A stretch of 64,000 nt of DNA from Hexactinellida sp. DTS-2022 (taxonomy: Eukaryota; Porifera; Hexactinellida). Every line of letters begins with the position of its first letter. Position 1 is the stretch's first letter. Below, piece by piece: positions 1 to 64,000 of this stretch. The position numbers were made by a program, and so were the translations under genes. The notes beneath the pieces are model-generated. The model did no database searches. It worked only from the letters and a program-made list of their open reading frames with translations, and was not told the DNA's origin. Where the stretch lies: NCBI GenBank assembly GCA_028753945.1, contig JAPNXP010000006.1:186001-250000 (forward strand), given 5' to 3'.

Positions 1-104
1 GGCATGTTCTTATAACCGACATAAATTATATAGGGTATATGGCAACCGTTTTCCAACATAGTGTGCTTATAACCGGTGTGTTTATATCCGACATCTACTG
101 TATA
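1..104. mobile_element. pogo-type MITE, family B, left-truncated by window edge
   Basis: This is the right part of a short inverted-repeat element of the CAGTGGATGCCGGTTATAAG family. It has the family words TTCTTATAACCG and GGTATATGGCAACCG and ends in CATCTACTG before TA. It lies just upstream of RPS23. Confidence 0.6.
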
Positions 105-207
105 AGGCATATGACGAAATCTCATTTATTTGTGGTTTACTTTACTATTAATTATTAACAGTTTATTAGCTATTATAACAAAACTATACATCTGATCCTA
201 ACTATAT

Positions 208-1337
<1,130 letters not shown>

Positions 1338-1731
1338 TTTTTGATTGGATTAATAGTGAAATAATAGTTAATTAGGTTTATGTAGTGATGAGTAGAAATA
1401 GTTAATATAATTATTCCAAATACTTTTTCGATTTGTTGAAATACAATATGAGAAGATTAATGTAATAGCAAACATAGTTTAATAAACAAACAAACAAACT
1501 ATATTAATTATGATAATAACGAACAAACAAATTCCTAATTAACTTATAAACAAACAACTAACAAACAAATTCCTAGCTACCTAACTAACTATTTAACAAA
1601 CAAACAAATAAATTATCATGAAAACGAACGAACTAATAAACAGACCAAAAATAATTCCTAACTAACGAACGAACAAACAAACTAATTTTTACGAACTTAA
1701 CATATTTATCTGGATTATTAATTATACACTA
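1338..1731. repeat. AAAC/CTAA-rich intergenic stretch
   Basis: The gap between the convergent RPS23 and TAF1B genes is AT-rich, with irregular ACAAACAA and CTAACTAA runs around 1480-1690. I see no coding sequence in it. Confidence 0.5.
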
Positions 1732-4700
1732 TTACACTGGATTATTAATTAATACACTATTACTCGATTCCACTAATGACGTCATAGTTTCAGTTACAAT
1801 ATCGAAAAGCTGGAATTCCAAAAGGCCTAGAATTTCTCCGCAAATTTCCAAAATAAAATGAAATCCGTCTGGAATCAATTCTGTATCCAAAGATGCCATA
1901 TTTCTAATTTTATAAATCAGAAATGTGAAATCTTTATTTGATAGATTATCCTTGAAATAGGTGTCAAGTTTAATTGCCCTAGGTGTGAAATTATTCCGCA
2001 TATCCCTAAGCATTGATAAATGCGTCGATTCAATTGCACCGTGTGTCGCACAAACACTTTCTTTCAAAGTTTTTCTGTTAAATTCGGTTAAAGTTTTCTT
2101 TTTTCGTTGGTTTTTAAGAGTTTTCCAGAATATATCGATCAAATCGATACTCATAGGATCGGTTTTCCGATCGTACACACATAATTCTGTGGCCAATAAG
2201 TGCCGAAACAAACTGTCTGCTGTGTCGAGAATTGGCGCCTGTTTGAATATTTCTGGAAATATTGACACTTCGGTACTGTACTTGAATTCTATAAATAGAA
2301 TCGTAGTTAGTTCCTATTGGAACTATAGTCAGGTTAGTTCCAATAAGAACTATAGTCAGGTTATAAAATGGGAGAATTGGGTAATAATCCATAGTATACA
2401 CTTTCTATAATCCATAGTACAGTATACTCCTAACTATTTCATTGTAATTTCAAGGGACAATGAACTGTGTTCATAATAGAGAGACTTAATATTAGGGGAA
2501 CTCAACTTAATACAAACCATATGTAAGTTGTTAAATTGGGACCATAGGGCTTGTTCATAATATAAAGTTAAATGTTAAGCAGACGAAAAATTGTTCACAA
2601 TAATTTCTGGTATTATGAACAAGTCTTACATAGGGTTTGTATTAAGTTGAGTTCCCCTATTAAAGTATCTCTAATATGAACACAATTACGGTCCCCTGGT
2701 GTTCGTACTAACGAGCTTCTACTGTAGTATAATACAGTGGATGCCGGTTATAAGAACATCGTCGGGAACTGCATATAATGTTCTTATAACCGGCATAAAT
2801 TATATAGGGTATATGGCAACCGTTTTCAGTAGAATGTCCTTTAAACAATTGTTCTTATAACCGGCATCTACTGTACTAATTCAGTTATTATATTATTGTT
2901 TACGATTAGTGTATATGCATACTAATTCCTACTCCATTAATTCTCCTGGCGAGAAAGCTCCTCTTTTAAGCGACAAACAAGCATCAGACGAACCTCCCTT
3001 ATACGAAGCGACTAAACCGGATGTTTACAAATCCGATAACAAACAAATGCAAACTGGATCTAACACCTATGGTTCTATATTTAACTTTGCAAAGGCTTCA
3101 GTTGGTTCCGGTTCATTCACCTTACCCTGGGGTATGGCCCAAGCTGGTATAATACTTGGGTCGATAACAATGTTAATAATCGGGGCATTGAGTCTATATA
3201 CAATGTTATTAATCGTTGAGATAAAACGTGGTTGTCAAAAGAAGATTGAAAGTAATAAAAATCTTGATTTTTCATCTATGGGTCGGATTTGTATGGGTAT
3301 TCCTGGTCGTATTGCTGTTGACATTTCGGTTCTTATTTGTAACTTGGGTGTTTGTGCCGGTTATATGTTATTTATAGGCGGAAACTTACGAATTCCATTA
3401 CACTGTTGGTTCGGTTATCCTACTTCAATTTGGCTAACTTATGCTATTATAGTTCCTATTCTGATTCTACTAACTTTAATTCCTTCGTTTAAATTCCTTG
3501 CTTATGCATCCATGATTGGTTGGGTGTTTTTAGCAATTGCGATGTGTACTGTTTATTACTACGGTGTTTATGAAGGATTTAAATTGGATATTATTTATTT
3601 TAATCCAAAAGGTTTCCCGTTGTTTTATGGTGTAACTGCTTTTCTATTTTGTGTTCATTCAATGGTTATTCCAGTTGAAATGGAGATGGCGAAACCAACA
3701 CAAATGAATGTTGTTTTATTCGTCGCAGGTGTTGTTGTTGTTGTTGTTAACCTTCCCTTTGCTATTTATGGATATCTACTTTTTGGTAGTGAAACAAAAG
3801 GTGTTATATTTGATAACCTGCCAAGTGGAATATTTAATAATATCGTTCGTTTAATGTTAAGCGCAGAACTTACACTAACTTTCCCGCTCGTTTTTAAACC
3901 CGCTTCGCAAATATTCGAGAATTATCTGAACCAAATAACTCCCCGCTTAAAATATCTAAAAATAGTAATTCTGCGGCCAATTTTAGTTCTGGTTAGTTTT
4001 GGCTTCGCAATGACTGTTCCTTATTTCGAATTTATGGCGGCTTTAGTTGGCGGATTCGCAACAACACTTTTGGCATTCATTTGGCCTCCACTTTTCCATT
4101 TCTTGTTGCTACGTAAAACCACAAATATGCTACGAAATATATTCCACATTCTTTTGTTGCTAGTTGGTATCCTAAGTATTGCTACTACAACTTTCACAAC
4201 TATTTTACAGATAATTCAAACAGAAAATAATCCTCCGAACAAGACTTCTAATTTATCAGTTGTTTGTGTGAGTAATCCCTCTTATAACCTTAGTAATGCG
4301 ACACATTCCAGTGACACATTCCTGTTGTCAAGCATCTTCCACTGATGTTTTTATTATGACAAACTTTGTTATAGTCAATTAGTGGATTTTAATGTTACTA
4401 TTAATAGATTGTGCTAAATATTGGATTGAGTTTTTATTGCTACCTTTTGTTGTTGTTTACAAACTATTGATATTATTCATGTAAATATTATTTTATCAAA
4501 TTGAGTTGTAATTATTTTATAACTATTATTATTGTTATTGTTAATTTTATTATTGTTGTTGTTGTGTACAACTTACCATGCCTAACTAACACCTCCATTG
4601 TATACAATTTCACCCAATCTGACCACAAATATATATAGTCGCATTCCTCATCAATACCCATCAAATACCTATTACCCATATCCGTAACCCAGGTATTCTC

Positions 4701-5034
4701 CATATCAAATTCTTGTTCTCCATCCAAACAATAGAATATTCGTAGCAAACAGATTATCAATGACAACATATGAGACTCGTTGGAATGTGTATAATCCTGG
4801 CAAACTGTGGATAAATATGCCTTGTTTGATCTGAGAATTATTAATAGGAGCTTTTCTACATATTTCTGTAAACAAATAGGTAAACAAAGGTGTTGTAATA
4901 ATGCGGCAATTATTGGTTCGGGTTTTGGAATCTGATTTGGCGGTTTTATTTTCATTAAATACAATAGTTGTGTCACTGATGCGTTGATAAAGTAGGGAAG
5001 TGGATTGCCTATAATGGACAGATAGTAAATAGTG

Positions 5035-5088
<54 letters not shown>

Positions 5089-5891
5089 GATAATTATTAT
5101 TGTGTTTTTTAGCCATTAATTGTTGTTGTTGTTTAGGAGTTTACAGTTGTTGTTTTTTGGCAATACAGTCAAAATTGTTTTTTCTAACTAATTATTGATT
5201 CTAAATGTATAAAAATTTCAAATTTGTTTTATTTTAAATCGGATTTTACTTGTTTTATTTAAAAAAAAAACAGGTTTCGACTGTATGGTGTTGTTGTTGT
5301 TGTTTACAAGTTATACTCACAGAATGTGATATATCCACATGGTGTAACCGTTCTCTTAGCATAGAATTCCTTGCAATAAGGCAAATCTCCATTTCGTAGC
5401 CACTGGCACAATTGGAACATACACAGGCCACTGTCTGAATATACGCTCCCTAGATACAGGATGGCCGGAAGGAATTTAGGTTCAATTTGGTGTTTCCATT
5501 TGGTATAATCCTTGTTGTGTATATTCTGCGCTTTTAGGAACTGGAACCAAATATTGTGACATTTTTCTCTAAAAGTATTCTTTACAACATGACCCTCTGA
5601 TTCTAACCAATCAATTTGTTCTCTCAAAAGCGCTTGGATTATGCGACATTTTTCTGTAATCACAAGTTTCATATTTCCCGCGCTTTTTATCGGTAATTTT
5701 TCCTGTTTTTCTCTCTTTTCTTTGCGCTTTTTATACACTTTAGTCCCAATTGAAACTTCAAATGTATCAAGGCATGTTTCCTGAGTTGTCTGTGATTGAG
5801 TTTGACATGTGTTACAGTAGTATAAACCGGAACTAAGTTGAAACTCAGTTCCACCACACTCGAAACATTCTGTAACTTCATTCGTTGACAT
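1732..5891 (-). CDS. TAF1B: TATA box-binding protein-associated factor, RNA polymerase I subunit B (TAF1B/Rrn7-like), three exons
   Basis: TAF1B is the TFIIB-like subunit of the Pol I initiation complex SL1. Exons on the minus strand are 5891-5321, 5008-4577 and 2288-1732. The N-terminus has an Rrn7-type zinc ribbon: CFEC at about residues 9-12 and CNTC at about 26-29. A basic linker and a cyclin-like region follow (exons 1-2), with PYCKEFYAKR and, across the splice, FCNPLPYF. Donors are GTGAGT and GTAAGT, acceptors TATAG and TTATAG, with both introns in phase 1; the total is 519 residues against about 590 in human. Exon 3 is assigned by phase and total length, since its sequence (KTLKNQRKKKTLTEF and onward) is not itself diagnostic. 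Intron 2 (2289-4576) contains a complete transporter gene on the other strand. Confidence 0.65.
2438..2724. mobile_element. composite MITE: two family D halves plus a family A end
   Basis: A forward D segment (GGGACCATAGGGCTTGTTCA near 2535) is followed by an inverted D segment (ATGAACAAGTCTTACATAGG near 2615). The copy then finishes with a family A terminus (GGTCCCCTGGTGTTCG and TTCTACTG before TA). It lies in TAF1B intron 2. Confidence 0.5.
2735..2873. mobile_element. MITE family B, full length, upstream of the transporter gene
   Basis: The element begins CAGTGGATGCCGGTTATAAG and ends CCGGCATCTACTG, flanked by TA on both sides. Its end is 41 bp before the transporter ATG, so it probably forms the promoter or 5' leader of that gene. 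Confidence 0.75.
2915..4345 (+). CDS. amino-acid/auxin permease family transporter (SLC36/SLC38-like), intronless, nested in TAF1B
   Basis: The 476-residue open reading frame starts at ATG 2915. It encodes a polytopic membrane protein of the AAAP superfamily. The first membrane segment has the family signature FNFAKASVGSGSFTLPWGMA (about residues 57-76), and about 10-11 hydrophobic segments follow to about residue 440. The N-terminal tail has an acidic dileucine motif (EKAPLL, residues 13-18), a known type of lysosomal sorting signal, so a lysosomal amino-acid exporter is plausible. The C-terminal tail has several N-x-S/T sites. The gene has no introns and lies antisense inside TAF1B intron 2, so it may be a retrocopy. 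Family is secure; substrate is not. Confidence 0.85.
   Translation: MHTNSYSINSPGEKAPLLSDKQASDEPPLYEATKPDVYKSDNKQMQTGSNTYGSIFNFAKASVGSGSFTLPWGMAQAGIILGSITMLIIGALSLYTMLLIVEIKRGCQKKIESNKNLDFSSMGRICMGIPGRIAVDISVLICNLGVCAGYMLFIGGNLRIPLHCWFGYPTSIWLTYAIIVPILILLTLIPSFKFLAYASMIGWVFLAIAMCTVYYYGVYEGFKLDIIYFNPKGFPLFYGVTAFLFCVHSMVIPVEMEMAKPTQMNVVLFVAGVVVVVVNLPFAIYGYLLFGSETKGVIFDNLPSGIFNNIVRLMLSAELTLTFPLVFKPASQIFENYLNQITPRLKYLKIVILRPILVLVSFGFAMTVPYFEFMAALVGGFATTLLAFIWPPLFHFLLLRKTTNMLRNIFHILLLLVGILSIATTTFTTILQIIQTENNPPNKTSNLSVVCVSNPSYNLSNATHSSDTFLLSSIFH
5035..5088. repeat. (GTT)n microsatellite in TAF1B intron 1
   Basis: About 17 uninterrupted GTT units lie in the short intron between TAF1B exons 1 and 2. 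Confidence 0.9.
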
Positions 5892-5930
5892 TATACCTAA
5901 TCAGATTCCTATATACCCAAATGGTAACTA

Positions 5931-6114
5931 CAGTAGAACCTCGTTAGTACAAATACGGTTAATACGAATGTCCGGATAAGACGAACAAATAGTTCCACAA
6001 AATCAGGTCCCTACAATGGCTATTAAATGGGTATTACTCCGGTTAATACGAACTCCGGATAAAGCGAACAATTTTTTACCGTCCGTTGGTGTTCGTATTA
6101 ACGAGGTTCTACTG
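5931..6114. mobile_element. MITE family A, full length
   Basis: The left end CAGTAGAACCTCGTTAGTAC and right end TAACGAGGTTCTACTG are inverted copies, flanked by TA. It lies just upstream of the TAF1B start. Confidence 0.8.
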
Positions 6115-6318
6115 TATGAAAATAATTAATACAAACGTCTGATTATATCCTATTATGAAGTTATAGTTCCAATTCAACAAATCCATTTAAGAATTAAACC
6201 CGCTTAATTAAATATTTCGCGCCTAATTAAATGAAGGTTTATATTAAAAATTCCAACTTTGGCGCTCACAAATGCAAAATTGCCTTTGATTTTGCTTTAT
6301 AATTATGTTCCTAATAAT

Positions 6319-6619
6319 CAGGGGCGTCGGAAGCGTGTAATCGGGGAGGGGGCAATCAGAATTTAGGGGGGGGCACAGACCAAAACTAATTCTTAGTAGT
6401 ATAAAACCCCACGTGATTTTATGTCTTTTTTGATAGTTTCACATCGAATAAGAGTAGTAGTATCATGACATTTGAACTCATGTATATCATTGGTGTTGTT
6501 ATTTCATCTATTAGGACAGGGGAAGGGGGCACAGGCGAGGGGATGCACAGATGAGGGGGGCACCGAGATTTTTGAGGGGGGCACATGCCCCCCTGTGCCC
6601 CCCCCTTCTGACGCCCCTG
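6319..6619. mobile_element. hAT-type non-autonomous element with perfect 8-bp target duplication
   Basis: The element starts CAGGGGCGTCGGAAG and ends CTTCTGACGCCCCTG. It is flanked by the same 8 bp, CTAATAAT, at 6311-6318 and 6620-6627. An 8-bp duplication and CAGGGGCG-type ends are hallmarks of the hAT superfamily. The 301-bp interior is G-rich (GGGGGGGCACA) and codes for nothing recognisable. Confidence 0.9.
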
Positions 6620-6754
6620 CTAATAATCGAGAAAATTTTGTTCAAATTGATGTGTAATAATCTATTTATCTCTAAAAGTTAATTAATGTAAATATTTCAG
6701 TGAATACTTATAAAAGTATATAGTATGCTATTTCTAACTAAAATTATATATATA

Positions 6755-6914
6755 CAGTATACTCTCATTAATAAGAACACCAGGGGACCATCTTAATATC
6801 CGGAATTCGTATTAACCGGAGTCACTTGCATGCATTTATATAGGCTAGGGGAATTAACCTTGTACTCCTTAACCGATATTCCCTTATCCGTGTTCCTATT
6901 AACAGAGTCGACTG
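6755..6914. mobile_element. MITE family C, full length
   Basis: The left end is CAGTATACTCTCATTAATAA, the middle has GTCACTTGCATGCATTT and GGCTAGGGGAATTAA, and the right end is AACAGAGTCGACTG. TA flanks both sides. Confidence 0.8.
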
Positions 6915-7310
6915 TATATGGTTTTTAAGATAACAAGATTTTGTCCGTATAACGAATTAACTTTTCTGTATAGTAAGCAAAGTCTATTTATAAACTTTTC
7001 CTATAACATTTAAACTCTATAATAGTCTATTAAGATTTCACCAAATTCTAATTCCCTATAATGACATATAATTTGAACTTTACTATTGTCAGTGAACTAA
7101 GTAAATTTGCTCTCTCTAATTGAAACTATAATTAAATTGCTATATTTACGTTTTGAAATTTAATAACTTGATATGTCTATGAGCTCATAATGTACGTAAT
7201 TAGCCAATGAGAGCTGATATTGTCCAATCAGATCACGTTCTGCTAAGTGTAGGCTTATTCGGGAAAGTATTTAACTGAATTCCAGTTGTCTGTTTATTGG
7301 AACTAGAACC
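6915..7310. promoter_or_regulatory. PDE4 5' flank
   Basis: This AT-rich stretch upstream of the first PDE4 exon presumably holds the promoter and 5' leader. I see no coding sequence or recognised repeat in it. Confidence 0.3.
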
Positions 7311-10300
7311 ATGACTGAATTTTCAAATGCTTTCACAATAGACACGGTAAGTTATATTTTAAGAACTTTTTAATGTGGTATTAATTTCAGTTCTAATTTG
7401 ATTCTATGTATGTATATATGGGGGTAAATTGGACTCATAATGGGCTCCTAATAAGTGTATTATACAGCCATTTATAAAAACGCTCCTAATCCTGGTCTGA
7501 TCCAATTTTCATACGTCTAAATCACAAATTAATGTCACGGTATAAAGGAGAGGATTTAAAATTTTCATTCTCCTAACTAAAACTTTCCAAAAATCATGCT
7601 CCAAAGAGCGTCTCGAGCTCCTGGATAATTCCTTGAAATTTAGAATCCTATAAGTTATCCTTCAGACATAATACAATGATTAATTAGTTAAAACCTACGT
7701 TATATTATTGCTTACTTGCTTACTTGCATGTTACGGTTGAATACGAAACATATGTACCTATATTTATATTTATATAATTCATAATCCAAGAGTGAACAAA
7801 AGGCACAGGTGGGCGATTAAAACATATAAAATACAATAGAACTTCGTTAGTATGTACGAACACGGTTAATACGAAATCCTGGTTAGTACGAATACTATTT
7901 CAATCCCCTTCAAATCTTTTCAATACAAATGATATTGGTTATTATGAATTCCGGATAAGGCGAACACATTTTGACGGTCCCCTGGTGTTCCTACTAACTA
8001 ATTAATTAAAGAGAGTTTTATACAATATTTTAATTTAACGCGCTTAAAATTATAAAACTTGACCGCCAAAATAATTACTTTCTAGTTTCTACTATTTTGG
8101 CGCGTAAATTTTTAAAAATTCGATAATTATTTAGGCGCGCAATTTAATGTCTAATTTATCCGTGCTTAATTTGATTGTTTATAATTTCGCGCTTAATTAT
8201 AAGAATATATTTAGCACAATATGTGATATTCGTATCTTTCTACCGAATTTCTTGTGGTTACTAATTAAACAAGAACAATAGTACTATTTCCATATATGAA
8301 TTGAAAATTTAAATATAATTAAACAGCGGTTTTGAATAATATGTTTCAATTATCTAGTTATGTCTATAAAACGCACATTTGTGTATAAAAGAGCATTATT
8401 GGAACTGGAACTAACTTATATTATCTCAAATTTGACTCTTAATACGCATATAACATATTACGCGCCTAAATGATTAGAAATTTTGGCGGCTAATTTTAAC
8501 GATGTAAATTTACGCGCCAAAACATAATACAAATAATTATTTTAGGCGCGTTCAATAAATTCCCAATTCCTACACATTATTTTTCAAACGTTATTTGATT
8601 GGTTTAATTAAACACTATTTCAGTCCCATTCAAAGCCTTTTCAATACAAATTCCGGATAAGGCGAACACATTTTGACGGTCCCCTGGTGTTCCTACTAAC
8701 GAGGTTCTACTGTATACCTCAATTTTTACGCGCCTATAAAAGTTCCATTTCGATTTACGTTCAATTTACCCTTTCAAATCAACCTGTTTACCTAACCAAT
8801 CTTCAATTTACGTTCAATTTACCCTTTTTCAAAATTCAATTTCCCTATTTCAAAATTCAATTTACATTTTCAAAATTCAATTTACCCTTTCAATTCGTTC
8901 AATTTACATTTTCAAAAACCTTTTCCTTTCACTTTACCATTTGAAACAACCTGTTTACCCACTAACTATTCCCAGGAGTTTGACGACATCGAGGTACTCG
9001 GCTTGGAGGACGATACAGACACAGACACGCCCGTAGCACTGGTACCCTCCATAAGCATAACCACAGAGCCCGACACCAAGCGACCCTACTCGCCCCAGGA
9101 CCCGAATCTGATACCAGGCTTCGATTCACAGGCAAGGAATTATAATAGTATATGATATTTATGATTGTTTTACCATTTTAAAATTAATTGTTTTACCATT
9201 TAAAAAATCATTGTTTACCATTTTAAAAATTAATTGTTTACCATTTAAAAAATCATTGTTTTACCATTTTTAAAAATTCATTGTTTTACCATTTTTAAAA
9301 ATTCATTGTTTTACCCTTTAAAAATCATTGCATAAATTCATTATTTACCATTTAAACAAGCAGTAATTTCGAATTTTCAATACACTATACTATATACTAT
9401 AGTATATATAGTCGGCACAGTAAAAATTCATTACCATTACCCTTACCCTTACCATTACCATGACCATTACCATTACCATTACCATTACCATTACCCTTAC
9501 CCTTACCATTACCCTTACCATTACCATTACCATTACCATTACCATTACCCTTACCATTACCATTACCATTACCATTACCATTACCATTACCCTTACCATT
9601 ACCATTACCATTACCATTACCATTACCATTACCATTACCATTACCCTTACCCTTACCATTACCATTACCCTTACCATTACCATTACCATTACCATTACCA
9701 TTACCATTACCATTACCATTACCATTACCATTACCATTACCATTACCCTTACCATTACCATTACCATTACCCTTACCATTACCATACCATTACCATTACC
9801 ATTACCATTACCATTACCATTACCATTACCCTTACCCTTACCATTACCATTACCATTACCATTACCATTACCATTACCCTTACCATTACCATTACCCTTA
9901 CCATTACCATTACCATTACCATTACCATTACCATTACCCTTACCCTTACCATTACCCTTACCATTACCATTACCATTACCATTACCATTACCCTTACCAT
10001 TACCATTACCATTACCATTACCATTACCATTACCATTACCATTACCATTACCATTACCATTACCATTACCATTACCATTACCATTACCATTACCATTACC
10101 CTTACCCTTACCATTACCATTACCATTACCATTACCATTACCATTACCCTTACCATTACCATTACCATTACCATTACCCTTACCCTTACCATTACCATTA
10201 CCATTACCCTTACCATTACCATACCATTACCATTACCATTACCATTACCATTACCCTTACCCTTACCATTACCATTACCATTACCATTACCATTACCATA

Positions 10301-13300
10301 CCATTACCATTACCATTACCATTACCATTACCATTACCCTTACCATTACCATTACCATTACCATTACCCTTACCATTACCATACCATTACCATTACCATT
10401 ACCATTACCATTACCATTACCATACCCATTACCACGAATATCCGGACATAAAATATATACAAAAATACAATATTTTAAAAAATGATCTTTTTACCCCATT
10501 TAAAAAATATGAAAATATTTTTTTATCTCTTATTTTTGTATATTATACCATTGAATACAAAAAAATAAAATAAAAATACATTAGTATAAAATTCATCCCT
10601 ATTACCATACACAGGACAGTATAACCGGTAGCATGGAGAACAGAGGGAGACCTCTCAGCGTATCTGAGATGCGCGGAAACAACCGACACAAACCCCCACC
10701 CAGATCCCAGACTATGGGCGAAGACAGGTCCAGGTATTACAGACGCAAAGTGGGTCAGTTTTAATACCTATACTTTCCAAGTTATAATAGCTATACATAA
10801 GTTATAATTGCATACATACGTTATAATAGCTACAGTTGAAACCGGATATTTTTAACACCGGATATATTTAACACATTTTCTTGTAAATAATTAATTATTG
10901 TTGTTGTTGTAAAATCGGGTATTTTTAACAATCGAATATTTTTAACAAATTTTCGTTAAAAGAATGTGTTAAAAATATCCGGTTTCAACTGTATATTAAT
11001 ACACTAAATACAGTCATGTTCTTATATGAACATTCAAGGGACCAAAAATTGTGTTTATAATAGAGAGACTTCATAATAAGCGAACTCAACTTAATACAAA
11101 CCCTATGTAAGTTGTTAAATGGGACCATAGGGCTTGTTCATAATAAAAAATCTTCATAATAAGCAGACCTGACTGTATCCAGTAAATATATCAATATACA
11201 GTCGACTCCGCTTAATAGAGCCACCTCGGGACCAGGTTACTTTGACCCGATTAAGCGGAGAAATCTATTAACCGGTGTCTCTATTAAGCGGAGTATACTG
11301 TACATCCATTGTATACAATGTATTATACAGCAATTTGTAAATATACTATAATTCACCTTTGCGAAGCCGGGTTTAATATTGAAAAGGTGTTGGCTGATAA
11401 GAAATTAATAAACTATTCACAATCAACATTTTTCTAAGCAAATAATATATTAGTTCCAATTCTATTTGTCCCAATTCACCATAGTTCCAATTTACTTACT
11501 CCTAATATATTTTTTACATTTAATTATTTCCAAACCATATATAGAATTTAGGTTTCCAATTTCTATAATTTATAGTTAATTGCATAATGGAAAAATGACC
11601 TCAATGAATAGTTACGCGTGTTAGTTTCAGTTCCATTATACTATTGTTGTATATGGAATTTGTACAGGTTTTCTCATCTGGTTTAATTGGAATTCAATTC
11701 TTGGAATTATATAAATAGTATTTGCATATTTTTTCAGAATTAAAAATGATTAAATTTACCAATAAAAATTTGTCTTTTGAAGAGAGTCTAACCAACTCTA
11801 CAGGTGATTAAAGTTATTTATTTTTTATAAATTTGTTATTATCAACTTATTGTTAACAGAACACGATTAATACTTAGTTCCTATTAATAAATACTTAGTT
11901 CCAGTCCATATATACATGGTTCCAGTTCATGTATATATGATTACGGTTTTCCTTGAACCCTTTTGATACTTAGTAACACCTGTAATACGGATTTAGGATA
12001 AACGGAACATATTTCGACGGTCCCCTGGTGTTTCTACTAAGTTGATATCCATAGTACTTATAATACACAATGTTCACAGTATTATTGTTATTACTTAATA
12101 CAAATCCTATGTAAGTTGTTAAATTGGGACCATAGGGCTTGTTCATAATAAAAAATCATATTAAGCAGACGAAAAACCGTTTCTAGCCCAATATGTGACA
12201 GATACAAATACAAAATGGGCCAAAAAAAAGTGTCTAATTTTCGGGAATTTTGCTTTACGTAACGAACGAAATATTGTTAATATTAGCAGATCTGACCATA
12301 TAAGTATTATTGTTGTTGTTATTATTACTAGTGTTTTTTGGATGTTGCTGTGTTGTTATTATTGGTGTTGTTGTTGTTATTATTGTTATGTATTATTATT
12401 ATTATTATTGTTATTGTTGTTGTTATTATTATCATTGTTGTCATTATCTCATTGTTGTTGTTGTTGTTGTTATTATCATTATTCTTATCATTATTGTTAT
12501 CATTATTGTTATTATCATTATCATTGTTGTTGTTGTTGTTGTTGTTATTATCATTATCTCATCATGTAGAGCACCCGCACCTCTCTATAAAGGTGTCGCC
12601 TCAGCTGAACAAGAAACGCATGTCGTTCCTGTACCGACCTCAGGGCGCCGACCTGCCAGGATCCCAATCCCGGTCCCAATCCCTTATGTCCAACTCATCA
12701 TTCAAATCTGCTTTATACGATAACTTTCTGACACCTTTTGCGAGGGTACTCATGCATATGAAACATATAAAGGAAGGTTTGTATGGATTGGAGAAAAACT
12801 TGACTTTGGATGAAGAGGTTGTAAACAACAACAATTGCGAAGAGACAAATAGGAGACACGTGAACAGTTCTATGTTAATACAAACCTGCATACAGGGTCT
12901 GGAGGAGTGTCTGGAGTTAGTCGAGTCGCTTGAGTCGGGAAAGAGTATTGGCGAGTCCGCAGGTGAGAATAGTAAACAAACTTATTTACTTACTTACTAA
13001 CTAACAAACATATATATATACTTACTAACTAACTAACTAGTAAACAAACATATATATATACTTACTAACTAACTAGTAAACAAACTAATAAACTAACTAA
13101 CTAACTTACTACTTAACTAACAAACAAACAAATATACTAACTAACTAACTAATAAACAAACAAACAAACAAACAGATAAATACTTCCACTTAATTGTATC
13201 AAATCAACAAAAATTGTTATATACATTAGACTCTCGTTAATAAGAACACGGATAAGGGAAATATCGGTTAAGGAGTACAAGGTTAATTCCCCTAGCCAAT

Positions 13301-16299
13301 ACAAATGCATGCAAGTGACTCCGGTTAATACGAATTCCGGATAATACGAACATATTTCGACGGTCCCCTGGTGTTCCTATTAACAGAGTATACTGTAGTT
13401 CAACAATTTTTACTGATTTGCTGCAATTAAGTGGAAGTATTTATCTCTGTTTGTTTGTTTGTTTGTTTATTAGTTTGTACTGTATACTACAATACTACAG
13501 TACATATACATACGTTATATACTGTATATCTATAAAGTGTGTCTGTACAATACAATACGTTATATACTGTATATCTATAAAGTGTGTCTGTACAATACAA
13601 TACGTTATATACTGTATATCTATAAAGTGTGTCTGTACAATACAATACGTTATATACTGTATATCTATAAAGTGTGTCTGTACAATACAATACGTTATAT
13701 ACTGTATATCTATAAAGTGTGTCTGTACAATACAATACGTTATATACTGTATATCTATAAAGTGTGTCTGTACAATACAATACGCTATATACTGTATATC
13801 TATAAAGTGTGTCTGTACAATACAATACGCTATATACTGTATATCTATAAAGTGTGTCTGTACAATACAATACGCTATATACTGTATATCTATAAAGTGT
13901 GTCTGTACAATACAATACGCTATATACTGTATATCTATAAAGTGTGTCTGTACAATACAATACGTTATATACTGTATATCTATAAAGTGTGTCTGTACAA
14001 TACAATACGTTATATACTGTATATCTATAAAGTGTGTCTGTACAATACAATACGCTATATACTGTATATCTATAAAGTGTGTCTGTACAATACAATACGC
14101 TATATACTGTATATCTATAAAGTGTGTCTGTACAATACAATACGTATATACTGTATATCTATAAAGTGTGTCTGTACAATACAATACGCTATATACTGTA
14201 TATCTATAAAGTGTGTCTGTACAATACAATACGCTATATACTGTATATCTATAAAGTGTGTCTGTACAATACAATACGTATATACTGTATATCTATAAAG
14301 TGTGTCTGTACAATACAATACGCTATATACTGTATATCTATAAAGTGTGTCTGTACAATACAATACGTTATATACTGTATATCTATAAAGTGTGTCTGTA
14401 CAATACAATACGCTATATACTGTATATCTATAAAGTGTGTCTGTACAATACAATACGCTATATACTGTATATCTATAAAGTGTGTCTGTACAATACAATA
14501 CGTATATACTGTATATCTATAAAGTGTGTCTGTACAATACAATACGTATATACTGTATATCTATAAAGTGTGTCTGTACAATACAATACGCTATATACTG
14601 TATATCTATAAAGTGTGTCTGTACAATACAATACGCTATATACTGTATATCTATAAAGTGTGTCTGTACAATACAATACGTTATATACTGTATATCTATA
14701 AAGTGTGTCTGTACAATACAATACGTATATACTGTATATCTATAAAGTGTGTCTGTACAATACAATACGCTATATACTGTATATCTATAAAGTGTGTCTG
14801 TACAATACAATACGCTATATACTGTATATCTATAAAGTGTGTCTGTACAATACAATACGCTATATACTGTATATCTATAAAGTGTGTCTGTACAATACAA
14901 TACGCTATATACTGTATATCTATAAAGTGTGTCTGTACAATACAATACGCTATATACTGTATATCTATAAAGTGTGTGTCACTGTGTAGGCGACAGGTTT
15001 CGGCAGATCCTACAGATGGAGTTACAGCACATGGGTCCCAGTCCTGCTAACGCCAGGGTGGCAGAATGGGTCGTATCAGAATTCGTAGAGCAAGATAATG
15101 ATATTAATAGCTTCGTGTCTAATAGCGAGATGGAATTCGGTATGAATCCGGTTGAGAAGGAACGTAAAATGTCAGGATTAGCAAACTCAGTTAGTGCGCC
15201 ATTACTAGATATTAACGGTAGAAGAACAAGTGCAATTCCGAAACCGTTGTCAGTTAAATGCGACATTCGTAATAATATAGAGGTGTTGACGTTCTTAAGA
15301 GAGAATATCACTAATTGGGATATGAATATATTTAAAGTAAATCAACTTTCAAACGGTTATCCTTTAACAGCGACCGCTTATGTTATTTTCCAAACTCATG
15401 ATTTGTTTAATAAATGTAAAATCGATGAAACCACATTTCTACGTTACCTAGGTGAAATAGAGAATGCGTATCGAGATAATCCGTATCATAATGGCTTACA
15501 TGCCGCAGATGTAGTATTCAATGCAAACATACTTTTGTCTTGTGACACTATTATAAGTGTTTTACAAGATTGGATGATTCTAGGATTAATTATAGCGGCG
15601 GCTATACATGATTGTGATCACCCTGGTAGAACAAATAAATTCTTGATAAATACCAAAAATGATTTAGCGCTCACTTATAATGATGAATCAATTTTGGAAA
15701 ATCACCATTGTGCCACTGGATTCCGGTTATTAAAGGAAAGTAAAAATAATATTTTTGCAAACTTCAGTATCAAGGCATATTCGATGACACGACGATTAAT
15801 AATAGATTTAGTATTGGCTACTGATATGAATAAACATTTGGGGATAATTGGGAGATTAAAAACTACAATTGAATCTTTCAAAGCTAAAGAAACCGAAGAA
15901 TTGGAATTAAGTTCGTCAAATTTTTCGGATATTTTACATTCACTTTTGCATTGTGCGGATTTGGCAAACCCTGCTAAACCAAAAGAAATTGCTATTGAAT
16001 GGTCTCGAAAAATCGAAGAAGAATCATACCGTCAAGGTGACGAGGAACGAAACATTGGTTTAGAAGTCAGTCATATGTGCGATCGAGAAAATCCCATATT
16101 TGAGAAAAACCAGTATACTTTCCTAACTTTTGTAGCACTCCCATTATGGGAAGCCTGGTCTGAATTAGTTTATCCAAACGCTACAATTATGTTGGACCAT
16201 TTATTGGCAAATAAAGATTATTGGGAGTCAATTCAACCAGATACACCTATTGAAAATGAAAATGAAATTAAGACATTTGATAATGACCCTGAGAATTGA
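7311..16299 (+). CDS. PDE4: cAMP-specific 3',5'-cyclic phosphodiesterase, PDE4 (dunce) family, five coding exons
   Basis: PDE4 hydrolyses cAMP in the cytosol. Exons are 7311-7346, 8976-9131, 10615-10753, 12570-12962 and 14990-16299; phases agree and give 677 residues. Exons 2-4 carry the upstream conserved regions: SFLYR preceded by a PKA-type KRMS site (UCR1), FLTPFARVLMHMKHI, and GLEECLELVESLES (UCR2). The catalytic domain in exon 5 has the HNxxHA metal site (YHNGLHAAD, about residues 407-415), the HD signature (AIHDCDHPG, H448-D449), LLHCADLANP and the substrate-clamp glutamine in KNQYTFLTF. Exon 2 appears to end at a GC donor (CACAG/GCAAGG). The first exon (MTEFSNAFTIDT) is the least certain. 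Introns 2-4 hold large tandem arrays and several MITEs. Confidence 0.93.
7449..7640. mobile_element. interspersed repeat family H
   Basis: It begins GTGTATTATACAGCC and ends GGATAATTCCTTG, with GAGCGTCTCGAGCTCC near the right end. The same sequence recurs at about 41926-42100 (inverted), 42911-43090 and 56640-56786 (inverted). It lies in PDE4 intron 1. Confidence 0.7.
7834..8000. mobile_element. MITE family A, right end lost
   Basis: Left end CAATAGAACTTCGTTAG and internal CCGGATAAGGCGAACACATT and GGTCCCCTGGTGTTCCTA are present, but the terminal TTCTACTG is missing. It lies in PDE4 intron 1. Confidence 0.6.
8608..8712. mobile_element. MITE family A, left end lost
   Basis: Internal CACTATTTCAGTCCC runs to the complete right end AACGAGGTTCTACTG before TA. 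It lies in PDE4 intron 1. Confidence 0.65.
9430..10433. repeat. 1-kb hexanucleotide array (CCATTA/CCCTTA) in PDE4 intron 2
   Basis: About 165 units of CCATTA are interspersed with CCCTTA variants, with a few 5-bp phase slips (ACCATACC). Reading frames through the array are open on both strands only because the unit is six bases; they are not genes. The variant reads TAAGGG on the other strand and is not the animal telomere repeat TTAGGG. Confidence 0.95.
10833..10991. mobile_element. MITE family I, full length
   Basis: Ends are CAGTTGAAACCGGATATTTT and AAAATATCCGGTTTCAACTG, flanked by TA. It lies in PDE4 intron 3. Confidence 0.8.
11011..11175. mobile_element. MITE family D, full length
   Basis: It begins CAGTCATGTTCTTATATGAA, has GGGACCATAGGGCTTGTTCA inside and ends AAGCAGACCTGACTG, flanked by TA. 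It lies in PDE4 intron 3. Confidence 0.75.
11199..11300. mobile_element. MITE family E, full length
   Basis: Ends are CAGTCGACTCCGCTTAATAG and CTATTAAGCGGAGTATACTG, flanked by TA, with CCTCGGGACC inside. It lies in PDE4 intron 3. Confidence 0.85.
12085..12190. mobile_element. MITE family D fragment
   Basis: The words TAATACAAATCCTATGTAAG, GGGACCATAGGGCTTGTTCA and TTAAGCAGACGAAAAA match family D, but the ends are degraded. It lies in PDE4 intron 3. Confidence 0.45.
12302..12560. repeat. GTT/ATT/ATC microsatellite abutting the PDE4 exon 4 acceptor
   Basis: Irregular trinucleotide runs fill the end of intron 3 and stop about 10 bp before the acceptor ATGTAG/AG. Its reading frames (Leu, Val, Ile runs) are low-complexity artefacts. 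Confidence 0.85.
13224..13395. mobile_element. MITE family C in PDE4 intron 4
   Basis: It begins CATTAGACTCTCGTTAATAA, contains CTAGCCAATACAAATGCATG and ends CAGAGTATACTG before TA. Confidence 0.75.
13511..14979. repeat. 45-bp minisatellite, about 33 copies, running into the PDE4 exon 5 acceptor
   Basis: The unit reads ACGYTATATACTGTATATCT, then ATAAAGTGTGTCTGTACAAT, then ACAAT. Copies differ almost only at one site (T, C or deleted, the last giving 44-bp units). T copies cluster in units 1-6, C and deletion copies later. The final unit breaks off in AAAGTGTGTGTCACTGTGTAG, whose AG is the splice acceptor of exon 5 at 14988-14989. Since 45 is divisible by three, long open frames occur on both strands; they are artefacts. 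Confidence 0.95.
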
Positions 16300-16837
16300 T
16301 GGTTTTGAAAGTTGCGCAACTTTTTGTTTGTGTTTGTTTGTTTTTAATTTGTCTGGCTGTATATACATTAATGTTAGAGGTAATTCCTAAGTATCATTTG
16401 TGTATCCAAGGTATTTAAACTCATTTTAGTGCTATGTGTATATGAATATACGAACAAATAAGGTGTTATAATTGTGTCTTAAGTTAAAGTGGAAAATTTG
16501 AATTGTGAATTCATTTTCGTACAAACATATGACTTTTGACATAAAATGATAATTTAACAGGTTTCAAAAATTCCCGAAAATTACTAGAAAAACGCGGGAT
16601 AATTTCGGCCTCAAATTATGCTGGAAAATCTAAAATTAAGGGTGTGCCGATGCCAATCGAAGTTAATACAAATGATTTTCGGTTATTCGAGTTAATATCT
16701 CGGTTATGGTATGTTAATTTAGTTATTTTGGTCAAAATTCTAATATATTGGGAAAATCAAAAACCTTCGATTAATTGGGTCAAAATTTATAATACCCACA
16801 AAATGTCATATTTTTGCTTAATTAATAAACTAAAAAC

Positions 16838-16993
16838 TCGTTAGTAGAAACACCAGGGGACCGTCTTAATGTGTTCGCTTTATTCGGAATTCGTATTATC
16901 CAATATCATTTGTATTAAAAAAGCTTTGAAGGGGACTGAAATAGTGTTCGTATTTTCCGCAATTTCATATTTCGTACTAACGAGGTTCTACTG
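16838..16993. mobile_element. MITE family A/C-type element forming the COX17 5' flank
   Basis: It runs from CTCGTTAGTAGAAACACCAG to ACTAACGAGGTTCTACTG before TA. The right end is 23 bp before the COX17 start codon. Confidence 0.75.
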
Positions 16994-17016
16994 TACTTAG
17001 CTTGGTTACCCTAGCA

Positions 17017-17214
17017 ATGGATTCTACTAATCGGAATGCTACAAATTCAAACTTCGTTATGACACCAGAAGGTAAGAAATTGAAAATTTGTTGTGCTTGT
17101 CCGGACACTAAAGAGATTCGAGATGAATGCGTTATTAAGCATGGACAGGAGAATTGTGTTAAAGCTATTGCTGATCATATAGAGTGTTTGAAGAAACTAG
17201 GTTTTAATATGTAA
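17017..17214 (+). CDS. COX17: cytochrome c oxidase copper chaperone COX17
   Basis: COX17 carries Cu(I) in the mitochondrial intermembrane space to SCO1 and COX11 for complex IV assembly. The 65-residue product has the copper-binding CC pair (ICCAC) followed by two exact C-x9-C motifs: CPDTKEIRDEC and CVKAIADHIEC. These form the coiled-coil helix fold recognised by MIA40. It ends KKLGFNM, close to the usual KxLGFxI tail. The start is ATG 17017; a longer in-frame reading has no ATG. Single exon, with a MITE immediately upstream. Confidence 0.95.
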   Translation: MDSTNRNATNSNFVMTPEGKKLKICCACPDTKEIRDECVIKHGQENCVKAIADHIECLKKLGFNM

Positions 17215-17620
17215 ATTCCATTTCACTTGTTTGTTGTTAGGGTATTATACTGGGTGTCTTTTCAAGGTGTTAATGGTAGACACAACAAGTTTATTCTTAT
17301 TTTGTCATTTTTTTAATTTGGCGCGCATTTTGTATAATTTTTTTGGCGCTAGAATTTCGAATTTGCGCTCATTTCTAAAAAAATAATTTTTGAGCGCCTA
17401 ATAATTTAAAGATCTTATTACAATCGGTGTCATAGTAACATAAATTGTGTATTGGTATGCACGAATATACGTATATGTGTTAGGAAGTAATAAATATTAT
17501 TTTGTATTAAATTTAACAAAAAGATTGATTTGTTTATATTGACAAGTAAATCATGAAAAATCCTTGAATTTAAACAAATAAATAAATATGTATTTTAAGA
17601 AAGGGAGTCTCAATTCAATT
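17215..17620. other. COX17 3' flank
   Basis: AT-rich sequence with GGCGC words (TTGGCGCGCATTTTG near 17320). I see no gene in it. Confidence 0.3.
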
Positions 17621-17629
17621 GGATTAATT

Positions 17630-17835
17630 ATTGACTTTCACACATTGTCCTGAATCAAGGATACAATCAAACGTAAGATTTGTTAGATCCAAATCCCTAG
17701 TTCCTAATTCCAATATGCGAGTATCAGAACAGACTCGGTTTTGCTCCAAACTTGAGATAATGTCAGTTTCAGTTCCACATTCAGGTTCCAGTGTCTCTGG
17801 GTCCAACCATATGAAGCAGCGACTGGAACTAACAA
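17630..17835 (-). other. possible orphan exon or gene fragment
   Basis: The minus strand has an acceptor-like TTTCTATTTGTTAG followed by about 67 codons to a TAA. They include CFIWLDPETLEPECG and DCILDSGQCVKVNN, with cysteine spacing like a secreted domain. It could be a terminal exon of a minus-strand gene, but its entry phase (2) does not fit the phase-1 exits of the ADAM-like gene to the right. I do not recognise the domain. Confidence 0.25.
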
Positions 17836-17890
17836 ATAGAAACAACAACAATAATAATAATAATAAATAATAATAATAATAATAATAATA
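17836..17890. repeat. (AAT/AAC)n microsatellite
   Basis: Runs of AACAACAATAATAATAAT lie just outside the inverted duplication. Confidence 0.7.
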
Positions 17891-17971
17891 ATATAATTTT
17901 TTATTTTAGTTATTTACCCCTAAGGGGCTTCAAATTAATACTCGCGAATAAATACTAAATATACCATTCAT

Positions 17972-20125
17972 TTGTTTTTTGTAAACAACAACAACAAATA
18001 TTCATATGATAAATTTGTAAATGTGGAATTCGTGTTCAGCATACTTGTTTACCTATAATACCCGTTGAAAACTAGCTTCTAGGTTCATTTTAGATTTTGA
18101 ATAATTTGTTTGTTTATACATGTAAACAACAACAAATATTCTTATAGATACGAAATTCGTGTTCATCATACTTGTTTACCTATCATAACATTTAGAAGTT
18201 AGTTTTTATCTCAATTATAAATGCTGTTTCTATTCACAAAATCCGAACAACAAACAGAACACACACACAAGTGACACAACAAACTAATTTAATAGTAGTA
18301 TAGATTTAGGCGCCATAATTTGGATCTGATTGTGTTCGAAACAACTAAACTAACTTATCAATGAACAAATTCAGGCGCCAACTATTTTGGCGCTTAGAGT
18401 TCTAATAATTATTCAAACTTTGGTTTGGCTATGCTTTGTTTACTGGAAAGTTAGGGAATTTTATTGGTTGATTGAGTCACAGTAGACACAATTAACCAAT
18501 AAAATTCCCTTCTATCAAGTTATTACTATGGCAACCATTGACGTACTTTGGTATTCTCAAATTACACAAGTATAAGATAGATCTGTAATAAACTAAATAT
18601 ATTATTTGAATAAACTCAATTCGCAACAAAAACTAAAATGGCCACTAATATGTCTACAAACGTAACTTTCGATAAAATGCCACATTTCGACAATGTCGCC
18701 ACTATCATTCACCAGACATTCGATCCCCTAATCGATCAGCTGATCGCGAGGAGGGACGCTCTCCTCCAGAGGGTCCGTGAGCTGCGAGAGGACCACAGGA
18801 ACAAAGAGGCCACTCGTATCGCTGCCATAGAAGAACTCGAAAGGGTACAGCAACAAATGATGGAAATGAGCATAAAGGTTAACCCAAACCTAGAGTTCCA
18901 TGAACAGGCCACACAATTCTACCAACAGGGCATTAAGGAACTGGAACCATCTGCCACATTCCTATGTCCCGTCTTCAGGTGTCAAAATACGGACACAATC
19001 CGACAGCTGATATCCGAGCTAGGAGAGATAGTCCCGTGTGAGATACCGGACTATTCTCTCAAGCGAGAACCGGTATTAACAGCTGGGAAGTTAGGTGCAG
19101 GTGCTAATGAGTTGAGAGCCGCAGGAATAGCAATCGATGAATCCACTGAGCTAATGTACGTAGCAGATTATGGGAACAGGCGTGTGCAAATAGTGTCTTT
19201 AAAGGGAGAGTTTGTGGCACAATTCAAGAATGATAAACTCAAGTGGCCACATGGAATAGCTGTTAACAAAGAGTCCATATTCGTAGCCGATAGATGGCAC
19301 CATGCATTGTTCCAGTTCCGAAAGAAAGATTGCAAACTCATCAACAGAACTGGAACTGAAGGCAACAAGCAAGGAGAGTTTAACTTTCCCTTTGGACTCT
19401 GTATCGACACTAACGGAGATGTGTTAGTTGCAGATTTCTTCAACAACAGAGTGTGTGTATACTCAAAACTCCTCAAATTCAAGTCCTGTTTCGGAATAGG
19501 ACAGCTGCATCTCCCTAGAGACGTTAAGCTGTCAGCTGATCGTATCGTGGTGCTAGACGGGAGTCCCAAATGTGTCCATTTCTTCTCTCGAGAAGGACAA
19601 CCCCTCAGTTCCTGTGTCTCTAAAGGGACAGAGGACAGTTTGGTCGCTAGGCCTTTCTTCTTCTGTTTGGACTCAGCTGGCAATATCATCATTAGCGACT
19701 GGGGGAGGAATACCATCAAGATATACACGGAATCGGGACAGCATATTATCACCTTGGGAAGGAAAGGAAATGCCTTAGGGGAGTTTATCAAGCCCCATGG
19801 AGTTTGTATCTCCAAATTAGGAACCATTTGTGTCGTGTCTCATAATCCTAACTATCCTCTTCAATATTTCTAATTTTATATATATTTATTTATTGGTTTT
19901 ATTAAAATGGTGCAAACTGAATAAAAGGCAAATAAACTGTTTTATTTAATAGGAGCCTTCGGTCTCAGTCGCTTCGCGACGGATCACTCTCAAACAGAGC
20001 ACTAAGATTTCCTTGTGTATTTACCAGGATTGCATTATGTACAATACATAGTGTATTAGGTCCCCTATGGGTCATTTGATTACGAGAAAGGGAAAATGGG
20101 CATTTGGATGATGAAAACAATTTTT
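17972..20125. repeat. left arm of a ~4.4-kb inverted duplication
   Basis: This arm is the near reverse complement of 20325-22350. Shared landmarks in order are AATTCGTGTTCAGCATACTT, TTTAGGCGCCATAATTTGG, the NHL gene, TCGCGAAGCGACTGAGACCG (inverted here) and AAATGGGCATTTGGATGA. The left arm has an extra local duplication of its outer ~115 bp (near 17985-18100 and 18115-18230). Confidence 0.85.
18638..19873 (+). CDS. coiled-coil/NHL-repeat propeller protein, copy A (left palindrome arm)
   Basis: Intronless, 411 residues. The N-terminus is a coiled coil (about residues 25-100, RDALLQRVRELREDHRNKEA) without RING or B-box, so it resembles the back half of TRIM-NHL proteins. From about residue 150 a six-bladed NHL propeller is likely: TAGKLGAGANE, IDESTELMYVADYGNRRVQI, VNKESIFVADRW, DTNGDVLVADFFNNRVCVY and AGNIIISDWGRNTIKIYTE. 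No signal peptide or membrane segment, so probably cytosolic. It is about 90% identical to copy B; the differences cluster in the loops after each (V/I)(A/S)D. Ligand and role are unknown. Confidence 0.85.
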   Translation: MATNMSTNVTFDKMPHFDNVATIIHQTFDPLIDQLIARRDALLQRVRELREDHRNKEATRIAAIEELERVQQQMMEMSIKVNPNLEFHEQATQFYQQGIKELEPSATFLCPVFRCQNTDTIRQLISELGEIVPCEIPDYSLKREPVLTAGKLGAGANELRAAGIAIDESTELMYVADYGNRRVQIVSLKGEFVAQFKNDKLKWPHGIAVNKESIFVADRWHHALFQFRKKDCKLINRTGTEGNKQGEFNFPFGLCIDTNGDVLVADFFNNRVCVYSKLLKFKSCFGIGQLHLPRDVKLSADRIVVLDGSPKCVHFFSREGQPLSSCVSKGTEDSLVARPFFFCLDSAGNIIISDWGRNTIKIYTESGQHIITLGRKGNALGEFIKPHGVCISKLGTICVVSHNPNYPLQYF

Positions 20126-20324
20126 TAATTTTTTATTATTAACTGGTCTGACCTTAAAAAATTGGAAGTTGGCCCCTATTATTGGGTATAATACACCTAT
20201 TTACGACAAAGGATTGCTCATAATTATTGATAAAATTGATATTTTTACGCATAAAATGTTGGAATTTAGTTTGAAGACATATAATATGATATCCCCTATA
20301 ATAACTACATAGTCACTAAATTAT
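20126..20324. other. spacer at the centre of the inverted duplication
   Basis: About 200 bp of AT-rich sequence separate the two arms (TTTTTTAATTTTTTATTATT, then ACCTATTTACGACAAAGGAT). It has no counterpart in the other arm. Confidence 0.6.
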
Positions 20325-22350
20325 TATTATTTTCATCCAAATGCCCATTTTCCCTTATGGATCAGGGCCTAATACACTATGTAATGTACAAAATGCAATC
20401 CTGGCAAATACACAAGGAAAGCTTAGTGCTCTGTTTGAGAGTGATCCGTCGCGAAGCGACTGAGACCGAAGGGCTCCTATTAAATAAAAGTTTATTTGCC
20501 TTTTATTCAGTTTGCACCATTTTAATGAAACCAATAAATAAATAAATATAAAATTAGAAACATTGAAGAGGATAGTTAGGATTATGAGACACGACACAAA
20601 TGGTTCCTAATTTGGAGATACAAACTCCTCGGGGCTTGATAAACTCCCCTAAGGCATTTCCTTCCCTTCCCAAGGTGAGAATATACTGTCCCGATTCCGT
20701 ATACCCTTTGATGGCATTAGTATCATAGTCGCTAATGATGATATTGCCAGCTGAGTCCAAACAGAAGAAGGAAGGCCTAGCGACCAAACTGTCCTCTGTC
20801 CCTTTAGAGACACAGGAGCTGAGGGGTTGTCCTTCTCGAGAGAAGAAATGGACACATTTGGGACTCCCGTCTAGCACCACGATTCGATCAGCTGACAGCT
20901 TAACGTCTCTAGGGAGATGCAGCTGTCCTATTCCGATGCAGGACTTGAATTTGAGGAGTTTAGAGTATACGCACACTCTGTGGTTGAGGCAATCTGCAAC
21001 TAACACATCTCCGTTAGTGTCGATACAGAGTCCATAGGGAGAGTAAAACTCTCCTTCCTTCTTGCCTTCAGTTCCAGTTCTGTTGATGAGTTTGCAATCT
21101 TTCTTTCGGAACTGTAACAATGCATTGTGATATGCATCGGCTACGAATATGGACTCTTTGTTAACAGCTATTCCATGTGGCCACTTGAGTTTATCATTCT
21201 TGAATTGTGCCACAAACTCTCCCTTTAATGACACTATTTGCACACGACTGTTCCCATAATCTGCTACGTACATTAGCTCGGTGGATTCATCGAGTGCTAT
21301 TCCTCTGGCATCCAACTCATTAGCACCATCACCATACTTCCCAGCTGTTAATACAGGTTCTCGCTTGAGAGAATAGTCCGGTATCTCACACGGGACTATC
21401 TCTCCTAGCTCGGATATCAGCTGTCGGATTGTGTCCGTATTTTGACACCTGGAGACGGGACATAGGAATGTGGCAGATGGTCCCAGTTCCTTAATGCCCT
21501 GTTGGTAGGCTTGTTTGGCCTGTTCATGGAACTCTAGGTTTGGGTTAACCTTTATGCTCATTCCCATCATTTGTTGCTGTACCCTTTCCAGTTCTTCTAT
21601 GGCAGCGATACGAGTGGCCTCTTTGTTCCTGTGGTCCTCTCGCAGCTCACGGACCCTCTGGAGGAGAGCGTCCCTCCTCGCGATCAGCTGATCGATTAGG
21701 GGATCAAATGTTTGGAGAATGATAGTGGCGACATTGTCGAATTGTGCCATTTTATCGAAAGTTACATTTGTTGGCATATTAGTGGCCATCTTAGTTTTTG
21801 TTGCGAATTGAGTTTATTCAAATAATATAATTAGTCTATTACAGCTCTACCTTATACTTGTGTAACTTGAGAATACCAAAGTACGTCAATGGTTGCCATA
21901 GTAATAACTTGATAGAAGGGAATTTTATTGGTTAATTGTGTCTACTGTGACTCAATAAACCAATAAAATTCCCTAACTTTCCAGTAAACAAAGCATAGCC
22001 AAACCAAAGTTTGAATAATTATTAGAACTCTAAGCGCCAAAATAGTTGGCGCCTGAATTTGTTCATTGATAGAATAGTTTAGTTGTTTCGAATCTTTCCC
22101 GCCTAAACACAATCAGATCCAAATTATGGCGCCTAAATCTATACTATTAAATTAGTTTGTTGTGTCACTTGTGTTGTGTTCTGTTTGTTGTTCGGTTTTT
22201 GTTAAAGTTACAGGGGAATAAAAACAGCATTTATATTTGAGATATAAACTAACTTCCAAATGTTATCATAAGTAAACAAGTATGCTGAACACGAATTCCG
22301 CATTTACAAATGTATAATATGAATATTTGTTGTTGTTGTTTGCAAAAATA
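20325..22350. repeat. right arm of the ~4.4-kb inverted duplication
   Basis: This is the reverse-complement copy of 17972-20125. It carries the second NHL gene and ends near TTTGTTGTTGTTGTTTGCAA. Its flank matches the left arm through TCAAAGTACGTCAATGG-like sequence upstream of the NHL start, so the promoter was duplicated too. Confidence 0.85.
20554..21789 (-). CDS. coiled-coil/NHL-repeat propeller protein, copy B (right palindrome arm)
   Basis: Intronless, 411 residues, colinear with copy A and divergently placed in the other arm. The coiled coil (RDALLQRVRELREDHRNKEA) is identical. Propeller loops differ: residues 218-226 read DAYHNALLQ against DRWHHALFQ, 243-252 KKEGEFYSPY against NKQGEFNFPF, 266-271 DCLNHR against DFFNNR, and 354-363 DYDTNAIKGY against DWGRNTIKIY. 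Both frames are intact, so both copies look functional. Role unknown. Confidence 0.85.
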   Translation of the reverse strand: MATNMPTNVTFDKMAQFDNVATIILQTFDPLIDQLIARRDALLQRVRELREDHRNKEATRIAAIEELERVQQQMMGMSIKVNPNLEFHEQAKQAYQQGIKELGPSATFLCPVSRCQNTDTIRQLISELGEIVPCEIPDYSLKREPVLTAGKYGDGANELDARGIALDESTELMYVADYGNSRVQIVSLKGEFVAQFKNDKLKWPHGIAVNKESIFVADAYHNALLQFRKKDCKLINRTGTEGKKEGEFYSPYGLCIDTNGDVLVADCLNHRVCVYSKLLKFKSCIGIGQLHLPRDVKLSADRIVVLDGSPKCVHFFSREGQPLSSCVSKGTEDSLVARPSFFCLDSAGNIIISDYDTNAIKGYTESGQYILTLGREGNALGEFIKPRGVCISKLGTICVVSHNPNYPLQCF

Positions 22351-22643
22351 GGCAAATAAATTATTGAAATTCCAAATAGCATCTGGAAATTCGTTTATTG
22401 TATCGGGAAAATACACAAATATTTTTAAGTGAATTTCCACTCCTTAACCGATATTTTTTCGCCTTATCCACGTTCATATTAACGAGAGTCTAATGTAGTA
22501 CTACTTTAGTAATAATTTGTAATATGAACCATGGATTTTCTCAATTAAATAGACCATGATAAAGTTACTACTGTTATATGACAGTTTGCAATACGTATAT
22601 AATTACTGTGCAATTAACTACCGTGAGTAAATTATTACAAACT

Positions 22644-22786
22644 ACTGTAGAACACGGTTAATACGAACACTATTTCAGTCCCCTTCAAAGCCTTTTCAAT
22701 ACAAATTATATTAGTTAATACGAATTCCGGATAAGGCGAACATATTTTCACGGTCCCCTGGTGTTCCTACTAACGAGGTTCTACTG
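22644..22786. mobile_element. MITE family A
   Basis: It runs from CTGTAGAACACGGTTAATAC to CTAACGAGGTTCTACTG before TA, just past the 3' end of the ADAM-like gene. Confidence 0.7.
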
Positions 22787-22830
22787 TATCTATATACACA
22801 ACAACTCTATATCAACTATCCATATGGTAC

Positions 22831-23820
22831 TTATTGTATTGTAACTAACATGTTGATATTCTTCTGTTTGTTACAGAGTCCATTCTTACAGCTCCTACTC
22901 TTATGCATTCTCTTGTTACAGGAACTAACACCTCCGCTTAACAAACACCTTGCATAGTACACATTTCCACTCGTGATGTCACATGGTCTCGAGCAGGTAC
23001 TGACCACTCTATAAGTAGATAGTGTACATTCCAGACAGGCATTCTCGTTGCATACGTCTGTTTCAGAGGTTTCGCCTGAACAGGAACTACCTCCATTGCT
23101 TGGTTCCGGATTGTCACACCTTCTGTCTCGTGTCTGTTCTCCGGAGCCACAAGTAACCGTGCATTCTGACCAGTCACCCCACTCGCTCCAGCCTCCATCC
23201 ACTTAACACAAACAATATAACAACAACAACAACAACAACAACCAAATTAATTATTATCCGCTTATAACGAATATCCGGATATAACGAAGGGAATTTACAG
23301 GTCCCAAGCACTTCGTTATAGCGAGAGTTGACTGTACTGTTTTGTTGTTGTTTACTTTATAGTTCCGGTATATTATTATTCTTACCACATGGATGTTGGT
23401 TGCAGTTCTCGAAATTGATTTTATTCCCCTCGCATTCCAATCCCCCGTTTGAGTTGCTAGGGCTGTCACACTCTCTGGTTCTGGTTCTGATTCCGCCGCC
23501 GCAGCTGACTGAGCATTCTCCGAATCCGCTCCACTGTCCCCACCCCCCGGCAACTAAACAACAACAACAATAACACAATAATAATGATAACAACAACAAC
23601 AATAACAAATAATTAGAACTGGGCCACTATTCTATAGTATAGTCGGCACATTATAATAACTATGCCAATAATTACAACAATAACACAATAAATAACAACA
23701 ATAACTAAATTACTGACAACAACAATAATAATAACAACAACAACAATAATAATAACTATGCCAATAATAACAAGACAACAACGACAAATAGCAACAAAAC
23801 AACAACAACAATAAAGCATT

Positions 23821-23851
<31 letters not shown>

Positions 23852-26800
23852 CATACCTGGACAAGCTCCATCATTGCACTCTTGGGACTCTACATTATTC
23901 CCTGTACAATCTTCCCCGCTATCAGTTGGTTCCGGATTATCACACTCTCTGGTTCTAGTTTCAGTTCCGTTTCCACAGATCTGAGAGCAAGAGGACCAGC
24001 TGCTCCAATCTCCCCACCCCCCGTTAAGGTCTATAAATAGAACAGGAACTCTATATGGAACTAAATGTAGTCTCGTTAATAGGAACACCAGGGGACCGTA
24101 TTAATATGTTCGTATTATCCGGAATTCGTATTAACCCGAGTCACTTACATGCATTTGTATAAGCTAGGGGAATTAACTTTGTACTCCTTAACCGATATTT
24201 CCCTTATCCATGTTCCTACTAACGATAAATACAGTGGATGCCGGCTATAAGAACATCGTCGGGAACTGCATATAATGTTCTTATAACCGGCATAAATTAT
24301 ATAGGGATATATGGCAACCGTTTCTGTACTTATATCCGGTATCTACTGTATTACAACTTTACTATGTATTTGAGAGGTGTTATAATATGATTAATCACCT
24401 GGACAGACCTGACTGTTGCACCCCCTAAGCCCGTTATTGTCCCCCACACAGAATGTCCCTCCGTTGACAGGAATGGGAGAGTCGCACTCTCTGGCTCTCC
24501 TGTTGACTCCGTTACCACAGGTACGCGAACAAGCGGACCAATCGGACCAGCCCCCCCAGCCCCCCTCCACACGCTCTAGTAAACAAGTAAACAGACTGGT
24601 AAACAAGTAAACAGACTGGTAAACAAACAGACTGGTAAACAAGTAAACAGACTGGTAAACAGACTGGTAAACAAGTAAACAGACTGGTAAACAAGTAAAC
24701 AGACTGGTAAACAAGTAAACAAACTGGTAAACAAACTGGTAAACAAACAGACTGGTAAACAGACTGGTAAACAAGTAAACAGACTGTAAACAAGTAAACA
24801 GACTGTAAACAAGTAAACAGACTGTAAACAAGTAAACAGACTGTAAACAAGTAAACAGACTGTAAACAAGTAAACAGACTGGTAAACAAGTAAACAAACT
24901 GGTAAACAAACTGGTAAACAAACAGACTGGTAAACAGACTGGTAAACAAGTAAACAAACTGGTAAACAGACTGGTAAACAAACAGACTGGTAAACAAGTA
25001 AACAGACTGTAAACAAGTAAACAGACTGGTAAACAAGTAAACAAACTGGTAAACAGACTGGTAAACAAACAGACTGGTAAACAAGTAAACAGACTGTAAA
25101 CAAGTAAACAGACTGGTAAACAAGTAAACAAACTGGTAAACAGACTGGTAAACAAACAGACTGGTAAACAAACTTACTAACTAACTAACAGACTGATTAC
25201 TTAACAAACAAACAAACTAACAGACTAGTAAACAAGTAAACTAACTAACTAAATAACTATCTATGTAAATACAGTGGTGTTCGCTTAATAGAGAGTCGCA
25301 GTTTGCACGAAATTTGCTTGCTAAATAGATGAACTGACTAAGTAACTAACAAACAAACTGATTTTCTAACAAACAAACAAACAAACAAGTAAACAGACAA
25401 CAAATGACTGTATAATAGAACTGTTAAACACTATCAATATTAGCACACTGTAATACTCTTATTAACTGCACTCACTAACATTCCTTACCTCCCGGACAGT
25501 CGTTAACAGAGCACACCTCTGTGTGTCCACTATCCCCCACACAGTCAGGTCCCAGTATGCCTCTGGGAGGATTGTCGCAGTTCCTATTTCTGCTCCTCTG
25601 TCCGTCTCCGCAGCTCTGGGAGCAGTCCTCCCACTCGCTCCACGCACTCCAGCCGCCCACTCTATCTAGTTAGTGTGTAGCAGTTATAGTTCCATATAGG
25701 AGTATAGTTCCATATAAGAGCTATAGTTCCATATAGGAGTTATACAGTCGACTCCGCTTAATAGAGCCACCTCGGGACCAAGTTGTTTTGACCCGATTAA
25801 GCGGAGAAACCGATTAACCGGTGGCTCTATTAAGCGGAGTTGACTGTAGTTCCATATAGCTGTCATAGTTCCATATAGTTAGTATCACACTGTTCTCTCT
25901 AATAGTCCACCAGTGGGCAATTGGCCCAAAGTGGACTATTAGAGAATATGGACTATTACAGATATATATTAATAGTTGATTTGGACAATTAAATGAGTAG
26001 ACTATTAGAGAGAACAGATTGTAGTATCACACTCTATCTAGTTAACCAATTACAGTAGAACCTCGTTAATACGAGCGTATAACGATGTGTTATTGAAAGT
26101 TATATACAGTAAGTATAATTATGTTAATAGGAACACCAGGGGACCGTCATAATATATTCGTATTAACCGGAGTCACTTGCATGCATTCGTATAGGCTAGG
26201 GGAATTAAACCTTGTACTCCTTAACCGATATTCTCTTATCCATGTTCCTACTAACAGAGTACTGTATTATCCTATTTAACTATACTCTAGATTGTATTAG
26301 CTTAAATGACAGGAGGAAAGACTTGGGGAAATTTAATATACGCGCGTCACATTATAACATACTCCATAAGTCCCTTCGAACAAAGGGTATTCGCCGGTTT
26401 TCTAACACAAGGTCCTATTAACGTATTCCGTCGCTTAATGGATGAAGCCCCTTATGCGGTTCCGCCTATTATATGCGGTTATTTGATATATTATTTCGCA
26501 ACTCGCAAACATGCACAGTTACAAAGAAAACAACCTGAAGATTATACTCCCGAAGATTAATTGGTCGATTGTTTATAGGCTTATTGACAGATGTTATTCT
26601 CTGTCTATTATACTGTGTTATTATGTATAATCAATTATATTAGCTTATGTACGTAACTCGGTTCTAACTAGTTCGCTTATTATAAAGTCTCTATTATGAA
26701 CACAAATATTGGTCCCTTAAATATTCATAATCAGAACCTGCAATAATTTATCCAGATATTTATTAAATCTAATTTCATTTATTATAATACCTAAAAAATC

Positions 26801-29800
26801 TAAAATTACAGCTGTGCCCACAGTATTTTCCTTTTGAAAACATTATCTATTCTAATACCATGGGGTAATTACAGTAGAACCTCGTTAGTTAGTTAGTTAG
26901 TTATCTAAATCATCTATTCTAATACCTAAAATCTAAAATTACAGCTGTGCCGACACTATTTCCTTTTGAAAACATTATCTATACTAATACCTGAAAAATC
27001 TAAAATTACAGCTGTGCCGACAGTATTTTCTTATGAAAACATTATCTATTCTAATACCATGGGGTAATTACAGTAGAACCTCGTTAGTTAGTTAGTTAGT
27101 TATCTAAATCATCTATTATAATACTTAAAAAATCTAAAATTACAGCTGTGCCAACAATATTTTCTTATGAAACATTACTCATTCTAATACCTGAAAAATC
27201 TAAAATTACAGCTGTGCCGACAGTATTTTCTTATGAAAACATTATCTATTCTAATACCATGGGGTAATTACAGTAGAACCTCGTTAGTTAGTTAGTTAGT
27301 TATCTAAATCATCTATTATAATACTTAAAAAATCTAAAATTACAGCTGTGCCAACAATATTTTCTTATGAAACATTACTCATTCTAAAACCTAAAAAATC
27401 TAAAATTACAGCTGTGCCGACAGTATTACTTATGGAAACAGTGCCTATTCTAATACCTAAAATCTAAAATTACAGCTGTGCCGACAGTATTTCTCTTAGG
27501 AAACAATACCCATTATAATACCATGGGGTAACTATTCCACTTACATACAACACAAGGTATCCTATTGCACATCCTGGATTCCTGTTGCAAACATTCGTTA
27601 TGTTGTATGCAGCTTCTGCTCCTCTGCCTTTTCTCGAATGAGACACCACACGTGACGTCACACGGCGTCCATTCCGTCCAGGTGCTCCAATCAGAAGAAT
27701 CTATATTGGAACTAAGTAGCAAACTGGAACTATAAATAGGAACTATAAAGTGCAGTAGAATCTCATTAATAGGAACACCAGTTTCAAGTTATTTTGAATT
27801 AGAAATATCTATATAACCAATGTACAGTAGAATGATTAGATTGTGTTAGTAGGAACACCAGGGGACCGTCTTAACATATTCGTATTATTCGGAATTCGTA
27901 TTAACCGGAGTCACTTGCATGTATTTGTATAGGCTAGGGGAATTAAACCTTGTACTCCTTAACTGATATTTCCTTATCCATATTCCTATTAACGAGAGTC
28001 TACTGTATATGTAAAATTGGAACTATGTATAAATATATACTACGCACATTAAAATTATTTTATAGGAACCCAAATTTAATCCCCTTATCCGAAATTGGTA
28101 TTAATAGGTATTACTGAGTGTTAATTAAAAGCTTTCAAAGTACCGGAATTATATATGTATTAACCTGAACTAAATGTGTTCTAATTACGAAAGTAACTTG
28201 TTCATGAAAGCTAATATTTATTTAAGTAAAGATTAATTTACTTTAGTGGTTCAAAGGAATTTGATGGAATTGCAGAAATTAATTATTTCATTGAAACAAC
28301 AACCACAAAACAGCCACTAATCTAAATATGCAATAAGTTCAGAGTTAAAGTATTGTCTTACAAACACAACTAATATTAACTGTGTTACTCAGAAATGAGA
28401 GTAGTTATTGAATAGAACTATAAATTAAGATTAAATTGAAACAAACAAAACTAACAAACAAACTCGAATAAATTTCAAATACACAAATGGCGACTCAAAT
28501 ACCTGAGCTAATCCCAGTGCCAATCGTAGACCCCGTGTCGATACAAATCAATGAATCGATAGACAGGTTGATACGCTCTCTCGAGCAGAGAAGGCACCAG
28601 CTGTTGACCGACTTAAGGGACAGACGGGAGGAAACCAGAGCCAATCGGGTGGCGCAACAACAAATCGAACAACAAATCGCAGAAACCCGCGCATTTTTGG
28701 AAGGCCAAATGACGCACAATTTGCTACATTCATTTCAGGATAAAATGGTCACAGATTTGGAGGCGAAAATGGCAGAAATGCAAGTGGCAGCACCACCTCA
28801 AGAAGTGAGCTACCTCTGCGACACACGGGACCTAGAGGAACGTATCTCCCGTCTGGGAGAGATTCTACAACTCGAGACTCCTCCCATCCCTCCTGTGTCA
28901 GCGATACCAAACTATGCCACATTCCAACAGCCCATTGTTGCTGTTGGGAAAAAAGGATCAACTCCTGGAGAGTTTAACTTCCCAACAGGTGTCTCAATCG
29001 ATACGGAATCCGGACACATTTACGTGGCGGATTTTCACAACCAAATAATCCAAATATTCTCTGAGACAGGAGACTGTCTCAACGAATTCGGACAACAACA
29101 CCTGATAAGGCCATGGGGCATATTACTCCATCAGGATAGCATTTATGTAACGGACACAGAACAACACGCGATCTTCCTATTTAAGCTTCCAAATCTCACA
29201 ATGGTAAATCGAGTAGGGAAGATAGGATCTGGAAATGAAGAGTTCTATACTCCGGGACAACTCGCTATCTCTCCCAATCAACGCCTCTACGTGACTGATG
29301 CAAACAACAACAGAATCCAAATCATGTCCACAGATCTAGCTTTCCAAGCCTCGCTAAAACATCAAACTATGACACAACCTGTTGATGTTAAGTTCACAAG
29401 AAATGAAATGTTTGTGTTAAGCCGTGGAGACAATCCCTGTATCCACGTGTTTACACTATCAGGAGAGAAGTCCCGCTCCCTAGTTACCAAGGGTAATGGA
29501 ATGCAAGTGGACCACTCATACTTCTTCTGTTTTGACAAACGCAATAACATCGTCATTAGCGACTTTTTCGCAAACGATATCAAGGTATTCTCTCCAGCAG
29601 GAGACCTGCTACACACCATAGGGGGACAAGGACATGAAGCTGGATTGTTTGATACTCCTACTGGCCTAGCAATCAACAACAACAAACTCATTTGTGTATC
29701 TAAAAACAGCAAATTTGGACTCCAAATATTTTCCTAGTATTTCTTATTTGTGTGTTGTTGTTTGAAATACCATTAATAAATGTAGATGTGTGCAAATTCT

Positions 29801-32334
29801 ATTTTTATCTATTTTACGCTATAATTACACCACAATCCATTTAGGCGCCAGAGAAATTCTGAAAATTATAAACACGGACTAATTCGGATAAAAGGTATAA
29901 ATAGAAAAATCTAAAATTACAGCTGTGCCAATAGTATATGGTATAGAATATAGATAATATAATTAGCCATTATTAACTTATGGAAAAATTCTAATTTCTC
30001 TTTAACTTTCAATTGAATTAACTTTTACATTCCGGGGCATATATCGGACAAATTGGGATAAAAGGTATAAATAGAAAAATCTAAAATTACAGCTGTGCCA
30101 ACAGTATTTTCTTTTTTGAAACATACAATGTTATAGGTAATAAAATTAGCCATTATTAATTTATGGAAAAATCTAATTTTCACTTTAACTTTCAATTGAT
30201 TAACTTTTACATTCCGGGGCATATATCGGACGAATTGGGATAAAAAGTATAAATAGAAAAATCTAAAAATACAGCTGTGCCAACAGTTTTCCTTTGGAAA
30301 CATACAATTCTAGAATTAACCAATATTAACCTATGGAAAAATCTAATTTTAACTTTAACTTTCAATTGAATTAACTTTTACATTCCGGGGTAAAGAAGGG
30401 TAATTACCTGTGCAATCAATTAAGTTACAATTTCCTGTTTCTGTATCACTCCCCACACAGGTTAGTCCCCCGTCTCGAGGTGTCGGAGAGTCGCACTCTC
30501 GGTTCCTACCAACGGTACCGTCTCCACAGAGGGAGGAACAGGGGGACCAACTGCTCCATGCCCCCCAGCCCCCTGGTACCGGAACTATAGACAGTAAACA
30601 ACAACAAGTAAACAAGTAGATACATACACAAATGAAGGAACAAACAAATAAACAAATTAATGAATAAATATTTGAACAAACTGACAAATGAGCAAATTAA
30701 TGAACGAACAAACAAGCAAACAAACAAATTATCATACAAACAAACAAACAAATGAACAAACAAACAAACAAACAAACACACACACACAAACAAACTACAA
30801 ACAAACGAATAAACAAACAAACAAACAAACAGTAACAAACAAACAAACAAACAGTAACAAACAAACAAACAAACAAACAAACAAACAGTAACAAACAAAC
30901 AAACAAATTAACAAACAGTATAACTAATAACAAGAACTCCTATCTTTCTATACATCTATATACAGTAGAGCCTCTGAACAACGGACACCTCGGGACCGGA
31001 ACCGTTGTCCGCTATTCAGAGGTTGCTTTTCTATTAGACATATGCTAAATAAATAAATCCGTGCCACGAGGGTTGTCCGCTATTTGGAGTGTCCGTTATG
31101 GGAGGCTCCACTGTATACTATATACACTTCCATATATAGTAGTACAGTATATACACACTTACCAACACAAGGTGGCCCCCTACACGTATCGCCCTCATAT
31201 TCATCCCCTACGCACTCCTCTCCCCCATACAGAGGCGCCGGTGTGTCGCATTGTCTGTATCTGTATCTGTCGCTTGTGTCGCAAATAGAGCTACACGAGC
31301 TCCAGGCGCCCCAGGAGCCCCAACCGCCGTGAACTAAAGTGTCATATGTTAATACAGTGGAAAGTTCTTAGTTCTTATAACCGGTATCCACTGTATGAAC
31401 TAAAGTGTTATATGTAAATACAGTAGAAAGTTCTTAGTACTTATAACCGGCATCCACTGTATGAACTAAAGTGTAAAATGTAAGTACAGTATATTATGTT
31501 AATACGGACACTGTATAAAAGGCCAATGTACGTATTAACTAAAGGTTACTAAAGGTGGTTGATTGTATGAACTTGATTTTTAATATGAACTAAAGTGTCA
31601 AATGTAAATACAGTAGAATCGTAATGACGAGAGTTCACTGTAAGATCTACAGATGGATAATCGAAGTTGCAAGTATAATGTGTTGTTCTTTGTTTGTTTA
31701 TTTGTTTGTATTATTCGTTTGTATTATTCGTTTGTTTGTATTCGTTTGTTTGTTTGTACAGTATGTTTGTATGTATGTTTGTTTGTTTGTATGTTTGTAT
31801 ATTTGTTTGTTTGTTTGTTTGTATATATACATATTTGTTTGTTTGTTTGTATGTTTGTTTGTATGTTTGTTTGTCTGTTTATTTTGTTTGTTTGTTTGTT
31901 TGTTTGTTCCCTATACGTATATATATAGCCCCCAATGTGTTTACCTGGACAGTTAGCTACATTACACACATCCACAGCAGTGCTACTCCCCACACAGGTT
32001 AGTCCCCCGTCTCGAGGTGTGGGAGAGTCGCACTCTCGGTTCCTACCAACGGTACCGTCTCCACAGAGGGAGGAACAGGGGGACCAACTGCTCCATGCGC
32101 CCCAGCCCCCTGGTATCGGAACTATAAACAGTAAACAACAACAAGTAAACAAACTAACTAGTCAACAAGTAGATACATACACAACTGAAGGAACAACAAA
32201 TGTATTAACAGACAAATGAACAAAGAAATGAAAAATATAAAATGGATAAACAAAACACAAACAAATATACAAATGACTAAATGAACAATGAACAAATTGA
32301 CAATTGAACAAACAAAACAAACAAACAAACAAAC

Positions 32335-32369
<35 letters not shown>

Positions 32370-32946
32370 CTAACTAACTAACTAACTACCTATCTAACTA
32401 TCTATCATACTATAACTATCCTTACCCTCGCATGTATGTGTATTACAGCTGTTTCTATCTGCATCTCTCCCACTGCAGGCTGCGCCTCCGTCTGAGGCTG
32501 CGGGAGAGTCGCAGTGCCTGAGTCTCCTCTCGGTTCCTCCGCCGCACTCCCTCGAGCAGCCCGACCAGTTAGACCACTCCCCCCAACCTCCCTCTGTAAT
32601 GATACAATGATAACAACAACAACACAACAACAACAACACAATAATAACAACACAATAACAACAACATGATAATAACAATAACAACAACAACAACAACAAC
32701 AACATGATAATAACAACACAGTAATACAGTAGATGTCGGTTATAAGCACACTATGTTGGAAAACGGTTGCCATATACCCTGTATAATTTATGACTGTTAT
32801 AAGAACACTATATGCAGTTCCCGATTATGTGCTTATAACCGGCATCCACTGTAGTAATAATAATAACAATAACACAATAATAACCATACTACCATACCAT
32901 CTGACATACCAACAAACAACAACCTAAATATATAGCCTACAATATT

Positions 32947-32981
<35 letters not shown>

Positions 32982-33037
32982 ATATTATACAAATATTTAC
33001 AAAAACTTTAAAAATGGAATTACAACACCAAATGTCA

Positions 33038-33072
<35 letters not shown>

Positions 33073-36000
33073 CATATCACGTACCAATAGGACAGTTGTG
33101 TGAATTGCAGTTATTAATCTTGTTGGGTTGTCCCAGACATTTCTTCCCCCCATTAGTCGGCGCCGGATTATTGCAACTCCGGTACACAAGCAGAATCCCG
33201 CCTCCACAGTCTTTCGAGCAGTCTGTAAACGGGGCCCAGGCACTCCATATACCGTCTACTGTAGGGAATAAGCACATATATATATACATACTCGTTATAC
33301 TACTGTATAACCTCTTTAGTAGGGAGTATACATAAATATACTCGATATAGTACAGTACCAACACGGTTAATACGAACACTATTCAGTCCCCTTCAAAGCC
33401 TGTTCAATACAAGTGACTCCGGTTAATACGAATTCTGGATATAACGAACACAATAAGACGGTCCCCTGGTGTTCCTACTTACGAGGTTCTACTGAATTAC
33501 AGTATAACTTCGTTAGTAGGAACACCAGGGGACCGTCTTAATATGTTCGTATTATCCGGAATTCATATTAACCGGAGTCACTTGCATGCATTTGTGTAGG
33601 CTATGGAATTAAACCTTGTACTCCTTAACCGATATTTCCCTTATCCCTGTTCCTACTAACGAGAGTCTACTGTATATTACAAATTGTTTATATATATGGT
33701 TACACAATTGAAGATATCAAGTTAGTTCAAATTGGAACTAAGTACCTTTTGTCGGACAAGCCTCTTCATTGCAGACTCCCCTTTGTGCGTTAGTACCGAC
33801 ACAGTTTGAGCCTCCATTGGTAGGTGTTGGGGTGTCACACACTCTAGTTCTGGTTCTAGTTCCGGTTTCACAGGTCTGGGTACAAACCCCCCAGCTTTGC
33901 CACTGGCCCCACCCACCCTCTGTCACTATACAATGTTTGTATTAAATCTTAATATACACTTGTAGCATTATATTAACCAAAAACACCTTGAGGCGTTCAT
34001 GACATGGCGAAAAAATCCAAAATTGCAGCCTGTGCCGAAAGTATTTCCCTTTGGAGGCACTACTCAGTTACCAAACCACCAAATGTATTTCCCTTTGGAG
34101 GCACTACTAGTTACCAAACCACCAAATGTATTTCCCTTTGGAGGCACTACCAGTTACCAAACCACCAAATGTAGTGCCTCATAGGGAAATGCGTCGGCAC
34201 AGGCTGCAATTTTGGATTTTTTATTATTATGACTTTTTATGATGACTACCAGTTACCAAACCACCAAATGTATTTCCCTTTGGAGGCACTACCAGTTACC
34301 CAACCACCAAATGTAGTGCCTCTAAAGGGAAATGCGTCGGCACAGGCTGCAATTTTGGATATTTTATTATTATGACTTTTTATTATGACTTTATTATGAC
34401 TTTTTATTATGAATACTAAAAGGATTGTTTGTACCACCCACCTTCTGTCAGACTGTCACTATATAACGTTTGTATTCAATCTTAATATCTTAATGGACAC
34501 TGTTCTTATAACCGCATACATTGATACAATGTTTGTATATTCAATCTTAACATAACTAACCTTACTTATAATATCACGCTCATGGAATTTGCTTTGAACA
34601 ACTTTCGGTTTTTCGGCAACTTTCAGTTATTCTTTTATTATTAATCGACTCATAGTATACGTACAATCGACTCCGTTTAATAGAGTCACCTCGGGACCAG
34701 GTTACTTTGACCCGATTAAGCGGAGAAATCTATTAACCGAAAATATTTTAAGCCAAACTGTCATTCCGTCCTATAAATCCTGTGAAATTTTGACCTGATT
34801 AAGCGGAGAATTCTATTAACCGGTGTCTCTATTAAGCGGAGTCGACTATACTTAGAAAACCAATATCCCTTCTTATATTATTCAATAATTCATTGAATAT
34901 AACCTGGTATTTCACAAGCTGTCCCTCTGCCTAACGATCCGCATACACAATCCTGATTCTGATTACAGGAACCTTGTCCGGAACAAACCTCTCCATTGGT
35001 ACCAATTGGACAGGAGGGCACTGAAATACTCGATAGACTTACACACTGTTTTTGTTGACATACCTAACAGAGATGATACGTATAAAATGTTTGTACAGAG
35101 AACTCCCGTTATAACGAAGTCGGATATAACGAAATAACCGCTTATAACGAAATGGAGATTTCCCCCCAGAGCACTATATGCATTAATTATTATCAGCTTA
35201 TAACGAATATCCGGATATAACGAAGGGATTTACAGGTCCCAAGCACTTCGTTATAACGAGAGTTGACTGTAATATTGACAAACTGTTTGTATTATTATTG
35301 TTTATTATGGCCCGTTCAAAGTTTTTTCACGCTTTTTACTGTGCCGACTATACTATAGTATAGTGGCCCAGTTCTAATCTCACTGCCTTAATTTTTTTAA
35401 AGGACATGCTGTCGGCACAGCTCTAATTTTAGATTTTTTGTCCACATTGATTAACACATTGACGCTTCCCCTTTGGAAGCGTTACGTAACGTTTGAATGG
35501 CCTCTATCGAATGTACCTTTTCAGTTCCACAGTTAGTTCCATCATGTGCATATCCAACAACTTCATTTGTTATTCTCTTTACAGCGTAAACACTCCTTAA
35601 ACAACAACAAATATTATAACATATAAAATTTAGGAATTACTTATATTGGCCAGCCACACCTTTCTAAAGTAATTTTAAGGTACTGGCAAGGTCATTTAAA
35701 ACATCAAAAATTCATAAAAAGTTAATACTTATGAGGTAATGACCGATCTATTAATTAAAGCTTTTTAATATTTAGTAGAGCCTTGTTAGGGGACCATAAA
35801 AATGCGTTCGCCTTATCCGGAATTCGTATTAACCGGTGTCATTTGTATTGAAAAGGCTTTGAGGGGACTGAAATAATGTACATATTTTAACCGGAAATTC
35901 GTATTAACCGTGTTCGTACTAACGAGGTTCTACTGTATAAATGTATGTATCTATTTTTAGAATGACCAACGAATTAGATTCGAGTATGTCTCTCACAGAT

Positions 36001-39000
36001 GACACAGATAATTTCCCAAAAATGACCAAAAAATCCATTCGTGCAATTTGTAAAAAACTAAACCTATATTTTACACCGGAGCTAAATGATATCCTATATC
36101 TACATTTCCAAGGTTATTCCAAAATTGAGAATTTGGACGAATACATTGGATTGAAATGTCTATGGTTGGAAAGCAATGGTATTTTAAAGATAGAAAATAT
36201 TGGGCATCTTTCGGGACTAAAATGTTTGTATTTACAACAAAATTTGATTGAAGAAATTGAGAATTTGGAAACACTAACTCAACTTGACACCTTGAATTTA
36301 TCAAATAATTCACTCACAAAATTACAGAATTTATCATGCCTCACCAAACTACATACACTACAAATTTCACATAATTATTTCAAAACAGCCGAAGACATTA
36401 TGGAACTGAAACTATGCCCAAGTATAGGCATATTAGACCTACAACACAACAAACTAGATGATCCAAACGTTATGGATATTTTTAGCCAAATGCCTAATTT
36501 AGGTGTTTTAACACTACAAGGCAATCCTGTTATAAATAATATAAAATACTATCGAAAGGTATTAATTTGTTATATTCCATCTCTAAAGTTTTTGGACGAT
36601 AGGCCGGTTTTTGATAAGGATAGGGCCGCGGCGCTCGCTTGGCAAAAAGGTGGTTTGAAAGCTGAAAAAGAGGAACGGCAAAGATGGACTCGAATGGAGC
36701 AAGATAGGATTTTAGCGAGCGTTGATGCTCTGAGACAAATTAGGGATAGAAATTTCGGAAATGATAGTGGCAACCATATTACTGTTGATGATGTCCCTAG
36801 TGATGATAATGGGGGAATGGAATGTGAAGAAATACCACGTGTTCTGTCTGTGAATTGTCGAATCGGTGAAAGTGTTGATGATGTCCCTAGTGATGATAAT
36901 GTGGGGGTGGAATGTGTACCAATCGAATTCAATACTGATACTAAAAATAGTTTTGAGCCATTTTTAGTTACAGAACTGCCTTCAGAAAGTTCCATTGAGG
37001 AAATCGACCTGACAATCAATAGGAATGTGTGTATACCGGAACCAAATAGTTCTATATTTAGCGACACTTCTTATGTGCATAATAAATCTCTTCTGTTTGA
37101 TTTCAACCAATCAAATACAGCTGCTGATTCTAATAAACCTAAACGACCGTTATTGATTGAGGAATGTGAAGATGAAACTGGAACTAATATAATCCATAGT
37201 TCCGATTGTCTCCCAGATACTGGAACTGAAAGGGACTCTTCTCTTGATCCTCCACTAATCACTGGCGGTTCAGAAATCATGGTTCCAATTGGAACTAACT
37301 ACAATACCCTTCAAACCGGAAATTCTCTAATCACTGAACTCGATTCCGACTCAGAAAATTCAGATTTGGAACCAATTAGTTGCAATTCTAAACATAGTTC
37401 CGATTTCATTGATTATTTCAATGATTTGAAAGGTGTCAACATAGTTACTACAGCGCTTGATAGGAATGAGATCGTTACCTTGGAAACCAAGGAATGTGAC
37501 AAACCTATGCCATACACACCACCATCACACGAAGTAATTCAGAACTTAGCTGAACTAATTGGAACTACAACTGGAACTGGAACTATAGAAGATTAAATAT
37601 GAACTTTAACATTCTTATAATTCCTATTATATATTCTATTATCAACTTATATTCTCGTTATTCAGTCATTCTAAATTTAGTAACATATTATTTCTAAATA
37701 ACAATACTTATATGGAACTTATACTGTAATGTTATATAAGAGAAGTATAATTTAACAAAATCACAACCCTCAATTAAAATGGTCCTATTTGTTTGTTTGT
37801 TGTCTGTTGTTTGTTGTTTGTTTCTGTATTAATTACAGTGGTGTTCGCCTAATAGCAATTACTCTATTAACAAGTTATTTTCAGTCCCCAGCGAGCATTT
37901 AATGTTAATTCTGTTCCTCTAATAGCAAGTTCGCCTATTAGCAAGCAAACTTAGTCCAAAATACGACTTGTTAATTATTACAAGAATACTATTATAACTA
38001 ATTGACTAACTAACGCACAACAAACAAACTAACTAAACGCACAACAAACAAACAAACTAACTAACTAACTAACTAAGAAATTAATAATCAGACGAACTAA
38101 CAAACAACATTCAATTAAACAGACAAACAAATTGCTTTTTAATAGATTTAATAGAACTGTTAAACACTGTATATTACAATTCTTACCTGCAAGTGAAAGA
38201 ATGGGTTTGTTCCGTGATTATAACTCTTCTGTTGCTTATATAACTGAATTCTGAAATATCAGTTAATTGATCTGAATTTACGCACTGTAAAAGACCGCAT
38301 CTCATGTTCCTAGCAACAACAAGGCACTCTGGAATGTAGATTAAACTGACACTCGAAATATTACTATCTCTCATTAAGAGAGACAATATTTAGACACCAA
38401 AAATTTGGCCAAATATATATATTTAGTAATTCATATAACGTGGTTTATGTTGTTATATTACGCATTATTTTTCCATAAAACGATTTCTATATGTTCAGAA
38501 AACTACAGTTAAATCCCGTTATAACCAAGTCGGATATAACGTAATACCCGCTTATAATGAAATAGAGTTTTCCCCCAAAGCACTAAATCCATTAATTATT
38601 ATCCGCTTATAAGGAATATCTGGATATAACGAAGGAATATCATGCATTTGTATAGGCTAGGGGAATTAAACCTTGTACTCCTTAACCGATATTTCCCTTA
38701 TCCGTGTTCCTATTAACACGAGGTTCTACTGTATATAAGGTAGATCTTTATTGAATGGTCTCATTCTTGATCTTCCTTAAAATGGTCTTCGTTAAAATGT
38801 TCGTTAAAATGTTCTTCGTTAAAATGATCTTAGTTACAATGGTCTCAACCTTGACATTACGTTATTACATCTATACATACTTACTCTGTTGCACACTTTA
38901 CGAACACCTTGCCCTCATTAGGGCCTGTCTCTCCACAGTTCCCATAGAGACTCCCTCCTCTGTTGTAAGCGTAGCAGTCTGTATATCCATCCGATGCACC

Positions 39001-40526
39001 TGTGTAGTGTATAGTGGGGATAGTGGTAGTTAATACAGTATACTCCGCTTAATAGAGCCACCGGTTAATAGATTTCTCCGCTTAATCGGGTCAAAATTTC
39101 ACAGGATTTATAGGACGGAATTACATTTTGGCTTCAAATATTTTCGGTTAATAGATTTCTCCGCTTAATCGGGTCAAAATAACCTGGTCCCGAGGTGACT
39201 CTATTAAGCGGAGTCGACTGTAGTATAGTAGTATATTAGTTTGTTCAAAGTTTGTATAGATGGTAGTTTGTTTGGTTGTTGGTTTGTTTGTTAGTTAGTT
39301 TGTTGGTTGGTTGGTTGGTTGTCTGTTTGTTTGTAACGAATGATTGTTTAATTAATGTTTGTTTGATGTAAATGTTTTAGTTTGTTTGTTTATCTGTTAA
39401 TTAATTGTTGTTTATTCACAAACCTGGTCCATACAAGTGTTTACACAGCGAATCGCTATTTTGACACCTCCCATTGAAACAATAATTCTAAAATAGCCAC
39501 ATAAAACGCGAAATTCCATTGAATTGATTGGTGCATTCAGTCTTACCTGATTGTTGTTACAACTCGTTTTGTTTGCTTTATATACATCCTCTGGACACTA
39601 AACAACACAAACAAACAAACAAACAAACAAACAAACAAACAAACAAACAAACAAACAAACAAACAAACAAGCAACAATATACAATACATTGCAACAATAC
39701 ACAATACATTACACCTCGATTATCCGAACATTCAAAATGTTGTTACGTAAAGTATTAATTATCCGGATATTCGTTATAAGCGGATAATAATTAATGCATT
39801 TAGTGCTCTGGGGGAAATATCCATTTCGTTATAAGCAGTTATTCGTTATATCCGACTTCGTTATAACGAGAGTTCTCTTTAATTTGTTCCTGAACTGTAT
39901 AATAGGAACTATAACCGGAACTATAATAAGAGCTATAATAGGAACTATAATAGGAACTACATGTATTTTACTGGTCCCAACGAGTTCGGATAATATAAGT
40001 TGCTCTGTAATACAAATCTTACGTTATGAGATGCTCCGTTACACTTTTCTATAAAGTCGCATTCGTCTTTTGCTCCTCTGCACACATAATCCAGTTCTCT
40101 GTACTAAATATAGAACATTCTAAATATAGAACATTCTTAATATAGAACATTATTAATATAGTAACAATGTTATATACTTACAGTAGACTCTCGTTAATAG
40201 GAACACGGATAAGGGAATATCGGTTAAGGAGTACAAGGTTTAATTCCCCTAGCCTATACAAATGCATGCAAGTGACTCCGGTTAATACGAATTTCGGATA
40301 ATACGAACGTATTTAGACGGTCCCCTGGTGTTCCTATTAACAGAGTATACTGTATATATATACATTTACTGGATATAACTTGTCCCAATATTGGAGTATA
40401 CTAAATATAGAACTCACAGCGCAGGTGTTTGTGTCGCAACATTCCCCGCTGTGACATTCTGTGCCACTTTTCCAGCTACAAGTGGTTGCATCGCAACAGT
40501 TGTCTTCACATGTCTATAGATAGATA

Positions 40527-40599
<73 letters not shown>

Positions 40600-42652
40600 G
40601 CTGTTGTTGTTATTGTTTGTCTGTTTGTTTGTTTGTTTGTTTGGTTGGTTGTTTGTTTGGTTGTTTGGTTGGTTGTTTGTTTGGTTGTTTGTATGAGATT
40701 TGATGCTGTAATGCCGTTTATGTTGTTGTTATTATTATTGTTGTTGTTGTTATTACTGTTGTTGTTGCTGTTGTTGGTATGGTTATTGTTTTTTTTGTTT
40801 TTTTATTATTATTGTTATTATTGTTGTTGTTGTTGTTATTTACCTCTTCAGTGCCACAATCACATTCTTCACCCTCCTCTACGTAGTTATTCATACAAAC
40901 TATAAAATAGAATGTAAATACAAACAAAAACAAACTACATACTCTATTATTTTAATTTCTACTGTTTATTATTGACATTACAGTCGACTCCGCTTAATAG
41001 AGCCACCCGTTAATAGACTAACTACAAGTATACCAAATTTAATGTATATGAACACAAAGTAGTGTTGTTCAAATACTTTTGGTATCTTACTGTATATACC
41101 CAAATACATAGTTCCAATTGGAACTACCAAATACAGTAGAACCTCGTTAGTACGAACACGGTTAATATAAATTTCCGGATAAGACGATCAAACAGTTCCA
41201 CAAAATCAGGTCCCTACAGTGGCTATTCAATTGGTATTACTCCGGTTAATACGAACTCCGGATAAAGCGAACTAATTTTTACCGTCCGTTGGTGTTCGTA
41301 CTAACGAGGTTATACTATAACTAACTAACTAACTAACTATGATATACCCAATATGTCCTTAACCGTGTTCGTATTAACGAGGTTATACTATAACTAACTA
41401 TGATATACCCAATATGTGTTCACACTAACGAGGTTCTACTATAGTTCCAATTGGAACTATGATATACCTAATACTATGTCCTACCTGGACACAGGCCCCC
41501 ACAGCTCCTAAACTGGCGTCTGGTTGACCCCGTATCGCATCCCTCTCCTCCTGTAACACAGCTGGAATATCTCTGTTGTTCCCCCTCACAGCCAGTGCAG
41601 GCACTCCACTCGGTCCACCCACTCCAGGCCCCCGACTGTACACCTGTTAACAATAGCAATAGTATTGTGTGGTAATAGTACTGTAATAGTACTGTACACA
41701 TGTTAACAATAGTATAGTAATACAGTAAATACAGTAATACAGTATATGCCGGATATAAGTACACCTGTAAAGTGTAGTAATAGTACTGTATAGTATAGTG
41801 TAGTATAGTCATAGTATAGTAAGGTGTAGTGTAATACAGTGGATGCCGGTTATAAGCACATCGTCGGGAACTGCACTTAATGTTCTTATAACCGGCATAA
41901 ATTATATAGGGTATATGCAAGGAATTATCCCGGAGCGCGAGACGCTCCTTTTGGAGTATGATTTTTGGAAAGTTTTATTTAGGAGCGCGAAAATTTGAAT
42001 TCTTCTCCTATACAGTAACATTAATTTATGATTTAGGCGTATGCAAATCGCATGAGACCATGATTAGGAGCGTATTTACAAATGGCTGTATAATACACTG
42101 GTATATGGCAACCGTATTCCAACATAGTGTTCTTATATCCGATATGTGTAGTGTAGTTGTTGCAGTGTAAGTACGAATTTGGTGTAAACGTGAATACACC
42201 AAGTTTTTGGTGTATTGTCACATATTGTTTGGTCCCTCTCCCTTGGAAGCGTTATTTAACTTCCCATTATTTTCAACATTCAAGGGACCAATATTGTGTT
42301 CATAATAGAGAAGATTTTATAATAAGCGAACTCAACTTAATACAAACCCTATATAAGTTGTTAAATTGGGACCATAGGGCTTGTTCATAATAAAAAATTT
42401 AATATTAAGAAGACAAAATATTGTTCACAATAAGCAGACCTGACTGTATTTATTTCAATAGACCGATAAACATTTGTTTATTTGACCACTGTCCAATTAT
42501 TATGATTTCTGGATAAATATTGCAACTTTTGTTTGTGAAAACTACCGCATCAACATTCCTTAACTCTCCACTTGACAACGGAGTTATTTATAACACCACT
42601 TACCTTTTGTTGCTAAAATTAGCAACAAAACAATAACAACAAATAACTTCAT
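22831..42652 (-). CDS. secreted disintegrin/ADAM cysteine-rich/EGF protein with many TSP1 repeats and no metalloprotease domain, 23 exons
   Basis: Exons, minus strand: 42652-42604, 41643-41485, 40899-40844, 40513-40418, 40103-40023, 39597-39547, 39487-39424, 38999-38885, 38309-38187, 35595-35517, 35063-34904, 33925-33746, 33258-33085, 32593-32426, 32121-31945, 31333-31163, 30584-30408, 27700-27545, 25665-25489, 24575-24399, 24030-23857, 23553-23386, 23201-22831. Every phase agrees and the frame closes at TAA, 1100 residues. Order: signal peptide ([16 protein letters not shown]); one TSP1 ([12 protein letters not shown]); disintegrin ([39 protein letters not shown]); ADAM cysteine-rich region ([34 protein letters not shown]); EGF-like ([17 protein letters not shown]); then 12 TSP1 exons on phase-1 introns, the last followed by a second TSR-like module. 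No HExxH zinc site is seen. Probably an adhesive matrix protein. An alternative donor at 22889 (GTAAGA) could extend it. Confidence 0.85.
23246..23334. mobile_element. MITE family F, right half
   Basis: TATCCGCTTATAACGAATATC, GGTCCCAAGCACTTCGTTAT and GAGAGTTGACTG before TA mark the family. It lies between two TSP1 exons. Confidence 0.65.
24070..24225. mobile_element. MITE family C, degraded ends
   Basis: AGTCTCGTTAATAGGAACAC through TTACATGCATTTGTATAAGC to TGTTCCTACTAACGA. It lies in an intron of the ADAM-like gene next to a family B copy. Confidence 0.65.
24232..24348. mobile_element. MITE family B, full length
   Basis: Ends are CAGTGGATGCCGGCTATAAG and TATATCCGGTATCTACTG, followed by TA. 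Confidence 0.75.
24578..25165. repeat. CAGACTGGTAAACAAGTAAA minisatellite beside a TSP1 exon acceptor
   Basis: Units of 12-20 bp (CAGACTGGTAAACAAGTAAA and shortened forms) repeat for nearly 590 bp. On the minus strand the array runs directly into the acceptor TTTACTAG of the TSP1 exon at 24575. Its open frames (SVYLFTSLF repeats) are artefacts. Confidence 0.9.
25745..25846. mobile_element. MITE family E, full length
   Basis: Ends are CAGTCGACTCCGCTTAATAG and TTAAGCGGAGTTGACTG, flanked by TA. The interior has the family words GATTAAGCGGAGAAACCGAT. Confidence 0.85.
25890..26017. mobile_element. MITE family K
   Basis: Inverted ends CTGTTCTCTCTAATAGTCCA and GACTATTAGAGAGAACAG bound 128 bp. It differs from the CAGT families in its outer bases. 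Confidence 0.6.
26107..26264. mobile_element. MITE family C upstream of UQCRQ
   Basis: CAGTAAGTATAATTATGTTA, GGAACACCAGGGGACCGTCA and the end CTAACAGAGTACTG before TA. The right end lies 41 bp before the UQCRQ ATG. Confidence 0.75.
26306..26560 (+). CDS. UQCRQ: cytochrome b-c1 complex subunit 8 (ubiquinone-binding protein QP-C)
   Basis: UQCRQ/QCR8 is a small single-span subunit of mitochondrial respiratory complex III. The 84-residue product has the family order: N-terminal [20 protein letters not shown], then [14 protein letters not shown], then one membrane helix (about residues 48-66, [19 protein letters not shown]), and an acidic tail. Single exon, starting at ATG 26306 after AGCTTAA. 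It is nested antisense in the ADAM-like gene intron between the TSP1 exons at 27545 and 25665. The neighbouring family C MITE is its likely promoter region. Confidence 0.92.
   Translation: MTGGKTWGNLIYARHIITYSISPFEQRVFAGFLTQGPINVFRRLMDEAPYAVPPIICGYLIYYFATRKHAQLQRKQPEDYTPED
26800..27510. repeat. tandem block of the AAATCTAAAATTACAGCTGTG repeat
   Basis: About eight copies of a unit containing CTAAAATTACAGCTGTGCCG and ACAGTATTTTCTTATGAAAA alternate with a segment containing ACAGTAGAACCTCGTTAGTT and (TTAG)n. The larger period of roughly 180 bp is itself tandem. It lies in an ADAM-like gene intron. Confidence 0.8.
27825..28005. mobile_element. MITE family C
   Basis: Starts CAGTAGAATGATTAGATTGT, continues with GTTAGTAGGAACACCAGGGG and ends ACGAGAGTCTACTG before TA. 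Confidence 0.75.
28487..29737 (+). CDS. coiled-coil/NHL-repeat propeller protein, copy C (nested in ADAM-like intron)
   Basis: Intronless, 416 residues. The N-terminal coiled coil (about residues 20-115) includes [20 protein letters not shown]. The NHL propeller begins near residue 145 ([20 protein letters not shown]), with blades [57 protein letters not shown] and [15 protein letters not shown]. Its closest relative in the window is copy D at 54414-55670. Their first ~140 residues are almost the same, while propeller loops differ (DFHNQI against DLDNKR, FFAND against YYGHS). It lies antisense in the ADAM-like intron 27701-30407. Confidence 0.85.
   Translation: MATQIPELIPVPIVDPVSIQINESIDRLIRSLEQRRHQLLTDLRDRREETRANRVAQQQIEQQIAETRAFLEGQMTHNLLHSFQDKMVTDLEAKMAEMQVAAPPQEVSYLCDTRDLEERISRLGEILQLETPPIPPVSAIPNYATFQQPIVAVGKKGSTPGEFNFPTGVSIDTESGHIYVADFHNQIIQIFSETGDCLNEFGQQHLIRPWGILLHQDSIYVTDTEQHAIFLFKLPNLTMVNRVGKIGSGNEEFYTPGQLAISPNQRLYVTDANNNRIQIMSTDLAFQASLKHQTMTQPVDVKFTRNEMFVLSRGDNPCIHVFTLSGEKSRSLVTKGNGMQVDHSYFFCFDKRNNIVISDFFANDIKVFSPAGDLLHTIGGQGHEAGLFDTPTGLAINNNKLICVSKNSKFGLQIFS
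29890..30395. repeat. direct repeat of ~170 bp carrying the TCTAAAATTACAGCTGTGCC word, three copies
   Basis: Three successive copies contain GGTATAAATAGAAAAATCTA, ACAGCTGTGCCAACAGT and TAACTTTTACATTCCGGGGC. The word is the same as in the 26.8-27.5 kb block. Confidence 0.75.
30600..30915. repeat. (AAAC)n-rich repeat in ADAM-like intron
   Basis: Runs of ACAAACAAACAAAC with CACACACACA and GTAAC interruptions. Open frames through it (CLFVCLFV) are artefacts. Confidence 0.85.
30963..31113. mobile_element. MITE family J, full length
   Basis: Ends are CAGTAGAGCCTCTGAACAAC and TTATGGGAGGCTCCACTG, flanked by TA; the interior has CCTCGGGACCGG. Only copy of this family seen here. Confidence 0.75.
31690..31910. 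repeat. (GTTT)n/(GTAT)n repeat in ADAM-like intron
   Basis: TTTGTTTGTTTGTATGTTTG runs without coding content. Confidence 0.85.
32330..32405. repeat. (CTAA)n microsatellite
   Basis: About 16 CTAA units with a few CTAT/CTAC variants lie near the donor side of the TSP1 exon ending at 32426. Confidence 0.8.
32727..32851. mobile_element. MITE family B, full length
   Basis: Ends are CAGTAGATGTCGGTTATAAG and TATAACCGGCATCCACTG, flanked by TA; orientation is opposite to the 24232 copy. Confidence 0.75.
32940..33075. repeat. two (AAC)n microsatellites
   Basis: ACAACAACAACAACAACA runs at about 32948-32980 and 33043-33072, the second just outside the donor of a TSP1 exon. Confidence 0.8.
33354..33494. 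mobile_element. MITE family A
   Basis: CAGTACCAACACGGTTAATA to ACGAGGTTCTACTG. Confidence 0.65.
33500..33672. mobile_element. MITE family C, immediately next to a family A copy
   Basis: CAGTATAACTTCGTTAGTAG to CTAACGAGAGTCTACTG before TA; only about five bases separate it from the preceding element. Confidence 0.75.
34010..34375. repeat. tandem and inverted block with TTTCCCTTTGGAGGCACTAC units
   Basis: Four copies of a ~45-bp unit (TTTCCCTTTGGAGGCACTAC plus AGTTACCAAACCACCAAATG) are bounded by ATCCAAAATTGCAGCCTGTG and its inverse CACAGGCTGCAATTTTGGAT. The inverse occurs twice, so part of the element was duplicated. Confidence 0.75.
34674..34849. mobile_element. MITE family E, long form
   Basis: CAATCGACTCCGTTTAATAG to TTAAGCGGAGTCGACTATA, with an internal duplication of TTTGACCCGATTAAGCGGAG. 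Confidence 0.7.
35095..35269. mobile_element. MITE family F, full length
   Basis: CAGAGAACTCCCGTTATAAC to TTATAACGAGAGTTGACTG; interior AAGCACTTCGTTATAACG. Confidence 0.75.
35775..35934. mobile_element. MITE family A directly upstream of DNAAF1
   Basis: GTAGAGCCTTGTTAGGGGAC to TACTAACGAGGTTCTACTG before TA. The right end is 7 bp before the first in-frame ATG (35941) of DNAAF1. Confidence 0.75.
35941..37596 (+). CDS. DNAAF1: dynein axonemal assembly factor 1 (LRRC50-like), intronless
   Basis: DNAAF1 helps preassemble dynein arms in the cytoplasm of ciliated cells. The 551-residue frame contains the family start [13 protein letters not shown], then leucine-rich repeats (about residues 40-205: [40 protein letters not shown]) and the diagnostic post-LRR segment [18 protein letters not shown] plus AEKEERQRW. 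The C-terminal half is acidic and disordered, with a repeated VDDVPSDDN element (about residues 282-321). The ATG at 35962 follows TATTTTTAG, so translation may start there after a 5' intron. The gene lies antisense in ADAM-like intron 35596-38186; being intronless, it may be a retrocopy. Confidence 0.9.
37780..38160. repeat. GTTT and CTAA runs with a partial CAGTGGTGTTCGCCTAATAG element
   Basis: Between DNAAF1 and the next ADAM-like exon there are TTTGTTTGTTGT and CTAACTAA runs, and at about 37837 a CAGTGGTGTTCGCCTAATAG end whose partner is degraded. A similar end occurs at 25272. Confidence 0.5.
38505..38632. mobile_element. MITE family F, partial
   Basis: CAGTTAAATCCCGTTATAAC through AATATCTGGATATAACGAAG; it then runs into a family C right half (38641-38733). 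Confidence 0.6.
39036..39220. mobile_element. MITE family E, long form
   Basis: CAGTATACTCCGCTTAATAG to CTATTAAGCGGAGTCGACTG, flanked by TA. The interior repeats AATAGATTTCTCCGCTTAAT. Confidence 0.8.
39605..39671. repeat. (AAAC)n microsatellite
   Basis: About 16 perfect AAAC units lie next to the acceptor of the exon at 39597. Confidence 0.9.
39715..39876. mobile_element. MITE family F, degraded left end
   Basis: CTCGATTATCCGAACATTC to CGTTATAACGAGAGTTCTC, with ATTAATGCATTTAGTGCTCT inside. Confidence 0.6.
40181..40352. mobile_element. MITE family C, full length
   Basis: CAGTAGACTCTCGTTAATAG to TTAACAGAGTATACTG, flanked by TA. It is inserted between two disintegrin exons. Confidence 0.8.
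40529..40700. repeat. (GTT)n then (GTTT/GGTT)n repeat
   Basis: About 27 GTT units followed by TTTGTTTGGTTGGTTGTTTG runs in the intron between disintegrin exons. Confidence 0.9.
41134..41317. mobile_element. MITE family A, full length
   Basis: CAGTAGAACCTCGTTAGTAC to ACTAACGAGGTTATACTA; two further partial right ends follow (about 41370-41385 and 41425-41440). Confidence 0.7.
41837..42153. mobile_element. MITE family B interrupted by a family H element
   Basis: The left end is CAGTGGATGCCGGTTATAAG and the right part is GGTATATGGCAACCGTATTC. At 41926-42100 the copy is split by a family H element, and GGTATATG occurs on both sides, consistent with a ~8-bp target duplication. Confidence 0.75.
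41926..42100 (-). mobile_element. family H element nested in a family B MITE
   Basis: It starts CAAGGAATTATCC and ends GGCTGTATAATACACT. The imperfect inverted ends (CAAGGAATTAT and CAGTGTATTAT) and ~8-bp duplication suggest a hAT-type non-autonomous family. Confidence 0.65.
42268..42446. mobile_element. MITE family D
   Basis: AACATTCAAGGGACCAATAT to AATAAGCAGACCTGACTG before TA, in the first intron of the ADAM-like gene. Confidence 0.7.
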
Positions 42653-42910
42653 TCTAACTAATTCCCGCATTAATTCAACCAATCAACTATCTACCTGCAT
42701 AAGCCTATTTGAGCCATAATGCCACATTCCATTTACCCCTAATCACTGATTGGATAAGCCGATTATTGCTATTTCTATAGGGAATCCTATCGTAATTGAG
42801 GTTACTTATTTGGAATAATTATTGTTAGTATATAATTGCCTTGATCAATATGGTTCTTTTAGGGTCAATTAATTAAAGTTATTATGGTTTCAAGTTGCAT
42901 TTTGTTCAAG

Positions 42911-43090
42911 TGTATTATACAGCCAATTGTAAATACGTTCATAATCATGGTCTGATCCAATTTAATACGCTTAAATCACAAATTAATTTACGGTTAGGAG
43001 AGGATTCCAAATTTCGCTCTCCTAAATTCAAATTTTACAATAATCATACTCCAAAAAGGAGCGTCTCGCGCTCCTGGATAATTCCTTGAT
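42911..43090 (+). mobile_element. family H element
   Basis: GTGTATTATACAGCCAATTG to GGATAATTCCTTG, with GGAGCGTCTCGCGCTCC. It lies upstream of the ADAM-like gene start. Confidence 0.7.
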
Positions 43091-43217
43091 TTTGTTAAAT
43101 GTTCAAATTCCAAATAGTTGGATTGTTCTACGCATCTTATTGTGTACTTATGCATTTGGTCTAATTTGGTTATAAGACAGCGATTCCCAACCTTTTCAAC
43201 CTTGGACCATTGCATGA

Positions 43218-43322
43218 CATAATAGGAACACCAGGGGACCGTCTTAATATGTTCGTATTATCCGGAATTCGTATTAACTGGAGTCACTTGCATGCATTTG
43301 TATAGGCTAGGGGAATTAAACC
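43218..43322. mobile_element. MITE family C, partial
   Basis: TAATAGGAACACCAGGGGAC to GGGGAATTAAACCTTGT; the right third is missing. Confidence 0.6.
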
Positions 43323-43471
43323 TTGTGTACTGTATTTTATTAATCGGAAATGGTATTTATTAATGTTGTTGAAAGAATGTGGTAAATAAATTCTAAATCA
43401 TGATTAATTATGCTTTTGTTGTTGTATAAAATAACAAATATAATATTTTTTATTAGTTCATGAACAAACAA

Positions 43472-44707
43472 TTATTGACAAGAAAACATTTGTAATGAAT
43501 AGTTATTATTCCTAGACACGATTATTAATTTCAGATTTTCAGTTAGAACTATTCCTGTAGGGTAATGAAACATTCCCACTTCTTGTCCTAGTTCCCCTAT
43601 AGTGTGGAGGTGTGTCCCTTCTTTCGAGAATATTCTAACTTCATCATTCTCCCAATCACTGATTAGCAAATTCTGTTTTCTGTCCAAACAGAAGAAGTTA
43701 GTTGATCCTATCTGCATTCCTGGACCCCATGTGATTAGGGAGCGTATCTTCTCTCCTGCGTGAGAGAACACGAGTATGCAGGGAGAGTCATAACAGAGCA
43801 CGTACACCTCATCTGGTGTCAGTTTAACGTCACACGGGCCTTGCATTGTTTGGTGCGTTATGGATCTTTGGAAGTGTAGGGAGTCATCTAGAACTTGGAT
43901 TCTGTGGTTTTGAGAATCTGCTACGAACACATCTCCGTTGGTAGAGACGGTGAGTCCGTAAGGGCATTTGAACTGTCCCACACCAGATCCCAAACTCCCT
44001 AGGCTAGCGACGAGACGCATGTCAGCCTCTATTTTGAATCGGAACACAGCGTGTGCTTCTGTGTCCGTCACGTACAGGTTGTCTCGATGGATCGCTATAC
44101 CCCGTGGCGCTCTCACGTCTTGGTTTTTGAAAGTGTTTAGGAATTCGCCGGTCTCCGAGAAGACTGAGACTCTACAGGAACCTAACCCTTCTGCGACATA
44201 AATTAGATTTGTGTTCTCATCGATAGCGACATCCCAAGGATTCCAGAGCTCTCCAGGAGCATGTCCTGGCTTCCCGACAGCTACAATCGGTCTCATTTGA
44301 TCATATCGGGGTACAACGGGCACCTCCTCCTCGACTACCTCTCCCACACCTGCGATCACCTGCTCCAGGTGTCCACAGGTGCCTCGGAACACCACGCGTG
44401 TCTCGGGCTGGGGTACCCTCACCTCTGCTAGCGCTTGTTCTAGTTCCGCTAGGATTCGCTCCTGGGTCTCTCTCAGTTCGTTCATTTGGAAGAGACGCTC
44501 GGTTTCGGTTTTGAGTCGGATCAGTTCTTCTTCTTTTCGCGCGCGGGTTATGGGCCTAGCGGCTATTTGGTCGCGTGTGTCGCGGTATGTGGTTAGGAGT
44601 GCCACTCGTCGCTGCTGGACACACATAATTATGCGGTCGAACAGTTGGTGTATTTCCAACTCGACAGGGTCTACGGGGTGTATCGGGTCAGGGAATCGAA
44701 CTGCCAT
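43472..44707 (-). CDS. coiled-coil/NHL-repeat propeller protein, copy E
   Basis: Intronless, 411 residues, the most divergent of the intact family members here. The coiled coil (about residues 20-100) includes EIHQLFDRIIMCVQQRRVAL and RKEEELIRLKTETERLF. The NHL propeller starts near residue 142 (RPIVAVGKPGHAPGELWNPW) with blades IYVAEGLGSCRVSVF, LYVTDTEAHAVFRF, VFVADSQNHRIQVL, VYVLCYDSPCILVF and LLISDWENDEVRIF. No RING, signal peptide or membrane segment. Base composition is more GC-rich in the coiled-coil half than in the flanks. Role unknown. Confidence 0.85.
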   Translation of the reverse strand: MAVRFPDPIHPVDPVELEIHQLFDRIIMCVQQRRVALLTTYRDTRDQIAARPITRARKEEELIRLKTETERLFQMNELRETQERILAELEQALAEVRVPQPETRVVFRGTCGHLEQVIAGVGEVVEEEVPVVPRYDQMRPIVAVGKPGHAPGELWNPWDVAIDENTNLIYVAEGLGSCRVSVFSETGEFLNTFKNQDVRAPRGIAIHRDNLYVTDTEAHAVFRFKIEADMRLVASLGSLGSGVGQFKCPYGLTVSTNGDVFVADSQNHRIQVLDDSLHFQRSITHQTMQGPCDVKLTPDEVYVLCYDSPCILVFSHAGEKIRSLITWGPGMQIGSTNFFCLDRKQNLLISDWENDEVRIFSKEGTHLHTIGELGQEVGMFHYPTGIVLTENLKLIIVSRNNNYSLQMFSCQ

Positions 44708-45385
44708 TTTGTTATTATTTGCTAGTTAGCTAGTTAGTGCTATGGAAGGAAAGTAGTTTGTTAGTAGAATGCTATAGAGAATGTGTCTCGTATCTTATAG
44801 CAGAGCTAGGTGGTGGAACTGAGTGGAATGTGGCATCTGTTTGTGTGCCGCCTCTTCTGATGCACATGGTGACTCCATCCAGTCAGGAATGTAGTGAAAG
44901 GAAATACTCTCATTTTGAGTAATCTCACACCTCTGCTAGGATACCAGATAGCTCAAATGGAATGTGGCACAACCCAGTGCAAAGTACTAAATTACTTTCT
45001 TAGCTTAGAATCAAATTTCTCACTAATTACCAATGGAATGTTTAAGAATAATTTGATACTTTTAATGGAATTTGAATGAATTTTTTGTTGCTAAGGAATA
45101 TTTGAGATAATTTGCCTCTTAATTTCATTGTTACAAACTTCTTTAATACTTTGAGTAATATTCCACTATATTTATTTGAAGTTAGTTACTCAATAGTTTA
45201 ATATTAGTCCCCATACCATGATTCCCTAGATTTCCATTGCTAAATAACTGTAAATAGCTATACTATAGTTTCTATACACTTATCGAGTTATCTTCTTTGG
45301 AGAATAAACCATAACTAATTTAATTAAGTGAAGTTCATTTGAAAAAGTATCCTGGTTTTAATAGTAGTAAACTGTCACCAAACTA

Positions 45386-45526
45386 CTGTAGAACCTTGTT
45401 AATACGAACACAATTTCAGTCCCCTTCAAAGCCCTTTCAATACAAACGATATTGGTTAATACGAATTCCGGAAAAGCGAATGCATTTTGACGGTCCCCTG
45501 GTGTTCCTACTAACGAGGTTCTACTG
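45386..45526. mobile_element. MITE family A
   Basis: CTGTAGAACCTTGTTAATAC to CTAACGAGGTTCTACTG before TA. Confidence 0.75.
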
Positions 45527-45882
45527 TATTACTATATATATCCTATAATTAGAATATCTATTAGAGTTAAACTGTCATAGTAAGTAAACCATCATACAAC
45601 ATTACAAATATTAACTTGTACAATTTCCCATCTGCAACAAACACAATGCAAATAGTTTATTTACTGTGTAGATTCATAACATAACATACCTTATGTTAAT
45701 TAGGTTACTAATTGGAATTCTGACTATTAAATATTTCCATGAGTTTGTAACTGTAATGTTTCTGTATTTGTAATACAGCTGTCAACTAATAGAACTAATT
45801 ATCGAACCGAGTTAATGTGGATTCATTTTTGCTATCTCATTTGTATTTGGAACTAAGTTAGGAACTAAACACTTTGGAATTA

Positions 45883-45973
45883 CCTTATTATAGGAAATTA
45901 ACGCGCCATGAAATTATCGTGAATGCTCCAATTCGCGTTAATTTCATGGCGAATTAATTTCCTATATAAGGTA
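45883..45973. repeat. short palindrome
   Basis: TTACCTTATTATAGGAAATT followed by AACGCGCCATGAAATTA is matched in inverse by TAATTTCATGGCG and AATTTCCTATATAAGGTAA. It could be a very short foldback element or hairpin. Confidence 0.6.
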
Positions 45974-46342
45974 AGTTAGGAACTAACCACTTTGGTGCTC
46001 TTAATTTTAATATCAGGGGTTTATCTAGATGTTAGCTAGGCATCGGTTTAGGTGCAAAAGTGCTTGCAATGTGATTCCATTTAGATGCCGGTTTGGCACT
46101 TAATTTTAAGCCAGATTATATGACAAGATTATATGGCCCAAAAATTCCTGATAAATCCCTTACAAATGTTACTTCCTTCAAATAATGCATCATCGTTGAA
46201 TTATACCGATTATATATTATGGCTAACACCTTTAGGGTGCCGTGAAAATTTAACTTCTATAAAAAAAAGTGTAATTATATAAGTTAATTGACGAAATGTT
46301 TTCAAGTTATTTTGAATTAGAAATTTCTATATAACCTATATA

Positions 46343-46513
46343 CAGTAGACTCTGTTAATAGGAACACCAGGGGACCGTCTTAATATGTTCGTATTATCCG
46401 GAATTCGTATTAACCGGAGTCACTTGCATGCATTTGTATAGGCTAAGGGAATTAACCTTGTACTCCTTAACATATATTCCCCTTATCCGTGTTCTTATTA
46501 ACAGAGTCTATTG
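46343..46513. mobile_element. MITE family C
   Basis: CAGTAGACTCTGTTAATAGG to TTAACAGAGTCTATTG before TA. Confidence 0.75.
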
Positions 46514-46700
46514 TATATGCCAAAATTAATTATTTCCTATTTCCGTTATTAAGTATTACCCTTAATTAAGTAAAAACGGTTCAATAAATAATAAATATTT
46601 ATTAATGAATACAAACAGGATTCAAGAGGCCAAATGGGGTAAACAACAACAACCGAAATAAATAAATAATTCTTCAAATCTAAATATAGTAACATACTCA

Positions 46701-48104
46701 TTAACTGACGAAATGATGTAGAAGGTATTTAGGCTGTATTTCTATTTTTAGATACAAACAATTTTCACGGTAATACTTGCTTTTTTCATTCAATAACTTA
46801 GAATGGCTGATAAACTTTGGATACCCATATCCACTGTTATTTACACCATGTTCACTTGACATGAATTTTTTCTCATTTTCTTCTGTATTAAATGAACTAA
46901 CAATATAATGATCATTATCCCCTTGTTGGTTTAACAGGGTGAATTTCACAGTTCCTCTAAAAGGCCATTCAAGGTCAGAATCATAATTTCCTCTTTGTAA
47001 ATACAAATATACTGAAATGTGATTGCTTTTTCCTCCTGAATTTCCATTCATATACATTTGTATACAAAATTTGTAGCCTTTAGTAGAAGTATAGAATGGT
47101 TTACTAAATAGAATTATATTTTTCTTAATTTTCTCTTTAACATTTGTTATTTTCCAAATAAACTGACCGTTTATTGCGATTGAATCTTCAGGTAATAACC
47201 TTTTTTCCAGATTAGTTTTCTGTGAGCTTAACAAGGCATTTGCTTCCTCTAAATTAGCATCCAAATGTGCCACTGTTTCGCTTAACTTTTCATTTTCACC
47301 TGTCATCGTATCAACTACAATCGTAAGATATTTAACTTTATCCGTCACCAATTGTAAATGTAGCATTTGGTCATTTTGCATATGATCTCTTACATTTTGC
47401 CTCTCAACTAAGGCTTGACAACCCAATATTTCGTAACAACACCTAACTAAACTAAGCGGGCATTCTTCTTCCAAATGAGTCGGTATTTGACTACGGGGTA
47501 TAGCATCAACATGACATGCATTTGGACATTTTATTGGGAAATTTGTACAATTTAACGATCGGTGTTCTTCCATATGAATTCGCTTGCAAGATTCTTTACA
47601 AAATTCGCAGGTTATTTTGAAAAATCCACATTCCTCTGGTTCATGTATATCTAGGATTTTGCGCATCATTATTTTTTCACACCCAAGCCTACACTTTACA
47701 TTTACGAAACCGCAGGTTTCTAAGTGTTCCCTTCCCGAAACCAATGGGCCAACCCAAATACAACCTCTTGAATATAACGGGCATTTAATTTCCATTTCGT
47801 TTATTTTCGCTTCAATGAATTTATCGCGATATAAAGTGTCTTTCTGGATAATAGTTTGGTCAATAGGGCACTCTTCCAAAGTGTCAATACAAGTTTTACA
47901 GAAAATATGTCCACACTCGTGAATTTGAAGGGGATCAACAAAAACACCACTACAAATTAAACAAGTAAACAATTGAGATAAACTTGCCCTTGAATTCTCA
48001 AAATTGAAAAAATCTGTTTTATAACCTGCGTAAAATCCTCTTAACTTGATTAATATCAATTCTTCTATTATATCAACTGTGATCGTCTCTATTAAATTCT
48101 CCAT
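46701..48104 (-). CDS. TNF receptor-associated factor (TRAF)-like E3 ligase
   Basis: The 467-residue product has the full TRAF plan. A RING finger lies at about residues 49-85 (CLICSGVF, HECGHIFCKTC, CPID), with the C3HC4-type D in the last position as in TRAFs. TRAF-type zinc fingers follow at about 105-235 (CPLYSRGCIWVGPL, CEFCKESCKRIHMEEH, CPNACHVDAIPRSQI). A coiled coil covers about 255-305, and a C-terminal MATH domain 310-460 (GQFIWKITNVKEK, FYTSTKGYKFCIQMYMNGNS). It probably acts in cytosolic innate or stress signalling downstream of receptors. Single exon, ATG at 48104. I cannot assign a numbered orthologue. Confidence 0.92.
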   Translation of the reverse strand: MENLIETITVDIIEELILIKLRGFYAGYKTDFFNFENSRASLSQLFTCLICSGVFVDPLQIHECGHIFCKTCIDTLEECPIDQTIIQKDTLYRDKFIEAKINEMEIKCPLYSRGCIWVGPLVSGREHLETCGFVNVKCRLGCEKIMMRKILDIHEPEECGFFKITCEFCKESCKRIHMEEHRSLNCTNFPIKCPNACHVDAIPRSQIPTHLEEECPLSLVRCCYEILGCQALVERQNVRDHMQNDQMLHLQLVTDKVKYLTIVVDTMTGENEKLSETVAHLDANLEEANALLSSQKTNLEKRLLPEDSIAINGQFIWKITNVKEKIKKNIILFSKPFYTSTKGYKFCIQMYMNGNSGGKSNHISVYLYLQRGNYDSDLEWPFRGTVKFTLLNQQGDNDHYIVSSFNTEENEKKFMSSEHGVNNSGYGYPKFISHSKLLNEKSKYYRENCLYLKIEIQPKYLLHHFVS

Positions 48105-48369
48105 TTTAAAGTTTATTGATCTTACTTCAGTCCTATTTTAAGCTTTTCAAAAAGATGGCATATAAATTGAAAGAATCCTGTTTCAAAGCAGATGCTTGCA
48201 AATGGTTTCCAATAATAGATCGCGGTTCTACGTAATTATTTAATGATAAGATTTCTTTGTTTAATGTTGTTGACTTTTATGTGTGAATACTTATAGTAGA
48301 ATTCTTTCGCGAGTCATTTGTATTCAGAATTCAACATGTGCTATTGAAGTGTCATTTATTAGGTTTTGA

Positions 48370-48545
48370 GTGTTTGTTTGTTTGTTTGTTTGATGGTTTG
48401 TTGGTTTGTTTGTTGGCTGGTTTGTTTGTTTGTATGTTTGTTTGTATGTTTGTTTGTTTGTTTGTTTGTTAGTTAGTTTGTTTGTTTGTTAGTTTGTTCG
48501 TTTGTTGGTTTGTTTGTTTGTTTGTTTGTTGGTTTGTTTGTTAGT
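48370..48545. repeat. (GTTT)n repeat
   Basis: TTTGTTTGTTTGTTGGTTTG runs upstream of the TRAF gene. Confidence 0.85.
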
Positions 48546-48578
48546 ACCTTGCCCAAATGTATTCATACAGTTTTTATA

Positions 48579-48676
48579 CAGTATAACCTGCATAATCCGA
48601 TCCCCAAAAATCCGGAATTCAGGAAAACTGACATTTTCCCTATTCCAACGTGTGTCGGATTAGACAGGTTCTACTG
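48579..48676. mobile_element. MITE family G
   Basis: CAGTATAACCTGCATAATCC to CGGATTAGACAGGTTCTACTG, 98 bp, flanked by TA. Confidence 0.75.
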
Positions 48677-48858
48677 TATTATTAACCATACTTTGGCAAC
48701 ATTTATACTCCCTATTGTTTGTCTATAATGGACATGCTTTGGACATGGTGAAACAACTATAATAACAACAACAACAACAACAACAACAACAATTTAGACA
48801 GGTTCTACTGTATTTCCTATCCCCTTCTAAGCCTTTAGTTATTAATAACAACTATTAA

Positions 48859-48876
48859 GGATGCTGAACGCGAAAA
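48859..48876 (+). repeat. left terminal inverted repeat of the TTAA transposon
   Basis: GGATGCTGAACGCGAAA, preceded by TTAA; matches the right end exactly over 17 bp. Confidence 0.9.
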
Positions 48877-49130
48877 TATGGTGAATTTAATGTTAACAAT
48901 GGAAATCGAGTTTATGCCTCCATGTTGTAGTTCAATAGCATAATTTTAACCTAGAAGTGTAATTTTCCAAAAATCAGATTTCTAGGAACTTCCCTGAGGC
49001 CATTTAGTGACGTCATTTTTATTGAAATGACCAAATATGGAGATATTTTACAATATTCTATGGTTTAAAGAAAATTTCATTATATATATATAGCATTCAA
49101 GTATCAGAATCGGATTATTATATATTTTAA

Positions 49131-49201
49131 GTCTTGGTGGACGTTTGGGTAGCGAACTGGCCAGGAGAGCGGGCAGCCCGGGTTCGAACCCCAGTCCTAA
49201 C
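49131..49201 (+). other. tRNA-like Pol III unit inside the transposon
   Basis: The 71 nt can be laid out as a complete tRNA: A-box-like TGGACGTTTGGG, a weak anticodon stem, a strong B box (GGGTTCGAACCCC) and a T stem with four of five pairs. The acceptor stem keeps only about four of seven pairs and the D stem is poor, so it is not a good tRNA gene. A T5 run at 49207-49211 could terminate Pol III. It may be a tRNA pseudogene or SINE head captured by the element. Confidence 0.45.
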
Positions 49202-49495
49202 AAATCTTTTTATCCAAAATTTTGTCAATTATCTAATCAAGTGATTACATCACGTACCTTGATACTTTCCTACGATACTGTTTTCAACATTGTAATGTGA
49301 AATGGTGTTTGCGGTTGTCAAACTGGATTTCTATTATTAGTTTACAAATCTACAAACAGGTTTTCACCGGTGTAGAGTTTGATTGAAAGGTATAAATACC
49401 AGGATTATTGGAATATCTCGTTTCAATTGCTAACTTTATTTCCTTCCAACTCCATTGTGTATTCTTTCTTCTATTTAGATTATTAGATCACTAGC

Positions 49496-51954
49496 ATGGC
49501 TTCGGCCTATTCTTCTTCCTCAGAAAGCGAAGGTTCAGAGGAACCTAACCGCATGTGGGAGCACGGTGATAGTTGCACCGAACATGAACGCTCCTCCCAC
49601 TCCGACATCGAGATTCCTCTGTCCTCCCCAATCTATTCTCCCGTCTCCTCCCAGTCCACTACTCCTGCACTAACCTCTCCGATGGCGAGCCTAGACGTTT
49701 CTTCTTCCCAACCATCAATATTCTTCGCCGAAACGTCCTATACTCCCACCATGAAACCTAGCGGACGTCCCAAAAAGGGAAGGAAATTCCACGGCAACCA
49801 ATTCCGATCCAAATCCCCACTACTCAGCTCCTCCCAGTCTTCAATTCAAACAACACCTCTAAAGCGCAAACATCCAGCGTTCAGACTCCAGAAACGAGGA
49901 TACTGCACTCATTTTACAACTCCACAGCCATCTAAGAAACGCCACGTTGAGTTCAGGACTCCAGAAGGTTGCATAACGACAAAACGCGCTGCAAAACCAA
50001 CAGGAATGCGCATTCTCGATATTGGGATTCTCGGTGAAGCAATTGGGAAACTGAGATGTAATAATTGCTCCTCCCCTCTATCGATTTATGAATCAGATTA
50101 TACTCACGGATGGCAAACAACCTACTCCATCAAATGCGATACCTGCCACCAACTATACGCAGAATTCCCTTCTTCTAAGCCCATGGATGTACCTCCTCAG
50201 TCGAGCTTTGTGAATGTTCAGGAGTCTCCCCGAGCAATGAACCAAGTCACTATGAGATCTGTGTTCGCCGTTCATTGTTCTGGATTCTCATGGCGTGATT
50301 TTCACAAATTTGCCACGATCTTTGACATGCCGCCTCCACTTGCTCACATGCCACCACGTTATTTGGATAAGATCGAGCGCACTGTGGAATTCGCTTGCCA
50401 AAGCAGTATGGACGCTGCCGCTAAAGAACTTCACTTCAAGGTCGCCGCAATACCATCTGCAGTACCTAATTGCATCAACATAGCAGTCAGTTTCGACAGT
50501 TCTTGGAAGACGCGCGGATTCTATTCCAACTTGGGTTTCGGTTCTGCAATCTCTGCCACCAGCAAGAAAGTTCTCGATTACGCACTCCTAAATCGTATCT
50601 GTGAGAAGTGCAATCGATGGAGCAGTAAACGCCAACAGGAAAATCCAGAGGTCTACCAACGGTGGTACGAAAGCCACAAGCACAACTGCTTCAAGAACTT
50701 CAGGCAATGGAACCGCACGCAGCCAAGCTTATTTGGAATCGATCAGTTGCTAAACACCAGCTCTGTTATTCCACCTTCATTGGAGACGGGGATTCCAAGT
50801 CATACCATCAAGTCGTTACCATGGATCCCTATCCACTAGTACCCATACACAAAGAGGAATGTCTTGCGCACGTGTCCAAACGCCTCAAGAAATCCCTTTG
50901 CAAGATAAAGAAAAACACAAAGGCCCAAAGTTATATCCAACACAAGTTACCCGAGCCTAAAGCTGAATACATATCCTCCAACTTCTCGACAGTGATCCTA
51001 CAGCACCGTGGAAAAACACCTTCACAAATGGCTAATGGACTTGATATCCTTTTGTCCCACGTAAGCGGAAAACACGACACCTGCCCTGCTGAATCTTGGT
51101 GCAGATGGAGAAATACTTCTACTGCTTCCCAACCAATACCTGCGAAGACTACTAACTATACCTCGCAAGATATCTCAAAAGTTAGAGAAGTATTCGCCAC
51201 TTTTGCCACTGAAGAGTTCTGTAAACACCTGACATTAGGAATGACTCAAAACGCGAACGAGTCTCTCCATAACATGATCTGGAACTTTTGTCCAAAATCG
51301 AAATACATCTCGCCTCAAAGCGTGCGAATCAGTACATCAATCGCTGTTACCATCTGCAATGACGGCGAACTGAGTCTATATGGTTTGTTGTCCGAACTAA
51401 ATCTAAATCCTTCCTATTCATCTTTTAGGTCGCTTTGCTCACGGGTGGAAACCAGGAGACAGCATCTTACTGACACCCGCAAGAAGAACATCGATCGCCG
51501 GACACGCAGACAAAGATTGATGAGAGAACGCCGAGAACGAGACCTACTCCGAGCTGAAGGTGGACGCAGTTATAAGTCAAGCTCTTTCGGTTCAGAAGTT
51601 ACCCCGAGACCACCCAAGACGATTCCTACTAGATCTCGAGCGCGAGGCAGAGGCAGGGGAAAATCACCATCGACCCGAGGAAAGGGAGTCAAACGCCGCC
51701 TGATCCCAGCTGACACCTCCGAGTCCTCCAACGAATCAGATGTTTCCACAGCTAGTGGAAGTTCCGATGGGGTTTGCGACATCTGTGAAAGACGTCAACC
51801 ACCGCCACAAACACACCGAACAATCTATGGGAAAGCAACGGTCCAATGGGTAGGATGTGACGACTGTGACCGCTGGTTCCACCAGTGCTGCACGGAATTA
51901 GATGATGACCAGGACGTGAGTACCATTGATTATAGATGTTATAACTGTTTATGA
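49496..51954 (+). CDS. DDE transposase with C-terminal PHD finger, broken by one frameshift
   Basis: Two overlapping frames make one protein. The first (ATG 49496, open to 50839) has a Ser-rich N-terminus, an AT-hook-like GRPKKGRKFHGNQF, a zinc knuckle (CNNC ... CDTC, about residues 190-222) and the first catalytic Asp in VSFDSSWKTRGF. The second frame holds IGDGDSKSYHQVV (second Asp), QNANESLHNMIWN (Glu) and a PHD finger (CDIC, CDDCDRWFHQCC, CYNC) ending at 51954. Homology moves from one frame to the other near 50695-50705, around CFKNF and AMEPHAAK, where a few codons may also be missing. It could be an inactivating mutation, a sequencing error or, less likely, programmed shifting. Confidence 0.85.
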
Positions 51955-52111
51955 AAAGTTATGCACAGTGATCTACCCTTTTAAAGCATTTTTTTATTTT
52001 TTTTTGATGCTTGGTAGATCATTTGATAATCACCATGACGGACACTTGTCCTGAACTTTGATTATCACGCCTTTTGATTGATTTTTTTATGCAAATCTCT
52101 CAAAACATAGG

Positions 52112-52168
52112 TGGTGTATTAAGCGAATGGTAGCTTAACTGATGAGTCCTTACCGGGATGAAACACCA
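52112..52168 (+). ncRNA. hammerhead ribozyme (type III topology) in the transposase 3' region
   Basis: All core elements are present. Stem III pairs TGGTGT (52112-52117) with ACACCA (52163-52168). The cleavage triplet is GTA, with the predicted cut after 52118. Stem I pairs TTAAGC (52119-52124) with GCTTAA (52133-52138). The conserved CTGATGA is at 52139-52145, stem II pairs GTCC (52146-52149) with GGAT (52156-52159), and GAAA is at 52160-52163. Loop I ends GGTA (52129-52132) and loop II contains TACC (52151-52154), so a 4-bp loop-loop contact is possible. It is on the transposase strand, ~160 nt after the stop codon. Confidence 0.85.
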
Positions 52169-52753
52169 ATAGATTTGTATGTATATTTGCTGAGATTAAT
52201 CGAAAAAACTTTGAACGCTTGTTTCTCAAAACACGGTTTTTTAGACTTTGGGAGGTTTTATGTCAAAACTTATTGAGTGGAATTAGTTAAAACTTTCAGA
52301 TATCCTTCTATACACTATAACTAATAAATTTGACCTTGATTGTAGAGATCCAACAATTTCTTCCTGTATATTTAACTCGTTTCAAGGCAAAATTGTCCAA
52401 ATTTGACCCCATTTTGACAAAACAGGGCATAAATAATTCCAGAATGGAAAGTAAGTGCGCTACAGTTCCAGTCAAGGTCAATTTTCTATTGCTAGTAATG
52501 ATGAATATACAGTATAATTTTTAGAACTTAAGCCCCAACAGTTTTTGCTGGAATTCCTCGAAAGGTTTTGATTCTATTGTATTACGTCAATGGGAAGCCA
52601 ATGCACACATTTTCTTATAGCATGCCAAAAATAGAATTCTCAGAAATGCTCTCAAGTACTAAATATCTTAGTTAGGGTCATAGATTTTATGTTTATAGTG
52701 ATTTAACATTAATTGAATAAAACTGTAGAAACTACCCATAGTACCTAATAGGA

Positions 52754-52770
52754 TTTCGCGTTCAGCATCC
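52754..52770 (-). repeat. right terminal inverted repeat of the TTAA transposon
   Basis: TTTCGCGTTCAGCATCC followed by TTAA. Confidence 0.9.
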
Positions 52771-52967
52771 TTAACACAAATTCGGATATTAGGAACATAT
52801 TTCGATGTTCCTTGGTAACGATTAAAATACTTTTAAAAGTACTTTTACTGTAAGGCTTTTATTACATAGAATTGAGTAGATATATATTCTATTATTATAT
52901 TTTATTAAAAATAATTATCATATTTGAATTATTGCATTTAATTGTTTTTGAAGGCTTTAATTAAGCA

Positions 52968-53206
52968 ATGAAATCTTTTCACATTGCATTTCAACCGGAT
53001 TCACCACGTTTCGATTCAAAACATACAAACTATCAACCAAAATTAATATGCGGTGGTTTACTACCACTTTTAGTAACACCATCAATGCATACTAAAGTCA
53101 CGGTCAATTCTAAAATGTCACATTCCTGTCCACCAACCCCGTTGCCATTAGCAACCAATAAGAGACCAATTGTAGTTCAAACTCGCCCACAATCCGCTTT
53201 GTATAG

Positions 53207-53237
<31 letters not shown>

Positions 53238-54065
53238 CCAATAAATGTGACAACTAATGAGATTCCTACTTTCGGTGAGGATTCATTGCTTGGTTACGTA
53301 ACTAGCAAATCGGAATTTGGGGAATGGGCTGATGAGCCAATAGAAATGCACCGCGAAGAGAAATCCCGCCCAAAACTGGATTTAGGCCTACAAGGAAATC
53401 AAGTGTGTTATTCGCCAAGGTCTAAAAATAGAATGGTTAAAAATAGACCCAAAACTGAAGTGGAATTTAACCCAGACACTTACAGATTTATTCCTGGTTC
53501 TAACAAAGAATATTTGTTGCAGGATAAATCTTTGCATTCCATTCGCCCTGAAAATCTCCTAGGAAAGCAAGCAACGAGACGCACAATGGATTTTGTATTA
53601 GTTGGACAAAAAAAGGTATTTAGAAAGAATGAAGATTTTGATAAAAGTGATAGAAAATTGTATCAGAAAACTTTCCGAACAATGGATGACATTACTAAAA
53701 AGGAAATTTTCAAACCCTCAAAAGATAAATTGTCAAAAAGTGAGACTTTACAGAGTATCAACATGACTAGAGTTGATCTAAAAATAGAACAGGATTCCAA
53801 AAATAAATCCGATTCCCCCAAACAATTCAGAATAATAATCCCGTTACCAACTCTACCTCTAAGTGAGACAAAACGCAGGAGTTTTATAGGTAGAACTGGC
53901 ATTCGTAGATTTGGCCTAAGTAACTCAATTAGGCCCAATTATGTGCCAAATTTCGAAACAATTGGATGGCACACAAACAGAGTTAATATGTTGAAAGGAA
54001 ATGCATTTCAACAACATTCCAATAGCAACATCTCGTTGTCAAGACCACACTCTGTTATAGTTTGA
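52968..54065 (+). CDS. hypothetical protein, polyglutamine-containing
   Basis: A 365-residue intact frame starting at ATG 52968. I do not recognise it. It has a Pro/Ser-rich N-terminus, a ten-glutamine run (about residues 81-90), and a basic Lys/Arg-rich body (SPRSKNRMVKNRPKTEVEFN, KKVFRKNEDFDKSDRK). The more conserved-looking C-terminus reads SFIGRTGIRRFGLSNSIRP. There is no signal peptide, membrane segment or zinc motif, and it looks largely disordered. Codon use and length support a real gene; it begins about 195 bp beyond the transposon's right end. Confidence 0.6.
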
Positions 54066-54199
54066 CTTTTTTGTGTTTGTTGCAACAGTTATCATTTCAT
54101 TATTTTATTTTTACATTATGGTTTTATTTTAGACAATGTTTGGGTATATACAGAATATCCTGTTTGTTTGTTTGTTTTATTTGTTTTTTTGTTTGTTGT

Positions 54200-54292
54200 T
54201 TGTTTGTTTGTTTGGTTGGTTGGTTGGTTGGTTGGTTGGTTGGTTGGTTGGTTGGTTGGTTGGTTGGTTGGTTGGTTGGTTGGTTAGTTGTC
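54200..54292. repeat. (GGTT)n microsatellite
   Basis: About 20 GGTT units follow a GTTT run between the hypothetical gene and NHL copy D. Confidence 0.9.
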
Positions 54293-54413
54293 GGTTAAAG
54301 TCAGTGAAATTAAAATTTATGTTTGTACGTAGTATTCAACCTATTTATTCAAACATTCGATTGTATTATAGCATTTTATTAAGCATTAATTTAATTGAGC
54401 AAAATGTCAGCAA

Positions 54414-55670
54414 TTATGCAGAAAATATTTGGAGTCCAAATTTGTTGTTTTCAGATACACAAATGAGTTTGTTGTTGTTGTTGATTACTAGGCCAGTAGG
54501 GTAGTGAAAAAATCCAGCTTCATTTCCTTCTTTCCCTATGGTGTGTAGTAGGTCTCCTTCGGGAGAGAATACCTTGATACTGTGTCCGTAGTAGTCGCTA
54601 ATGACGATGTTATTGCGTCCATCAAAACAGAAGAAGTATGGGTATTTCACTTGCATTCCATTACCACTGGCAACTAGGGAGCGGGACTTCTCTCCTGATA
54701 GTGTAAACACGTGGATACAGGGTTTGTCTTCACGGCTTAACACAAACATTTCACTGTTTGTGAATTTAACATCAACAGGTGATGTCATTGTTTGATGTCG
54801 TAGCGAGTCTTTGAAAGCTAGATCTGTGGACAGTATTTGGATTCTGTTGTTGTTTGTGTCTGGCACGTAGATGCGTTGATTGGGAGAGATGGCGAGTTGT
54901 CTCGGATAATTGAACTCTTCATTTCCAGATCCTTTCTTCCCTACTCGCTTTACCATTCTGAAATCTGGAAACTTGAATCGCAAGATAGCGTGTTGGTCTG
55001 TGTCCGTTACATAAATGCTATCCTGATGGAATAATATGCCCCATGGCCTTATCAAGTGTTGGTGGCTGAATTTGTTGACATAGACTCCTGTCTCAGAGAA
55101 TATTTGAATTCTTTTGTTGTCCAAATCCGCCACATAAATGTGTCCGGATTTCGTATCGATTGAGACACCTCTCGGCCAGTGAAAATCTCCAGGAGCTCTT
55201 CCTTGTTTCCCAACAGCAACAATGGGCTGTTGGAATGTGGCATAGTTTGGTATCGCTGGCACAGGAGGGATGGGAGGAGTCTCGAGTTGTAGAATCTCTC
55301 CCAGACGGGAGATACGTTCCTCTAGGTCCCGTGTGTCGCAGAGGTAGCTCACTTCTTGAGGTGGTGCTGCCACTTGCATTTCTGCCATTTTCGCTTCCAA
55401 ATCTGTTACTATTTTCTCCTGAAATGAATGCAGCAAATTGTGAGTCATTTGGCCTTCCAAAAATGCGCGGGTTTCGGTTATTTGTTGTTCCATTTGTTGA
55501 CGCGCCACCCGATTGGCTCGGATTTCCTCCCGTCTGTCCCTTAAGTCGGTCAACAGCTGGTGCCTTCTCTGCTCGAGAGAGCGTATCAACCTGTCTATCG
55601 ATTCATTGATTTGTATCGACACGGGGTCTACGATTGGCACTGGAATTAGCTCAGGTATTTGAGTCGCCAT
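54414..55670 (-). CDS. coiled-coil/NHL-repeat propeller protein, copy D
   Basis: Intronless, 418 residues, sister of copy C (28487-29737). The coiled-coil half differs at only a handful of positions. Propeller loops differ much more: KQGRAPGDFHWPRG against [25 protein letters not shown] against [11 protein letters not shown], and ISDYYGHSIKVF against [12 protein letters not shown]. Blades are clear: IYVTDTDQHAILRF, IYVPDTNNNRIQIL and MFVLSREDKPCIHVF. It ends FGLQIFSA. Role unknown. Confidence 0.85.
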   Translation of the reverse strand: MATQIPELIPVPIVDPVSIQINESIDRLIRSLEQRRHQLLTDLRDRREEIRANRVARQQMEQQITETRAFLEGQMTHNLLHSFQEKIVTDLEAKMAEMQVAAPPQEVSYLCDTRDLEERISRLGEILQLETPPIPPVPAIPNYATFQQPIVAVGKQGRAPGDFHWPRGVSIDTKSGHIYVADLDNKRIQIFSETGVYVNKFSHQHLIRPWGILFHQDSIYVTDTDQHAILRFKFPDFRMVKRVGKKGSGNEEFNYPRQLAISPNQRIYVPDTNNNRIQILSTDLAFKDSLRHQTMTSPVDVKFTNSEMFVLSREDKPCIHVFTLSGEKSRSLVASGNGMQVKYPYFFCFDGRNNIVISDYYGHSIKVFSPEGDLLHTIGKEGNEAGFFHYPTGLVINNNNKLICVSENNKFGLQIFSA

Positions 55671-55679
55671 TTGTGTATC

Positions 55680-56635
55680 TTTGAAATTTACTTGTTTGTT
55701 TCAGTATATTTATTATTTACAATTTAGGATATCTTTATACTTTGCTTGCTAGTTCAATAGTTCATTATACTTGATGCAATTAACCTCACGCAAGCAAATA
55801 ATTCCTGGAATAATTATTCATTATTTAACCAGATCCCAGCTCTAACATAACATCATGGTAACCAAATAGTCTGCTAGTTATGTAATATGGAACTAATTCA
55901 TATTAAGTCAACCCACATTTCTGATTAGAAAGTGTATTATAATAATCTAATTTTCACTATTCCATTATTTTATGCGGCATAGTTAATACGTACTATAATT
56001 ATCTGAGCAAGTTTTATATTTTGTGAGTGCTTTTTGCCAAAATATGCAATGGTGGGTAAAAATAGGCTTGTCCAAGTTTCAGATTTTAAATAGCTAATTA
56101 TGGCTATTTTAGAGTCTTCGTAGTTAATCCTACCCAAAATTGGCAATGAACAGTGGCCCCACTTTGAAAGTAGCTGTAATATTGGAAATAATGACAATAT
56201 TCGTACGGGAGTGAATTCTCAAGATAAACAATATTCTAAACAAACTAGATTCCTACTAACAGTGGTCTTATCTCATAATTATTTGATGAAGACATATTTT
56301 AATTATTCGGCTATGCAAATACAGTCAGGTCTGCTTATTGAGAACAATTTGCATAAAATGTGGTAAAGACTATTCAAATTTCAAAAAATATCAGATTTAG
56401 ACATGGTTCTTTATTCTCTATCATTTCAATCATAAAATGAAATTTTTCAAAATTTTTGATGACGTAACATAAAAGTGGCATGTGCTACTTGGATGCCACA
56501 TTAATTAGCGAAGATAAAATGTAAAATTTGGGCTGTGCTAATCAGTGTTGTAAAGCAATTAAATGTATTGTACCTTTTTGAGATATTTGGTGGTGTAATT
56601 ATAAAGTTGTTGGACAAACAGGGCATTTATTTTAG
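55680..56635. other. intergenic region without a recognised gene
   Basis: AT-rich unique sequence. A solitary family D terminus (CAGTCAGGTCTGCTTATTG) lies near 56321. No convincing reading frame. Confidence 0.4.
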
Positions 56636-56639
56636 ACAT

Positions 56640-56786
56640 TTATTTTCCAAAAGTCTTTATTAGAGCTTGAAAATTTAAAATCTTCTCCTATACCGTAACA
56701 TTAATTTGTGATTTAGGACTATGAAATTTCCATCAAACCAGGATTAGGAGCGTATTTACAAATGGCTGTATAAATACACTACCTTA
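56640..56786 (-). mobile_element. family H element, truncated, upstream of RPN1
   Basis: TCTTCTCCTATACCGTAACA, GTGATTTAGG and GGAGCGTATTTACAAATGGC match family H in inverse orientation; the GAGCG end is missing. It stops about 58 bp before the RPN1 start. Confidence 0.65.
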
Positions 56787-56843
56787 AACCTAAATACAAC
56801 TTCTTTCAAACATTCCTTAGTTTACCCTAGGTAGCAACAAGTC

Positions 56844-59395
56844 ATGCGCTTATTCCTCGCATTCCTTTGTCTCATGTCCGTTGCCATACAGGCCCTATCA
56901 ATCGATACGTTGGATTCGGATATTAAGAATGTTGACGTAGAAACGTTGGTGGATCTAACCAGTCATCTCGCACAGATAACGTCCACTGTAAAACTGACCA
57001 ATCAGGGAACTGACTCGGCAGCTGCCTTTCATTTCGCCCTGGATCCGTATATAAGCGCTAAACTCTCGTTTATAGGCGCAAAGGTTTGTAGGCACATTGT
57101 AGGGATTGTATTATTCCATTCTTGTCAAAGGAAAGTAAATTTACTAATGTTTAACTTTTGGTAATGTTTTACTAGTGTGAAGTTAACTTTTTGTTTCTTT
57201 TTTGTTTGTTTGTTTGTTTATTTGTTGTTTGTTTGTTTGTTTATTTGTTTGTTTGTTGTTTGTTTGTTGTTTGTTTGTTTGTTTGTTTATAGGAAGTTGA
57301 AGATGATATTGATGTAGCAGTTTTGGATGTTTCAAAGGCAACAGTTAATAATCCCAATAAGTGAGTTAAACTCCTTTTAATTAAGTAACACCTCTCTATA
57401 AGTTTATCACTTAATTTCAATGGTTACAAACTTTAATATTTCGAGTAATATATTATGAGAATCCTTATATAGAGCTGAGCTCTAGTAGAGTTCAGATTTT
57501 TCCCATACTAAAACCCCAGGCTTACTTTCTAAAGGTCAATTTCAAACCCTGGGGAAAAACTGACCTTTCTCAGTGCCTGAATACACATACTAAAAATCTG
57601 AACTCTACTAGAGCTGAGCTCTGTTGCATGGGAAATGGACCCCCTAATTAAGTGACCATGGATATGTTCAGGGGGGTCCATTTCCCAGATCTATGCGTGG
57701 GATTTGGACCCCCCTTGATATGAAAATACATTAGTCATATCCTGTTATGAAATACTTTGTACATATTAATGTAGACTAGTTCTCAATCAACTAGTTCTTG
57801 AATGAAGTTGATTCCATCAAATCAGGTACCGTGAATGAGCTAATAAGTATACTCAAAAAACGACAATCCAAATTGGTAAATATGCAGTAACAATTAGGCA
57901 GAAAATTAACAATTCAACTCAATTAAAGGTAGACGCACCAAATTTTGTGCTCAATTAGAATGTATTTATAAAAAGTCAACAAATTCCGTTCTTAAATAAC
58001 AGGTGATAATTGTATTTCATATCAAGGGGGGTCCAAATCCCACGCATAGATCTGGGAAATGGACCCCCCTGAACATATCCATGGTCACTTAATTAGGGGG
58101 GTCCATTTCCCACGGGGGTCCATTTCCCATGCAACAGCTCTATATAAATTTTTTAATATATTATTATAGTTTTTTTATTTTTTTAACTTTTTAATTTTAA
58201 TTTTTTTTTAATTTTTTTTAATTTAATTTTTTAATTCTTTTAACGCTATTTCAATGTACATAATATTCCTTTAGAGAAGCAGAGTATTACAGAATAGATT
58301 TCTCATCCCCGCTTAAGCCACGGTCCACAGTAACTATAGTAGTAGAAACCGTGTATTCAAATATAATGGCACCTCTCCCAAAGGAGATTTTGCAAGATGA
58401 CAACCAACTAGTTAAGTACACTGCTAATTTGTATCATTTCTCTCCATACCAAACCTCCTCTGCGGTTGTCATGGTTATGCTAGCTTCTAAGAATGTGGAG
58501 AGTTATTCGCAAATAAGACCTGTTAAAATTAAGGAAAGCAAAATAACATACGGGCCCTTCCAAGGTAAATATTATATACAGAGTATTGTAAGTATTGTTA
58601 ATTAAGTTTTGTCAAAGTATTGTTAATTCAAAGTATTGAAAAAGTATTGTTAATTAAGTTAAGTTTTGTCAAAGTATTGTTAATTCAAAGTATTGAAAAA
58701 GTATTGTTAATTAAGTTAAGTTTTGTCAAAGTATTGTTAATTCAAAGTATTGAAAAAGTATTGTTAATTAAGTTTTGTTAAAGTATTGTTAATTCAAAGT
58801 ATTGTTAATTCTAACACTCAAGGAAAAATAAATTTGTTCGAATTAGTGAAAGTTCGAATTAACGGTTGTCGACTGTATTGTCTTATTGGACCATGGATAA
58901 TATAGATTCGGGATTCTGTTGTTATTAACTCGGGTTATTCTAACTTATCGGTTTATTCTAACTATTAGTAATGTAATCTTTTGTAAGAAATTCCAACTAT
59001 ACTGTATTTTTCATCGGTTATTCTAACTATCGGTTTTTTCTTACTATTTTATCTGAAAAGAAATGGTTAGAAAAAACCGGTTTGAACTGTATCATGCACT
59101 GCTTATTCCTATTCCCTATGTCTTACATTTATCCATGGTTATCTATTAATTACTGTTCCACTGAGTAGAGTTGTATATACACTTGGTTCCAGTTTAAGTT
59201 CCAGTTCTATTTATAGACCTCCCGGCGTATAAGAGGCAGAAGTTCTCGGTTCACTTTGAGAACCTATCTCCGTTTCTGACCACCTGGCAGCTGGAGAGAT
59301 GGATAGAGGTTTCCCACTGGGGAAATATTGCTGTTGAGGAGAAGATACATATACAGCATACAGGGGCCATTCTTAAGGGGTCCTTCTCTAGGTAG

Positions 59396-59439
<44 letters not shown>

Positions 59440-62400
59440 GTCTGTTTGTTAGTTTGTTTGTTAGTTAGTTAGGTAGTTAGTTAGTTAACTTAGTTTGTTT
59501 GTTTGTTGTTATTTAGTTAGTTATATTGTTATTTAGATTGTTAGTTAGTTAGTTGGTTGGTTTAGTAGTTAGATGGTTGGTTGGTTGTTTGTTTGTTTGT
59601 TTGTTTGTTGTTTACCTGTTTACTTATACACCTAACACTTCAGATACGATTTCCAGAGGAACCTACAAGGAGGGAGTCCCTCTGCTATTCGCTCTTTCCA
59701 CACAATCTTACCAGCGGCAGCTAGAGATGTGTATTATAGAGATGAGATCGGAAACATATCCACCTCGCACCTTATAGAGATGCAGGAAGCGGTGGAAATC
59801 GATATAAGGTGCATCCATGGTTATAACTGTAGAGATAGATATAAGGTGCATCCATGGTTATAACTGTAGAGATAGATATAAGGTGCATCCATGGTTATAA
59901 CTGTAGAAATAGATATAAGGTGCATCCATGGTTATAACTGTAGAAATAGATATAAGGTGCATCCATGGTTATAACTGTAGAGATAGATATAAGGTGCATC
60001 CATGGTTATAACTGTAGAGATAGATATAAGGTGCATCCATGGTTATAACTGTAGAAATAGATATAAGGTGCATCCATGGTTATAACTGTAGAAATAGATA
60101 TAAGGTGCATCCATGGTTATAACTGTAGAGATAGATATAAGGTGCATCCATGGTTATAACTGTAGAAATAGATATAAGGTGCATCCATGGTTATAACTGT
60201 GGAAATAGATATAAGGTGCATCCATGGTTATAACTGTAGAAATAGATATAAGGTGCATCCATGGTTATAACTGTAGAGATAGATATAAGGTGCATCCATG
60301 GTTATAACTGTAGAGATAGATATAAGGTGCATCCATGGTTATAACTGTAGAAATAGATATAAGGTGCATCCATGGTTATAACTGTGGAAATAGATATAAG
60401 GTGCATCCATGGTTATAACTGTAGAAATAGATATAAGGTGCATCCATGGTTATAACTGTAGAGATAGATATAAGGTGCATCCATGGTTATAACTGTAGAG
60501 ATAGATATAAGGTGCATCCATGGTTATAACTGTAGAAATAGATATAAGGTGCATCCATGGTTATAACTGTGGAAATAGATATAAGGTGCATCCATGGTTA
60601 TAACTGTAGAAATAGATATAAGGTGCATCCATGGTTATAACTGTAGAAATAGATATAAGGTGCATCCATGGTTATAACTGTGGAAATAGATATAAGGTGC
60701 ATCCATGGTTATAACTGTAGAAATAGATATAAGGTGCATCCATGGTTATAACTGTAGAAATAGATATAAGGTGCATCCATGGTTATAACTGTGGAAATAG
60801 ATATAAGGTGCATCCATGGTTATAACTGTGGAAATAGATATAAGGTGCATCCATGGTTATAACTGTAGAAATAGATATAAGGTGCATCCATGGTTATAAC
60901 TGTAGAAATAGATATAAGGTGCATCCATGGTTATAACTGTGGAAATAGATATAAGGTGCATCCATGGTTATAACTGTAGAAATAGATATAAGGTGCATCC
61001 ATGGTTATAACTGTAGAAATAGATATAAGGTGCATCCATGGTTATAACTGTGGAAATAGATATAAGGTGCATCCATGGTTATAACTGTAGAAATACAATG
61101 GATGCCGGTTATAAGCACATCTTCGGGAACTGCACTTAATGTTCTTATAACCGACATAATTATATAGGGTATTTGGCAACCGTTTTCCAACATAGTGTTC
61201 TTATAACCGATATCTACTTTAGACCTAGATTTCCTCTATTTGGCGGTTGGCAGACCCGGTACACAATAGGATACAATCTGCCTTCCTACGAATACCTGTA
61301 TCAACTCGGGAGTAGCTACTCTCTAAAGATGAGATTTCTAGATCACATATACGACAACCAGTTCATTGATAGTCTCAGGGTAATCATAGTGCTGCCTGAA
61401 GGATCCCAGTAAGTAAACAGATAAACAGATAAGTAAACAAACAAACAAACATATAAACAACATGTAAAGAGATAAGTAAACAAACGAACGAACAAACAAA
61501 CAAGCAAACAAACAGACAGACAACATGTAAACAAATGAGTGACAAACAAACAAACAACATGTAAACAAATAAGTTAACAAACAAACAGACAACATGTAAA
61601 CAAATAAGTTAACAAACGAACGAACGAACAAACAAGCAAACAAACAAACAAACAAACAAGCAAACAAACAAACAAGCAAACAAGCAAACAAACAGACAAC
61701 ATGTAAACAAATAAGTGACAAACAAACAAACAAACAAAGAAACAAACAGACAACATGTAAACAAATAAATGACAAACAAACAAACAAACAAACAAACAAA
61801 CAAACAAGCAAACAAGCAAACAAGCAAACAAGCAAACAAGCAAACAAACAGACAACAACATTCTACTGTTCAATAACGAATTAATTCAGACTTCATTATC
61901 AATTATATATTGTTGTTGTTGTTGTTGTTATTATTATTCCTTTTAAGTAATTTGAAATTCACCCCTCCCTATCCAATTGAGAACATTTCGGAATCTCTTC
62001 ACTATACTTATCTGGATACAATCGGTAGACCGCTTTTGGAAATTACAAAACATAATTTGGTAGAAAACCATATTGAGGATTTCACAATCAGTTATTCTTT
62101 CAATTCCATCATGTTACTACAGGAGCCATTGTTGTTGTTTACAGCTTTCTTCTTAATGTTTGTTGTTGTTATTATTGTTGTCAGGCTAGACTTCTCAATA
62201 ATAGAGGTATGTTTATATTTTCACACTTATTATGTTACTATTAAATGCCTGAGGTATTAATTTGTCAAACTATTGTAGGTTAAAAAATTTTAACTGCCCG
62301 AAAATTTACAATTATAATTACAGAGAACTCTCGTTATAACGAAGTGCTTGGGACCTGTAAATCCCTTCGTTATATCCGGATATTCGTTATAAGCGGATAA

Positions 62401-63206
62401 TAATTAATGCATTTAAATGCTCTGGGGGAAAATATCCATTTCGTTATAACCGGAGTTTTAGTAATGTAATAAGATAGAAGGATTTCCGGACCATTGAACG
62501 ACTTCGTTATAACAGGAGTTGACTGTATGTATGTTTATAACAAACTATATATAGGATCAAGATGCTTTGGTTAAAATGCATTTAAAAGCTGCAAGGGAAG
62601 AATTCTGTGGTTTAATTGAGAAAAAACTTAGTTTGGTAAAGAAAATAGTAACAGTTGTTGACAAATATAAAACAAACAAAGATAAGGCAGCTTTTAAGAG
62701 CGCCAAGAACCAAATCGAAGTTGAACGTAAACAGATAAACACTAGAATAACACAAATAGAGAAGGAAAATAAATTCACATCTGAAGTTACTAATAAGGTT
62801 TGTTTGTTTGTTATTTTGTTTGTTAGTTTGTTATTTATTTATTTATTTGGTTTGTTATTTGGTTTATTAGTTTGTTATTTGGTTTATTAGTTTGTTTGTT
62901 TGTTTATCTATATATTTATTTATATACTATTTATTTGTTTATATATTATGTTTATATATATATATACGTGCTTATATATACAACACCTATTATATGCCCA
63001 CATAAGTTAGTATAACATTATGACACCTCTAGATGGCAGAAGTGTCCCAGAAGGACACACTACTCAAACAGAACTTGGAACAGACAATATCTCTCTACGA
63101 CAAGCCACCATCCAGGAGCGGAACTGTTATAGCACAGGAGGACAAACTTGGAAAGGAGAGAGAGGAGCTAATCAATCAGATTAGAATGTTGCTCTCAGTT
63201 CTATAA
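56844..63206 (+). CDS. RPN1: dolichyl-diphosphooligosaccharide--protein glycosyltransferase subunit 1 (ribophorin I), nine exons
   Basis: RPN1 is a type I ER membrane subunit of oligosaccharyltransferase, helping present nascent chains for N-glycosylation. Exons are 56844-57083, 57293-57360, 58275-58564, 59217-59391, 59644-59808, 61223-61408, 61948-62206, 62555-62797 and 63033-63206. Phases agree throughout and give 599 residues (human 607). There is a signal peptide ([19 protein letters not shown]), then [74 protein letters not shown] and [12 protein letters not shown]. One membrane helix comes just before VRLDFSI, followed by a charged cytosolic coiled tail. Intron 5 is made of a minisatellite plus a MITE. 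Confidence 0.95.
57477..57622. mobile_element. short foldback element in RPN1 intron 2
   Basis: GAGCTCTAGTAGAGTTCAGA and its inverse TCTGAACTCTACTAGAGC bound about 145 bp, with CCCCAGGCTTACTTTCT inside. Confidence 0.65.
57617..58140. mobile_element. foldback element with ~110-bp inverted ends in RPN1 intron 2
   Basis: The left arm (GTTGCATGGGAAATGGACCC, CATGGATATGTTCAGGGGGG, ATCTATGCGTGGGATTTGGA) is mirrored at 58025-58140. The right arm carries one extra GTCCATTTCCCAC unit. The centre (57730-58015) is unique. The outer bases GAGCT are shared with the adjoining element. Confidence 0.75.
58592..58806. repeat. tandem repeat of about 56 bp, four copies, in RPN1 intron 3
   Basis: Units contain AAGTTTTGTCAAAGTATTG, TTAATTCAAAGTATTG and AAAAAGTATTGTTAATT. 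The array begins just after the exon 3 donor. Confidence 0.8.
59395..59610. repeat. (GTT)n, (TTAG)n and (GTTT)n repeats in RPN1 intron 4
   Basis: The short intron between 59391 and 59644 is almost entirely simple repeats, starting 4 bp after the donor. Confidence 0.85.
59801..61092. repeat. 37-bp minisatellite, about 35 copies, copying the RPN1 exon 5/intron 5 junction
   Basis: Each unit reads GATATAAGGTGCATCCATGG, then TTATAACTGTAGAAATA. The exon 5 end is GAAATCGATATAAG with donor GTGCAT, and the repeat unit contains GAAATAGATATAAG followed by GTGCAT. So each copy repeats 13 of the last 14 exon bases plus the donor. Copies vary at GTAGAGATA, GTAGAAATA or GTGGAAATA. Confidence 0.95.
61095..61220. 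mobile_element. MITE family B forming the 3' end of RPN1 intron 5
   Basis: It begins CAATGGATGCCGGTTATAAG right after the minisatellite and ends ACCGATATCTACTTT. The acceptor AG at 61221-61222 falls where the family terminus ACTGTA would be. Confidence 0.8.
61425..61855. repeat. (AAAC)n-rich repeat with ACATGTAAACAAATAAGT units in RPN1 intron 6
   Basis: CAAACAAACAAGCAAACAAG runs alternate with about six ACAACATGTAAACAAATAAG words. Open frames on the minus strand (CLFVCLFV) are artefacts. Confidence 0.85.
62321..62525. mobile_element. MITE family F, full length, in RPN1 intron 7
   Basis: CAGAGAACTCTCGTTATAAC to CTTCGTTATAACAGGAGTTGACTG-type end, with ATTAATGCATTTAAATGCTC inside; TA flanks. 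Confidence 0.75.
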
Positions 63207-63338
63207 ATAAAACTGTCTATGCTCTATAAATAGAACATAGAATTGTCGTAGATTGGATTGGTGAATAGGAATGTAGTGTTTATTAGTTAATTTGATCGTA
63301 AAATAAATAATTTGCTACAAATCTTAACCTTTGTACTA

Positions 63339-63498
63339 CAGTAGAACCTCGTTAGTACGAATGTTAAATGCGTTCGCCTTATCCGGAATTTGTATTAATC
63401 AATATAATTTGTATTGAAAGGCTTTGAAGGGGATTGAAATTGTGGTCGTCTTAACCGTGTTCCTACTAACGAGGTTCTATTAACGAGAGTCTATATTG
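63339..63498. mobile_element. MITE family A/C hybrid end
   Basis: CAGTAGAACCTCGTTAGTAC to ACGAGGTTCTATTAACGAGAG; the right end carries both an A-type and a C-type terminus in tandem. Confidence 0.65.
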
Positions 63499-63702
63499 TA
63501 CCTTGAAATAAGATATTTATTATAACTTCATTCATCAATTTCATACCCATTAGTAACTAACAATTCAATAGTTATTTTAGGAGACAGTATACGAGTTTAA
63601 TATTGTGTTGCAATAAGATACAATAAAGGGGGAATAAACAAAATAATTATTACAAATATGAGAATATTTGAAGACCATAATTGACATTCCAAGATACAAC
63701 AA

Positions 63703-63846
63703 CTAATTCAATTCATTGCTAAGAGTTACTCCTTGCGGAAATTCAAACTTTCCTATTCCCTCTCCTCTTCTTCCAATGTTGCAAATTATATTTCCATCTT
63801 TAGAGAACACTTTCACGTTATTAGCACCATAATCGCTAATAAATTG
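63703..63846 (-). pseudogene. C-terminal remnant of an NHL-propeller gene
   Basis: The minus strand encodes about 47 residues ending in TAG: FISDYGANNVKVFSKDGNII, then CNIGRRGEGIGKFEFPQG. This matches the last blade and tail of the NHL proteins elsewhere in the window. Upstream (beyond 63847) the homology stops in AT-rich sequence, so it is either a truncated copy or the last exon of a gene with an intron; the first fits the intronless family better. Confidence 0.6.
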
Positions 63847-64000
63847 TTAGTCACAGAGAAGTTACAATAGGGCTTATAAATCGAAAATCGGGTTGGCTTC
63901 AATTTTGTTCCTCCAATTTGTAATCATTTTACAAAAACTTTCAAAGCTCTAGAAATACTCATGTGTAGTTTATTCAATGCACTGCAACATTAAATGTACA

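What the first reader, a model, noticed from the sequence alone, without database searches (positions are those of the whole stretch)
52112..52168. Complete hammerhead ribozyme motif, with a possible loop-loop pairing, in the 3' region of a DDE DNA transposon
Every invariant hammerhead nucleotide is present in the right order: NUH triplet GTA, CTGATGA and GAAA. Three helices of 6, 6 and 4 bp form, and loops I (GGTA) and II (TACC) can form four Watson-Crick pairs, the kind of contact that makes natural hammerheads fast. It sits ~160 nt after the transposase stop, on the same strand and inside the terminal repeats. Hammerheads in animals are known mainly from retroelements; cleavage here would detach the poly(A) tail or release an RNA from a cut-and-paste element.
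Basis: partly seen in the sequence, partly recalled or inferred. Interest (0 to 1): 0.93.

Follow-up and report, generated by a model that had tools for sequence, protein, structure and literature searches.

The report
Self-cutting RNA in a jumping gene
A cut-and-paste jumping gene in an unnamed, probably animal, genome carries just after its enzyme gene a conserved RNA motif that should cut its own messenger RNA at a fixed spot, a trick known mainly from elements that copy themselves through RNA.

Summary
The motif is real: a type III hammerhead with every core residue, the window's only descriptor hit, with none in 100 randomised windows. Rfam sees it weakly (19.3 bits, cut-off 48.5). It lies in a 3.92-kb, TTAA-ended DNA transposon with a Mutator-domain transposase. 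Five of six copies that carry transposase sequence and a readable 3' region keep it intact, although silent sites are saturated; short relatives mostly hold decayed forms (5 of 40 DNA matches intact). A second type was examined at 93 places; 12 lie downstream of more distant transposases on the same strand, far above random placement. Stems and loop contact covary between types. New: in five copies the RNA from stop codon to cut site folds closed, as a four-way junction in four, and its last five bases include the ribozyme's own 5' strand, so junction and ribozyme exclude each other. Best reading: the ribozyme trims transposase RNA about 160 nt after the stop and leaves a folded 3' end. Selection on a ribozyme is well supported; cutting and role are inferred. 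Seven paper searches showed no hammerhead in a DNA transposon.

The parts
48855..52774 (+). TTAA-ended DNA transposon with PF20700 (Mutator-like) transposase; 99.4% identical copy on C11 (L048)
48855..48875 (+). left terminal inverted repeat TTAAGGATGCTGAACGCGAAA
52754..52774 (-). right terminal inverted repeat, perfect complement of the left
49487..50839 (+). first open frame (stop to stop) of the transposase (PF20700, E 1.9e-20); the gene is split over two overlapping frames here, while L048 has one frame of 826 aa
50629..51954 (+). second open frame of the transposase (PF20700, E 9.1e-25; PHD-like finger near its end, 23.5 bits, just under the 24-bit cut-off)
51962..51966 (+). UGCAC, 5' strand of closing helix P1, 8-12 nt after the stop codon
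51967..52023 (+). arm A of the predicted four-way junction, with an oligo-U loop
52024..52067 (+). arm B of the predicted four-way junction
52068..52113 (+). arm C of the predicted four-way junction
52114..52118 (+). GUGUA: 3' strand of P1, whose first four bases also belong to the 5' strand of hammerhead stem III; ends at the expected cut
52112..52168 (+). type III hammerhead ribozyme; cleavage expected between 52118 and 52119
52129..52132 (+). loop I segment GGTA, can pair with 52151-52154
52151..52154 (+). loop II segment TACC
52323..52328 (+). AATAAA, first poly(A)-signal-like hexamer after the stop, downstream of the cut

Best explanation
A type III hammerhead ribozyme, kept by selection, sits in the 3' untranslated region of a TTAA-ended Mutator-domain DNA transposon. 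In the transcript it should cut about 160 nt after the transposase stop codon (shown: the structure, its conservation and its covariation; inferred: the cutting). The cut would separate the coding RNA from the downstream poly(A) signals and leave it ending exactly with GUGUA, which can pair with UGCAC just after the stop codon and close a four-way junction (predicted fold). That pairing uses the same strand as ribozyme stem III, so it could displace the downstream fragment, prevent re-joining and shield the new 3' end. The element would thus make the end of its own messenger RNA by ribozyme instead of, or in competition with, polyadenylation (inferred).
For: Intact motif in 5 of 6 copies with transposase sequence and a readable 3' region. 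Between the L048 and L050 transposases (65% aa identity, 820 codons) silent sites are saturated (pS 0.84; pN 0.22), yet the 57-nt hammerhead is 95% identical (window-L050) and 88% (window-L051); sliding-window identity is 0.67-0.88 between stop codon and hammerhead and mostly 0.3-0.7 after it. On alignment A4 (10 chosen sequences) 89.9% of cells pair against 27-40% when the partner strand is slid; 19 cells are changed on both sides (7.2 in shuffles) and the covariation score is 0.246 (0.094), each reached by 0 of 500 shuffles. Third loop-loop pair: C-G in 5, U-A in 3, G-C in 2 sequences. 12 of 93 second-type places lie 1.2-8.8 kb downstream of a related transposase on the same strand; on contig C11, 5 of 21 within 3 kb and 10 of 21 within 9 kb, random means 0.11 and 0.33, reached in 0 of 20,000; three copies share a spacing of exactly 1706 nt. 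The stop-to-cut RNA is closed in 5 of 5 copies against 4-9 of 500 shuffles each; z -6.2, -4.7, -5.0 for window, L050, L051. Forcing hammerhead stems I and III costs 2.3, 0.0, 2.3 and 3.2 kcal/mol in window, L050, L051, L049. AATAAA follows the cut in the five intact copies.
Against: No cleavage or expression data. Rfam scores below cut-off; L009-L012 and L048 gave no RF00008 match at E 1 in the larger searches. On A4 two measures do not stand out: pairs with a change on both sides 5 (shuffles 3.4; 56 of 500 as high) and further pair types 7 (7.9; 483 of 500); the fourth loop-loop pair is missing in 4 of 10. On A1 (16 sequences, decayed groups included) stem III pairs in only 30.7% of cells, and a slide of +3 columns scores nearly as high (0.100 against 0.111). 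Helix P1 never varies, so it has no covariation support, and the five copies are related. In L052 the RNA closes but the arms fold differently and the energy is ordinary (55 of 500 shuffles as stable). In window, L051 and L049 the junction without the hammerhead is the minimum-energy state, so it might hinder cleavage; none of the eight 77-nt second-type pieces folds into a complete hammerhead as its minimum-energy state. In L051 one AATAAA also precedes the cut. Element ends were not read for second-type copies. Nine transposase loci at 52% aa or less show no hammerhead within about 400 nt of the match, although two of them (L064, L065) have a pattern match 1.7-2.2 kb downstream.
Confidence: 0.55

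Rival explanations
1. The ribozyme is an off switch: cutting removes the poly(A) tail so that transposase RNA is degraded and transposition stays rare. Helix P1 would hold the ribozyme off, and a ribosome ending at the stop codon could open P1 and trigger the cut.
For: P1's 5' strand lies 8-12 nt after the stop codon in the window, within reach of a terminating ribosome (recalled footprint); P1 and stem III share a strand and are close in energy; the hammerhead in mammalian Clec2 3' UTRs is the nearest parallel seen in print (passages of PMC6155905).
Against: A strongly folded, closed 3' end is what one would expect for keeping an RNA, not for losing it; no expression data either way.
Confidence: 0.27
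2. The ribozyme serves a retrozyme-like RNA life cycle: the cut RNA is circularised or copied by the genome's reverse transcriptases.
For: Hammerheads of eukaryotic genomes are mostly tied to retroelements (passages of PMC7229834, PMC7761336); this genome also holds 64 RF00008 hits over the cut-off, read in L069 as repeats 486 nt apart.
Against: One descriptor hit in the window element, so no unit-length circle; it has terminal inverted repeats; only 2 of 93 second-type places lie within 10 kb of one of the 150 best-scored RVT_1 hits (of 608 candidates), both on the opposite strand.
Confidence: 0.07
3. The block is conserved as DNA, for example as a transposase or host-factor binding site, and the hammerhead is a by-product.
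For: CGGGATGAAACACC is kept in relatives that lack the 5' half of the motif (L027 group); hairpin arms are also DNA palindromes.
Against: Changes occur in compensating pairs in stems I and II and in the loop-loop contact; 0 descriptor hits in 100 randomised windows.
Confidence: 0.05
4. The hammerhead is the remnant of a retroelement inserted into one ancestral transposon.
For: Matches to related hammerhead cores occur in about 100 other places.
Against: Conservation is continuous from the stop codon through the hammerhead, and a second type accompanies more distant transposases.
Confidence: 0.04

Closest known systems
Type III hammerhead ribozymes of plant LTR retrozymes and viroid-like RNAs (Rfam RF00008)
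   Same: Core, order of parts, open stem III, stems I and II closed by interacting loops
   Different: Host element is a DNA transposon; the loop contact looks Watson-Crick (GGN:NCC), where plant type III loops use non-Watson-Crick contacts (PMC7936874, passages); far below the Rfam cut-off
Type III hammerheads of toad and termite HDV-like RNAs and the Drosophila pseudoobscura genomic hammerhead (PMC7936874, passages)
   Same: Type III with Watson-Crick loop-loop pseudoknot, in animals
   Different: Longer helices with an extra hairpin in helix I; in circular RNAs or genomic places without a recognised transposase gene in the passages seen
Minimal type I hammerheads of Penelope-like elements and Terminons (PMC7229834 and PMC6431247, passages)
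   Same: Hammerhead carried by an autonomous mobile element of eukaryotes
   Different: Type I, in reverse-transcriptase elements
Discontinuous hammerhead in Clec2 3' UTRs (PMC6155905, passages)
   Same: Atypical type III hammerhead in the 3' UTR of a protein-coding transcript
   Different: Very large helix I, in a host gene
Schistosoma W-elements (PMC8490949, passages)
   Same: Hammerheads reported active in repeats of an animal; one W-element has a 317-bp piece 81% identical to the Mutator-like transposon Curupira-1
   Different: No complete transposase frame was found there; the passages seen do not say that the Curupira-like piece and a hammerhead are in one element
RNase P-made 3' end of MALAT1 with its protective triple helix (recalled, not read)
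   Same: Working idea: a cut plus a structured 3' end instead of poly(A)
   Different: Cut by RNase P in a host non-coding RNA; no triple helix shown here

Membership tests
Hammerhead ribozyme, type III | Conserved core CUGANGA and GAA with A15.1-U16.1 pair and NUH cleavage triplet (core recalled; used as descriptor) | tested here: met
   GUA 52116-52118, CUGAUGA 52139-52145, GAAA 52160-52163
Hammerhead ribozyme, type III | Three helices, stem III open-ended | tested here: met
   stems of 6, 6 and 5 pairs counting G.U; stems I and II capped by loops
Hammerhead ribozyme, type III | Loop I-loop II contact | tested here: inconclusive
   GGTA:TACC can pair here and the third pair covaries across groups, but the contact itself is not shown
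Hammerhead ribozyme, type III | Reaches Rfam RF00008 gathering score 48.5 | tested here: not met
   19.3 bits; second type 20.8-27.3 bits
Hammerhead ribozyme, type III | Self-cleavage at NUH | not testable with these tools
   needs in vitro transcription
Mutator-like DNA transposon (PF20700) | Transposase domain | tested here: met
   73.6 and 87.8 bits in the two frames, cut-off 26.5
Mutator-like DNA transposon (PF20700) | Catalytic DDE/E residues | not tested
   no residue-level check was made
Mutator-like DNA transposon (PF20700) | Terminal inverted repeats | tested here: met
   21 bp, perfect
Mutator-like DNA transposon (PF20700) | 8-11 bp target-site duplication (recalled for Mutator) | tested here: not met
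   0 of 19 elements have 6 bp or more beside the ends; 17 of 19 begin and end with TTAA
Retrozyme | Two hammerheads flanking a unit that yields circular RNA | tested here: not met
   one descriptor hit in the window
Penelope-like element or Terminon | Reverse transcriptase with hammerhead in terminal repeats | tested here: not met
   the element's frames match transposase; of 93 second-type places none has one of the 150 best-scored RT hits within 10 kb on the same strand

The most novel reading that the evidence does not exclude
A lineage of DNA transposons finishes its transposase messenger RNA with its own ribozyme: the hammerhead cuts at a fixed place and the freed strand at once closes a four-way junction that becomes the 3' end, a ribozyme-made, poly(A)-independent mRNA end, possibly triggered by a ribosome at the stop codon.
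Probability: 0.3. Interest if true: 0.93.

Novelty: new variant of a known kind. Interest (0 to 1): 0.84.

Why it matters
Hammerheads in eukaryotic genomes are explained mainly by retroelements that move through RNA (passages of PMC7229834, PMC7761336 and PMC6155905). A cut-and-paste element has no obvious need of an RNA intermediate, so a conserved, covarying hammerhead in its transcript calls for another use: shaping or limiting the transposase messenger RNA. The strand shared by ribozyme and closing helix makes that testable with short transcripts, and similar cassettes may be missed elsewhere because they score below the Rfam cut-off.

Tried and rejected
Rfam at gathering score: nothing in the window. 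RNA models R1 and R2 were built, but the own genome takes no RNA model, so DNA and pattern searches replaced them and neither model was used in any search. A scan of viral contigs found no relative of the transposase. Host identification by a TRAF-like gene gave no species. Retroelement origin of the second type was tested by RT proximity and not supported. A target duplication of 6 bp or more was sought and not found in 19 elements. The L013, L024, L025 and L032 groups were examined as possible intact hammerheads; in register they lack U16.1 (or H17, depending on the gap) and are treated as decayed. The L014 and L027 groups keep only the 3' part and were left out of A1 and A4.

Rows dropped before counts: one search used 93 of the 100 places listed (103 counted there; 7 listed places belong to the window or L013 types, 3 places were not listed), the 65 best of 103 transposase rows and the 150 RT rows (150 scored of 608 candidates). 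One search used 21 of the 22 second-type places on C11 and 36 transposase rows there. These places are matches to the 3' half of the motif with up to 3 mismatches; only 10 of them were read in full (L071, L072, L085-L092), of which 8 pass the descriptor. A4 was given 10 chosen sequences: 8 intact and 2 of the L013 group. A1 was given 16. The survey L009-L047 plus window covers the 40 scored DNA matches (44 candidates).

Full report
Observation. The letters at 52112-52168 are as described. Reading 5' to 3': stem III strand TGGTGT, A52118, cut, stem I TTAAGC/GCTTAA with loop GAATGGTA, core CTGATGA, stem II GTCCT/GGGAT with loop TACC, GAA, stem III strand ACACCA. Energy folding returns the same stems, with no unusual stability. 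A descriptor with core, NUH triplet and minimum stems hits once in the window and never in 100 Markov-randomised windows. Rfam's RF00008 aligns all parts but scores 19.3 bits against a cut-off of 48.5.

The element. Perfect 21-bp inverted repeats lie at 48855-48875 and 52754-52774. A copy on C11 (L048) is 99.4% identical over 3.9 kb and has one frame of 826 aa; in the window the gene is split over two overlapping frames. Both frames match PF20700, Mutator-like transposase; a PHD-like finger near the end scores 23.5 bits, just under its cut-off of 24. Of 19 elements with both ends in view, 17 begin and end with TTAA and none has 6 bp or more duplicated beside that, so insertion at TTAA is likely; this is not the 8-11 bp duplication I recall for Mutator.

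Other copies. A search with 161 bases gave 40 scored matches. Five pass the descriptor: window, L009/L048, L010/L049, L011/L050, L012/L051; a pattern search of the genome finds the same five without mismatch and two more with 3 mismatches. L015/L052 breaks off inside the core, and the other 34 hold partial or decayed forms, many in elements too short for a transposase. L059, beside a 69% identical transposase, looks unrelated after about 40 nt (by eye). In L050 stem III grows to 8 bp but the first pair of stem II is U.U; in L051 the variable base 7 is changed and stem II begins with an A-U pair.

Selection. Transposases L048 and L050 share 65% of 820 codons; pS is 0.84, saturated, pN 0.22. Over the hammerhead, identity to the window is 95% (L050) and 88% (L051). 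In 57-base windows, identity is 0.67-0.88 from stop codon to hammerhead and mostly 0.3-0.7 after it. The well-conserved block ends with the ribozyme.

A second type. Pattern CTGANGAGTCCNTGCCGGGACGAAAC with up to 3 mismatches finds 103 places, none for the reversed control; at least 7 of them are the window or L013 types. Ten second-type places were read (L071, L072, L085-L092): GTGTA-TTGCG-loop with GGC-CGCAA-CTGACGA-GTCC-NGCC-GGGAC-GAAACAC; 8 of 10 pass the descriptor, L071 and L090 do not. Fourteen exact copies carry loop AGGCC. Of 93 places examined, 14 lie within 10 kb of a transposase: 12 downstream on the same strand, one upstream on the same strand, one on the opposite strand. Three, on C11, C12 and C18, sit exactly 1706 nt after the transposase match and share 500 identical bases downstream, so the hammerhead appears to travel with the element. 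On C11 random placement gave means of 0.11 and 0.33 against 5 and 10 of 21 observed within 3 and 9 kb. The transposases concerned are 42-53% identical to the window's. None of the 150 best-scored RT hits is a same-strand neighbour within 10 kb. I could not read the ends of these elements, and 79 of 93 places have no scored transposase of the 65 used within 10 kb.

Covariation. On A4, stem I changes A-U to G-C and A-U to C-G, stem II's first pair takes G-C, A-U, G-U, and the third loop-loop pair takes C-G, U-A, G-C. Covariation score and doubly changed cells exceed all 500 shuffles, but the number of doubly changed pairs (56 of 500 as high) and of further pair types (483 of 500) do not stand out, and these are few events in related sequences. 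Sliding the partner strand destroys the signal on A4; on A1, with decayed groups, a +3 slide scores nearly as well and stem III pairs in 30.7% of cells.

The junction. Alignment folding of stop codon to hammerhead (A3, five copies) proposed a helix between UGCAC at 51962-51966 and GUGUA at 52114-52118, enclosing three arms. Folding the window's stop-to-cut RNA alone gives this closed four-way junction with no unpaired base between helices (z -6.2). L050 gives the same form (z -4.7), L051 the same with single unpaired bases between arms (z -5.0), L049 the same form. L052, the broken copy, also closes but with other arms and ordinary energy (55 of 500 shuffles as stable). In all five the last five bases pair with the first fifteen; shuffles do so in 4-9 of 500. 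P1 does not vary, so it lacks covariation. P1 and stem III share GUGU; forcing stems I and III costs 0-3.2 kcal/mol in four copies, before any gain from the loop contact. In the second type a hairpin ACACT...AGTGT ending one base before the cut can form in 8 of 10 sequences read (not L072, L087; by eye) and is in the minimum-energy fold of 6 of the 8 folded pieces; none of those 8 folds is a complete hammerhead.

Mechanism. Shown: motif, conservation, covariation, association with transposases, competing pairing in predictions. Inferred: cleavage; separation from the AATAAA signals that follow in the five intact copies (the cut lies 159-164 nt after the stop codon there, after allowing for the copies whose frames were listed without their stop); capture of the 5' product by P1. 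Whether the cut RNA is stabilised or destroyed is open; I favour a made 3' end, with the off switch as main rival.

What is known. Passages of PMC7229834, PMC7761336, PMC6155905, PMC6431247, PMC7936874 and PMC8490949 place animal hammerheads in Penelope-like elements, Terminons, retrozymes, satellite-like repeats, HDV-like RNAs, introns and Clec2 3' UTRs. Ten paper searches were answered. Seven of them name a DNA transposon, transposon with Mutator, Mutator-like, or transposase together with hammerhead or ribozyme (22, 23, 62, 73, 74, 101, 102); in their listings (25 of 53 papers listed) I saw no report of a hammerhead in a DNA transposon. The nearest is the Schistosoma W-element paper. Most subscription papers are not held, so this is weak evidence of novelty.

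Noticed in passing
L069 120-173, 606-659, 845-898; L070 66-119; genome list: Strong RF00008 hammerheads (up to 64.3 bits; 64 of 68 scored hits over the cut-off), read in L069 as repeats 486 nt apart plus an inverted copy: retrozyme-like, but type III, whereas the passages of PMC7229834 describe animal retrozymes with type I.
   Followed up: partly
window 48855-52774 and L021, L026-L046 (19 elements): Mutator-domain elements and their short relatives begin and end with TTAA in 17 of 19 cases and show no longer target duplication, a piggyBac-like trait (recalled).
   Followed up: partly
window 51989-52005: Long oligo-U loop in arm A, present in the five aligned copies though its length varies; might bind a poly(A) tail or an RNA-binding protein.
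   Followed up: no
L013, L016, L017, L022, L023, L035, L037: Non-autonomous group with nearly complete hammerheads in which the loop pairing is mostly GGGA:TCCC but the cleavage-site register is off by one base.
   Followed up: partly
L093 17-67: Intron-like stretch (GTGAGT...TTGTAG) soon after the second-type hammerhead in the C12 element.
   Followed up: no
G000 C11:6704669 and 6711056; C11:8789734 and 8797305: Pairs of second-type hammerheads 6.4 and 7.6 kb apart on the same strand; meaning unknown.
   Followed up: no
L072 about 80-101 and L087: Both differ from the other second-type copies up to nearly the same base just before the hammerhead, next to a sequence that looks like a hAT end (recalled).
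   Followed up: no
window 54133-54504: Open frame with a run of GWLV repeats, a short tandem repeat.
   Followed up: no
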